From contig NC_068558.1 in assembly GCF_022201045.2 (NCBI RefSeq), forward strand, positions 45,039,001 to 45,103,000: DNA of 64,000 nt, written 5' to 3'. A program made the translations under genes and the position numbers. This document shows positions 1 to 64,000 of the stretch, piece after piece; the first letter of the stretch is position 1, and each line of letters begins with the position of its first letter. The stretch is from Citrus sinensis (Eukaryota > Streptophyta > Magnoliopsida > Sapindales > Rutaceae). The notes under the pieces were generated by a model. The model was not told where the DNA came from. It searched no databases and saw only the letters and a list, made by a program, of their open reading frames with translations.

Positions 1-2242
1 AGTTGATCATTTGATTTTCTTCACACAACCAAATTTAGATAATGCTAAAAGAAAGTGATTGAAATGTGGATAATTACCATACGCATTGCCAATCTTTTTG
101 GGGTCCTTGAAACCGAGAGTAACTCCCATGCAAGCCAACATGAGTAGATAATTGACTTCAGGAATGTAAATTTGTACTTTAAATTTTGCTGATGTGTGCA
201 CGATTTTCACGCTAGGGAAACACCCAAATGAAAGTGATTATTGGATTATAGAGAATGCCCCTGAAATTATGGCTTGACTTGCTATGATTGCTGCTAATAC
301 GGCCACCACAAACGTTGGCCAATACAGAGGACCTGCTTTGTTTCACCATTAATCAAATAAGTCAATTGGTCAATACAATAGATTGAGTGACAGCAAAAAC
401 TTTATGCGGTGTTTTACCTGGAATGGACTTGAAGAAGACATCGCTAACAAGATCTTTGTTCTTGCGAAGGAAGGAGGCGCTTGGCCAACATATGCCAAAA
501 CGAGAGTCGGATAGGTCACCGTGCACATGCTTATTTGTATAGACCGAACAGTGAAATGACCAACATCCCCGAACAATGCTTCGGATCCTGAATTTTACAA
601 CTCATTATTCAAGATTATTCATAATAAATTAACAATAGTCATTGGAGCAATGGAGCAGCAGAAAGAAAATGATGAGTACCTGTTATTGCAAGGACAACGC
701 CACCAAGTGAAATCCAAGCTTCTTTCTTGTTCCTTCTGAAATACTCAATGATGTAAATTGGATTTATGGCTTTAATCACTGTTGGATCAAATTTGAAGAA
801 GTTGTAGATTCCAATGCCACCAATGAGTGCAAACCAAACACAGATTATTGGAGCAAAGATGTAGCCAATTTTATCAGTTCCAAATTGTTGAATCATGAAA
901 AGGCAGCCCAAGATGGCTACTGAGATCCACACAATCCTCTCTGTATAGGAAAGTAGAATCAATAGGATGATCAACTTGCTTGTTGTAATTTATCATATAA
1001 GTTTTTTTTTTTTTTTTTCAGTCATATTACTTTCATTAAACTCTGAAGCAGATACATTTCTTTACTGACAGGTGCTCAAAAGTAAAGAACAAATCCTCGT
1101 ACTTAACTAAGTTAATGGTTGTTGAGTACCTTCTGTCATTGCTGATGTAGCTTCCCTGATCCCTCTCACAGCTGATATAACTGTCCCAAAATTATATTAA
1201 AAAAATGAGAGAAAAATAAGACAAGAAAATCTAAATTTATATTCTGCAAGGATTTACAAAAAATTATAATGAAACATGAAACATGTAAGAGATGCGGAAT
1301 TCTTCAGTGCAATTAAACACATCAATAATGCTATGCTTACTTAACACATTATGCCAGTTCCATTGGTTTTTCAGAGATTAATTTCTCCTTACTAAAATTT
1401 TTAATTTGTTTAATCACATCAATTTAAAGAAAAAATAAAATAAAGAACATGAGGCAAACATTAATGAAAAGCAGCTAGCATTTAACAGCTAAGAAAGAAA
1501 CTAGAGTTAACGAGTGAACCTGAGACGCAAGGAGTGACGACACCATCACCGATCAATATACAAGTGCCAAGCATGGCCGTGATCAATAGGAATGGCTTGG
1601 CAAATTGGCTGTTCTCAAGCTTATGCTTGACCCTTAATGCCATTGCAGTCCCCCGGCTTCCGCGACTGCGAGGCAACTCAAGATTGCAGTCCGCAGCTTC
1701 TTCACTCGGGATCTAAGAATAAAGGGCAAATATTCCTTATGATAAAAAAAATTAACCAGCAACATTTAAATGCATTTATTTACAAGTTCAATGACGTGAT
1801 ATATGCTTCAACTTTAAAGAGTAGCAAAAACTAAAAGTTGTCATATATCCTTACCATCTCCGTTGTCATTTGCTTGTAAGACTATGAACACGTACTTGAT
1901 GAGAGGGATTAATGAGAGAGTGTAGATGATCAAAGAAAAAACGCCCAATATGTCATCCACATGTCTTATATCATTTGTGAAGGTGCTTGCGTACACGCAG
2001 AGAGGTGATGTTCCAATATCTCCATATACTACCCCAAGGCTTTGAAATGCTAACTGCAAAATCACAGACCACTTCACAGCCTTGGCGCCATGGCCGTGAT
2101 GACTTGAAACTGTGCGGGATTCGGCATCTACGATGCCGTATTTGCACAACATTTCACATGATAATTCCTTTCCTTCGTGCTTTTCAGAGACTACTCCATG
2201 GTTCTCCTTTGTTGGGTCCTTTACTACATCATTAGCAGACAA
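1..2242 (-). pseudogene. KUP/HAK/KT potassium transporter, broken, 3' end beyond the window
   Basis: This is the N-terminal half of a high-affinity K+ transporter (plasma-membrane K+ uptake in this family). Blocks read on the minus strand: 1855-2242 (includes [14 protein letters not shown]), 1520-1735 (GDGVVTP), 1130-1171, 680-940 (ISVAILGCLFMIQQFGTDK), 418-587 ([15 protein letters not shown]) and 78-332. All have splice sites in the expected phase. Three lesions are visible. A TAG at 1713-1715 directly follows a GIFALYS stretch, and about ten family-typical residues are missing there. A two-base gain (or one-base loss) near 477-480 shifts frame after VGQA. A TAA at 238-240 interrupts the [17 protein letters not shown] region. 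No in-frame ATG lies ahead of the conserved start; the first is at 2150-2152. Conserved sequence around the breaks suggests recent loss, or sequencing error. The rest of the gene lies left of position 1. Confidence 0.8.
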
Positions 2243-2649
2243 TTTTTTCCTTTATATATATATATATATATTTTAAACTAGAAACTGATAACCAAATTAT
2301 GTTGATGACCAAACAGAACTGGAGTTTCTTGAGTATTCACTACCTCTCTCTCTCTAATGCCCTGGCACACAGAATGTTGGGATCTGAGAGCTGGATTGAT
2401 AAGTTTGTGATGAGAAAATGGTGTTAATAGCGAAAGCTGCCACAAACTGAGCTGTAAACGTAAGGTGGACAGCTATTTCAACACATTTCTGGTGCAGTTT
2501 CTTAATGTTTTCAATGCATGTGTGGCTTCCCACTTCTGAATACCAAGTTCAAAACTAGGAATAACTCCAAATGCAGAGAGTCAGTTAATAATGAAGGGAC
2601 TATGCTAACAGTAGAACATCTTCAGTCTGCATTATGTTTCAAGCCAGCT

Positions 2650-2996
2650 GCTCAGGCCTAGTTTTAGAATTTTTCTGGTTTTAGAAGATACGGGTTTGAT
2701 TCTTGAGTGTTCAAATAAGTAATCTTGGACTTATTTGTAACTTAGGAAAAATCTTCTCAAACTCAAAAGAACTGATACTAGCACCGGCCTTGTTATATAC
2801 AAATAATACAGCATCCCATGTTGAATTCGCGTTGGCCGCAATTTCAGACTTTGAAAAAGACAAAAAGTTTGGACTGAAATGAGAAATCCCACTCAGTAAG
2901 CGTTAACCTTTAATCTACTGTTGGATTCAAACTCAGATAACCATGGCCACAGAGCACATTCACAGTTTCACAGGTGAGCTACACCAAAGAGCCAAA
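2650..2996 (-). repeat. Possible tRNA-derived SINE
   Basis: On the minus strand this block starts with GGCTCTTTGGTGTAGCTCA, which resembles a tRNA-type A box (2975-2985). An AGTTTGAATCC B-box-like motif follows (2923-2933). The spacing of about 40 bases fits a polymerase III promoter, and no cloverleaf follows. This order is typical of tRNA-derived SINEs. The far end and any target-site duplication were not resolved, so the left limit is approximate. Confidence 0.4.
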
Positions 2997-3600
2997 CAAC
3001 TGCTGCAGCTACAAAGTACTAATAGGCAATTTTCTTTTATATTTTTTCTTCCGCCAAACAGAAAAGCCTTGCAATAAAAAGAAATAATGAGCCAACTCAT
3101 CAATGCCCTGTGCCTTGCATCATTCTAGTTGTGTAATTGCTAATTACTGTCTTACAAATTATACACCATGTGCAACAAGGCAAGCAGTGAAACTGAAAAC
3201 CACGTTGCCAAATCAACCATGCCCCCAACGTCTGACTGAACAAGCTTTCACTCAAGATACAGGAAAACTGTAGGCTTCTCACGTTTACAAAGGTTAAGAA
3301 CTCAAGCCAGTAATTCATTGGAAAAACCCACATGTTCGACACTAATAATGCCAGGTTTTGTACACATGCAAACATGATACACAAGCTACCAGAAAGTCTT
3401 TAAGTCAATATGCATTTCATTTGTCTTACTAACTGTAAGGGTGGGAGTTTCAAGCCAACATACGTACACAAATCAAATTTTTAATCTTCAATAATTATAA
3501 TCAACGCTGTATAAGATGACACTGTAACATCTGAGATCAAAAAAGCTCATCATTAGCAAAGCATACCTTCAGTCCAGTCCATAATACAATATTCTGAAGA
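2997..3600. other. Intergenic spacer between the transporter pseudogene and WEE1
   Basis: No gene is recognised. A 94-codon minus-strand frame (3100-3384) is rich in Cys, Trp and Leu and matches no family I know, so it is treated as chance. The WEE1 3' UTR probably reaches into the right end. Confidence 0.5.
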
Positions 3601-3794
3601 CTGCTTCCTTTAAACTTTACAAAATTTGCTCCATTCCTTGGAGAAAATTTGGAGCAATAAATTAGAGAAACTGAAAAAAGGGCTCATCCTAAACCTGCCC
3701 AATAGTAATCTTTCCCTTCCATGCCTTGCTGGGAGAGCTACAAGCAGCTGCTTTCGTGCATATACAACATCTCCAAATCCAAGTCAAAATCAAA

Positions 3795-6700
3795 TTATGG
3801 TTTCATATAGGTTTTTCTGTGTTTTTGAATTTTATCAAATATTGGATTTTCTACTAATTCTTTCGCAGAAGGCCGCTGAACAGGATCCGGATCCACCATG
3901 ACCTGACAGGACATAATAACAAAAGAAATCAACCATGATGCAAAAGAGGCAAACATTATCACAGAATGCTTTATATAATCAAAGATTTATTTATTAGATT
4001 CATTTTAGCATACAACACTTTAGTTAGTTTTCTTCCATGCCCAATTACATGGGCATAAACATTGCAAGACACAGAGCAAGAAAGAAAATACAAAACAGGA
4101 ACACAAAGAGGATAGTGCCAACTGAAAGCATTTTCTCTAGTGTTTTGTTCCAATGCTCCGTAATAATTATTCTTCAAATCTACTTTACAGTCAACAAAAG
4201 AGATTGACATGGGTAAGAGATGCTACCTTGAGCAAGTTCTGAAATTGCAATGAATGGCCAGGAAGTAGGGGCAGCTTTCCATCCCTGAGATTCAAAAACT
4301 GAGGTCCTGATTCTGACAAAGGTGATCCTTTGATTAGCTCATACATAGTAGCTCCCAATGAGAAGATATCAACTTTGTCAAGATGATCATAATCTTCATT
4401 CAGGATTTCTTGAGGCATATACCGTGCATCACCCTCTTCAATTGGCAGGCTCTTATTGAGGAGAGTTGCACGTCCGAAATCACCAAGCTTGTAAACACCA
4501 TTCTTGACATAAATATTATCAGGTTTCACATCTAGGTGAGCTATTCCTTTCTCATGTATAAACTGCAAGGCCTGTGCAATCTGTAAAATTTCTAATGTCA
4601 GAAATGGCACATAGTAACGAAAAATAAAATTTGACAAGACAAGATCCTTAAATATATAGTGCCTAGTTTCCTTTTCAATTATCATAAGAAAGTAATTGTC
4701 AGTTTTTGCACAACTTTTATTAGAATGGAAGATCATAATACTAAGCCTTGCTATCAATAGCAATGTGGCTTTACTTCATAGTTCATACTGGAGTACTTAA
4801 AAAATAACAAAAGATGAAAAATGATAATTATCACATTCCAGACGCACTGATGCGGTGATGCCCATGACAAGGAGAGATGTTTCAGTTGATGTAGAAACAA
4901 AACAATTGCCGAAAGCTAAATGAAAAGGTTTCACTTGCAAGACGTATGCAGAGGATCTTTCGATGTTATGGCACAGATTTTGATTGATCATATACAGGAT
5001 GCTTAGTTTAATATTACTTATGATAAAGTGCTTTAGTCGCACTTCTCTTTCCCTTTATGTTGTCACCAGCAATGCTCCAAAGCTTTCATGGCTCAATCGA
5101 TCTTTTCTAGGATTCCTTATCACGCCGCGCACGGAGATCTTTCCATTGATAGATAAGAGAGAGCCTTGAACAGACTCTTAAAGTCAGTCTGAAGACTACC
5201 TTTCTCTACGGAAGAGGTGTACTTTTACCGCCCGGAGGTCATATAGATCGAAACCCAGAGCGATAAGAACGAAAGGGTCGGTCAATAGCATAGCTTTTTC
5301 TTTCCCATTTGCAATTTGAATTCATAATCATGTATCTTTTCTTTTTATTTATAACAGAATTTATTTAAAAGCGCCCTAAATTGGATATTCAGACACTCTT
5401 CACTGCAGTCAACAGAGTAACAACTTTACGCCACTGCTCACATAGCACAATGCATGCCAAATAGCTACCAGTTATGAAGCTACAAATGTTAGATTAGTAA
5501 AGGCAATGCTCTAATTAAGCCCTGTTTTGGAGCTTGGCTGTCACAGAACAGCAGTCTCGAAAGGGGCTTGAGAATGTTCACCTGATGCAGGGCTTTCAAT
5601 ACTTCTCCCTCAGCAAAGAATTGTGAAGCTTTTTTGTCAGACAAGCTGTGATCACATAGCTCCATTTGAATGTAGAGTTGCTCATTTTCAAACCACGAGG
5701 AGTAGTATCCAACAATGTTTTCATGCGACCCTACAGGGGCAACATGGTAAGATTAGAGTAAAATAAAATAGCTCTAGTTTCACATATATGAAGAATTATA
5801 AAGACAAACTCACACCTAAAGCTGCCAAAGCTTGAACTTCCAGTAAAGCTTTCCTCCTACAAAGTGAAAAGATTATTGCATGACCACGATGCTTGATCAA
5901 GGATATAAATAAAAATAGCATGGACTTACCTCTCTGCATCATGGTGCAACTGTCTTTTGCTATGTTTTACAGCATAAAAACAACCATCAATTCTCTTCAA
6001 CACTTTGAAAACATGACTAAAGTTTCCGGCACCAATTTGCTGCAAAGGGAAGGCTTACTACCACTTCACAAAAAGAAAAAAGCAACATCTAATACATGAC
6101 CCAAGTTTTTATTGACTTTGGATGGATACCTCAATCTCATGAAAATCTGTATAATAGCGTGAAAGGCCATCACCTCCAGTAATTACAGGGAACAGACCTG
6201 CAGATTTCAGCACTATCCAATTAAAACTTCAAGACGAAGAATACCTATGACCTTTTTTTGGGGCAGCATCTGCCTCAAAAGGAGAAGGGGAAAAATAAAA
6301 CAGAAGTTCCTGGAAAACAACATAAATATTAGAACCACACCAGCACATTTTGCCCATTGATTTCCAAAACGATCAATGTCCATTTCTGAAGCATCTTTTT
6401 GATAAGGGTTTTTAATGCATGGTGGGGGCATAACCCGACAGCGCAAAGCAACTGCTGATTGCGGGACATAATTATGAGTCTTCTGTGTTGTGTATCCTAT
6501 TGTTTTGGTCAACTGAACTTCATCTGTACTAAATGAATCTTTTGCAAGATCCACTGTGTCTTGGTAGTCATATGAAGTAGGATCAAGGGGATTTACTAAG
6601 AATCCATCTGAAAAAGGAATGAATATTCAGTTGCAAGAGGGAAAAAAAAAAAGTACATACAAGCATTATAAAGTGTGAAGCACAAGCAGTAAATGCATGA

Positions 6701-7681
6701 GATGCAAAATTTGGATAAAACTATTACGTGTTCGGAGATGTACATAAATGAAATGACAATAATTTAAGAATCTACAACTACTGTTACTGTTATACCCCAT
6801 AACTACTGAGGAAAATTTATACTCTTATGCAATTTCTAAAATTTTTTAAAAAAAAAAAGAAGAAAAGAGTACAATTAAATCAACAATATAGTCATGAATT
6901 GGTAAATACACATAGCACCAATCAAACAATCTTTATTTAGCATGATCAATCATTCATACAGTTTCTATGATTCTAACAATTATCCTCTCCTAACAAGCTG
7001 CATCATTCTCAATAGTGTGCAAAGTGCCCTTCCCACTACATCACCCAATTAACTCAAGTAACTGCTATTACCCTGCCGAAGCTTTTTGCTTTTGACGGTA
7101 TTTAGCTTCTCGGGTGATTTTGGGCAAGGAATGTTTTCCTGCGAAACAAATTAATGAAATTAGAAGAATGCATATTTTCGCATAAACTGTATTGTTGTTT
7201 ATGCTAATATCTACAATCTCACCATACCCTGTTGCAATCAAAACCGCTCATCGAGTTCTGATTAACCGGCGTTATGTAATCCGGCGTGCTGCAGACCGCG
7301 ATTTAATTTATTACCAAAAGCAGAAAAATAAAGTCAAAACGCATTCACAAATGCATCTTAATTTCAATAAAAAGAAAACCAGTAAAATCAAATCTTGATC
7401 GAATTAAGCATCAGTTTCTCTGAAACGATGATATTTTACCAAAAGAAATCTTGAGTGAGAATCAAATCTTTATCATCGACATCGGCGGCAGAGAGAGTGG
7501 CGTCCTGGGAGACGGATTCTAGATGGTTCTGTAAGCGAGAGGAGGATGACGTGGAAGAGAATGATTGGTGCTGGATAGAAGAAGAATACCCTAGCTGAAC
7601 CTGAAAGTGTCTCGCCAGTGTTCCCTTCATTTGACTCTCCTCTCTTTTGCTCTTCTTCTGGGTTTTCCTACTCCTCTTCAT
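3795..7681 (-). CDS. WEE1: WEE1-like protein kinase
   Basis: Nuclear cell-cycle kinase; the family phosphorylates the inhibitory Tyr of cyclin-dependent kinases and in plants acts in the replication-stress checkpoint. Ten exons join in frame: 7440-7681, 7228-7288, 7072-7138, 6341-6607, 6130-6197, 5930-6039, 5816-5856, 5582-5730, 4227-4580, 3795-3902, giving 488 residues (Arabidopsis WEE1 is about 500). The N-terminal part is Ser-rich, with LTQDFFCTPDYITP and a CPKSPEKLNTVKSK block. The kinase domain starts at residue 236: glycine loop IGAGNFSHVF, Lys260 in FYAVK, catalytic HLDVKPDN (350-357), D369-F-G, then GDARYMPQEIL. It ends KHRKTYMKP. I chose the ATG at 7679-7681 (MKRSRK); a second in-frame Met lies 17 codons downstream. 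Intron 8 (4581-5581) is about 1 kb and carries an unusual insert. All catalytic residues are present. Confidence 0.95.
5043..5285. other. Candidate organelle (mitochondrial-like) DNA insert in WEE1 intron 8
   Basis: Within an AT-rich intron this stretch is clearly richer in G+C and lacks the poly-A/T runs of its flanks (for example the CGCCGCGCACGGAG and TTTTACCGCCCGGAGGTC segments). The texture resembles plant mitochondrial intergenic DNA, which is often found as nuclear insertions. No gene is recognised in it. The origin is an inference from composition only, and the edges are approximate. Confidence 0.35.
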
Positions 7682-7689
7682 GAATCTGC

Positions 7690-8700
7690 CAATCCCTCTG
7701 CCTCTCCCTCTCTCACCGCCGCTTTCTATTTTCTGCTTTGTATATAAAAATAGAATTTTTTTTGTCTTCTTTTTGGGGGAATTTGAAAAGTGTACACTTT
7801 TCAAATTGCGCGGGACGATTCAAAATCTTCCTTTGCAAGAATCAGAGGGGCCAGGAACCATTTGGATCTTTAATCGTCACCGTACAAGTTGATGCGATAC
7901 GTCATGATAGACGGATTTGACATCCTCATGGTTGATTTAAGCAATTAATTGGTGACGTGTAATATAGAGCGCTATGTTGCGTTATATGTAAGCTCTACCC
8001 TTTAGTGGCAAATAAAATATGATTTTAAAGGTTTTTACCAGAAAATTTAATGGGCTTCCCGATGCGGTCCCACCTAAAAAGAAAAAGAAAAACGAACACG
8101 GTAAATAGTAAAAGCCAAATATCTTTCCCTGAAAAAAGTAAGAACTAATTTCCTGTAAATATTTTTCTTTAATATTCTTATAATATCTTTAATATATGCT
8201 AATTATACTATCTTTGTTTTTTTTTTCATTTGTTTGTTTATTTTTGTCATTTTCTGCCACTAATGGAAGACCAAGATTGTGATAAAAGCATCTCTGGTAA
8301 CTAAAACCACATTCTAGGCGTAGCTAGATTGCATTGGTGGTAAAGGACAGATTGGGCAGCCTGCCTAAACATGCTTTTTTCTTTAATTAGTTCACAATAC
8401 GAAATCTACTTCTAAATACATACATTACAGTGAAATCTGCTCTACTCCCAAGAGAGTGAATGTTTTAGGGCACAAGCCTATTAGTAACATGCTTGTGTGT
8501 TTGCTAAACTTAAAAACGTATGTATGTGAAGTACTGCTTCATACATACTAAAAGGTAAAACTCCATATGGTGAGGCACTAATCAATTGGAAAATGTTAGG
8601 GAGCTAGAGAAATAAGAGAACCAAGAGAGAAACGGCAGCAGTTACTGTCGTTTCACTTCTCATTTCTCGCGCCCATTGAAATAATAAAAAAAATCAAAAA
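7690..8700. other. Intergenic spacer, WEE1 promoter side
   Basis: The right-hand neighbour of the WEE1 start codon; its first few hundred bases should hold the WEE1 5' UTR and promoter. The 7700-7900 part is pyrimidine-rich on the plus strand. The rest is AT-rich with no recognisable gene or clear repeat boundaries. Confidence 0.5.
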
Positions 8701-8741
8701 AATAAATAAAGAAATGGGTGCGTGCAGATTGAAATCCAAAC

Positions 8742-9050
8742 CTTATCTTCAGCCAGGCTTTTCTTTTCCACTCTCCTCTCTCCTCACGCAAATCACCATT
8801 GTCATGCACGGCAACAACTGCTCACGGCTTATCTCCAGCCAAGCTTTCCTCTTCCACTCTCCTCTCTCATCACGCAAATCACCATCATCGTTCACGACAA
8901 CAACTGCTCACAGCGACGCACCATCATCGTTCACGGCAAAGCACTCCTCATGACAAAGCACGCTTCCTCATCCACTTGTCTCTCCTCATGAAAAATCACC
9001 ATCATCGTTCACGTCAAGCAGCACTAATTTTGTGTCCTTCTCACGGCAAG
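8742..9050 (+). repeat. C/T-rich imperfect tandem repeat, about 86 bp period
   Basis: Two near-copies begin at 8742 and 8828, sharing CACTCTCCTCTCTC, ACGCAAATCACCAT and GGCAACAACTGCTCAC-type segments. Shorter partial copies of the CACCATCATCGTTCACG motif follow at about 8922 and 8998. The block precedes the FAR1-like exon and may have been transcribed as its leader. The frames open here are low-complexity Ser/His/Thr and are not convincing as protein. Confidence 0.6.
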
Positions 9051-9586
9051 CAGCACTGTTTCCCCCTCTCTCTCGGCTCTCTTGGCAAAAATTAAGTAAG
9101 CAAAATGTTGCCTTTTTTCAACTTTTCTTTTTCTTTTACTTTTCTTGCATTTTCTTGGCAACACAATAAATAAATGGGATTTAAGTAATGCAAGATATGA
9201 TAAGCTTTTGTGATTTTGTGTAATAAGCTTCTAGAATTTAATTTAATTTTTTTACATTTCTTTTGCAGGTTCGAAAATAACTGAAAAATAAATTGATGTT
9301 CGAATTTATGTTTTGACATTTCTATGAAATATTTGGTTTTTGTGCAAAATTTAAAAAGCTGGTTTAATTTGTGTGAAAATTGCTGAATTTTGGTTTAGTG
9401 TGATGTAGAATTGCTGGGAATTTGGGAAAGTTGGTTTCAATTATGGCTTCTTGTAATTTTGAATTTAGATGTGTGCTTATGGAGTTGTTGTAGTTTATGT
9501 TGTGACCTTAAAAGAATAATATGAATTAATTTATTTTAAATTTAATTTTTTAGAAACTGAATACAAATGTTAATTATTTTGTAGAA

Positions 9587-9784
9587 ATGAAAATTTTTAA
9601 AAATGAGCGTGCAGTTGAAGATGTGCAATTGAAAAAATATGAGTCAACTTTTGGTATGCTATTTGATAGTCATGAGGAAATATTTGAGTTTTACAAAGCG
9701 TATGGTAAAAAAAAAAGGTTTTCCGTGAAGAAATTAACTAGTAAGCAAAGGAGCGACAAGACTGTAAAATATGCGAGCTACTCG
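9587..9784 (+). pseudogene. FAR1-related (MULE transposase-derived) fragment, first coding exon only
   Basis: Codons from the ATG give a FAR1 DNA-binding domain start: YESTFGMLFDSHEEIFEFY, then KAYGKKKRFSVKKLTSKQ. In FAR1/FHY3-related proteins this GM-F-S-EE-FYK-YA--GFSV pattern opens the zinc-binding domain. Family members act as transcription factors descended from Mutator-like transposases. After KYASYS a GTAAAT donor-like sequence occurs at about 9785. The rest of the zinc-finger domain and the whole transposase/SWIM region are absent from the following 2 kb, so this is a truncated relic. Reading on without splicing adds hydrophobic codons and stops at 9871. Confidence 0.55.
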
Positions 9785-9871
9785 GTAAATTATTCTGGAA
9801 CCATTTGTTATTTATTTTCCCTCAAATATGTTTTGTTAAGTGCCAACGTGGCACATGAACACTTATTGTAG

Positions 9872-11640
9872 TTGCCGCGCGTCTGATTTTTTTCTTGATC
9901 CAACATTAATAATGGTATAATTAAATATCTATCCACACTAGCTTTAATCAGCATGTCCGTGAGGACATCAGCCCATATTTAAATCAACTCCAAATGTGAT
10001 TTTTCGGGGGGTTGAAAAAAATCTCTCTTTCTTTATTTCAGAATTGAACGTGGAATATAATTTTAGAATCTTACTGAATTCCATAGAACCATGTCAAATC
10101 CACAAATCCAAACCTAATAAAAGGTCTGAGTCTCACAAATCCGATTCAAGCATTTTGTCATCTTTACTTGTTATTTTTACCTTTTAAGTTTTAACCAGCG
10201 AAAGCCTTGAAAGTGGTGACATGGGTTATGACATTGTGATGCATCAGATTTTACACCACCCAAACAAACTCATTCATAAGAAAATTACGTAATCACAATC
10301 GATTCCCTTTCACCAAAAGTTCCGAAATGTAGAGCTATAAACTCTTTGCATAAATTAACATGACACAATTGTATTAATCAAAATAATACTAATGAATTGT
10401 GTATGTATATATCTCCGACGATCACCGCCATGCACTGAGCAAAAAACTCCAATAGACATAGACGGTGGCGCCAGCCCAAAGCGGAATCATTGCATGAAGT
10501 TCAAAATCGACGAAACTTCAGCTACAACAGTTAAAACATCGATGATCTAATCATCACATTCAATATCGAAAGTTACCTCACTATTCTTTGTGGAAGTCCA
10601 CGTGGCCGTCAAAGAACTCAACCTAATGCGAAGCATGGCTCGTTCCCAGTTGGACTTGGCCAGTCATACGAGAAAGCTTCTGGTAAACAAAAAGGTGAAC
10701 CGAACTTTCTTTACAAGTTCGGTGATAGGCTATATATATGCATGACCTATTTGTTATATAATTTACATCCAACCTAAGAGTTGAAACCCAATAATTCAAA
10801 ATATGCATCTAATCAAACAATACTTCAATAATTGGGTACAATTCACGAGTTTTACATATAACCTAACTTAGCATAACCTGATTAATATTCTTATCTAGAA
10901 TATAGAAAAGGAAAGAAAATGTCCATGCAACGATTAATTTAACTACTTTAGTCTTATTCAAATGTCCATATTTTAGATTTTTTTTTTCTTGTCTCTGATT
11001 TCCGTAGATTTAGTTGTATAATAGTTTGTTTCCGTTTAAATCTGGATCTAAGGTGGTTTCAAAAGTTTTTTTTCTTGAATTTTACATTGATTTATTATTT
11101 TTCTAAATTGATATGAGTTTTTTTTTTTTTTTTAAATTGATTTATTGCATTATCAGTTGATAGAGCTGAGACTGGAGGCAGAGGTTATTAAAAAAAATGA
11201 AGGATTATTTTTTACAGAGCTACAATGCACTATGTGTACGTTGATGTGAATACATGTTGTAGATATCATGATACCCTATTTGTCTTTTCGCTCGTCAATA
11301 TATTTCTTTTCACTCGTCGATAAGATTTCAATAGCGCAGTGAATTGCTTACGTAAAATTCGTTTGAATTGTCTCTAATGGACTGATACATAGCCTAGCTA
11401 ATCCCCATTTCAATGGACGGATGCCTACGGGTTGATGGAACGATGAATGTCCTACCTCCCGATGGTCGGAGAGCACTCCCTCCGTAGTTACATAAAAGCA
11501 TGTCCGTTTGTTTATTTTTGGGCTGTAATTTGATTGAACAAGGGACGGCGCTTTGCGTTCAAGCAAAAACAGATGACTTTTCCACTTTTTCATCCAATGA
11601 AATAAAAATTAGCGTGGAGAAGAAGCAATAGCTTTGTCGA
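9872..11640. other. AT-rich intergenic region upstream of ATG18a
   Basis: No gene, RNA gene or element with clear ends is recognised. Open frames at 9996-10187, 10623-10808 and 11348-11593 are short, show no family features and are treated as chance. The right end should contain the ATG18a promoter. Confidence 0.5.
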
Positions 11641-11821
11641 GACGCGTCATGCATCTAAACTCAATACGTGTCTCCGAATAACTCGAATAATATAATTTTA
11701 TTGGGCAGGGACAGAGCCTCCTCACTTGACACGCACACGACTGCCCTCCCCTTCTTTATTCCTTAATCAGGAGGAGAACATCGTAATTTGGCTGCATTCT
11801 TATCGTTTCGTAATATCAGCG

Positions 11822-11842
11822 ATGCCATATCGCCTCCTGTAA
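11822..11842 (+). promoter_or_regulatory. Short upstream open reading frame ahead of ATG18a
   Basis: An ATG 62 bases before the main start opens a six-codon frame (MPYRLL, then TAA), out of frame with the main coding sequence. If the transcript starts upstream of it, scanning ribosomes would meet it first, which could lower translation. The transcription start is not known from the sequence. Confidence 0.4.
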
Positions 11843-11883
11843 GCTTCTGCAAAAGGCTTCCTTCTAGATTCTCCCATCCGCCC

Positions 11884-14800
11884 ATGGCGGCTCTCTCCGC
11901 CTATTCGTCTCCTTGGCCGGAGCCTACTCCAGATCCGAATCCAAACCCTAACCCTAATTCTAACACTAGTTGCGGTGTGTCGTCAGAGGACCAAACGGAC
12001 CAACTCCAATCCCTCGAGTCATTCTCTTCAATGCCTCAGGACGAGCCCGACTCATTCTCCCCTTCTATTCCGGAGTCGAACCCGAATTACCAGATGCCGC
12101 TCCCTTCACCCGCTGAATCCACGTCGTCCAGCCCACCACCAACCCTCCTCCACATCTCCTTCAACCAAGACCACGGCTGTTTCGCTGCCGGCACCGACCA
12201 CGGCTTCCGGATCTACAACTGCGATCCATTTCGCGAGATATTCCGCCGAGATTTCGAACGCGGGGGAGGGATCGGAGTCGTTGAGATGCTTTTCAGATGC
12301 AACATACTCGCCCTCGTTGGCGGCGGGCCCGACCCGCAGTACCCGCTCAACAAAGTGATGATCTGGGACGACCACCAGAGCCGATGCATCGGCGAGCTCT
12401 CCTTTAGGTCAGAGGTGCGATCCGTCAAGCTTCGGCGCGACCGAATCATCGTCGTTTTGGAGCAGAAGATATTCGTATACAATTTCGCGGACTTGAAGCT
12501 GTTGCATCAGATTGAAACGATTGCAAATCCTAAGGGACTATGCGCGGTGTCGCAGGGGGTAGGATCGCTGGTGCTGGTGTGCCCCGGGTTGCAAAAGGGC
12601 CAGGTTAGGGTCGAGCATTACGCGTCGAAAAGGACTAAGTTTATTATGGCTCATGATTCAAGGATTGCGTGTTTTGCGTTGACTCAAGATGGTCAATTGC
12701 TTGCTACGTCCAGTACCAAAGGAACTCTTGTTCGTATTTTTAACACGCTTGATGGTACCTTGCTGCAAGAGGTATGCGTTTCGTCTTGTGACATAATTTT
12801 TGTTATCTTTGGGTTATTGCTGACTGTTTTGAAGTTTTGTTATGTGCGCTAATAAGAATTAGTGCTCTCAAGTCTACTGGTTCTTGGTGTTTTGCTTTCT
12901 TTTAGTGTTTGGTTTTTCATTCTCTGAAATGAGTTATCGATGCTTTTGTGGTAAGCTCGAAGCCCTGCCAAGCAGAATGAACCATTGTAGAAAAAGTGAG
13001 GCCTTCATTGTTATGCATTTGCGGCATGAAAATCTTGAGATGGTGATCGGCCTTACTTTATATCTGTTGAGCTGCTCTAGATACTGGCTTTTTGAATATT
13101 CTTTTTTGTTTTTAATTTCAGCATGTCCTAACAATAATGAAATGCACAGTAGCATAGTTAAAGATCTGGAAACTGCGAAATGTCGTTGCTTAAACACGAT
13201 TTCAACCTTTTATTTTGTTTCTATCATGCTTTTTATTGCTTGCTGATTCCAATGCTGTATGCTATTGCAGATTTGTTCTTTTCAGGCCTGTTCTTGGCTT
13301 GTTGTGTCTTTGCTCTTTGCCTGTAACTGATTTTAAGTTGAACCATTAATCGTTGCCTTCCTATTTGTGCCCGCAAAATATAAAGTATCACATCTTCTTT
13401 GGTTTCATCATGTCCCTTTGGACACTGAGACTTTTCATTATGAATTCGTTCAATGTATATCTTTATGTTTTCTTATGGTACAAAATTTTCAGAAAGGTTG
13501 GTACTAAACAAATACCAAATATAGGTGAGAAGGGGTGCTGATAGAGCAGAGATCTACAGTCTGGCCTTCTCTTCAAATGCCCAGTGGCTAGCAGTCTCCA
13601 GTGATAAGGGCACTGTCCATGTTTTCAACCTTAAGGTTAACTCTGGGTCCGCCAGAAGTGAGCCACGAAGCACATCAGACCCTACATTGCCTACATCATC
13701 TCTGTCTTTCATTAAAGGTGAAGAGTCCATTTTTATTTTTTTAAAAAAAATGTTGGAAATCACTCGCTTTCATAGTCAGTGTTAAACACTGAGGCTATGT
13801 GAGAAATTTGGCGGTACTTGAACCATTTTTGTACTGTTCCCCCAGCATATGAATTGAGTAGATAGATTATATGTGTTATGAAGAATATTTTCTGATATCC
13901 TATGGATGGATCATCCATCACCGAACCCTTAATGTCAAGCATGGCACTGTTTTCATTTTTCCAGAGGTCACAAAATAGATTTTTTTCATTGATGTCATAG
14001 AAAACAAAACCATGCTGAGAGAATAGGTAATATAATTTAGTTTCTTCTCAATTCCTCTTGGTTTTTACAATTTTCCCTGTTGCCTTTTTGTTTTTTTCAT
14101 GGCTTTGCTTTGGAAGATGTTATTGCGTATTTGATGAATATCGTTCCTGTAAGTTATTTTTATACAACTAGGAGAATTATATAAATTCGCATTTAAATGC
14201 CCACTGTTTGAGTACTTTGATGAATATTGTACATGCAAGGTATCTAATAAAACTCTATTTTCAATGCTGCCTGGATCTAATTTCCTTTTCCATTATAGGA
14301 GTGTTGCCCAAGTATTTCAGCTCAGAGTGGTCTGTGGCTCAGTTCCGCTTGGTTGAGGGTTCTCCGTACATTGTAGCTTTTGGTCATCAAAAGAACACAG
14401 TGGTCATTCTTGGCATGGATGGAAGGTAATAAAACAAAGTGTTGTGAGGTAGAAAGTTTATAATTTTCAGTGAGGACATTGATTGAGCAAATGAGCTACA
14501 CTTAAGAATTGAAATACCAATTTTTTACATGATCCGCAAACACATCTTAAACATGGGGATTGAAGGTAGCTGAATGTGCATTTAATCTTAGTCTCCTTAT
14601 GACTTGTATTTTATGATTTAAGCTACAAGTCTTGAACTACTAATCTTAAAAATGGTTCTTATGATATTACGATTGAAATACTCTCAACAAACATAAAAAT
14701 AAGCTCATTGTATAACTTGTTTACCATTGTTTTTATATTGGAAAATGGTTTGATCTTAAGAGTGTGCGTCAATATATATATATTTTTTCCTCCCCTTCCC

Positions 14801-14973
14801 TTTCCTTTGACCTGTTTTGTGCTGCAATTAAGTAGTTGTACTTGCAATTAAATTGTTAATACACAATTGGATATGAATGCAGCTTTTATCGATGTCAGTT
14901 TGACCCTGTGAATGGTGGAGAGATGACTCAGCTTGAATACAACAACTTCTTGAAGCCAGAAGCAGCCTTCTGA
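11884..14973 (+). CDS. ATG18A: Autophagy-related protein 18a (PROPPIN WD-repeat protein)
   Basis: PROPPINs bind PI3P/PI(3,5)P2 and act in autophagosome formation on membranes. Four exons, 11884-12771, 13525-13717, 14299-14425 and 14883-14973, splice in frame to 432 residues (Arabidopsis ATG18a is about 425). An N-terminal Pro/Ser/Asn-rich tail includes an (NP) repeat. The beta-propeller starts at [17 protein letters not shown] and includes [29 protein letters not shown], the phosphoinositide-binding VRRG (residues 297-300, the family's F/LRRG), then [16 protein letters not shown] and a terminal segment ending KPEAAF. The VRRG motif starts exactly at exon 2. Intron 1 is 753 bases. An in-frame stretch with no ATG precedes the chosen start, so the ATG at 11884 (MAALSAYSS) is preferred. 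Confidence 0.95.
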
Positions 14974-16340
14974 AGTTTATACATTTTGAATTATGGCAGC
15001 ATATATACTACTCTTCTACTCTTTCTCCTTTTCTCCATTGCATGTAATCTAGGGTTGTCACATAATGTTACATGTTGTATATATATGTGCATAATTTGCC
15101 AACTGACATATATAACTTGAGAAAGGGAGAGGGGGGTGGGGGGATGTAATTAAGGTGTCCATCTGTACATTTAATTCCATCTCATCTCATTTCGAGAAAT
15201 GAGTTTAAAATCTGAGAGGAGTATTGAATAGCAAAATTGGTTTCGCATGTCATGGGAAATTCTTTCCCTTCTCATGAACTGGATGTTTCTTAGTTTCCTG
15301 GGCGATTTAATGTGTCGTAGATGTTGTACATGCCAAATTTTTGGACTTTTGGGATTGGTGAAAATTGCCAACTTAGGGAGTCGCAAAGCTGCAATTTTTT
15401 TATTAGGGTTTTCCCTGTAATTGTGAGAAACCTCATCGTTATATGGAATCCCAATGCCATGTCTTCCCCCCTCCCTCCCTTTTTTTTATAATTCCCTCTT
15501 GTTTCTCCTATACACTTTGGCAATTGGCATTTGCTCGCTGAAGTACTGCTTCTATGACACTTCCAAATGTAGTATCAGTAGTTGCCCGATTTATGTAGTT
15601 TTCATTTCTCCGTTATATGATGGTTACCATGAGCGCTGATGCTTTCACGGAGTCAAACCCCGACTAACTCTTGAAATGACGCAGTTTTGATTTTGAAAAT
15701 AAAACCACAAATGCCACATAATGATTGATAATTTGAAAAATGAAAAAACAAGAATAAAAATCCATTTTCCTTAACCACGATTCTATATCAACAGAAGCCA
15801 AATGATCAAAATCCATCTTCGAACTCACGATCAAAACCAGTTGCATCGTCGCATAGCCAAGCCTTAGCGACGTTGCAACTTGTGCTTTCTGTTCGTTGAT
15901 GAGTCCCTGTGTCTGCCAGGCCACAGAATCTTGGGTGATAGCAGTCGGTGGCGATGGGTGCAACAGCGGGTCACAATCTGTTTTGGTTGATGTTGGGGTG
16001 CCACTTCGTGAGTTGTGATGGCTGTGGTTTTTCTGGTTGATTTTGGACACCGGTGGCTGTAGTGTTGTCCCTTTTTTTTTTTTTTAATTTGATATTACTC
16101 CAGTTAAACGGTGCGTTTTGAGAGGAAGTTAGGATTTGACCCGATTTAAATATCAATTTCTTAGTCAACAATTTGCCACGTTTGAACTACGATGTCAAGG
16201 GCTCGGTTCGTATGCTGAATTGGATTGAATTAGATTAGATCAGATTGGATAAAATAAAATTAGATTGGATACTATATTATTATATATAATACTATGTTAT
16301 GTTTGGTGAAACATTGGATTTGATTATAAATAATCATAAA
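14974..16340. other. ATG18a 3' region and AT-rich intergenic DNA
   Basis: The first ~200 bases should be 3' UTR. A G-rich run at 15124-15144 (GGGAGAGGGGGGTGGGGGGA) could form a G-quadruplex. A 128-codon minus-strand frame (15664-16050) shows no recognisable domain. From about 16200 the sequence turns into ATTGGATTGAATTAGATTAG-like DNA, often seen at the ends of non-autonomous transposons. Confidence 0.45.
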
Positions 16341-16346
16341 CACAGA

Positions 16347-16605
16347 GTTCTATTATTGGATAGCAAGTGGTGAAGTAAATTCACTATAAGTAAGAATAAA
16401 TTTCTAGAATTGTTCAAGAAACAATTTCCAGAATTGCTATTTTTTTTTTAAATAGAAGAAATTCACTAAAAAATAAAATGACAAGATAAACTTTAATTAA
16501 AAGCACAAAGATGAAGTCCTATTATTAGATAGCAAGCAGTAAAGTAAATTCACTATAAGGAATAATAAATTTCCAGAATTAATCAAGAAACAATTTCCAC
16601 AATTT
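16347..16605 (+). repeat. Pair of direct repeats, about 90 bp each
   Basis: The segment at 16347-16437 (containing AAGTAAATTCACTATAAG and CAAGAAACAATTTCCA) recurs at 16517-16605 with a few substitutions and small gaps. The spacer is AT-rich. The pair lies within a likely non-autonomous element running from about 16200 to 17100, whose ends could not be fixed. Confidence 0.6.
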
Positions 16606-18600
16606 CCATAAAACATTACCCCTAAAAAATTGATTTATACACATGAAAATCAATAGAAACTAAGAAACACTCAATTACTAAGAACATATCTATTAGATAT
16701 AAAAGAAAATGACAAAAAAATAAAGAGATAGAAAAGATATTTAACAAAAATTAAATTTTTGCGTCAAGATTCGAGAAGTCTTACTGCATAAACAGAGGAA
16801 ATTATGGCGATGAGCAAGAGAGATTTCGGGAAGAGTTAGCACGATGGAGGGAGTAAAGGAAGCTAGGGATTTTTCTCTCTTTAATCCCATGAACAATTGA
16901 GGATAAAATTTTAACTTAGAAAATATAATCCTAAGAGTTCCCTTAAGATGGAATTTTGCCACTGTTGGAGATTAAATGGCAGGCTCATTATTGTTATCTT
17001 ACCTCTATTTCTTTTACACTAAACGTGATATAAAAATTATTTTACACTAAAATTGTCTAATTCCATTATATATAATTAAAACCAAACAAACACTGAGGGT
17101 CGTCATAAGGGTGAGCCATCGTGCGTATCGATGGGTCACGTGTTAAGATTTTATTAATTGTACTATCGCGTACAATAATATAATGTATGTGTAATAAAAC
17201 GCGCTTACTCAGATTTTGTGAACTCAAAACTTCCATCTGAATGCGGTACATGGGAATCAACTAATCAAAGAATAATGAACCGTCACATGGCGTGACATCT
17301 CCTATTCTTGATCACAACAAGTTCCCGTGGAAGAATCTGTCGTTTGTAATTTTTATATTTGCAACTTGGTCATCGGAGATTAAGACTCTCGTTAAATTTA
17401 TAGTGATCGTTTACATTGGTGTTGAATGATTTAAGAAGAACAAATCTCAAGACGAAAACGTTTTCAATTAGCTTAGATTAGAAACATATAGATGTACCGG
17501 GAATTGTGATTTGACCGGATCATATCTGAAATGTAATTTTGAATGCATGGGCAAGTAAGTATTGTTTTTGGCTCCACCACCCACGTGGTTGGAACTTGGA
17601 ACAGGCAACAAGGGTCCATGCATTTCTCTGCCCACCATGTGGGGCTGATGTCATCGTTTGATCTGTTTAACCCCGACCTAGGACCTACAAGGGCCACGCC
17701 ACCACTTTAATAACACCGAAACCCTTTTAGGGCTTTAGCCTTGTATATGATGTAATAATGATTATTATTTCAAATTAAACCTTCTCCTTTTTCTTTTTCT
17801 TTTTGACATTAAAAGAACTCTGACTCGGGAATATATCGCTTATCATGATGATGAGGATAGTTTTCATTTGCACATGCACCATATATGCATCCTCTATGGC
17901 CTAAGCCTCGAGGAGCGATGCGGGATGATATCGAGAGTACTCTTCGTCAAGTTGTACCTGCCAGATGCATTCAAATTAAATATATTAATCAATACATAGA
18001 GAGCTGCAGTCATCACTGTTACTGCCACTGGGATGCGATTCTGTAAAATGAGTAGTTCTATGAAATTGAACCTCATGGGGGCGAAGACCAAGTCAATATA
18101 TGCCTAACTTATGTCACCAAGTCATCAAGATTCTTAATAAACCTGCAGGTTTGCTTTTCCCATGAATAAGAAAACCTGCATATACACACAAATGCAAAGC
18201 TACAATATTTATAAGTTGTCTATTTCACTACAGTACTTTGTCCCACACACACACATACATAAGTTTGAATTAAATATTAATAGTGTGTAATAATTTAAAA
18301 TTTTTAAATAAATAATTTGATAAAAAGAGTAAATACATTATATATTTTTCTTCATAAATGTATGATTATATGAAATCAACTACTACAGATATTTACTTAT
18401 TTATATATTACCATTTTACTATTAAAAGAATTAACTGCTAAAGGTATTTCTCCAGCAGTTGATCTTTAAGTATTTAACTTAGCTTTTCAGACTACAGCTA
18501 TTAATATTTACAGATACTTTAGTGCTATTATTACTGCTCAACCTCAATGCAAACAAGAGGCTTAGTTAAATATAGGACACAGTAACAACAATAACTCTAG
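16606..18600. other. AT-rich intergenic region upstream of the first GST
   Basis: No gene is supported. Short minus-strand frames (16741-16962, 17473-17697, 17894-18091) carry no recognisable motif. The right end leads into the first GST promoter. Confidence 0.5.
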
Positions 18601-18611
18601 TGGGACAGCTC

Positions 18612-18618
18612 TATAAAA
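18612..18618 (+). promoter_or_regulatory. TATA box of the first GST gene
   Basis: TATAAAA lies 74 bases before the start codon, which leaves room for a typical short plant 5' UTR. Confidence 0.6.
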
Positions 18619-18691
18619 AGACCTCGGTCTCTTTCAACAATACTCAATATTCTTAAAACGTATAATAAGTTGCCTCTCTTTCTCACTAATA

Positions 18692-19625
18692 ATGACGACG
18701 CTGATCAAGCTGTATGGAGCTCCCGTGTCCACATGCACCGCGCGTGTGATGACTTGTCTCCATGAGAAAGCCGTCGATTTCGCGCTCGTCCCGGTTGATC
18801 TTTTCTCCTGCGAGCACAAGCAACCTCCTTTTCTTGCCAAGAATGTAACAGTCACCCTACCATATCCAATATTATTTAATAATGCATCTTTTAACTTCTA
18901 CCTCCTATTTCTATTTACATGTACATTTTTCTTTTTCAGCATATTAGTATAGTATATAGCATGCAATTTGATATAGATTCATTTGTAATTGCAGCCCTTC
19001 GGTCAGATTCCAGTTTTAGAAGATGGCGATCTCACTTTATTTGGTAACCCTTTCAATTTCATGCATTGCTATTGCCCTGCGTCTATTTTTCTCAATGATT
19101 CTTTCTTTTTCTTTTTTTTTTGTGTGGAAATGATAACCATATCTGTTGTATATATTAATATTACCAGAATCTAGAGCAATGACAGCATACGTGGCTGAAA
19201 AATTCAAAGAAGCAGGCACGGATCTGATTAGGCACCACGACCTGAAAGAAGCTGCATTGGTGAAGGTATGGATTGAAGTAGAATCACAGCAATTCCACCC
19301 AGCAATCGCTCCAATTGTTTATGAATACTTCGTGGCACCTATTCAAGGCAAATCACCTGACCAAGGTGTCATTGATGCCAACTTAGAAAAGCTAAGCAAA
19401 GTGCTTGATGTGTATGAAGCCAAGCTTAGTAGCGCAAAGTATCTGGCTGGTGATTTTTACAGCTTGGCTGATTTGCACCATCTACCTTACACTTATTATT
19501 TTATGAAGACTCCCTGTGCTTCAATCATCAGTGAACGCGCACATGTTAAGGCATGGTGGGAGGATATTTCTTCTAGGCCTGCTTTCAATAAAGTGTCCGA
19601 GGGTATGAATTTTGGTGAAAAATAA
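18692..19625 (+). CDS. Phi-class glutathione S-transferase (copy 1)
   Basis: Cytosolic glutathione transferase, conjugating glutathione to electrophiles or acting as a flavonoid/peroxide-handling protein as in other phi members. Exons 18692-18844, 18995-19043 and 19168-19625 join to 219 residues, the usual phi length and three-exon plan with a 49-base middle exon. The thioredoxin-fold N-domain has the catalytic Ser13 in VSTCTARV, cis-Pro in FGQIPVLEDGD, and the glutathione-contact ESRAM. The helical C-domain has FYSLADLHHLPY. The C-terminal sequence ends SEGMNFGEK. It is more diverged than copies 2 and 3 (which share [10 protein letters not shown] and [16 protein letters not shown]). The substrate cannot be told from sequence. 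Confidence 0.93.
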
Positions 19626-19639
19626 AAAAGGAAAAAGAA

Positions 19640-22600
19640 AAATGGGGTACCGTAGTAGTGTAATATCCACAAATTGGTTGCGTGATGATTTTACATTGAT
19701 GTAATGGAATATTTAAATTAGAAAAATTGCGGTGCCTTGTTCACTTTCTCTCCCTATATATTAATTCATTCATGATTTAATTTGTTGCAAAAATAATAAA
19801 TAATCAACAAATAAAAGAATTGAGATCAACAAAATGCTGCTCTGAAATTGTAGATTGCAAGCTTAGGTTTACTTTAACACAACGGCAAAGTAGCAATGTA
19901 CAAGCAAGCTCTGAGTTATAGACTTTAGACGGCAATTGTACCAAAATACCAAAAATTTAGAACCTCGTAAATAAAACATAGACGCTCAATATGTCCAAAA
20001 GTTTCCCAAAAGACCACCTCGAATAGAGAAGCTTGCGAGATGCACCCACCACCGTGTGTTGGTGCCTTTGGTTTGGGTCATAAGAAAACTAAAATGCCAC
20101 ACACATGGGCTGCTGGAACACGTGCTTATAAGTTAAAAACACGGCGGCTGAGTGGAACCAGTGAGCGGATCACATCCGGATAGATGGTTGATGACCAAAT
20201 ACCGTAAGAAATAATTGGATGAGCTTGAGCCTAACTTTGATATTGTGCAAGAAAAAAAGTAATAGAAGTTTTGTGACCCGCTTCTATGAAAGAGTATGTT
20301 TTTGACAAATAACTCCTCATAAAATTCATTTCTATTTGATATTATCTAAGTGATTGTAGATAAATTAATTCATTTTTTGTTTTAAATAAAAACTCAATTA
20401 AACGCTGAAATAAATCATTCTTTTAAGAACACTTTTACACCTATTGCATTTTATAAATATTTATAGTTATATTTTAAATTTAATTTTTTTGAGATACTTT
20501 AAGAATTTAGAGTCATGAAGATAAACTATAAAATGAAAAGAAAATAATCTAAAATTTAAGAATTTTATGTATTTTATAGATAAAAACTTGAAAGAAATAT
20601 TCTTTTTAGGGTGAATTTTTAATATTTTATGACAAAATGGTTATTTTTAATATATAAATTTAGTATTCTTTAAATTAAATTAAGGATATTTATAAAAAAA
20701 AATCGAAAGGGGGTTTAAAAAGCTCCAAAGTCCAGGTCCTTATGCAACAAATAAGATTGTCCTTTTTTCTCTTCAAAAGTCTTTAATTTAGTATTATATT
20801 ATTTTTATCTCATTATTTTTGAAGAAAGAGAAGTGTAATAATTGTTATAGAGAAAAAAATTTGATTAAATTAATATAAACTTATTTTTATTTAAAGACTT
20901 TTTTGGGAGATGATGTATTTTTTTCACTCTTCAATTTGCACATAAATAAGCAAACAAATATTTAAATAGTTAAATTGAAATAGTCTTTTGGTGATGTTCT
21001 AAGGGCTTGTGTACAAGCCAAAAATAGGAGATGAAGTTGTGGTACGGGAACAAGAAAGTCGAGCTAGCAAAGGTTTTGGATGTGTAGGAGCAAGGCTTAA
21101 TGATTGTGAGGGTATGTTTGACATTTCATTGGATTACTAAATAATTACTTCGTAATTAGATTTTGAAATAATCAATTTTTTAAATAATTTCTTAACATGT
21201 TTGATAAATTTAGATTTTGAAACAATCATTATAATCAATTCCTACTTGGGTCTTGCTAAGTTATGTAATTTACATTAAGCCATATTTTTTTAATGGCTCA
21301 ATTATTGTCAGTAGATTTTTGTGTCTATATACAATGACTAAAATATCTTCATTTTTTATAAAGGAAAGTGATTTCAGTGAAAATTTCAAATTATTTATTT
21401 AAACTACTAAAAGTACAGCCTTTAGTTATAAATATAACATATTTTAATTAGATAAGTAAATTGTTTAAAAAATAAAAATATTTTTTTATTAAAATAAATA
21501 CGATATTAATATAAAAAAATTGCATTTCAACATTTGTTCCATCACCGGCATCATAGATGTCATTGTCGCCGGTGATAAGAAATATCAACTTTCATCCACA
21601 AATAAGATTCCCTCAGAACGGAAATTATGTGATCCCCTCAATGGTGGCACATATATCGACATTGGAGGTTTTGAGGAAGAGCACGGGCCTCCAAGTGTTA
21701 GAGGAAACAATTATGCAATCGTTCAATGATGCCGGTAAATAGGGGGTAATCATCTGATTCCCAGTCATTGGTTACCGATGTGGCCAAAGGAAGTGGCGGT
21801 TCACCTCCATTTGCCTTCATTTGATGGCAGCTTTGTGGCGGTTGCCATTATTTTGGTAGTGCATGTACTACCACTATATCTCATCTATCGACGACAACAC
21901 CATCATTGTGTAGATCATGCAACTTTGAGTTTAATAGCATTGGAGGTATTTTACTCATCATTGTGTAGATCATGCAGTTTTGAGTCTAATAGTATTGGAA
22001 GTGTTTTATCATAAGTAATTTCATTGATCACCAACAATGACGCTAAAGATATTATTGTTATCGGTGATGGTTTCTGTTGCTTTAGTAATTTTTAAAAATT
22101 TAAAATTTTAGATTTAATAAATTATCTTATTTTATAGTAGGGGTATTTTAGGAAATGTGTTGTTAAAATAAAGATCAATTTGGTATTGTGCTATTCCCAA
22201 TAACTTTAGGGTCAGATTGGGAGGCCATGATGAATTAAATAAGTTGCTTCTGCTGTGCAGATGAGACAAACTGCTGATTTAAAAAGCAACGTAATGTTTG
22301 GTGAACTGTATTGTTGTGATTGTTTTGAGTTTAAAAAATAGAGTACATGCATTTGGTAAATTTTATTAAGAAATTATTGTTTTATTATATAATGAATAAA
22401 ATATACATAAGTTTAAATTGTCTTTTTATTTTTTTAGTATGTTTAATAAATTGTTAAATTTGTTTTTTCTTTTTTAAAACACGTAAATTATATAAAGTAA
22501 AAAAACTCAATTAAATAAAATCCAATGGATTTCATAATATGTTATAAAAAATACGATAAAAATCCATACTAATACATAATCAAATAAAATAAAAAGTAAT

Positions 22601-23740
22601 ATATATTACATTTAAGTTAAACTTATTGCAATAATATTCTTCAAAATTACAATTTCCTGTGATCTAAGGTTATTAATATTATGATACGCTTTTTGAGTGT
22701 CGTTATCTATTTCTACTCCTTCATCAAAGATTGAAGATCTCGTGCATGCCGCTTTATATAATTGTGTAATGTCATAGTTGTAATGACATAATTCTTGTTA
22801 ATGTAATTTGATTGTGGTGGTGTTATGATTTTTAACAGTTTATATATTAGCGATTATAGGAAAATAAGACATAATTATTTTTTGAAAAATATTGAGGTTA
22901 TGAAATAAGCAACTTTAAAAAAATTATAAAATATTATTTTTGTAAAAAAATTATAAAATAAACCGCTTATTGAGTTTCAACCTCAATCTCGAATAGAACC
23001 TTCATATTTAATACAAGAATAAACTATTTAAGAATTGAATTTTTGAAATCATCCATTTTAAAAATATTTTTTAAAATGTTACATTATTATTTGATAGTAT
23101 AAAGCAATCTCAAACAAATTCTAAATAATTGGGTGGTGATGAGTTCACCTTGCTAACTTGTACTATATCATGAGAAAGTCGGTGAAGCGCCTTGTCGACG
23201 ACCAACCACGTGTTAGTGCCGGCTGTAGTGTTATAATGGCTCGACCTGCTGGGGCTAAGGTCTTCCAAATTGTCGCTAGATACTAAGCCTCGAATCTTGA
23301 TAAGTAGTCATTCTTGCTTATAATAATTACCTGTTTATGCATGCATGTTAATTTTATGTCTTAAGTTTAATTAAAATGAAACACTTTATCAGACAAATTC
23401 AATGAAATAGTATATTGAAAGCGTTACATTATTAATTGATGATGTTAGTTTTAATTAATAAATAATTAGATAATTAAACTTAAAAAGAATACTAAGTTGA
23501 TTGAAAGTGGATTTTGTATAGTTAATTAATTTTCCAACTTCCAAATTGTACATACAATAGTTAATCTCCATGAAAATGAAATTTAACCTCAAATTGCGAA
23601 GATTGAGGTGGACCAATCCATAAATAATGCATTGGGGAGTGGCATTCATATAGAGAAGAAACTTTCAACCAAGTCTCCCCGTGAAGCGTGGTCGAATTTT
23701 GTTACAAGCATAAGTCTTGACAGGGTAGCTTTAATTTTAG
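19640..23740. other. AT-rich intergenic region between GST copies 1 and 2
   Basis: No gene is supported over about 4 kb. Several stretches (21110-21240, 22200-22350, 22960-23120) have the look of old non-autonomous transposon ends, but no matching inverted ends or target duplications were found. Open frames at 21520-22014 have no recognisable family and overlap a short direct repeat. A conserved promoter-like block (GTGGACCAATC, near 23610) is shared with the GST copy 3 region. Confidence 0.5.
21901..22011 (+). repeat. Direct tandem repeat, two copies of 55 bp
   Basis: CATCATTGTGTAGATCATGC begins both copies, at 21901 and 21956. They differ by a handful of substitutions. No function is apparent. 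Confidence 0.7.
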
Positions 23741-23751
23741 CAAGCATTGTA

Positions 23752-23759
23752 TATAAATA
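23752..23759 (+). promoter_or_regulatory. Possible TATA box of the second GST gene
   Basis: TATAAATA lies 226 bases before the start codon. That is rather far; an alternating TA tract nearer the gene (about 23900) could serve instead. Confidence 0.3.
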
Positions 23760-23977
23760 GCATAATAATCTACCGACACTTTCGCCACCATGTAGTTAAA
23801 AACAAAGGTATAATTAGAGCATTAATTCTATATACGTGAAAAAAAGTATTCAGGGTTATAAATTCTTACATGTCTAGGTGATTCTGTATAAGTAGCATAC
23901 GTATATATATATATCAATCTATCTTCGTGATGTTTTCTAGATTTCGATCACAACAATCCAAAGAAAAGGACCAAAAA

Positions 23978-24867
23978 ATGGGAGTCATCAAGGTCCATGG
24001 TGCTGCTATGTCAACAGCTGCTCAACGGGTTTTCACTTGCCTTTACGAGAAAGAGCTCAATTTTGAGTTTGTTCCTGTAGACATGGCATCCGGTGAACAC
24101 AAAAAGGAGGCATACCTCTCCCTCAATGTAAGTAATATATGAGTAATTAGATATATAGAATTCAATTAGTTAGCATTTATATATACCTAATGAAAAATTA
24201 ATTAATTTGTTGATGCAGCCATTTGGTCAAGTTCCAACTCTTGAACATGGAGGCCAGAAGATCTTTGGTAAAGAAAATCATACCTTACAATTAATAATAC
24301 TTCAAATTGTTAACTTGTTTAACTACTGATATGTTTACGTAACTACACATTTAATAATTGATGTGTGTGTGTGTGTGTGTGCGCTCAGAATCAAGGGCAA
24401 TCACCCAATATATTGCTATGGAGTATCCGGAAAAGGGCACTAGGTTAGCAAGTGCAGACAAGCCCAACTCCTCGTTTCTAATATGGAAAGAGGTGGAGGC
24501 ACACCAATTTGACCCTGTAGCATCAAAGCTGACTTGGGAGATTGTGTTAAAGCCAATGTTTGGGATGACCATCGATCCAACTATGGTAGAGGAATATAAA
24601 GCTAAGCTTGCCAAAGTTTTAGATGTTTATGAAGCTCGTTTGACCAAGTCCAAATACTTGGCATCTGACTCCTTCACCTTGGTCGATATGCATCATCTTC
24701 CAACTATTAATTTATTGATGAGGACACAAGTCAAGCAGCTGTTTAATGCACGCCCTCGAGTTAGTGCTTGGGTAGCAGATATTACTGCTAGACCAGCTTG
24801 GACTAAGGTCCTTGCCATGCAAAAAGTAAATTTTTATCCTTTTATTATTCTGAGTCAAATAGTATGA
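23978..24867 (+). CDS. Phi-class glutathione S-transferase (copy 2), 3' end altered
   Basis: Glutathione transferase of the phi class, closest in this window to copy 3. Exons are 23978-24127, 24219-24267 and 24389 onward, with the same 150- and 49-base exons as copy 3. Features: catalytic Ser12 in [29 protein letters not shown], and the C-domain TLVDMHHLP. The ATG at 23978 (MGVIKVHG) matches its paralogues; an upstream in-frame ATG at 23927 is less likely. Where copy 3 stops after KVLALLKH, this gene reads KVLAMQK and then GTAAAT at 24826, a good splice donor. Reading through gives 14 extra codons to TGA at 24867. Splicing to CAG|AGTGAG (24993) would add an 18-residue end, and splicing to 25308 would join the repeat-rich exons. 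A poly(A)-signal-like AATAAA lies near 25063. Confidence 0.88.
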
Positions 24868-25307
24868 TTATGTTTCTTTTTAAAAAAAAAATGAAATTCC
24901 TGAATATGGGGACATGGGGTGGGATTTAGGGTACGAGAAAAATCAATTAGTCAATTTACTACTTACAAATCATTCTGTTTCTATCATTTGCAGAGTGAGA
25001 TAGGGAGATACCTTGAGAAGTTTTTTCTTCTACAATTAGTTGGCTTGTAAATTTAAAATGGAATAAAAAGAAAATGACAATAAGTACTTATATATATAGA
25101 ATAGATATAAAAAAAAAGCTTATTTGTGTTTGTGTTACATAAATAACGTAGAGTCACACCAAGGCTAGCTTTTATTAAACTTTTATTTGTACAAAAGATA
25201 GGGAAAGTGTATGTTATTTTATATGTTATGATTTCAAAAGTGCGTATTATCATTATTGCATATTTTTGTTTCTGTAAAATTATTTTATTCATTTTTTTTT
25301 TGTTAAG

Positions 25308-26510
25308 GCACAAATGATATCAAAGACAAACGAATTGCATGAGTTAAGTGATGAAGTCTCATTGAGAAAAGAAAGAGACATATCTCTTGATGTAAGTGGA
25401 AGTGTTAAAAATGTACATGAATCTATTTCAAGCCAACCTTACGACAAAAAAACTTCTATACAAGGTGAGCAATTTGGGTCGAGTAAATTCCAAGTTGATG
25501 TAAGTGGAAGTGTCAAGAATGTACATGAATCCATTTCAAGCCAACCTTACGATAAAAAAACTTCTGTACAAGGTGAGCAATTTGGGTCGAGTAAATTCCA
25601 AGTTGATGTAAGTGGAAGTGTCAAGAATGTACATGAATCCATTTCAAGCCAACCTTACGACAAAAAAACTTCTATACAAGGTGAGCAATTTGGGTCGAGC
25701 AAATTCCAAGTTATGCAGGAGCAACTGGATATTTCACCCAAAAAAATAGAATATTTAGAAGCAAAACAATTTCATTCTCAGCCTATTGTGGCTGCATCAC
25801 CTTTGATGGTAATAATGTTCATGTACACTATTTGTTTTTAGATAATTTGTAACTCATTCTTTTCTTAATTTGAAAATAGTTCTCATTTATCTAACTTTTC
25901 TTTATAGGTTCAAACTAGTAGATCGATTTTAAATTCAAATGACAATACTAGTACAAATTCAGATGACGAAGGTGGTGCAAATTCTAATGAAAATGGTGCT
26001 ACAAAATCATATGAGAATAGTGATATACAATCAGATAGCGATGGTGATCATTTAAAATCAGAGGATGATATTGATGCAAAATCGAATGACGATGGTGATC
26101 ATGCAAAATCATATAGCAATAGTGATGCAAAATCTGAAGGCGAAGGTGATGCAAAATCAGATGGCGATAGTGATGCAAAATCCGAAGGCAAATGTGATAC
26201 AAAATCAGACGGCGATGGTGATGCAAAATCAGATAGCGATGGTGATGCAAAATCTGAAGGCAAAGGTGATGCAAAATCAGACGACGATGGTAATGCAAAA
26301 TCAGAAGGTGATGGTGATGCAAAATCAGATAGTGAAGATGATGCAAAATCAAATGGAGATGATGTTGCAAAATCAGATGACGATGATGATGCAAAATCAG
26401 ATGGCGATGATGATGCAAAATCAGATGGCGATAGTGATGCAAAATCGGAAAGCGATGGTGATGCAAAATCAGATGGTGGTGGTGATTCTAATTCAGAAGA
26501 CGATGGTTGA
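25308..26510 (+). CDS. Repeat-rich acidic exons, possibly the C-terminal tail of GST copy 2
   Basis: Two exons, 25308-25808 and 25908-26510, join in phase 0 (GTAATA donor, TTTATAG acceptor) and code 367 residues in one frame. The first has a charged start, three tandem 36-residue repeats (SGSVKNVHESISSQPYDKK core) and an AKQFHSQPIVAASPLM end. The second is Ser/Asn/Asp-rich, then holds eighteen 8- or 9-residue repeats of the form (D/E)xDxDAKS, ending SEDDG. The acidic exon contains no start codon in this frame, so it must be spliced from upstream. GST exon 3 could join by GTAAAT (24826) to TTAAG|GCACAA (25308) in phase 0, giving a 579-residue GST fusion. Alternatively the ATG at 25314 starts a separate gene. 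Neither the family nor the function is recognised. Confidence 0.55.
25389..25712 (+). repeat. Three tandem 108-bp repeats
   Basis: Copies start at 25389, 25497 and 25605, each exactly 108 bases (36 codons). They differ at about six sites, five of them synonymous and one Ile/Val. Each copy also contains donor-like GTAAGT (at its start) and GTGAGC sequences. Confidence 0.92.
26034..26471 (+). repeat. Coding minisatellite, eighteen 24/27-bp units
   Basis: Units of 24 bases (two of 27) follow GATGGTGATGCAAAATCA. All keep the frame and code (D/E)xDxDAKS. The AAATC core is nearly invariant while the acidic positions vary. Because the unit is a multiple of three, two other frames are also open, which explains the overlapping Met/Gln-, Ser- and His-rich frames here. 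Confidence 0.9.
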
Positions 26511-26726
26511 TTCAAATGGCTTCAATGATGTGTGATCTTTTTATAATCCTTATTCAAAATAATATAATAACATTTTATTTTTAGTGTGAAATGTTTTTGG
26601 ACAAATTGAATTGTATCTCAATCAAATTATATAAATATATTTTCAATTGTTATGTATTGTTAGAAATTGTATGTTTGGAGGTCGATACTTTTTCTTTAAA
26701 AAAAAGTAATAATAACAGTTTTCCAA

Positions 26727-28648
26727 GGTAAATTTTAATTTTTCCCTTGAGTTTTGCACTATTTGCACTTAGATGGTAAATATCTATTTATTAGTGAAAA
26801 CCCCTTTTACAGAATCTAAATGTTAGGATTTTGTTAGTCAATTATGGACAATTTGGTTATTTAATTTGACAAGCAATAGCTTTGCACATTTTGGTTGACA
26901 TGAGCATGTGACTTGTCAAGTCATTTAAAAAAATTGTGTCAAACATATAATTTTTTTTTTTAAATATTCAAAGTATTAAAGTTTGTAAAAAGTATTCTAA
27001 AAAATTGTGTCACATTTCTCTTTTTTTTTCTTAAATTGAATTCTTTTCTTTTATGAAGCTTGGCTGAGAGCTTTTGATTATAAGTAAAAAAAAAATCTTT
27101 GTTCTTAGCAAATCAATATCCATTACCTGCATGAATTGAAAAAGAAACATTAGATCTGTATCATGTTCGTTATGAATTTTACTGGCACTTCAAAGACTGG
27201 AATCTCTATGTTGAAGCCAATAATAGGTTAATTTCGAACAAAACTTTTTTCTTTCTTTTTATTTTTTGGCTTCATTTAAAGTTTATTGGTATTACTGAGT
27301 GGAAAATGTCAAGTTAGTTTACTTGATTTTTTGTTTATTTATACAGTTTTGATAAGGTTTGTCTATGAAGTATAAATTGAGAAGAAATTTTACAAAATAA
27401 AATATGTTTTATTTTAGATATTTTGCAAGCATATGGTTTCAGCCTATACAGTGGTAGATTTTGCATTTGATTTATGTTATGCGATGCCCATGACGTACTT
27501 TTATTTATTCATTTTAAAAGTGAGTTTGAAAAGGCCTGAATTTTTTAGGTCTTAATGAAGGTTATACATTATGAAAAATTGAAATTTAAAGCATTTAATG
27601 AAGCATATAGTTCCTAAAAAGCATAATTTTGAAGCACTTTGCTGCATAAATTAGCAAGTGTACTAGTCGGCACCAGTAATATAATAAAGTGTAGAGTATC
27701 GTCCCACAGACATTGTATATCCTATTAGCAACCGAAATTATTGTAAGCCTAATTTATTTAAATGATGAAATAAGTGAATTTAAATTAAAAATTAAATAAA
27801 GATGTAAGCAATAATAGAAATCACCAAGATTAAGACACTAGAAAATCTAATTTCACCATCACCAATCCAATTTAATCCTCCATCTATGCTATTAAAGTTT
27901 ATTACCCATGTTGACAGTGAACTTCCCTAACTTATTTAATATCATCTCTCGAGTAACATAAAAAATATCCCTACATATTAACCCACCATATCTCTATGTA
28001 AATTTAAATATGCAACGATTCATTAATCTCAGTGGAAATTTTTAGATAAAACTGCACGAATCACATAGGCACATCTCTGTCTTTCGTTTAATTCATGACA
28101 TCTATTATACAGAGTAAAACACATAAATTACAATATGTGTTTTGCTTGCCACCAAATTAATCATGAAAATAAAACTTTAATTATTAGTTTCTTTAATGCT
28201 TCCTATTTGATCTTTGACTCTTTCTATTATTCTTTGATTATTTTCTTTTTAAACTTTTTTTCCCAATATAATCCTACAATAACAAAATATAAAAATAAGA
28301 TAAAAATTAATATTACAAAATATAATTTAACATAAAATTAAGTTAGAAAGCATTGAAATAATATATAAATCATAAGCACATCACACTCATTGTTAGGGTT
28401 ACAATTATCCTTTTATTTTTTTCAATGCAATTGTAAATAAATCCAAATTTAAAGGGTATAACAAACTGACGGTATTGGCGCCAAATGTTGAGATGTGTAA
28501 GTTCTTGAAAATCCAATGAGGGGTATTTTAGTCTTTTTGACTTCAAACTTAACTAACGACACGGCAGGGGGGTTTTCACCAATTAACAGATCTTCACTAT
28601 CTAAGTACAAATAACCCAAAGCTCAGGGGCAGAAACTAAAAATTACCC
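26727..28648. mobile_element. Possible non-autonomous Mutator-like element with imperfect terminal inverted repeats
   Basis: Sequence from 26727 inward (GGTAAATTTTAATTTTTCCC, TTAGATGGTAAAT, GTGAAAACCCC) matches, inverted, the sequence ending at 28648 over about 85 bases at roughly 70% by eye. The outer GGGTAATTTTTA end is shared with the element at 33469. No target-site duplication was found and the interior shows no transposase. Inside, at 27640-28120, is a block with AAGTGTACTAGTCGGCACC and GAGTATCGTCCCACAGA that resembles dispersed plant repeats. Confidence 0.4.
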
Positions 28649-28659
28649 TAATTTTTAAG

Positions 28660-31600
28660 GGACAATCTCAAAAATATTGTTTTCGTGACTTCCAGTATAC
28701 TGTAAAGGTTGAGTTGTTATTTCTTTATTTTATTTATTTTTTTTAGAGTCAATCTCACACAGTTTTTTCCTTTTGCATGATTTGAGTAATTGTAATTAGA
28801 ATTTTGAGGATTCATCAATGAAAGAAATGAAATAATTTTCTTTTGTAGTAACACGATAAAATCACAGTTTCTATTGTTTAGTGAAGAATTGTGATTTCCA
28901 ATTAAATAAGATGCTTTGCTAATTAATTAGGAACAAAAATTAATATATTAATCAGCTTGCTAACCAACTATTTATTCCCACCTTTTAAGTTAATTTTAAC
29001 CTACTATTTGCCCTTACGGTGCAGAAAATTGTTTCTTACCTTTAATAGTATTAACCAAGATGTTGCTCCTACCTAGCTCTATGAACTTTCTGTCCATTAA
29101 CATGTTTCTTTTTCCATCTACTTATTTTAACATGTATCCATTTTTACCGGAACGGCTGGTCTACTTATTCTAACATGCATCCATCTTCGGTCCATAGGAT
29201 TTAAAATTATTTGTAATCCAAAAGTAGTAACATATTTATATTGGCCTTACATATAGTATCGTTGAACGTAATCAATTATGGCTACTATTTTTTCCAACTA
29301 AAATTTATTATTATTATTTTTTTTTTTTTAAAAGTTTTTTTCGACTATGCTTGCCCATCAAACTTCATATGTTTTCAATGGTTTTTTGTTAGTTGAAATT
29401 TATATTGCATATCCAAAATAATACTTTTAACGGCTCAAAATGATGATAAATATCATTCATTAGTCGTATGCTGATTTTTTATCTGCATTAATCTATTCGT
29501 GATAACAAATTTCATTCAAAATAATTGCATTTAAGATGATTGTTAGAAAAATAATTGCATTTTCAACCTCCGTATTTACGACAGCTTGTGGTGACGGTAG
29601 AACACTTTTCAACAACTGTACTTGATCATCAATGTAAATTATTTTTCTTGAGTGTTCATATATTTGTTAAAAAATTAAGTGAAAAAAAAAAAGAAAAGAA
29701 AAGGAAAGCATAATGCTATTCCCCTGACCAGATACAAGCAAAAAGCAATAATAAAGAAAATAAAGCAAATCGAATAACGATAAAAAAAAAAAAAAATGTA
29801 AATCGATAAAGGATAAAGCCTTCTCACTCGAAAAAATACCCTGCACAATCATATTCAAATAAAATTTTAAATCACCAAAGTACCCACTTATTAATTTACT
29901 ATTATTTAAGGATAGCTTTATGATAACTAAATGAAATTTATACTCTCGACACCCACTCATTACACTCATCAACAATTTATTAATAAACTCTATTTTTTTT
30001 CTTCTTTTTAATCTTAGCAACTCACATCCCAGCTTTCTTTTATTATACTTTAATCCAGGTTTCTTTTATTATTAAAAAAATTAATTTCTTGAATTCACCA
30101 CCAATTTTTAAATCCATTTTTAGTTAACAATTACGTACACTTTTTTTTTATTAGAATTACGTACACTTTTTCATGGCGAACAATTTGATTTCACTAATTA
30201 TCGATCCAAAGTGTGGAAAATTGACGGTTTCTAGTTTCTTTTGGTATATCGATATTTTTCATAAAATTAAGATCCTGGATATTCATTGTATTAAATAGCT
30301 TTTGATTATGGCTTACAGATTTTGTTATTTAGCTTTTTATCCTTCTGATTATATATAAAAAAATCAACCAAAATGAAGAGCATGTTCTTTTACTTGTTGA
30401 TTAAGTGTTGAAGAGAAAAAGATTGGATTTTAATGTGGGTGTAAAGAGAAAAAAAATGGTACATAATGATTTAATATGGGGTTATTTTAAAATTTTTAAG
30501 AATGTGTTGAATAATTACTTAATTTTAAAATTTCTGCATAGAATTTATTCAATAAAAAAGTATCCAAATAATTTTTTAGAGTATAAATACTCATCCAAAG
30601 ATAAAAGTTGCATCAAATGTGTGAATTTTTAAATATATATTTGGTCGGGTCCTTTAGAAAGAAAAAAGAAAAAAAAATAGTTGATTTAGTTGAACAACTC
30701 CAAGGCAAAATGATTGTCGTATTCACATTAAATTTCAAATCGCGATGAACGAAGATCAAAGTGGACCAATCTAAGATGTCTATTCTTCTTTGACTTTTCT
30801 AAACCATCAAATTTCAAAATTATTTTCTCTCTGTACACATTTTATTTATTTATTAGTTAAGCGTAATAATCTTGTTCAACCCCATTTCAGTTTTTGCCCT
30901 CAAAATCACACCGTCTGGAAATGATAAATTGCAATTTCAAAATAAAACTGTCGTACAATTTGACACATTCCATGTTGTGTAATATATGTCACGCAAAGGA
31001 ACAAGAAGAAATAAAAAAACCCCTATTGTGTTGAATAGAAAAATCGTGAATTTTTGTAGCACCCATATAAGATGCATTTATACAAATTTTTTTAAAGCCA
31101 ACTCTTTATTATAAAAATTCTAAGATGAATCAAAATACATGAAGATTGGTAGCAGAAGTGAGGGATTTAGTTTTGTAAATTTACTTGTGTTACCAATTTA
31201 AAAAATTCATTATTAAAACTTATCAAAAATTTTTACATTCTTAATCAGTTATATCCATTTTAATCTAAAATACCTTTCAAACAATCCTAATCAACATCCA
31301 AATTCCACGTAAGTTTCATTACCCATAACAACGTCTCGTTTAACGATCAGTCCCATCCCCTTTGCTCAGAAATTCATTGGCCCAATCGTCTCTTTCACCC
31401 AATGTCCAATTGGTTAACAAAGCATTACATTTTCTTCATTTTTTGTCGTTTGCTTTTAAGATTAAATCTTGTTTAATGGCTTGTTGGAGATTTTTTTTTT
31501 TAAATAATAATAGATGAGCAATAGATTTGTTTTTTACTTGAGGATTTATAATTACTTTATCATAATGGTGTTTGTTAAATATGACACAATAAATGTTTGT

Positions 31601-33160
31601 TAAACTGTCTCTAAGATTTTTTTTTTTTTTTTTGTTGTGGTTTAATGTGCTGCCATTCTCTATGATATTCAATCTAAAATTATTTGTAATGAAGTTTGTT
31701 GATATTATTTTATTCAATTTGTTACAGTTGTCGTTACCAGTGCTACGATGATGGTACCATCACCCAAGTGATGTCAATGAATAATGGTACAATTGCTTGA
31801 TAGATGGGTGCCATCGCCCAAGTGATGGTTGCACGAGATGGAACCATCGTCAGGTAGAATGGTGCCATCGTCCATATTTGACTTTAACATGGGAGATTGA
31901 AGCCATTGTTTTGCTTTAAGGATGTTTTGGTTCAAAATGAGTATAAATGGTTAAGAATGTGAGAAATTTTGCTGTATGATTGTTTTTGGTAATAAGTTTT
32001 TGAAATTGATTACATATGTAAATTTGGCATCTAGTTTGAGAGATAATTTTTTTGTGGGAAGAAAATTGTTAAGTGATGTAATAAAGTGGAAAATTAGGAG
32101 GTTAACTTCAATCTAACAGAACGAATAGTGAGATTTCAGTATCAATCCAATTAACTCTTCGGTAGGAGGAGAGGGTAGTGATTGTAAATGGTGATATGCT
32201 GCTAATGCAAATGCAAAACTGTAGCATTTAACTAGCAGGCCTTTATAATTAATTTCTTGAAATTCTTTGACCCTGTCATGCATAGTTATCCAATTATTCA
32301 TGTTGTTCAGCAACCTCAGTGAGGCAGTGTGGCGAATGAAACTCAAGAGAGAACAGAGGAATTAAAGACAATGAATCGCAAGACAAATAATTAAAAAAAA
32401 TAAAGAGTAAGTTCGGAAACTTTGAATTTCATTGAAATTATGTCATTAAATTAATTTAGCAAATTTATATATATCCCCCTTTATTTTTCTTTTTCTTTTT
32501 ATGGTTTTAAGAAGCCCATTTTCAATTGCCAATTAAAAAATCTATTTCATTTTTATTATTAAAAAAAAAAATTGAGACTGGCTCGCGTTGTCCCCCTCAA
32601 AAGTCGCCGCGAATGACGTTCAGTAACATGCACCGTCATTGTGTTAAATATTACTCACACTGGTGACCTAAAATATTAAACAACCAACTCCACTGTAACC
32701 ATCACATAATTACAAGCTCGTGCATCGGCACCCAGACATCCATCTTTTGAAATTATGTGTAACCAACTCCTATATTTCATTAAACAAAGACCGGGTCACT
32801 TTAAAGTTTAAAGTCTACTGCGAACTTGCGTATGATGGCGACTTGCTTTATCTGACCTCAAACACCTGTTCATCATGTAACAATTTTGATTAAAATTATC
32901 TACATGCAACAGCTCGTTCGCAATGCTCTGCGGACCAATCTAACACCAACACGTGTAGAATGATAAGATCAACGATGACTGAGGCAGACTTTCGACCGAC
33001 ACATGAACAAGCTCGGTAGCTACTCTTCTTTGACTTCTCCACTATCCCTCATTTTAAATAAATGCGGTGGAATGTGTATTATTTTATTATTCTAGAAAAT
33101 GGAGAAATATATTGTAACATTTTTAACGGAACGAAGGGTATGTCAAAAATCTTGAGATCC
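28660..33160. other. AT-rich intergenic region upstream of GST copy 3
   Basis: No gene is supported. A block at about 30735-30805 shares GGACCAATCTAA and CTATTCTTCTTTGACTT-like sequence with the region upstream of GST copy 3 (32930-33050), so it may be a duplicated promoter whose gene has decayed. A 77-codon minus-strand frame (32113-32346) is not recognised. The rest is low-complexity AT-rich DNA. Confidence 0.5.
31748..31875 (+). repeat. Short degenerate repeat with GATGG(N)3CCATC cores
   Basis: GATGGTACCATC, GATGGGTGCCATC, GATGGAACCATC and AATGGTGCCATC occur in a row, two of them followed by (A/G)CCCAAGTGATG. The cores are near-palindromic. No function is known to me. Confidence 0.55.
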
Positions 33161-33169
33161 CCAAGTGCA

Positions 33170-33189
33170 TGACGTAAGACTTTACGTAA
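33170..33189 (+). promoter_or_regulatory. as-1-like element upstream of GST copy 3
   Basis: TGACGTAAGACTTTACGTAA contains a TGACG core and a second, inverted ACGT core. Paired TGACG motifs (as-1/ocs type) bind TGA bZIP factors and are known to drive stress and auxin or salicylate induction of plant GST genes. It lies about 1.08 kb before the start codon, with a transposon between. Confidence 0.45.
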
Positions 33190-33468
33190 AATCAATCAAA
33201 TCGGCATAATCTAGAAATTATGCTTAGTTGTTAGTATATAACTAAATTTTTCGTTGTTTGTAATAAACCTAATTAATTGTACTCTATGCCACTTAAATTT
33301 TTACTCGCAGGGGTGGGCGCCAGTTTGATTTGTATGATTAATATCAACTGGTGACCTCCCCTTGGTATATTGTATGATTAATATCAAAAGAATGCCTCAT
33401 CAGCTGGTGACCCACTTCCAGTGCACAACTTTTGATTAAATAAATGATAGAGAAGGAACAGTTGGACC

Positions 33469-34084
33469 GGGTAATTTTTAAAAATCTCCTTTAAAATTTG
33501 GACTTGTTGTAAGTAGATGGCGAGAATCTGTTTATTTATAAAAAACTCTTTACCGTCAGTTAATTTTAATATTGACCGTTAGTTGACTGTACAAAGATAA
33601 TATTACCCTTAACAACAGTTTGTAGACAGAAATAACTAAAAAAAATTAAAATTATTGGCTATTTTATCCTCTTTAAATTATTGATATTTTTTTAAAGTTC
33701 CTACAAGAAAGATAAAATTAAAAATTTAAAAAATACTCTTTAAATTATTGATATTTCCTTAAAGTTCCTACAAGAAAGATAAAATTCAAAACTTAAAAAT
33801 GAAATAGTCATAATCTTTACCTATGATATTGTAAATCTTTAGAATTGACAATGATAAAATTGTCAAAAAATAGGTTTATTTTTTTCACGCCAACAATTTT
33901 AATTTTTTTTTTTTAGTTATGTCAGTCTACAAACTGTTGTTAAGGGTAATATTATCTTTGCACAGTCAACTAACGGTCAATGTTAAAATTAATTGACAGT
34001 AAAAATTTTTTTACAAATAAACAAATTCTCGCCATCTATTTATAACAAGCCTAAACCTCAAGGGAAGTTTTTAAAAATTACCCC
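33469..34084. mobile_element. Mutator-like MITE, 616 bp, with 9-bp target-site duplication
   Basis: Terminal inverted repeats of about 190 bases run inward from GGGTAATTTTTAAAAA at both ends and include ATTGACCGTTAGTTGACTGT on one arm. The element is flanked by AGTTGGACC at 33460-33468 and 34085-34093. Long inverted ends with a 9-bp duplication are the hallmark of Mutator-like elements. The interior has a tandem duplication of about 65 bases (CTCTTTAAATTATTGATATT at about 33670 and 33737) and no coding capacity. It sits in the upstream region of GST copy 3. Confidence 0.9.
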
Positions 34085-34175
34085 AGTTGGACCCTACGGC
34101 GTCGTTGCCAGCAACTAGACTTTATTTATTATTTATCAATTAGATCATTCTAGAATTGTGAATACTCCATTCCTT

Positions 34176-34183
34176 TATAAATA
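34176..34183 (+). promoter_or_regulatory. TATA box of the third GST gene
   Basis: TATAAATA lies 85 bases after the end of the TIR element's duplication and 92 bases before the start codon, a suitable spacing. Confidence 0.55.
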
Positions 34184-34267
34184 ATGTTGAAGGTATTCTG
34201 GCTTTAGGCACCTCTCACAAGTCAAGTCACAACTCACAATAACAAGCGAGGGAAGGAAGACCCAAAG

Positions 34268-35125
34268 ATGGCAGGCATCAAGGTCCACGGTTCTGTTTTC
34301 TCAACTGCTACGCAGCGAGTTTTCGCATCCCTCTACGAGAAGGAGCTCGAATACGAGCTTGTTCCCGTAGACATGAAGGCTGGTGAACACAAAAAGGAGG
34401 CCTTCCTTTCTTTGAATGTAAGTTGTGTTAATACCGACACTACTAACTCAGATCCTCCTATTAATTGGATATGGGAGCACAATCAATTTATACTCATTAG
34501 TTTCGTTAATTGATTGATGCAGCCATTCGGTCAAGTTCCGGTGCTTGAACACGGCGACCAGAAGCTCTTCGGTACGCCCACTCACTCATACTTATTATTG
34601 TTTTCTGCTTAATTAGTGGGTGCTAAATTTTATTCCTTACTTAGATTGCATAGTACTAAAAGTTCTTTTGGATGATGTACAGAATCAAGGGCAATCACCC
34701 AATACATCGCCCAGGAGTTTCCAGACAAAGGCACCCAGTTAACATGCCCAGGCAAGCCCATCGCCCCGTTATTGGTATGGAAGGAGGTGGAGGCACTCCA
34801 GTTCGACCCCCCATCATCGAAGCTCAACTGGGAGCTCGTGTACAAGCCAATGTTTGGAATGACCACTGATCCAGCTGCGGTTGAAGAAAATGAAGCTAAG
34901 CTTGCCAAAATTTTAGATGTTTACGAGGCCCGTTTGTCTCAGTCCAAATACTTGGCGTGCGACAGCTTCACCTTGGTCGATTTGCATCATCTCCCCAATA
35001 TTAATTTGTTGTTGGGGACGCCTGTCAAGAAGCTGTTTGATGCACGCCCCCATGTTAGCGCATGGGCAGCTGATATCACTTCCAGACCGGCTTGGGCTAA
35101 GGTCCTTGCCTTGCTCAAACACTGA
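34268..35125 (+). CDS. Phi-class glutathione S-transferase (copy 3)
   Basis: Cytosolic phi glutathione transferase. Exons 34268-34417, 34523-34571 and 34683-35125 join to 213 residues. Features: [18 protein letters not shown] with catalytic Ser12, [25 protein letters not shown], a C-domain with [12 protein letters not shown], and [10 protein letters not shown]; it ends KVLALLKH. It is intact and looks like the reference form for the cluster. Close identity to copy 2 across exons and at splice phases points to tandem duplication. A MITE sits 175 bases upstream of the start codon region and a paired ACGT motif lies further upstream. Phi GSTs of this type conjugate xenobiotics or bind small ligands; the specific substrate is unknown. 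Confidence 0.95.
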
Positions 35126-37429
35126 ACACTCTGCCCGCTACCTACTAGACGTTAGTCGCTCCTCGGTGGTCACTTATCTTTTGTAATACCTATTAGGCTG
35201 GTTTTCGAGTTCGTATTCTCTTGTTTGGCGTTTGTCATCAATATTCTGCAGAATATTGATGCTTTGTAGTTTGTACTACCGCTTTTGTATTTCAACAGCA
35301 CTGCCTCATATTCAACTTTGATGTTGATGGCTTGAGGTTTTTATTTTATCTATGTACCCTAATAAAACGAAGCTGGAGATATTCTGCGTATGGCCCTGTG
35401 TGTAAAATTTAGTATTCAATGAACGACTGTCCCAATGGGTTTATCAATTTCTGTTTCAAGATCTTGACCATGCAATGGCTCCCTTTCAAAAGATAAGAAA
35501 TAAAAATTCTTCAATCTCAACACCTTAGATTTTCTTTGTTACGGAACGTGGATACGGAACTGGGTTGAAGACAAATCATTGAAGAGCGTGTTTTGACATA
35601 GGAGCGTTGAAAACCCTTTAACTGAGGATGCCAGTTGAAATCAGCAAGCTATGCCATTGATGTATGATATGATGAAACTGGACGGGATGGCTCTTACTGC
35701 AGCTCTTAGCTTCAAGTGTAATTAAGTACTCCATCAGGACATCCAAAAGCCAACATCCTGCATGTCGCACAAATAACTGTATGTATCATATCACTCATAC
35801 TTTAAGCACTCGAGTGCTCGTTGGGGGAAAAAATTGTTTGCTAATCAAAACTTGATCATTCTGTTAGATTGGTCTGTCATATCATGGAAATGCAAGGGTA
35901 TTATGCGTCCGTTTGGGCAGCTGCGCTGCCAGAACGCAGCTGCTCTCCACCTTATATTCCAGGGGAATATCCCCTAGAATATAGCATGGGGAGAACGCTC
36001 TCTATATCAAGAAAAGATAAAGTTCCTGTCAAACTTTTCACATATCCTCCTCCCGAAGGCAACCTCCCAGTTTTTTACTTTCTTGGAAGTGTGTTCTTAA
36101 ATTTTACAATGTAGGTTTTCGTTTTTCTCACTGAAAGAGACCCTAAGATTGTGTATGTTTTGGTTGACAAGAAAACACGAACCCCTGGATTCAGCGACTG
36201 GTCATTTCAAATAGCCAATACTGAATGCTGAAGCTCCTAATGCAAAATGAAAACCAGGGTGTGATATGCACCTTTACCATTGATATAGGCACATGCCTAA
36301 TGATTCTTGGGTTAGCTTTATTCTAGGCGATCAGCCATTTAACTGTCAATTCTCGCTTCTTGAAGACAAAGGTTTTGATGCCAAACGAAAGCAAAGAAGA
36401 ACGAATCTTCTCTAAAGGAATTCTTTTATTATGAATCAACCAACCAAATAAATAGAATTCAACCCCATTTTATACTAAAATCCTAAATAACATGAATTTA
36501 CCAAGCTGGGTAGATTCAAATTATTTTATCATAATAAAATTCTAAAGACAGAATTTTAGAAAAAACTTAAAATAAAGCACAAAAAAAGAAAAAAAAAAGC
36601 CCAAGTCACATCCTGTCCTACATCAAAACTGCCCAAGTCACATCGCATCGGGTTTGGATCTCTCAGCCTGTGGGTTATACTGATGAATGAACCCAGCTGA
36701 ATGCCTAGGCAAACAGATGGCCATATTAAATCTCAGTGATTGACCAACAGCTTCAAAGACAATGTGGGATTTAGCTATGAAGCCAATTATTGGCAAGGCT
36801 GAGGTCCTCCCCTGGTAGAGAGAATGGTCAAGCTTTAATATGTCCATGATCATGAGACTATGCAGGCTGAGTTGACCTAAAAGTTGCTAGTTCCAAGACC
36901 ATAATTCTAGCTAAACAAACAATTGCCCATTTCCATGATACTTATTTGTGAGAGCAAAGTATGACCAGAGGAATGAATTTGAATAATCTGAACTTGTATT
37001 TTAGGTTCACATAGCATACATAATTCGTCATCAGTATTACATACATTTAAAATTATAATCTGAAAATATGGAGTACCTTTAGCCTGAGATTCAACTCTTA
37101 ATGATGAAAGTAGGCAAAATGTTGAAGCAGGCTTCTTTGGCTGAGAAGATATGGACATACTGCACTGCCCTCCTCTATACAGTAACAAAAGGCAACCGAA
37201 GGTCCACTGACGCAAAATGATGACAGTTAGTTAGATAATTTTATCAGTCCATCAGTATTGTGCTACAAAGAGTAACCCATCTGCTGGGTGTAAGACGGCA
37301 AACAGAAACTAAGCCCCTTTTATAATAACTTCAACATTCATGATCAGTCTTGATTGACGCCAATAAAATCTATGCAAACAGCTCCGCCCAAAGGTTTACT
37401 ATCTCTGAACATGCAAATGAAATAGGGAC
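35126..37429. other. GST copy 3 3' region and intergenic DNA
   Basis: The first ~250 bases are the likely 3' UTR; AATAAAACG near 35361 could be a poly(A) signal. The remainder has no recognised gene. Open frames at 35869-36114 (plus) and 36638-37215 (minus) lack family features. An AAGAATTC...TTCTTTAT-type AT-rich stretch at 36420-36600 has no defined ends. Confidence 0.5.
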
Positions 37430-38830
37430 TTATTGCGCTAATAGTTCTTGTGGTTCCAGTTCTACATAACTAGAGCCCAGGTCCTTCTTTAGTCCCCTCC
37501 CTTTCATTGATTCCCTCACTCTTTCAACATCACTCCATCTTCCCATTTCCGCATATAAATTAGATAACATGATATAGTAAGCACTATTATCTGGCTCCAG
37601 TTCCAAAAGCTTCTTTGCAACAAACTCACTCAATTCAAAACTTCTCTGATCTCTACAACCAGCCAGCAACGATCCCCACATAGTCTTTGTAGGCTCGAAA
37701 GGCATTTCGTTTATTAGCTTGAAAGCATTTTCAATATATCCAGCTCGTGCAAATAGGTCAATCATACATGCGTAATGATTTTTACCAGGTGAAAAACCAT
37801 ACTTCCCATGAATCATTGAGCTAAAAATCTCTTGGCCAACATCCACCAAACCAGAGTGGCCACAAGCACAAAGAACAGAAACCAGAGTCACTTCATCAGG
37901 CTTAAACCCTTCTTGCTTCATTTTATTAAACCACAAAACTGCCTCATGCCCACTCTTGGCAAGAGCTAGCCCTTTAATAACTGCATTCCATGTAAATACA
38001 TTCTTCTCTTTCATGCCTTGAAAAACGTTTAGCCCTTGTTCAATCCTCCCGCATTTTCCATACATATCAATCAAAGCAGTCCCCAAAATCACATCCACTT
38101 TCCAACCTTTTCTCCTGATAGAATCATGTATCCACACACCCATTTCAGCAGCACCAAAACTGGCACACGCAGCCAATGCATTCACCATCGTAACACGATT
38201 AGGCTCCACGCCAGCATATTGCATTTGCTCAAAAGAAATCAGTGCATCATCATACATTTTAACACTCCTATATCCCATAATCAACACAGTCCATGAGACA
38301 ACATCTCTCTGAGTCATTTCATCGAACACTTTACGACACTGGTCCATATCATGACACGACGCGTAAAGATTCAGTAGCGAATTTTGAACATAAATATCAT
38401 TTAAATGACCAAATTTTACAACATGGGTATGAATTGCCTGCCCTTGTTTAAACTCCATAAAGTCAGACGAAGACTTAAGCACGAAAGGGAAGGTGTAGTT
38501 ATTAGGCAAAACATAATTTCTAAGCATGTGGGTGTATATAGAATAAGGAATGTGAGGGATTTGGGAGTGAGAGAAGGCTTTAATAAGAGAGTTGCAAGCG
38601 AAGACATGGGGTACGTGCAGCTGGTGGAAGAGCAAGTGTGCTGTGTTTAAGAGGTTCAGAGATTGGCAAGCTGTTATAAAGTAGGAGGCAACAGTTGCGT
38701 TGCAATGGAAGTTTTGGAGGATAAGTTGAGCTTGAATTTGGTGAATGTGACTTGGGGAAGTGCAGGTGGTTAAAAAGTAGATGATTCTTTCAGCAGCCGG
38801 GCTGTTAAGCTGTGGAATTGTTACTCGCAT
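37430..38830 (-). CDS. Pentatricopeptide repeat protein, PLS class with E domain
   Basis: Intronless 466-residue protein. PLS-class PPR proteins bind organellar RNA in a sequence-specific way and are mostly RNA-editing factors of mitochondria or plastids. The N-terminal block HIHQIQAQLILQNF is the usual lead-in for this class. About nine PPR motifs follow, for example NSLIKAFSHS, VQNSLLNLYASC, VVSWTVLIMGY, ILGTALIDMYGKCG, VFTWNAVIKGLA and VTLVSVLCACGHSG. An E-type C-terminus has TMWGSLLAGCR, ELEPDNSAYYIMLSNLYA, MKGRGLKKDLGSSYVEL. No DYW deaminase domain follows, so it would need a partner if it is an editing factor. The ATG at 38830 is the first in frame. It is divergent with the dephospho-CoA kinase gene. 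Confidence 0.93.
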   Translation of the reverse strand: MRVTIPQLNSPAAERIIYFLTTCTSPSHIHQIQAQLILQNFHCNATVASYFITACQSLNLLNTAHLLFHQLHVPHVFACNSLIKAFSHSQIPHIPYSIYTHMLRNYVLPNNYTFPFVLKSSSDFMEFKQGQAIHTHVVKFGHLNDIYVQNSLLNLYASCHDMDQCRKVFDEMTQRDVVSWTVLIMGYRSVKMYDDALISFEQMQYAGVEPNRVTMVNALAACASFGAAEMGVWIHDSIRRKGWKVDVILGTALIDMYGKCGRIEQGLNVFQGMKEKNVFTWNAVIKGLALAKSGHEAVLWFNKMKQEGFKPDEVTLVSVLCACGHSGLVDVGQEIFSSMIHGKYGFSPGKNHYACMIDLFARAGYIENAFKLINEMPFEPTKTMWGSLLAGCRDQRSFELSEFVAKKLLELEPDNSAYYIMLSNLYAEMGRWSDVERVRESMKGRGLKKDLGSSYVELEPQELLAQ

Positions 38831-38948
38831 TGATGAACGTTGATTAGAACGGAATGTTTAAGTAAATAATAAATCATAAGAAGATGGATCAACCACGAAA
38901 ATATAGAATTTGTAATCTTCAGAGCCAAAAGATATTAATAACAAATGA

Positions 38949-40620
<1,672 letters not shown>

Positions 40621-42077
40621 TATTTTACGCCATTGATGATCATCTCAAACTTATAGTGGTTGACACTTACCATTGTATTTTGTTTGAATTTCATTCCAAC
40701 AGGATTTATCTTCCGTCTTGGCTTGTGATTTGTGCTTCTTTTGTTCACTTGAATAAATTAAAATGCTTCCATTTGTTCAATTATGTGGGTCTTATTACTG
40801 AAATTTCTTTTAATTCCCTTTCGTAGGACTTTTAATTTAAGTTCCAAGCCAGATTGTGTATGACTAACGAAGACTAGTGGTACTAAATGGTCTTTGAAAA
40901 ATAAGATGATTGTGAGAAATTCTGTGCATGTGAAACACCTGTTTAATGATGTGCTTCTTGAGTAACACAAGATGAAATGCCATTGTATCAGTTTAAGTGA
41001 AAGTCTAATGAAGAAAAAAGTTCTTATCATTGAGGAGAACTTCTGTTCATTCTTTTCAATGAAGCGTAGACTGGACAGAATTGAATAGAATCTCTTCTCT
41101 GCTTTCTTCAATGAAGAGAAGTGAAGTTCTTTTAACTTTTAGTAACTAACATAATTCTCCACTAATTGTTTGTATTTGCCTTTAACTCATGAAAAACAGA
41201 TATATAGCTCAAAACAGGTTTTATGATTGATTTTGTTGTTAAATAAATGCTGGTTCAGTATCCCGTGGTGTTTGCATTCTATAATTACTATTGAATACTA
41301 ATCCGCAGGCAGCCTTTTTCATTGAAATGAATTACTAGTTCATTTGTGCTTGAAACTATACAGGCTATATTCCAAGCAATTGCTTATGTGCATTGGTTGT
41401 CAATTCAAAGTTAACTTAAACCTTACTTTTGATATTCGCCTCGCAGATTTTGAACCGTTTCCTTGGCAGTTAATACTCCGGGATTGTTCCAGTTCATACT
41501 TGTTAGTCAACCAAGTCCTTTTCAAACAAGGCTGTGTTACTTGTGTACAGCATTAAGATCATAGCAGCAATCAGATATTAACTTCTGTTTTTTTTTTTTT
41601 TTTTCTCTCTCATTTTTCATTTTAAGATGTGGATACCTTTCTTATATTTTTACTGATTTAGAAAGAAAATAAATTAATAGTTATACAAAGTGGCAAGTGT
41701 TGTCATATCTCACTCTAGCCTAAAAGCTTGGCAAAACCATTGGTTTATACAAAAGTGGGAGATAAGCTTGAAAGTTCAGTGCTAAGTTTTTGTTGTCTTC
41801 GCATTTGCTTGAAAATTTCATTGTCATCTTTTATCTAATCCTGCTTTTCCATTTCGTTGTTACATGGAGGCTTTCTCCTGGAAAGTATTAACAGATAGAT
41901 AGCAAGCAATTTGCTGCTTCATTTAATAAAGCCATGTCCAGCATCAGCCCGGAGTTGGCAAGCATTGTGGAGGCTATAATAATTTATTCTCCAGATATAT
42001 ATATTATGCTTAAGAAAATCTTAAGTTTTGAGCCATTAATCTTGCATTTCTAAACAGACACATGCTTAAGCCATGGC

Positions 42078-42609
42078 TAGGAGTGGCAAAACGAATTTTC
42101 AAATCGAATTTTCACGAATCCTAAACGAATTTTGTCAAATTCTGTCGATTTGAATTCAAACAAATCATTACCTCAAGTTTTAGATTCGATTCATTTATTA
42201 AACAAATCATAAATGAATATCAGTTTGATTCATTTAACAAAATCACTAATTAAATTGAATCAAATTTAGGTTTGTTCAAATACATTTATCTATAACTATA
42301 ACATTTATATATCAAATAATAATTTCTAAACAATAAAAATCAAGCAAAAAAAATTATAGTAAGAATTAAAATCTTCAAATAAAATATTGTGAAACATAGT
42401 GACTTCTTTGCATAATTTAAAATTTTCATTGCATCAATCAATAATGAATCTTAAACTAACGAATCAGTCAATTTAAACCTATATTTGATTTATTTAGGTA
42501 GCGAATCAAATCAAATTCAACTAATTTATTAAACACATTAACTTATTTAAATCTAAATCCATTTAATTCAAATCGAATAAAGAAATTCTAACTTATATTG
42601 TCACCTCTA
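42078..42609. mobile_element. hAT-like MITE, 532 bp
   Basis: It starts TAGGAGTGGCAAAACGAA and ends TATATTGTCACCTCTA, imperfect inverted ends of the hAT-MITE type (TAGGGGTGGCAA family). Flanks GCCATGGC (42070-42077) and GCCATGGA (42610-42617) agree in 7 of 8 bases, consistent with an 8-bp target-site duplication. The interior is AT-rich and noncoding. Confidence 0.7.
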
Positions 42610-44088
42610 GCCATGGAAAAGATTTCAAGGTTGCTGTGAAAGCTTCAACTAGTTGCTGCTGCCTTGATCGGATCTACCGCAGTTTGCAACTTGTCTCCAC
42701 AAATTGCGTGCGCGCGCACACCCACAAAAGACAAGAACGAGAGAGAAGAGAGAATGCCACACTGTCTCCAAGTTTATGAATTAGTGAACAGTAGCTGCCA
42801 ATGAGCCATAACCATTTGTATATTTTTGACTGAGTATAGAGATTTTCCTATGTTCGTATAAAAATGTTCATCCTATAATGAGCAAAATAATACAATTAAA
42901 AGCTATATTTAATCATAATATATTATCATATAGGATATAATAATATTAAATTCATTAATATAATATTTGATCACTTAATAAATGAGTCTACAAAATTACT
43001 CCTTAATATTTAACATTATTTATGTATTAATTTAGTAAAAATATAAAATATTTTTATTTTATCTCCTTAATATATTTTTATAAAATATAGATTTTATTCC
43101 ATAACAGACAAAGAAGCTACAGCTAATTTTTTTATTTTATTTTATCTCCTTTAAACTGCAGATAAAATGTCCTTGAGAGCTTATCACTTACGTATTCTAA
43201 TTTGGTCCATTAAACTTCTGGCTTCAACAACATCATAGTACAATTGCGTAATGGGGTGAGTATAATAATTAATTACTCGAAATGGTCAATTAGTAATTGA
43301 AGTTCCCTGGAAAAAAAAATTACACCAAAGTGTGGCAAGTAATATGATCATGGAAATAGGTTATGGTATAGCAACATTAATTGTATAATGCGCACTTGGT
43401 TAATTTTCCAATCATCATTGATTTCAAACATGAATTGAATTGTTGGAAGATTAAATTTCTGAACCAATTAGTTGGACTGAATTGAATTGATATGATAATG
43501 TCCACAAATTGGATGGCTAGCTGCTTTAATTTAACGGAGGTGGGACATTCAACTGTTTTATATATGAATGCTCTACAACTTTCCCAGGCTAACCCGAAAT
43601 TCTGCTCTGTCGAAAATACATGCATCAGATTTGTAATCAAATAAGCACAAATTGCCGAAGTCAGATAACTAGAGCAAGGTCTTGTCCATGCTTGGTTACT
43701 CTTCATTTGCTAAATTTTTATTTTCTCCAATCATTATTTGCCCAGTCCGTAATTCCACTAAAGCTCTGAAAAAGTGAAGCAAAAGCATTTGCTCGAAGAT
43801 GCCCCAGTCGTCTTTTCTTAATCTCTATCAATTCTCAATCACAATTTTTCCAAGCACGTACGATTCCCCTGCCCCATTTCCATATTATTACTGACAATAG
43901 GACGAGCCAAGTTTATCATTTTCGCTGATAACAGAAAAAGTAATAATTTTTAAACTAGCTAGCTTGATTAACTATAAAGCCATAAAGGTTTTAATAAGGA
44001 CCGTCCGATGAAAGCTGAACTGTCAAAGCTGTGATAGCTTGAACCACTTAGTTAGTAGCCCCAATAAACTGAAGTGATTATCGTCAAG

Positions 44089-44132
44089 TGTGTGTGTGGG
44101 GGGGGGGTGGCCGGCGCGGGGCGCGGTGTGTG
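44089..44132 (+). other. G-rich tract
   Basis: A GTGTGTGT run, ten consecutive Gs (44098-44107), then GGCCGGCGCGGGGCGCGG. It is strikingly GC-rich for this AT-rich spacer and could form G-quadruplex or cruciform structures. No gene is present. Confidence 0.6.
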
Positions 44133-44412
44133 TTAATTAATTGACTGCTATGTAAATGCTCTGTTCTCTTGCTATTAGGTACTAAACGATGTCTTTTTAG
44201 AGGAAAAACAAAAAGATTCTCACTTTCTCAGTGTATGACTGAAAAGTTTTGATGGGGTTTGTATCAACTTTGTATTGAGGCATTAAGAGCTACCGTCATC
44301 ACAACACGCATAGTCCTAGCGAATTTGAGTTGCAAAGGTTATAGATATTTTCTATTTTCTATTTTCTATTAGTGTGTATGTATGTATATATATATATATA
44401 TATAGGATCTCT

Positions 44413-44519
44413 CTAAGTTACATGCATGTACCTTACAACCCTCTCACACGAATAGTGAGTGGACCCACATCATTCACTATTCATATGAGAGTAGTGTAAG
44501 ATACATGCATGTAACTTAG
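44413..44519. repeat. Foldback hairpin (possible MITE or small-RNA locus)
   Basis: CTAAGTTACATGCATGTA begins the left arm, and the right arm ending at 44519 is its inverted copy for nearly 50 bases with a few mismatches. The loop is about 10 bases (ACCCACATCA). Both sides are flanked by (TA)n runs, which could be the insertion target. Transcription through it would give a long, nearly perfect hairpin. Confidence 0.8.
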
Positions 44520-45171
44520 CATTAGCCATATATATATATATATATATATTTTCCTCGTTGATGGATTCTTGCTTAGCATGCAAAACAGAAAATTCCGTGG
44601 GAGAAAGTATTTGCATAAAGTTCTCAAATTTTTTCTACACCAAAAAATAATAGCCAATCTGATGATGAGCTAATTTATCTACAAAGGGGAAGAAATTAAA
44701 GTTCCCTTATTAGCCCCTCTCAGACGAAACAGCTTAAGATTTCTAGGTATCCAACCTGAAATATTAATCTATTTGGTGAAGTGATCTATTCTCTTTATAA
44801 ACCCAAATATATTTCCTTTAATAGTTAACGTAGCACACAACTCAACAATTTTGAATACATCAAAGAATTTAAATGGAGATAATATCATTTTTTCATTAAA
44901 GATTAAATTAATTAATTTTTTTTGTTAATTTTTTTTATTTATATCTTTCAATTCGAATAAACCATAAAAAATTAGTTAGATTTCACGGGGTAGAAATAAA
45001 TCAATCCAAACAAGTTGCAAGGGGACAAGATGACGTGGCAACCATACACCAAATACTTTCTGATTGGCTTTATTTATTTATTTAACTCAATTCCCCACAA
45101 ACTCAATTTCTCAAATTAGGTAGCTTCCCTTTCCTTCCTCTTCAGTTAAGCTCTCTCTTTCACTCCCTGAG

Positions 45172-46250
45172 ATGGCAGCCAAAGTAGCTGATGATCAGCC
45201 TCCACATCCGCATCCGCTTCAATTTCAGGTTAATAAATTAATTTTCATTTCTCAAACCAAACATTCATTAATTTCTTTCTAATCTTTCCACTGTTTTAAC
45301 TACGTACAGACATGGGTGTTGAAAGTGTTAATCCACTGCGAAGGCTGCAAGAAAAAAGTCACGAAAATTCTTAAAGGGATTGAAGGTATTAGATAACAAT
45401 TCTACCATATAATACGTACTCTTTTAATATTTCAATTTTCAAGTAGCTAGCTAGGTGCATGTTTCTATATTTATTTGATTTAAATTTACAGTTATATGAT
45501 TCTTGATGATATATATACTCAGGTGTGTATACCGCGGTTATAGATTCACAGCAGCATAAGGTTACGGTGATTGGCAACGTTGACGCAGAGACTCTCATTA
45601 AGAAGCTTCTGAGATCAGGAAAACACGCCGAGCTCTGGCCGGAGAAGAAGGACAAAACATCTGGAAAGTCGAAAAACAATGACAAACAAAAAGAACTTAG
45701 CAAGGATGGCCAAGAAGTACTTGATGATCGTCATAAGGATACAGCAGAGAAGCCTGATGAAAAATCCGGTGACAACCCACCGGGAACCGGCATAGAAGGT
45801 CAGGGTGGGAATGGCAGTGGAGGCAAGAAAAAGAAGAAAAAGAAGGGTAATTCCTCCGGTACTGGCGGCAGCGGCGAAAATGTTGGCAATGAACCCGCAG
45901 CAGGCATTACTGGTTCTCCGGCGGTCGCGGCAGCTGTAGATCCCATTCCATCGGAGGTGGCCCCGATTCCACGTCATCAGCAACAATACCCCTCCCCGCC
46001 ATTTATGCAACAGGAACACCCGCCCATGTATTATCCACCTCATCCAGCTCCATTGCATGGAGTAAGTTACAATACGACATATCCTACTGCTAGCACATCG
46101 TATTACGCCCCTTCCATGCATGCCTATTATAATTCCTCCTATCACCGACCGGGCAGATACATACCGCCTGATCCTATCCATAAGTTCACTGAAGATGATC
46201 ATGGTTATTATGACAACGATGAAGGAACTGCTGGATGCTCAATTATGTGA
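45172..46250 (+). CDS. Heavy-metal-associated isoprenylated plant protein (HIPP)
   Basis: HIPPs are plant metallochaperone-like proteins attached to membranes through prenylation. Exons 45172-45228, 45310-45385 and 45523-46250 join to 286 residues. One HMA domain starts at residue 20: WVLKVLIHCEGCKKKV, with the metal-binding Cys29 and Cys32, then EGVYTAVIDSQQHKVTVIG. A long Lys/Asp/Gly-rich linker with a seven-Lys run follows, then a Pro/Tyr/His-rich segment (MYYPPHPAPL). The protein ends CSIM, a CaaX box for farnesylation. The ATG is in GAGATGGCAGCC and is the first in frame. The gene is intact. The metal preference is unknown. Confidence 0.95.
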
Positions 46251-49200
46251 TCTTATAGACTGAGTGATCTCATCATGCATAGCTCTATATATGTACACAA
46301 ACATTATTACGCGTTGTGGTTGGGGTGGAAGCAAGAACTAACTAGTTTTGTAAAATTAATAAGAAGGTTCGTTGTGTGCTTTAATTTTGAGGGTTTTTAA
46401 TAGACTTCGTTCATTTAGCTTGTTTAGTTGGTTGAGTTTGCTTAAGCGGCAGGTCAGTATGTAGACTTGTATTTTGTAAGCTTACGTAAATTTGTAGGTC
46501 CTGAAAAAATTTCCCTTTTTCCTGTCTCTTGTGTCAGTTATGTGTTAAATGATATTATGCAAGCTACCGTGGGAAAATGATCCTCTACTGATCTGATCTC
46601 TTTTGAATTTTGTAAGATCTTTTGTCATGTGTCTTTTAGTAGTAGTGTATGGATAAGATTCAACTTTTTTTTTATTTTTTTATTTATTAACTAATAATCA
46701 GTAATTGAATTATTTGCTCAAGACATGATCAAATCAAGGGAGAATCCCGATCTACTAACGTGACCCCAAACCGACAACTGAGGATATGAATATTAATTAT
46801 GTTCCACATATTATATCTATTGTATATAAGTTGAAATAATTTGCGTACGTGCATTGTTGCTAGAAATTAATGCATCGAAGCTATATATGTTTAATATATA
46901 GGCTGAACAATAATTGTGTTGCCATTTTTTTCCTTTCTTCGGGAATGCCTAAAAGTCTGATCTTTTTCACAAAGCAATCTCTTTCTTTAATTTGGTTGAA
47001 ACACCTTTGTACTCTGTAGATGTCTTTTGCTCTCAAATTAAAATGCGAGACGATATCAGTGGGGCTAGCTCCCACTTTCAACAGAAAGCCGGTTCGGTGC
47101 GCTTTGATTTCATCTTCTTTTTCCTTTATAAGTCTCCACATTTGACAAATGGGTCCAGTTTTGCCCGTAAGAATTTCTATCCCCAGTTTTTTTATGGTTG
47201 TTGAAATATCTAGTCATATAATTTAGAAAAGATTTTGCGTGCCCACCAATATTTGTATATCGGTTCCTGCTTATACATAAAAAATTGTGATACTAATTAT
47301 TTGAGTTAAATCCAAAAATGCTTTCCGTGATGTTAAGGCATGCACGTTCACGAACATTAACAAGTTAGCTAGTTGAAAATGAGCCCCCATAATTACATAT
47401 ATGAACTAAAAAGATATAGAATAACCTTAAGTGCCAGATTGGCTCACAATGAGATCATAATCATATCAAAAAGTGCTTTTGAAGGCAAACAATTCTTCCC
47501 ATCCACAACCTTAACTTTTTAAAATACAGAGCCGAATATTCACAAAGGATTATACCTGCTACAAGGGCTTGCAAAAGAATTCGTATATACTTATCTCATA
47601 TCCTTCCTTCATACGTTTGTATCATCTCAGTATGCAGAAACTTCTTAGCTCATCCTATGTAATAAAACAAGCACGCGCGTGCACGCACAGCACATTATAT
47701 CTTTTTAAGATTCCGAAAAGCTCTATGATTTTGATTCTTGATTGGTGAAAGAGAGAACATCATTATTCTTCTATACAACCCAACCAGTTACTAATTTTGA
47801 TGATAGATGAATTATATAACTTTATTAGAATTAACTACAGCATGGTACAGTTTCCTATCATCTTTTACAAGTGAAGTTGGATATCATATAGAGCATTTCC
47901 GGGCCCTCTTCAATGGAATAATTAATGATTAACAGAATCTGCAGACAAAAAATGTTTGTCTCCACTAAAGTAGTCCCCCACTTAGTTATTGTTTAATGAA
48001 ATAATACCCCTTTGTAAAAAATCAAATGACCCTACATATATAATTCCTTCAGTTCAAATCCAAGACCAAGACGACAATTTAATCATGGATTTCAACTTTA
48101 GCTGAAATTGAGAAAAGAAAACATGGATGATGATTTGTTATGCATAGGTTTTGTAAATCAGTAAATCTAATGCAGGGAGATGAGCTTGTGCGCAAAATTA
48201 TCTACCATTGCTTATCTTTTATTTTTTACTTTTTTGTTGCGTAAACGCCAAATATGCAACACGTACAATAAGATATTATGAGATTTGTGATGTGAAATTG
48301 AAATGTACAAGGACAACAAATGGTGAACTATTCATAGCCAAGAAAAGATTGAAAAGAGAATCTTAGTCCTAAAGCATTTCCATTCTGATCATGTATATGT
48401 TCAGCATGTGACCGACCGAAGAGTACTTTTTTGTTTATGTTCCTCCTTTTCTTTTTCTTCTTTTTCTTTTTCTTCATATATCTCCGTCTCGAAGTTGACA
48501 AAGGGTTCATTCGCTACAAGTACGTACGTTTAATATTATTCATGTTATTAATTCTCAAGAAGTGAAAATAGCTGAGTGGCTAAAGAAATAAACTAGGGGG
48601 AAAATGAGATATGAAAAAAAAAAAAAAGGACATTATATTGTATGGAATGAATCAATGAAACATTGAAGTCAATAACTAATATTATGCAACTAAATGATGG
48701 ATCTCAATTTTTAACTTGACCACACCTTGACCGACCGATTATGGCTACATGAGCCGCCAGTGATGGTGACCCGCCACCACCAGACCCTCCCCTGAACACC
48801 TATTACCTTTCCATCAGACGGCAGCCCCTAACCCACCCAAACCTGCACCGACCCTTCTATTGTGATCCGAGGCGAATTGTGTGATAGTTATTGTATTACA
48901 TGTTTCATACTTGTATCTAAAGCTCGTAACATGACTAAATATATATAAAAAATGGTCTCAGGTCTCCACTATAAATATATAAAGAGACGCAGGGTCTCAT
49001 TTGTAAAACATATTCAAAATGTGCATTTTTAACATCTCACTATACAAACATGCATCTTAAATATATACATATAAATATAAACGTAATCAAAATACAAATC
49101 ATGCAGCAACGCATGTCGTGGCCCATCCTTAACTGATAAAAAAAACTATACTGCATGAAATCTTGTGGGAACTTAAGAAATGGGGTGGGGTGTGTGTGTG

Positions 49201-49279
49201 TGTATACATAATTATATGCGATAACTTTGCACTAATCAAAATATATAAGCAAACATGAAATCATACAAAGCATACATGA
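46251..49279. other. HIPP 3' region and AT-rich spacer
   Basis: No gene is recognised. A GC-richer block at about 48730-48870 has no coding match. An alternating CACGCGCGTGCACGCAC tract is at about 47672-47690. The frames at 46881-47141 and 48328-48510 (minus; the latter contains a nine-Lys run) look like chance. Confidence 0.5.
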
Positions 49280-49525
49280 CAAATTATGCTAAATAGTACC
49301 CAATGAAATAACTATTAATACTCATCGGGATCATTATTGAATGAGCAGAGTGAGAAAAATACCTCTCATACTCTGTAGAATTAACATCATTGTATAGGCA
49401 GACAAACTATGTCAAATAATACCGAAGGAAATAATTATCAATACTCACCGGGATCATTATTGAACGAGCTGAGCAGGAAACATACCTCTCATACTCGGTA
49501 GAATTAACATCATTGTGGAGGCAGA
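49280..49525 (+). repeat. Tandem repeat, two copies of about 123 bp
   Basis: AATACTCATCGGGATCATTATTGAA in copy 1 reappears as AATACTCACCGGGATCATTATTGAA in copy 2, as do CCTCTCATACTC and GTAGAATTAACATCATTGT. Copies start at 49280 and 49403. The surroundings (48900-49760) have the feel of a retrotransposon noncoding region, but no ends were found. Confidence 0.75.
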
Positions 49526-50313
49526 GCAATTTAACTCTCAATACACATACATAAAGTATCTCATAGGAAAGGTACATATACGGTGACTAACAATCATATC
49601 TTATGACTTAATCAATCATATAATGTGCATACATAAAATCATAACATGATACTAAATTAAACATGCTATCAAACATAAATGCTTCATGAAATACATAATA
49701 ATAATAGGAATCCACTCACAGATTGATGCTTAGTTACTATTTTATTGGGGCTTCTATTAATTATTGGGAATGTGGATTTCTCTTAAGCATGGAGTTTAAA
49801 GATTAATTATGAGAATTAATATAAAATTTTATATGTATCATAAAAATTATAACATAATTACTGAAATTTCATAAATCTATTATTCACTGATTCATTCAAT
49901 ATAAATTTAACTACTCAATTCCATTTTCTATAAAGTTCCGCTCAATTCCTCTTTCCAACTACTTTTTCACTCTCACCTTCTTAATTTCTTCTCTCTTTTC
50001 TTCCTTTTTCTCTTTTTCGTCACTCTCGGCTTCCCTTTTTTATTTTATTTCTTGTTTTCTTCTCTCTCTTCCTCGCTCTCTCTCTTTCTTTACCCTATGT
50101 TTTTATCTCGGCTTTTCATGAAGCAAATAAAAGTTGCTTTCTAATTTTTTATACTCTATATATGAACCGAGTGAAGCTAGCATGTGAAATTGATGAGACA
50201 AGAACATCAATGAAGTGGTGAAGCATGTGGATAAAGCGATGAAGCGTACATTTGCTCGTTTTTGAAGCAGATGCATGAACAAGCCCTCATAGCTACCGGC
50301 CAGCGGTGTTATA

Positions 50314-50534
50314 TTGTTGTGTCCCTCGCACCAATCCTCTATACTGAAAGAAATGTAAATCGATTGAAGAAGCTACTGTTTGGCAGCCAAGAAAATGAGA
50401 GAAAATTGACTTTTTTACTGAAATTATAATCTCTTATTCATAATAGAACAATCCAAAATACAAGTTGTCTATATTTATTACAAGTAAAGCTAACTAATTA
50501 GTTACTAACAGCCAATTCTAACTTATCTAACATA
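50314..50534 (-). mobile_element. LTR-like fragment, probably Copia type
   Basis: Read on the minus strand: TGTTAGATAAGTTAGAATTG..., AACTAATTAGTTAGCTTTACT, then a transcription-like TAATAAATATAGACAACTTG, TTGGATTGTTCTATTATG, and an end near GGGACACAACA. TG...CA ends and this sequence style are typical of plant Copia LTRs. No target duplication or internal coding domain was found, so it is a possible solo LTR or fragment. Confidence 0.4.
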
Positions 50535-51039
50535 ATGCACACGAGCAGAATATGCATAATAGAATAAGTTAAGCCATGATTGCTGCTGTTGAGCTGGCTT
50601 TTCTGACTTGGCACTTATGACAGTTAGCTTTACTGACTTGGCATTATTAACATGTGACTTAACACCAGACTGACATTGCTTCTTCATTTGGGAACTCCCA
50701 GGTGTCTTTCGTTGATAATAGACATGTCTTAATTAAGCTTGAGATGGGAGATGATCATTCCCATAATTAGATTAACAATCTTTGTATATTAATTGCAGGA
50801 ATATACGTGTTTTTAAACAGTTGCCTACTTTTTATTGCTCGGAGAAATCTCTTGTTATGCCTGTTTGAGTGTCTTTATCTTATTTACTTTTTCATTTTAT
50901 TCACTGTAAACAAGCTTTATTTTATATTGTTGGTACCATTAGTAAACTCCTAACAGTAGACTATGTTATGGCCTTTATTAATAGGCCCTCAGTTACTAGA
51001 ATTTTGATGAAGTATATACGATGCGTCGTGTCTATTGTT

Positions 51040-51600
51040 AATGTGTATTGAATTAGTGAGGTAGATTCTGGCTTTTAGCAAGATATTATATTTGAGGGGT
51101 TTTCGATTATTGTGCTTTCTTCAAGCACCCAAGCCATTCTGCTATCGCATACTATGTGGCCAATCCTAGGCTTCATGAGCCCCAACAGCTTGCAGGAGTG
51201 ATTCAGGATAGGGTTAATTGGGATAAAAGGAAGAGGCTCGTGTCTATTGGGTATTGCTAATGTTCAACCCAGAGTGGCATCTGCCCTCAATTTGTTATTA
51301 TTGCTGATAATCGGCCCCAGGGGCTTAATTTTTTATCATCTACTGATTTAGATACTTCTACCCAAGCTCCTTTGATTCATGATAAGAGTTTTGATACAGA
51401 TTTGCAGGGTAATAATACCATAGCTGATAATTGGCCTGTGAGCCCTGTTGTTTCTCCTGCTGTGGCCTCAGTTGATAGTTTGTAGGATATTGAGGTCCAG
51501 GTTGAGTTTGATTTGGTTGCTGAGCATATGATTCATGACGATTCGATTTTTTGGGATCTTGTTGTTCAAACTAATGACAATTGGTCTTAATACAAGATTT
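51040..51600 (+). other. Degenerate coding-like stretch
   Basis: GC-richer DNA with blocks that translate (for example SHSAIAYYVANPRLHEPQQ and LAGVIQDRVNWDKRKRLVS) but contain stops and frameshifts. It looks like a decayed transposon ORF, perhaps from a non-LTR retroelement; the family could not be identified. Confidence 0.3.
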
Positions 51601-51763
51601 AGTTCCTTTTTTCTTCAAGGGATTTTTCTTTTTTTTTTTGGGGGGGGACTTAGTCGTAGTTTTGTTTCTTTGGCTTTTTATTCTTTTCTTTGGAGGTTCG
51701 ATTCATCTCTCATCTAGAATTTTCTTATGTGATTTATTTAATTTTACAAGTAGGGGTCTCACC

Positions 51764-52714
51764 TAGAGATGGCAGAATCTAGTTCCGGATCTGAATCCGA
51801 ATGTAGAAGCATCCTGATGCATTTATATTTGAGATCCGAATCCATAAAAAAATATGTGGATTCTAATGTAGTAATACCAATGTAGACTGCAGGTGGATTT
51901 TCCAGGTATCCAAATCTGCATGATGTTAAATTCAAATATCATTTAAAATTTAACAAATTTACCAAATAAAATCTAATCATAATTCAACAATCAATAACTC
52001 AACACCTAAATACAACAACACTATAAATTCACAAATAAAAGTACTACAATGTGAATTAAACATTAAGATAACATATATCTAAGTTTAACACCACTATAAA
52101 TACACAAATAAAAACACCACAAATCCATATATGTTTGATTTTTTTCATTTAACTTGTATATTTTATTAATTTAATTTAATAAATAATTTAACTAAAAGAT
52201 AATGTGAATCCGCATGAATCTTTATTTTTAGGGCTAATTTTGTCCTGCCCCCAAATGTTTTAATATTTTTCGCCATGCACCCATATATTTCGAAAATACT
52301 CACTCCACACCCAATTCCGTTAATTTGACCGTTATATTTAACGGAGCTATTTGAAATTTAAATAAATATCCGAAATACCCCTTATTTTGAATTAGAGAAA
52401 AATAAAATGAGATAAAATGTTAATTTAATAATTAATGTTTACATTAAAAAATTTTATTTAAAGGTAATTAATAATAATTCCATCAATTAAATTATCAAAT
52501 AAATTTAATTTATCATCATCAAATAATATTTAGGATATGAATTTTCAAATTTACTCTTTGACCGTTAGAATAAACGGTTAAAATAACGGAATTGAGTGTA
52601 GAGTGAGTATTTTCGAAACATATGGGTGCGTGGCAAAAAATATTAAAATATTTGAGAATAGGACAAAATTAACCCTTATTTTTAACATCCTGATCCCAAC
52701 TTTTTTGTTATCTC
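51764..52714. mobile_element. hAT-like MITE interrupted by a Mutator-like MITE
   Basis: Left end TAGAGATGGCAGAATCTAGTTC and right end (inverted) GAGATAACAAAAAAGTTGGGATC match loosely. The interior has TCCGGATCTGAATCCG-type sequence. The element is split by the 445-bp insertion at 52231-52675, with the matching 9-bp duplication. Its own target duplication was not found. Confidence 0.5.
52231..52675. mobile_element. Mutator-like MITE, 445 bp, with 9-bp target-site duplication
   Basis: Inverted ends of about 115 bases: GGGCTAATTTTGTCCTGCCC on the left and, inverted, GGGTTAATTTTGTCCTATTC on the right. Both arms include CACCCATAT, TTTCGAAAATACTCACTC and AATTCCGTTA. It is flanked by TTATTTTTA at 52222-52230 and 52676-52684. 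The 9-bp duplication and the long ends fit Mutator-like elements. It is nested in an older hAT-like MITE. Confidence 0.9.
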
Positions 52715-53233
52715 GCTTAACCCTCATCTCATTGGTGGTTTTTAATTTAAAATAATAATAATGATAATAATAACAACAACAACAACTTATATTTTATTAC
52801 AAAATTGGATTACCCGGGCCGGTCATATCAAGTTTACAGAGAAGAATCACGTGCCCATCCTTTAAGAAAGTAAAAGAATCGGGGTCTTTTACTGCAATAA
52901 TTACGAATGTTGGTGGAAAATAAAGACGATGGGCATGATAGTGCAACGATTCACATTTACTCGACAATGATTATCAACAACAGTGAATTAAAATGAAACC
53001 TTAAGTAGATATGGATATGGTTGAGAAAGGTGGTGAATTAAAACCACTGGCTTATTAGCTACCAACCTCGTTTTAGTTTTAGGTAAAATCTTACGTCAGA
53101 GCTCGTTTTACTTTAAAGTTTAAATCCGCAGATGGCGACCGCTGACCCAGGCATTCAAGGTTACAAGCAAATAACCTCCAGCCACGTTATCTATTTAGAT
53201 AAAGGTCTCAAAACCCGCTCCTAGGGGGCCAAC

Positions 53234-54097
53234 TAGGGATGACAATGGACACCGCCCGCAGCGGATTTGTCATTACCAAATTCAAATCCGCACAAAATTT
53301 AAATTATTAAACCCACCCGCAACTCGCAGCGGGTTTTAATTTTTTTAAAAAAACCCACCCGCAGCGGGTTTTAACAATTACCAAACCCGCAATGGTATCC
53401 GGTGGATTTTTTACGGGTTTCCGTATTTAAAATCACAAATTTTTAATATATAAATTTATAATAATAACCTCAAATTCCATATAACATATTCAATTTTATA
53501 TTTAAACAATGTAAATAAAAAAGTAAAATTTCCACATCAATTCAACACAAATTCTCAAATTTAAGTATAAATTACACAAATCTATTTAAAAAGCACAAAC
53601 TAATATCTAAAAATAATAATTACATTTCATATTATCATTTAAAATAAGATCCAAGAGAAGATATTCATTTTATTCACCACTATAAGCACCCATCCAACAC
53701 AATGGCTATAATAATAATTAAGATTAATATTTTCAAATACTAATTCGAAGGGAAATGTCTTTAGTTTTCTTTAGGTTGTGACTTTAGAATAGGAGATGAG
53801 TCATATACACACATACATAACTTTGAGCCTTTGGCTATTTAGTAATTTGATTAATTATATTATTTTCTTTATATATCTTTATATTTAAATTAAATTAAAA
53901 ATATTTGAAAAAAATTATTACGGGTTTGGTGGATATCCATGCGGGTATCCACCGGATATAAGGTTAATACCAAACCCACCCGCATCCATGTGCGGGTTTT
54001 AATTTATAATACTAAACCCGCCTGCAACGGATAAAATTACCCGCAACGGGCGGATTTTGACGGGTTTACGGATTTGCGGGTACAATTGTCATTCCTA
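53234..54097. mobile_element. hAT-like MITE, 864 bp, with 8-bp target-site duplication
   Basis: Ends TAGGGATGACAATGG and, inverted, TAGGAATGACAATTGTA match. The element is flanked by GGGCCAAC at 53226-53233 and 54098-54105. The interior is AT-rich with repeated CCCGCAACGG and GCGGGTTT motifs and no coding capacity. Confidence 0.88.
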
Positions 54098-54105
54098 GGG
54101 CCAAC

Positions 54106-55912
54106 GATGTCCAAGTATGGTATTAAAATATACAACTAGCTTTATATATATATATATAATTTATTTTATTCTAAATATGCGGGAACAAGTAAATTCCTAC
54201 TTAAAAGGACAGTTAAGCTCCCAATAATGGCTGAACCCATACACCAAAGGTTATTGGAGGCATGGGTTGCCAACGAACTAGCTCTTAAATACAACATATA
54301 TATTTACATTTTTTTTAATTGGGTTAATTTAGGACAATCAACGGCTAAACAGATTCGTCACTCTCTCTTCGGGCCGAGAAAATCTTGTACTTGTACTTGT
54401 GACTACACAAGGTAATACAAATAGCCAACTATAAGATGTTGCTCTTGGGTGCAGCTTTATTTCCCAATATTGCTTGGAGGAAATTTGGGGTCACAAATCA
54501 AGTAGAAGCAAATTGTTGTTTGGTATCATCTTACGCGGTCATTTTATTGCATTGGGTACTTTAAGACAAATTTTCAAAATTCGAAGATATCGGCATTAGT
54601 TCAGCAATGCTAAACCATTGCCTATGAACTTTTCAAGTTCATTGTGGTAAACTTGACGGAAATTAGCATTGACATGTAAATCATTTAGCATTTTGGATGA
54701 GCAACGTTGAGCTCAGATCACATCCAGGCATATGGCGGATCTCTTTTATATAGAATTGTCACCGCTCAAATATCTCTTGAAACTCCGTCTTTAAGTAAAC
54801 CCCATTGATTAATACGCAAAATCTATTGTTGTTATCAACATTCACTTTAATTATAAAAACACCCTTAAATTTTTAAGAGATTTAACACTCACTTTTAATA
54901 ATAATCAAGTTAAGCTGCAAACAAATTATTTAACACAATTTTAGTTATTAATTTTATTTATTTATGTTCAATACTGGATTTTGTACTTAAAATAACTTAC
55001 AATGAGAACAAAGTAATAAAAAATATTCTATAAATACAACCAAAATAAAAAAAAATGGAAGAGGAAGAAGAAAAAGAAAAAGGGACACAAGCTAAAAAAA
55101 GGGGGCTTCTTTATAATGCCCATATTTATTTGATTTTTGAAAAATAACAGTATTGCACATATTTTGTAGTCAATTTTTTTTTCAAAGCATTGATTTCTTT
55201 ATTGTTCATCTAAGTATGGCTTAAAATGTTAAAAAATAAATTTTTAGGACTTAAGACATTGTATAATAAGTGTATTGTATGAATGTTTAAAATAATTATG
55301 TAATATTGACTTATAATTAATTGTCTCATATAGTAATTCACATAATAATAATAATAATAAATTTTATAATAATTTTTTTAAAATTAAAATATTTTTAGAA
55401 TGCAAATAATTCACCCTTATTATAATTGGAAGAAAGAGGGGTTTTCTGAGATTAATAAACGGGTGTAAATTGTTTTTACATTGGCCGTGTTCATTTAATG
55501 TACATGCAACGAGCGCACATGAAATGAGTTCATGGGACAAGCACCAGTCTTGGGCTTTTAGTCTTCTTGATTGGGCTTTCCAAGGCTAGAGGCTCTTAGC
55601 ATGTAAGGTTTCGATTCCAACCGCTCAGGTTCTTGTCAGCTTCAGTGACGAAATTAGGGTTTGTCATCGATCGTATTCCTATAAAATCAATCCGATCCCA
55701 AACATGTTTAGAGCGAATTCGGATATTGCTCAATATCACATTAGATAATATTTGTATAATCCGAACAATCGGATCGGATTACGCTTAAAATAAAAAAATT
55801 AAAATACAAAAGCAAATTAGAAAATCAAAACCTAAGTTCCATATACTCAAACTCAACCACGCCTCATACGAAGTTCACAAGCCCGAAGACCTCATATCTA
55901 AAATATAAATTA
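54106..55912. other. AT-rich intergenic DNA
   Basis: No gene is recognised. A short frame at 54227-54415 starts MAEPIHQRLLEAWV but has no family features. GC-richer stretches near 55540-55660 are unassigned. Confidence 0.45.
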
Positions 55913-56666
55913 TAGGGGTATTCGCAAATCGAATTTTGCAAATTATACATCAATCAATATATGATACATAATTTTACGGATTATAAATTTTTAATCCAAT
56001 TCAATCCACAAATCAATGAAATTCAACACAAATCCAATCCATACACATGTGGATCGGATGCGGATTTGATTTAATCCATATCTAATCTATCATTTTGTAG
56101 ATTGATTTGCGGGCTAAAATTTTTTTATCATGTCCTATCCATAAATTAATTAAATAAAAAAATTAATGTAAAAATAATTTTAATACCAATCAAATTTAAA
56201 ATTAAATATGATTTAAATAAATTACTTTTTTAAATAAAGCTAGAAAATACCTTCAAACTTCAAAATATAACACACCGAAATAGAAAAGAAAAAATCTCAT
56301 TTATTTAGATCAGTACATGAAAGTTAATTTGTTTAGATTAGCTGTATATATTTTTTAATTATTTTTATTTTATTTTATTATTGGATGAGATATAATATGG
56401 TATTAATGTAACTATATTTTAACTTATTTATTCATTAGTAAATGTCATCTTTACCAATTTAATTTTTTATTAAATAAATATATATTTTTGCAGATTTGCA
56501 AATTTTTGAGGATTCATAGAAATAAATCAATATCCAATTCACCGATTGTAGATTTTTAAATTTTCAATCCAATCTAATCCATCAATTCACTGATCGAATT
56601 TTTACGGATTAAATTTTTACAGATCAGACAAATTGAGCGAATTAAATTGAATTCTAACACCCCCTA
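55913..56666. mobile_element. hAT-like MITE, 754 bp, with 8-bp target-site duplication
   Basis: Left end TAGGGGTATTCGCAAATCG; right end inverted TAGGGGGTGTTAGAATTC. Flanked by ATAAATTA at 55905-55912 and 56667-56674. The flanks are AT-rich, so the duplication is less informative than the others, but the TAGGGG ends fit the same class. Confidence 0.7.
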
Positions 56667-56679
56667 ATAAATTATATAT

Positions 56680-59150
56680 GCTTTTCAGTTCAATATTCAC
56701 GATCGAACAAAGAACTAGTCAACTTGACTTAGAAAAAGTTCACCAACCCAGCCAAAACTACGAGCCACGAACCTAGCCAATAGCCACGAGCTGAACAACC
56801 ACGAACCCAGCCGGCAGCCACAGATACACATCAACCCACAAACCAGCCAGTATTGAGCTTTTGGGAAGAAGGAGAGACTAATTGTTTCAGTTTTCATGAA
56901 CACATAGCTCTATTAATTGATTCTTGATCTTGGAAGGAGATAACTTGGATAATCTTTTTCCAAATATGGCAATTGAACTCGAAGGATTGACACTTGGTGG
57001 AAATCAATGCTTTGTTCTCATTATTGCTCTTATTATTCTGCTTCTGCACACAGTTTGGCTTGACAATCTTAGCCTTCTTTGGCTATTGGCAACCATATCA
57101 ACTTTGTCCCCAAATTCAACTGATTTTTGTTATATGAATTTAATTTGATCCGATCCTAACCCAAATTAATTCAAAATATTCATTTGATCCAAACTTAACC
57201 GGATTAGATTTGATTGGATTTAAAGTTCGGATTATATTCAGATAATCTTTGTTTCACCCCGAACAATTCAAAGTCAGATTGGATGGATCTAAATTTGAGG
57301 TTGCCACCCTAAATGAAATTGTGAGGAAACATTGAGCATGACTCTTTAGTCTTAAGTCCTGATTAAGATTGATGTGCAATATTTTTTAAGATATAGCCGC
57401 TGTAGAAAAAAATTATAACTATCAAATAAAAGTTAATAGTATGTAGTAAATATAAATTTTAAATAATAATTTTGACAAAATTATTAAAGATATTGTTGAT
57501 GCTGAAATCTGGTCACCCTCGGCCTGACCAGATTGTATCACCAACGATTGTATTGACAATTACAAAGAGGCTGCACTCCACTAACCTTAGCAATTGCTCG
57601 AGCTCCTGGGACTCAAATCATTCTTCCTCTTCTTTCCAAACCTGCGTTCACTGAAACCAATCAGAGACACCAGTGATTTTTCCGGCATAAACCCTCCGAT
57701 ACTTAAGTCAGTATACGGAGTTTACAGAAAAATTGTATAATTTATGGTTGCGCACACTCACTGCGATGTTCTTAAAGTAAAATTTGTTTAAGGTTGTTCT
57801 GTAGTAATGCCTTATATCAATTCGGCAGAGTTTCCCCCCTCTCTCTTTTTTTTTTTTTGTATCTCCCATGTATCTCTTTTTTCTCAGCTTTTATAGATAG
57901 TTGTTCCGTGTTTCTAGGCCCTTCCCATGTCCGTTAGACGTGGGTGATCAGGAGCCTCAAGGAGCCTTCAACCGCCGAACGTGGATAAACGTGGGTAATC
58001 GTGTTCACTCCAGCAGTTTGGGGCATGACGAAACTGTCGCGTGGGTGTGAGATCGTGCCTTCTTTCTAAGTGATAAGAATCTGATCGACATGAACTTCTT
58101 GGTCGGCGTTTGTTTCTTGTCAATACGTGCTCCATAATGGAATATTACCATGAATCTATTCATAACATTCAGCCGAAGAGATTTGCCCCCGGGTGAGAAA
58201 TGGAGAGATGCTTGACTGATACTTTTTATTACTCAATAAATATAATAGATTTTTTCATCATATAAATAAAAAATTATATTAATACAACTTTCAAACTAAA
58301 ATAGTTAGTGTTTATTAAATAATTTAATTTTGTATGTTAATATCAATCCCAAACAAATCTTTTGCTAAGGACAGATGGTGACCATTCAAGCTCAGTAGAG
58401 TCGCTTACACGTTTTTGTGATTATCATTTCTCACGAACCATCTTCGTCATTTGAAAATTACAAGGAGCTGAGTAGCCTGGCCCCAGCGCCGGCGTATCAG
58501 CCATGAACAAGTGGTGCATTCTACAGAATACACCTTGTAGTTGTTGGCATCTTGAAACCCATTTGATGGGAGTGAAAATACAAACTTCATATTGATATGC
58601 TTATACGAGAAGTTCCTTTTAAACTCCATGGATAGATGCCCTATCGCCGAATACATCATCAACACGACGAATCCGACTCTTTTAAAAAGCAAATTCGAAT
58701 TTAAAAGGGACATCTTATAAAATTCGAAGCATATCTTATATATAGCAGATTTTGCATGTAATTTGGAATATATATATATGAATGAGGAAATGTCAGCTGC
58801 AATAATCTCATCAATCACCAAGCTAACGGTATAAATATGGATATGAACGTGATTAAAATATACGTGATTCGCAAAACACCTTTTCCCGTTCGATTCATGT
58901 ATTGGTTTGTTTTTATAGTTAATAACCACCCAGCCTAATAGATAAAATTAAAAATTAAATTAATAATGCGATATGATATAGGGTTAATAAATATGGACTA
59001 GTTGGGACAAGCAGCAATCAAGTAGTCTGAAATATCAAGCTGATCTGTCATCCACAACCACGAAGAATCTGACCAATCCCGACAAGGAACGAGGGCCCAC
59101 CCACTATTAAAGAATATTGCCATGTCAGCTCTTAAAATAGTTTCATACAT
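56680..59150. other. Intergenic region with transposon remnants
   Basis: A hAT-type right end (TTGCCACCCTA) at 57301-57311 has no visible left partner. A GC-richer block at 57490-58200 with many GTGGG/ACGTGG motifs resembles part of an LTR retroelement but has no clear ends. A 160-codon minus-strand frame (58447-58929) and a 61-codon frame (58998-59183) are not recognised. Confidence 0.45.
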
Positions 59151-59158
59151 CATTTCTC

Positions 59159-59166
59159 TATATAAT
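59159..59166 (+). promoter_or_regulatory. TATA box of the 77-residue protein gene
   Basis: TATATAAT lies 63 bases ahead of the start codon at 59229, fitting a short 5' UTR. Confidence 0.5.
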
Positions 59167-59228
59167 GCCATACAAGTCCCCACCCTAGCTCTAATATCTT
59201 AGCCTGAAAACAAATAGTGCTAATTAAG

Positions 59229-59462
59229 ATGAAGCATCATCAAGTCGCCGGCGAAAGTTCTCTAACTCACGATTCGAAGAGAACGATCGGAGAAAAATTC
59301 CGGCAGGCCTATGAAGCAGCCATGGTGGCTGCGGCAGGAGATGGAGTTCAACGAGGTTGCAACGTTCCAATTAATAGAGGAATTGAGAGGCGAAAGCCGA
59401 GCTACCGCGCTGAAGATCCCATCAGAACTATTATGTTTTTGGGGTCATGGAGTCACACTTAG
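59229..59462 (+). CDS. Small plant protein of unknown function, 77 residues
   Basis: Intronless ORF starting MKHHQVAGESSLTHDSKR and ending with the distinctive PSYRAEDPIRTIMFLGSWSH followed by Thr. It has a basic Arg-rich middle (RGIERRKPSYR) and an alanine patch (AAMVAAAGD). No signal peptide or membrane segment is visible. The C-terminal block looks like a conserved motif of a small plant-specific family, but I cannot name it with confidence. A TATA box is well placed, the flanks are AT-rich and the coding part is not, so it is probably a real gene. Confidence 0.7.
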   Translation: MKHHQVAGESSLTHDSKRTIGEKFRQAYEAAMVAAAGDGVQRGCNVPINRGIERRKPSYRAEDPIRTIMFLGSWSHT

Positions 59463-60578
59463 CCATGGACTTTGATCCATTGATTTGTAAAAACTGGGGC
59501 TGATGTCGATGATGAGATCAATTTATTGTGTAAAAAACCCATTTTTATGAATCTATACGTGAATACTGTAAAATAAGTTCTTTACAGCTAATTGTAACAA
59601 ACATAAACCCTTCTTCACATGAAATATTCACTGTTGCGCAGAGATGGAGTTTGTTAATATTGTGTCCTGCAAATTGAATTATTAATTAATTAGACTTGCC
59701 TAATATTAATTTGTCTCGCTCTTTTTCACTTATGTTAGTGAAATTTCTACTTCCAAATATCGTGGCTTCACGGTAATCATCTTTCTTGATTATCTTATTA
59801 TCGTTCAACTACTTATAAACGAATAATGAAGCAGTTATAACATGAGAAACAATAATATGGAATAAAAGATATCTTAACAGGAATCAATCCCGTGATTTCT
59901 GATAAGTAATTAACGCCCTCACCGTCCCTATTCCCTTGTATAAGAATTAGTTAATGAACTAAGAAATCATGCATCCCTCACCACAAATTCCTTACATCAT
60001 ACTATCATAGCTAGAGAATAGAGATCAAAGCATTTTTTTATCCAAGGAAAAAAATAACAATAATCATAATAAAAACAATAATAATAAAACCAAGCTTGTC
60101 ATGGAGCTGTTCTAACTTAACAAATGTCCTTTGGTTCGAGGCCTAAGAATGCAATTGTATTAAATATTTATTGCGAGAGATTTGCCGCCTTAATAATTTT
60201 ATCGGTTCGAATCCTTATTAGTCGGGCTTAATATATCATTTGAATGTCGGATTGGTAATATACCACAAAAAAAAAAAATCAGGGCTTGTTCGAGCTCTAA
60301 GCCTGGCCCAAATTTATTGCCACGAATGGGCGCCAGGCCCGTTAAAATCGAAGTTCAGGCCCAATGCAGGTTCATGTTCAAGACTCAAGTGCGGGTGCTT
60401 CCAAGGGTCGGAAAAAATCCTGTCCAGGTTTAACCCTGCGACAAGCCCGCCCCTCACAACGGGCCCGGATGAGATAACTCGCACAGTATGTCTGCGGCTG
60501 CGCGGTTGGTAAACGCCAGCCTACGAGAAGGGTGAGTGAGCAATTAATTAGAGTTATCAAATCTCTAGTTCTAGAATA
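59463..60578. other. Intergenic region and FOLD promoter
   Basis: No gene is recognised between the small protein gene and FOLD. A GGTTCGAATCC B-box motif near 60205 may belong to a tRNA-related or SINE fragment. Site II-like motifs lie at 60304-60310 (TGGCCCA), 60357-60363 (AGGCCCA) and 60461-60466 (GGGCCC). Confidence 0.5.
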
Positions 60579-62599
60579 ATGGCGGCACCGTCAGATCAGA
60601 AGGCCACCATAATCGACGGCAAAGCCGTCGCTCAGACCATCCGATCTGAAATCGCAGAAGAAGTCCGCCTCCTTTCTGAAAAATATGGCAAGGTACTTAC
60701 TCCTCCAATCAATTGATTTATCAAACTGAAATTCCAGCCCTGTCTTTGTGATTTGTGACTATGACAATTGTTAATATTTTTGGCGCGTGATTTGGTCAGG
60801 TGCCTGGACTGGCAGTAGTAATAGTGGGTGGCAGAAAAGACTCTCAAAGCTATGTGAGCATGAAGAGAAAGGCTTGTGCTGAAGTTGGGATTAAGTCTTT
60901 TGACATAGACCTCCCCGAGCAAGTCTCCGAGGCCGAGCTTATCAGCAAGGTTCACGAGCTTAACGCAATGCCTGATGTACATGGTTGGTTAGTCGTTAAT
61001 GTATATGTGCTTCAATTTTAATTTGAACAAACTAGTGTGTAGAAATGCAAACCGTTCGTTTGTGATTGACAGGTATATTGGTTCAACTTCCATTGCCGAA
61101 GCATATAAATGAAGAGAAAGTTTTAGGTGAGATAAGCCTTGAGAAGGATGTTGATGGCTTTCATCCTTTGAACATTGGCAAGCTCGCAATGAAAGGCAGA
61201 GACCCCCTCTTCCTTCCTTGCACGCCCAAGGCAATAATACTCTACTCTTGCCTTATTAATTGTGGCAACCTGATATAATATGTAAATGCCTACTATTTGC
61301 TTTGGTTATCCTATTTATCTTTCTTTTTTTTTCTGAGGTTGGTTTTTTCTCTGCAGGGATGCCTTGAACTTCTGAAACGAAGTGGTGTTACTATAAAGGG
61401 TAAAAGGGCTGTTGTGGTGGGTCGAAGTAACATTGTTGGACTCCCAGTTTCATTGCTGCTGCTGAAAGCTGATGCCACTGTAACCATAGTCCATTCACAT
61501 ACCCCTGATCCTGAAAGTATCGTTCGTGAAGCTGACATTGTTATTGCTGCAGCCGGACAAGCAATGATGGTAACTATGGGCATACTATAGTTCCGGCATT
61601 CCTAATTAGAATGAGATTATACAAATATTTTTTTGCTGATACCTTTAATACCTGTTTGTCTCATCTTAAATCATCTAGCAGTTCCATATATCTTGGCTTA
61701 ATTTGCTTACTGAGGTGCTTCGAACTGAATTACTGTGACAATGTAAAAGAAACTTCTTGTTGGTTGATGGCTCTGTGTTCTTGAATATACATATGATATA
61801 AACTCGTTCAGATACTCTGAACATTGTGAGGCATCACCTGTGAACCTGAGTTGAGTATCTCATACAAGCTTATTATGGATCTGTTGACATGATGCAAATT
61901 AATCAAGTCAAATTTCAGCATTCTGGGAAATAGTTGAGATTCTACTTTCGCTTCTTTGAGGACTTCAATTTCATAGATGGTCAAAATCCTCAGCCACTGA
62001 ATCTCCTATCAATCGACCTCTTTGCATCTACACCTTCTCTAAATCTTACTTTTTCTATTTTATTTTTGTTTTCTCTTAAATGGTGATTAGCTGAAGGTGG
62101 ATTCTTTTGTATAGCTTTTGTGTATTTAGTTTCTGACCTCATGTTTCTTCATAAACTCGTATCGTAGAACAGATGGATTAACGGGTCATATGTATATTCA
62201 GTAACTAATTTAATAAAATTGCTTAAACCTTACGAAAACATATCTGCCAACCAAATGACATTAAATTTTTTCCCTCTCGTACAGCTCTTTGTTGATTGAA
62301 AGTATGTTGATATGTTTGGTGGAACGTGCTAGGTTTTGTGTTTTTAAACTTGTTTCCTTAACTTGCAGATCAAGGGAAGTTGGATCAAGCCTGGTGCTGC
62401 TGTTATTGATGTTGGAACAAATGCTGTCGATGACTCGACCAAGAAGTCAGGCTATAGGTTAGTGGGAGATGTGGATTTCCATGAAGCGTGTAAAGTAGCT
62501 GGATGTGTAACTCCTGTTCCAGGTGGTGTGGGCCCAATGACTGTTGCTATGCTACTCAGGAATACCTTGGATGGTGCAAAGCGTGTGATCGAGCTGTAA
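60579..62599 (+). CDS. FOLD: Bifunctional methylenetetrahydrofolate dehydrogenase/cyclohydrolase (FOLD)
   Basis: Interconverts 5,10-methylene-, 5,10-methenyl- and 10-formyl-THF in one-carbon metabolism, probably in the cytosol since no transit peptide is visible. Exons 60579-60692, 60800-60983, 61073-61230, 61357-61569 and 62369-62599 join to 299 residues, the usual length. Motifs: [10 protein letters not shown], active-site YVSMKRKA (Tyr56, Lys60), [10 protein letters not shown] (103-112), FLPCTPKGCLELL, Rossmann [15 protein letters not shown] from Gly174, and [16 protein letters not shown] (from 274). Intron 3 starts GC rather than GT (AAG|GCAATA at 61231) and ends CTGCAG. Introns 1, 2 and 4 are GT-AG. 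Phases are right throughout, and the gene looks intact. Confidence 0.95.
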
Positions 62600-64000
62600 A
62601 ACTGCCCTCGTCTTTGTTCTTGACTTCATTGTAATTCATGAGACGGTACTCATTCTCCTTTGGTTTTGTTTGAAAACATTTTTATTTATCATGGTTAATA
62701 ATTTATAATACATGTGAAGATGGTTCATGAGTTTATCAATGAAAAAAACAGTTCATCGCATGTTGCGCCATTGCCTCACTATTGGAATTTGTAAGCAAGC
62801 TTAGCCTCACTCTTTATTGGGCTCATCCTTGATTATATTGCATTGGACATGATTAACATGCGGGCCGTCAGCAGTAGCCCAAATTTTCTCTGAGTTGGAC
62901 TATTGGCACATCGCTGTAGAATGAATGCAATGTTTTGTTTCAAAAAATAAAAGCATTTCACGCTTATAACATGCAAGTGAAAATACATAATAGAAGAGAT
63001 GTTAAATTAAGAGCGATGGTACAGTCATAAAATCATATACAAATTGATTTGACAGTAACTTATTGGTTGAATAAAAATATAAAATAATAAAAGTAAATCA
63101 CGTGAATTAAAAAATATCTAATTCAACCAATTAAATCATGTCATATTAATTTGTGCAAAAAAAATTATCTAAGAGTTTGTAATTATATTATTATTGCTGA
63201 ATTAAATACATCACATTTTCTAAAATTTAGGGTTTAGGGTTTTATCTCACGAAATGAAATAATTCATCACTTGTTTCACGAAATGAAATAAGTGAAACCC
63301 TAAACAGCTAAACCCTAACTCCCTTCAAAAATCAAAATCTTTTTAAAATATCTTTTGAATATTTACAATTTAACCTTTGTTAAAATTACATCTAAGGACA
63401 AAAATATATTTAAATAAAATGAGAAAAAAATCCTAGTGAAAGAAGAAAGTGACTTCGGAGATGTAAATTTATACATATAACTAGATTAATAATTTCATGT
63501 TAATTCAAATAGGCATTCGGATTCTCATCGTTGAACATCATTAGCACTTCATGATTATCTTTACAACAATCAAACAATATTAAAATATCCTCATTTGGTT
63601 AAGTATATGCTCCAATAGTGGCCTCATTTTCTTCGTTGCTAGCAAGTAGCAACTTTTGGTGTTTCTTCTCCGCTCTCTTCCCTACCTTTTTCTTCAGTTT
63701 CTTCAACACTTTCTGCTGAGCAATCTGCCTTATCACTATAACTTCGTGTTTGTTCATGTCTGCGGATCAATTCTGCAACAACTAATTTGAGTTTTTCATG
63801 TTTCTTCTTCTTGCCCATTGATACTTTTAAAATAATGGAAGCGATTGATGAATGAAAATTATGCAGATTTCGTAACTGAATTTGAAATCTACGAATAATA
63901 AACAATTAATAACTATACGCTGAAGATCACAAAAATTTTGCATGTTTCAATTCATACCCTGCAAGCTATAGCTTTAATAAATTTTTTTCTTTAAAAGGAA
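62600..64000. other. FOLD 3' region and AT-rich spacer with a short minus-strand frame
   Basis: No gene is recognised. Two telomere-type units (TTTAGGG) lie at about 63227-63239, and AAACCCTAA motifs follow near 63300. TCACGAAATGAAATAA occurs twice between them (63247 and 63276). A 59-codon frame on the minus strand (63639-63817) starts MGKKKKHEKLK and is charged and Glu-rich at its end; it shows no domain and could be a decayed gene or chance. Confidence 0.4.

Follow-up and report, generated by a model that had tools for sequence, protein, structure and literature searches.

The acidic, repeat-rich exons that lie in frame behind a phi-class GST gene of Citrus sinensis are, judged by homology, the final two exons of a protein encoded by an old CACTA transposon, and the splice acceptor in front of them would be the transposon's own. 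The first-pass annotation of this DNA had proposed a GST-repeat fusion protein; its exon geometry and splice phases are right. The tail, however, did not originate as part of a GST: it is homologous to the 3' portion of a gene for a CACTA transposon protein. We observed directly the transposon origin of the tail, its open frame and its compatible splice phases. On balance, we lean towards an old CACTA remnant sitting behind an ordinary phi GST, with the tail exons joined to it, if at all, in a minor chimeric isoform. The DNA analysed here (the window) is a stretch of 64,000 nucleotides, C3:45039001-45103000, and the searched genome comprises 299.7 Mb in 11 contigs. All features described below are on the forward strand, with coordinates counted from the start of the window.

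Three phi GST genes stand in tandem in the window (18617-19625, 23978-24825, and 34268-35125); in exon 3, copies 2 and 3 share 71% identity, and copy 1 is 40% identical to them. Copy 2 has three exons, at 23978..24127, 24219..24267, and 24389..24825 (the last taken to the proposed donor), which when joined give a clean translation of 212 codons with the C-terminal end KVLAMQK. The GST domain is complete according to Pfam GST_C (54.3 bits) and phmmer, and the top match of the joined protein in the PDB is GSTF5 (5f05, E 3.9e-81, residues 4-210; phmmer). By this whole-length similarity and the GST_C domain, the body of copy 2 is a predicted phi-class GST, with GSTF5 its best solved relative, and it differs from other members of the class by its shifted stop and the neighbouring transposon exons. 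Comparison of copy 2 with copy 3 gave a dS of 0.66, a dN of 0.16, and a dN/dS of 0.24, indicating that copy 2, measured against copy 3, is under purifying selection. We also considered a rearrangement breakpoint at 24820, where the DNA similarity between copies 2 and 3 ends, and rejected it; the 5' flank is unalignable too.

The 3' end of copy 2 was the starting point of the fusion proposal. Copy 2 indeed lacks the stop seen in copy 3, reading KVLAMQK where copy 3 (34268-35125) reads KVLALLKH followed by a stop, and the proposed donor AAA/GTAAAT at 24826 and acceptor TTGTTAAG/GCACAA at 25308 (slashes mark the splice sites) are both present and both in phase 0. The lost stop can, however, be accounted for without splicing. 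Left unspliced, the copy 2 frame closes 13 codons on at a TGA (24865-24867) that had been overlooked, giving the C-terminal extension VNFYPFIILSQIV (24826..24867), which starts with the GTAAAT of the proposed donor. With this stop available to copy 2, the loss of the usual one is nothing unusual, and the gene can do without splicing. The unspliced stop lies 19 residues past the conserved K; seven of the eight other phi-GST-like loci listed stop 5-11 residues past it, and the eighth (L022), too diverged for the K to be placed, stops there too. The end of copy 2 appears only somewhat longer than normal. Some phi GST groups are described as differing by N- or C-terminal extensions (PMC4274894, PMC6540824).

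Agreement of donor and acceptor phase alone is a 1-in-3 event, and three GTs near the end of copy 2 (24808, 24826, and 24862) are in phase 0, so that agreement with the phase of an acceptor further on is no surprise. The donor AAA/GTAAAT has neither a G at -1 nor a G at +5 and is weak by the general consensus. Of the six phi-GST intron-2 donors picked here by pattern, a set that includes that of copy 2, two read GTAAAT as well, and the proposed donor is not disqualified. Reading by eye also revealed a possible alternative terminal exon of 18 codons at 24993..25049, in phase 0 and ending in TAA, with a TTTGCAG acceptor ahead of it and an AATAAA shortly after.

The tail consists of exon A (25308..25808), which corresponds to the C-terminal region of the CACTA protein and contains an ATG at 25314 and three 108-bp units (25387-25710); intron 2 (25809..25907); exon B (25908..26510), an acidic C-terminus of about 23-25 units of 8 residues, each encoded by a 24-bp repeat unit; and a 3' UTR (26511..26672). 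The tail is open in a single frame, as had been claimed, with 167 codons in exon A and 200 codons plus a TGA in exon B (367 in all); exon B contains no Met and hence no start codon in frame, and the sum of 212, 167, and 200 yields the proposed fusion length of 579. The openness of exon A is above chance, each of the other five frames having 5-16 stops, whereas that of exon B is much less so (2, 3, and 5 stops in three other frames over 600 bases). We rejected the open frame of exon B as strong coding evidence, given that its other frames are nearly open too. Against Pfam, the window tail gave only sub-threshold chance matches, and exon A had no PF03004 match. In the bacterial/archaeal and viral collections, in which plants are not expected, 21 and 7 stretches matched the tail pattern, respectively, and none was a relative by tblastn.

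A search of the genome with exon A found four other loci, at C7:28.09, C9:32.40, C8:4.42, and C5:22.95 Mb, a number that may be a lower bound, as genome searches score the best candidates only. Each of the four copies carries at least one in-frame stop. None adjoins any of the phi-GST-like loci listed, and the tail is absent from all eight other phi-GST-like loci listed; on the latter count (0/8), we rejected membership of the tail in a wider GST family. DNA identity is 83-88% among the four copies in the main stretch and about 67-80% between the copies and the window. The similarity starts approximately 100 bp upstream of the acceptor in three of the four copies and approximately 10 bp upstream (from about 25298) in the C8 copy. 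The second intron (72-80% identity) and parts of the 3' UTR, still alignable in the window, are common to all four copies, as is the ATG at 25314. The acceptor AG/GCACAA is kept in three copies and is absent in C7; the site at 25308 appears to be an ancestral acceptor of the transposon. The preceding transposon exon is best kept in C5, where it ends in phase 0 at DKAKELH/GTATGT. A tentative remnant of this exon (DKAKELH in the copies) was placed at 25190..25208 from MAFFT alignments only; by eye, its frame is no longer open, and BLAST similarity begins at 25205-25208. Behind it, a 99-nt sequence running from GTATGT to TTAAG (25209..25307) corresponds to the ancestral transposon intron, with 77-83% identity to three of the four copies; it is not alignable in C8.

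The nature of this family is given by its termini. All four copies end downstream in TTTTCTTGTAGTG (three exactly, one with one mismatch), the reverse of which is CACTACAAGAAAA, and which we take to be the terminal repeat at the end of CACTA elements. In the stretches of 9.5-9.9 kb searched around the copies, no 5' end in the right orientation was found; one locus (L024) has an extra one-mismatch match to the terminal repeat in the other orientation. The window holds a subterminal region of the same family at 29233..29599, collinear with the tail and mostly 60-69% identical (best E 4e-22), followed by an eroded 3' terminal inverted repeat, TTTTTCTTGAGTG (29642..29654), recognised by alignment and with one base lost. 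The 3'-end alignment had a score of 215, whereas 50 shuffles reached no more than 118; the identity in that alignment (74-79%) does not exceed that of the shuffles (mean 75%), and only the score stands out. By these alignments, a 3' end of the CACTA family is present downstream of the tail, at about 29233-29654. An intact CACTA end in the window was rejected, as nothing within two mismatches exceeds chance; for the 5' terminal repeat, four two-mismatch matches were found against 3.6 expected in the whole window, none of them just upstream. Judged by these sequence comparisons, the assignment of the tail family to CACTA (En/Spm) is firm.

The encoded protein is probably a transposon protein of the Transposase_24 (PF03004) type. 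Against a PF03004 cut-off of 28.7 bits, the joined exons of the C5 copy scored 21.0 (model positions 64-130), and two relatives, L068 and L070, scored 22.3 and 44.3; L068 is tied to the copies at an E of 0.003 and by the same exon order. Neither a shorter two-exon piece of C5 (43 residues) nor a C7 piece matched PF03004, and a genome-wide profile search listed seven weak places, none of which is one of the four copies. L068 (C8:9792029) and L069 (C7:17408263) both have a Transposase_24-like exon series with a coiled-coil-like region, and the last exon of L068 is short and acidic. Transposase_24 is reported in CACTA elements, with a Citrus clementina protein among the examples (PMC8978399). The window piece resembles the CACTA Transposase_24 ('Ptta') protein in its exons, which are homologous to CACTA-borne copies, in the matching position of a phase-0 intron, and in an acidic final exon, which L068 also has; it resembles CACTA elements in its terminal repeat and subterminal region. 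It differs in having no upstream exons, 5' end, or PF03004 match, in the threefold expansion of the 108-bp unit, and in a far longer acidic repeat, the acidic stretch being shorter in the copies.

The CACTA remnant is interrupted by a younger multi-copy repeat at 27640..28128, with a further piece at 28260-28383. At least 39 further places in the genome match this repeat at 81-88% identity, a count taken from the best 40 of 620 candidates. When 20 of those copies were placed in a tree with it, the window repeat had the longest of the 21 tip branches, at 0.137 substitutions per site, its grouping there being without support (0.077). If the two CACTA pieces derive from one insertion, they are older than the interrupting repeat. 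The value of 0.137 may overstate the age because methylated repeats may mutate faster; an old age of the CACTA element is supported as a rough estimate. On either side of the 27640-28383 repeat lie two inverted sequences that are approximately 80% identical (26727-26804 and 28569-28647) and could, together, mark the two ends of another transposon, about 1.9 kb long and lying within the CACTA remnant. Elsewhere in the window, 57368-57493, 58240-58340, and 18484-18524 match DNA flanking another CACTA-end locus (L034), and there are two-copy tandem repeats at 8742-8911 (86 bp) and 49278-49525 (123 bp).

For an insertion of this age, the frame of the tail has remained open for longer than would readily be expected under neutral decay. 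In neutral simulations at 0.137 substitutions per site, exon A remained stop-free with a probability of 0.05 and also frameshift-free with a probability of 0.0008, assuming 0.1 indels per substitution; the corresponding values were 0.18 and 0.010 with one repeat unit only, and 0.22 and 0.023 for the full exon at 0.065 substitutions per site. Of the seven changes that separate the three 108-bp units, five are synonymous, where about 23% would be expected (P about 0.01, rising to 0.04 if a higher silent fraction is assumed). Over the first 37 codons of exon A, dN/dS between the window and the copies is 0.26-0.55, and between pairs of copies it ranges from 0.32 to 3.05 (few codons). These patterns are suggestive of translation of exon A, and some of the constraint may be a legacy of the transposon's active period. 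The substitutions in exon B look neutral-like: among its 15 units, 10 changes are silent, 28 are replacements, and none creates a stop, with 25, 72, and 3% as the neutral expectation. Given the open frame and the mostly silent unit changes, the tail is possibly expressed, either in a chimeric GST isoform or alone from the ATG at 25314.

From the sequence features above, we infer which transcripts exist. A CACTA (En/Spm) transposon would have inserted immediately behind phi-GST copy 2. Its 5' part would have been lost, with the last two coding exons, their introns, and the 3' end staying in place, and the remnant would later have been interrupted by the repeat insertion. Copy 2 most probably yields an ordinary phi GST, ending either unspliced at the TGA (24865-24867) or in the 18-codon exon at 24993. 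The exons of transposon origin would keep their own phase-0 acceptor and be added at most in some GST transcripts.

Unlikely, in our estimate, is a fusion fixed by exon capture, in which the donor at 24826 (or 24862) is joined to 25308 to give a 579-residue (or slightly longer) phi GST with a transposon-derived acidic tail under selection, a tail that would since have grown into its long repeat arm. A donor and an acceptor both in phase 0, and retention of the latter in three of the four copies, would suit such a fusion, as would the presence of GTAAAT among other phi-GST donors here, but the donor departs from the consensus at -1 and +5, the stop 13 codons on makes its use unnecessary, and the acceptor at 24993, closer to consensus and followed by a stop and AATAAA, comes before 25308. 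The openness of exon A in an old insertion (stop-free P 0.05, and 0.0008 without frameshifts, at 0.137) and the silent bias between the 108-bp units would likewise favour this reading; against it stand the neutral-looking changes in exon B (10 silent, 28 replacement) and the lack of the tail in all eight other GST loci listed. There is a precedent in soybean, where CACTA-borne exons occur in chimeric host transcripts (PMC1947982).

We regard it as quite unlikely that the tail is an independent gene, with a promoter between the GST and 25208, the ancestral intron (25209-25307) used within its 5' UTR, and translation from the ATG at 25314 into a 365-residue domesticated transposon protein without GST. 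Retention of both the GTATGT donor at 25209 and the acceptor at 25307, conservation of the ATG in all four copies, and the open, partly constrained frame are consistent with such a gene, but exon B is neutral-like, and the TATA-like run TATATATATAG read by eye near 25088 is ordinary for AT-rich DNA.

The locus has parallels in known systems. In soybean Tgm-Express1, CACTA exons are spliced into F3H transcripts, giving a putative chimeric open frame 418 residues long (PMC1947982). The two systems share CACTA-carried exons beside host exons and chimeric open frames; they differ in that Tgm-Express1 carries captured host exons, sits in an intron, and is proven by cDNA, whereas the tail of copy 2 is made of the transposon's own exons, lies 3' of the last GST exon, and is only putatively joined to the GST. 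In a long-read study in Arabidopsis, about 3000 genes were linked to TE-gene transcripts and, for one locus group, a minor contribution to new protein function was suggested (PMC10241880). In the literature covered, parts of PMC6540824, PMC4138524, and PMC4274894 included, we found no phi GST that carries a transposon-derived tail, an absence that does not amount to proof. The copy 2 locus shares a transposon coding exon with its own acceptor beside a host gene with host-transposase fusions, but differs in having only the C-terminal transposon part and a putative joining. Such fusions reportedly arise by exon capture (Cosby et al. 2021).

The transposon origin of the tail had gone unseen in the first-pass annotation. 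What had seemed a GST domain fusion becomes a set of transposon exons that lie, compatible in phase, behind a host gene. If no joined transcripts exist, the locus serves as a warning that gene predictors may call a false 579-residue GST; if they do exist, it would represent exon capture in a plant whose source family is still present in the genome.
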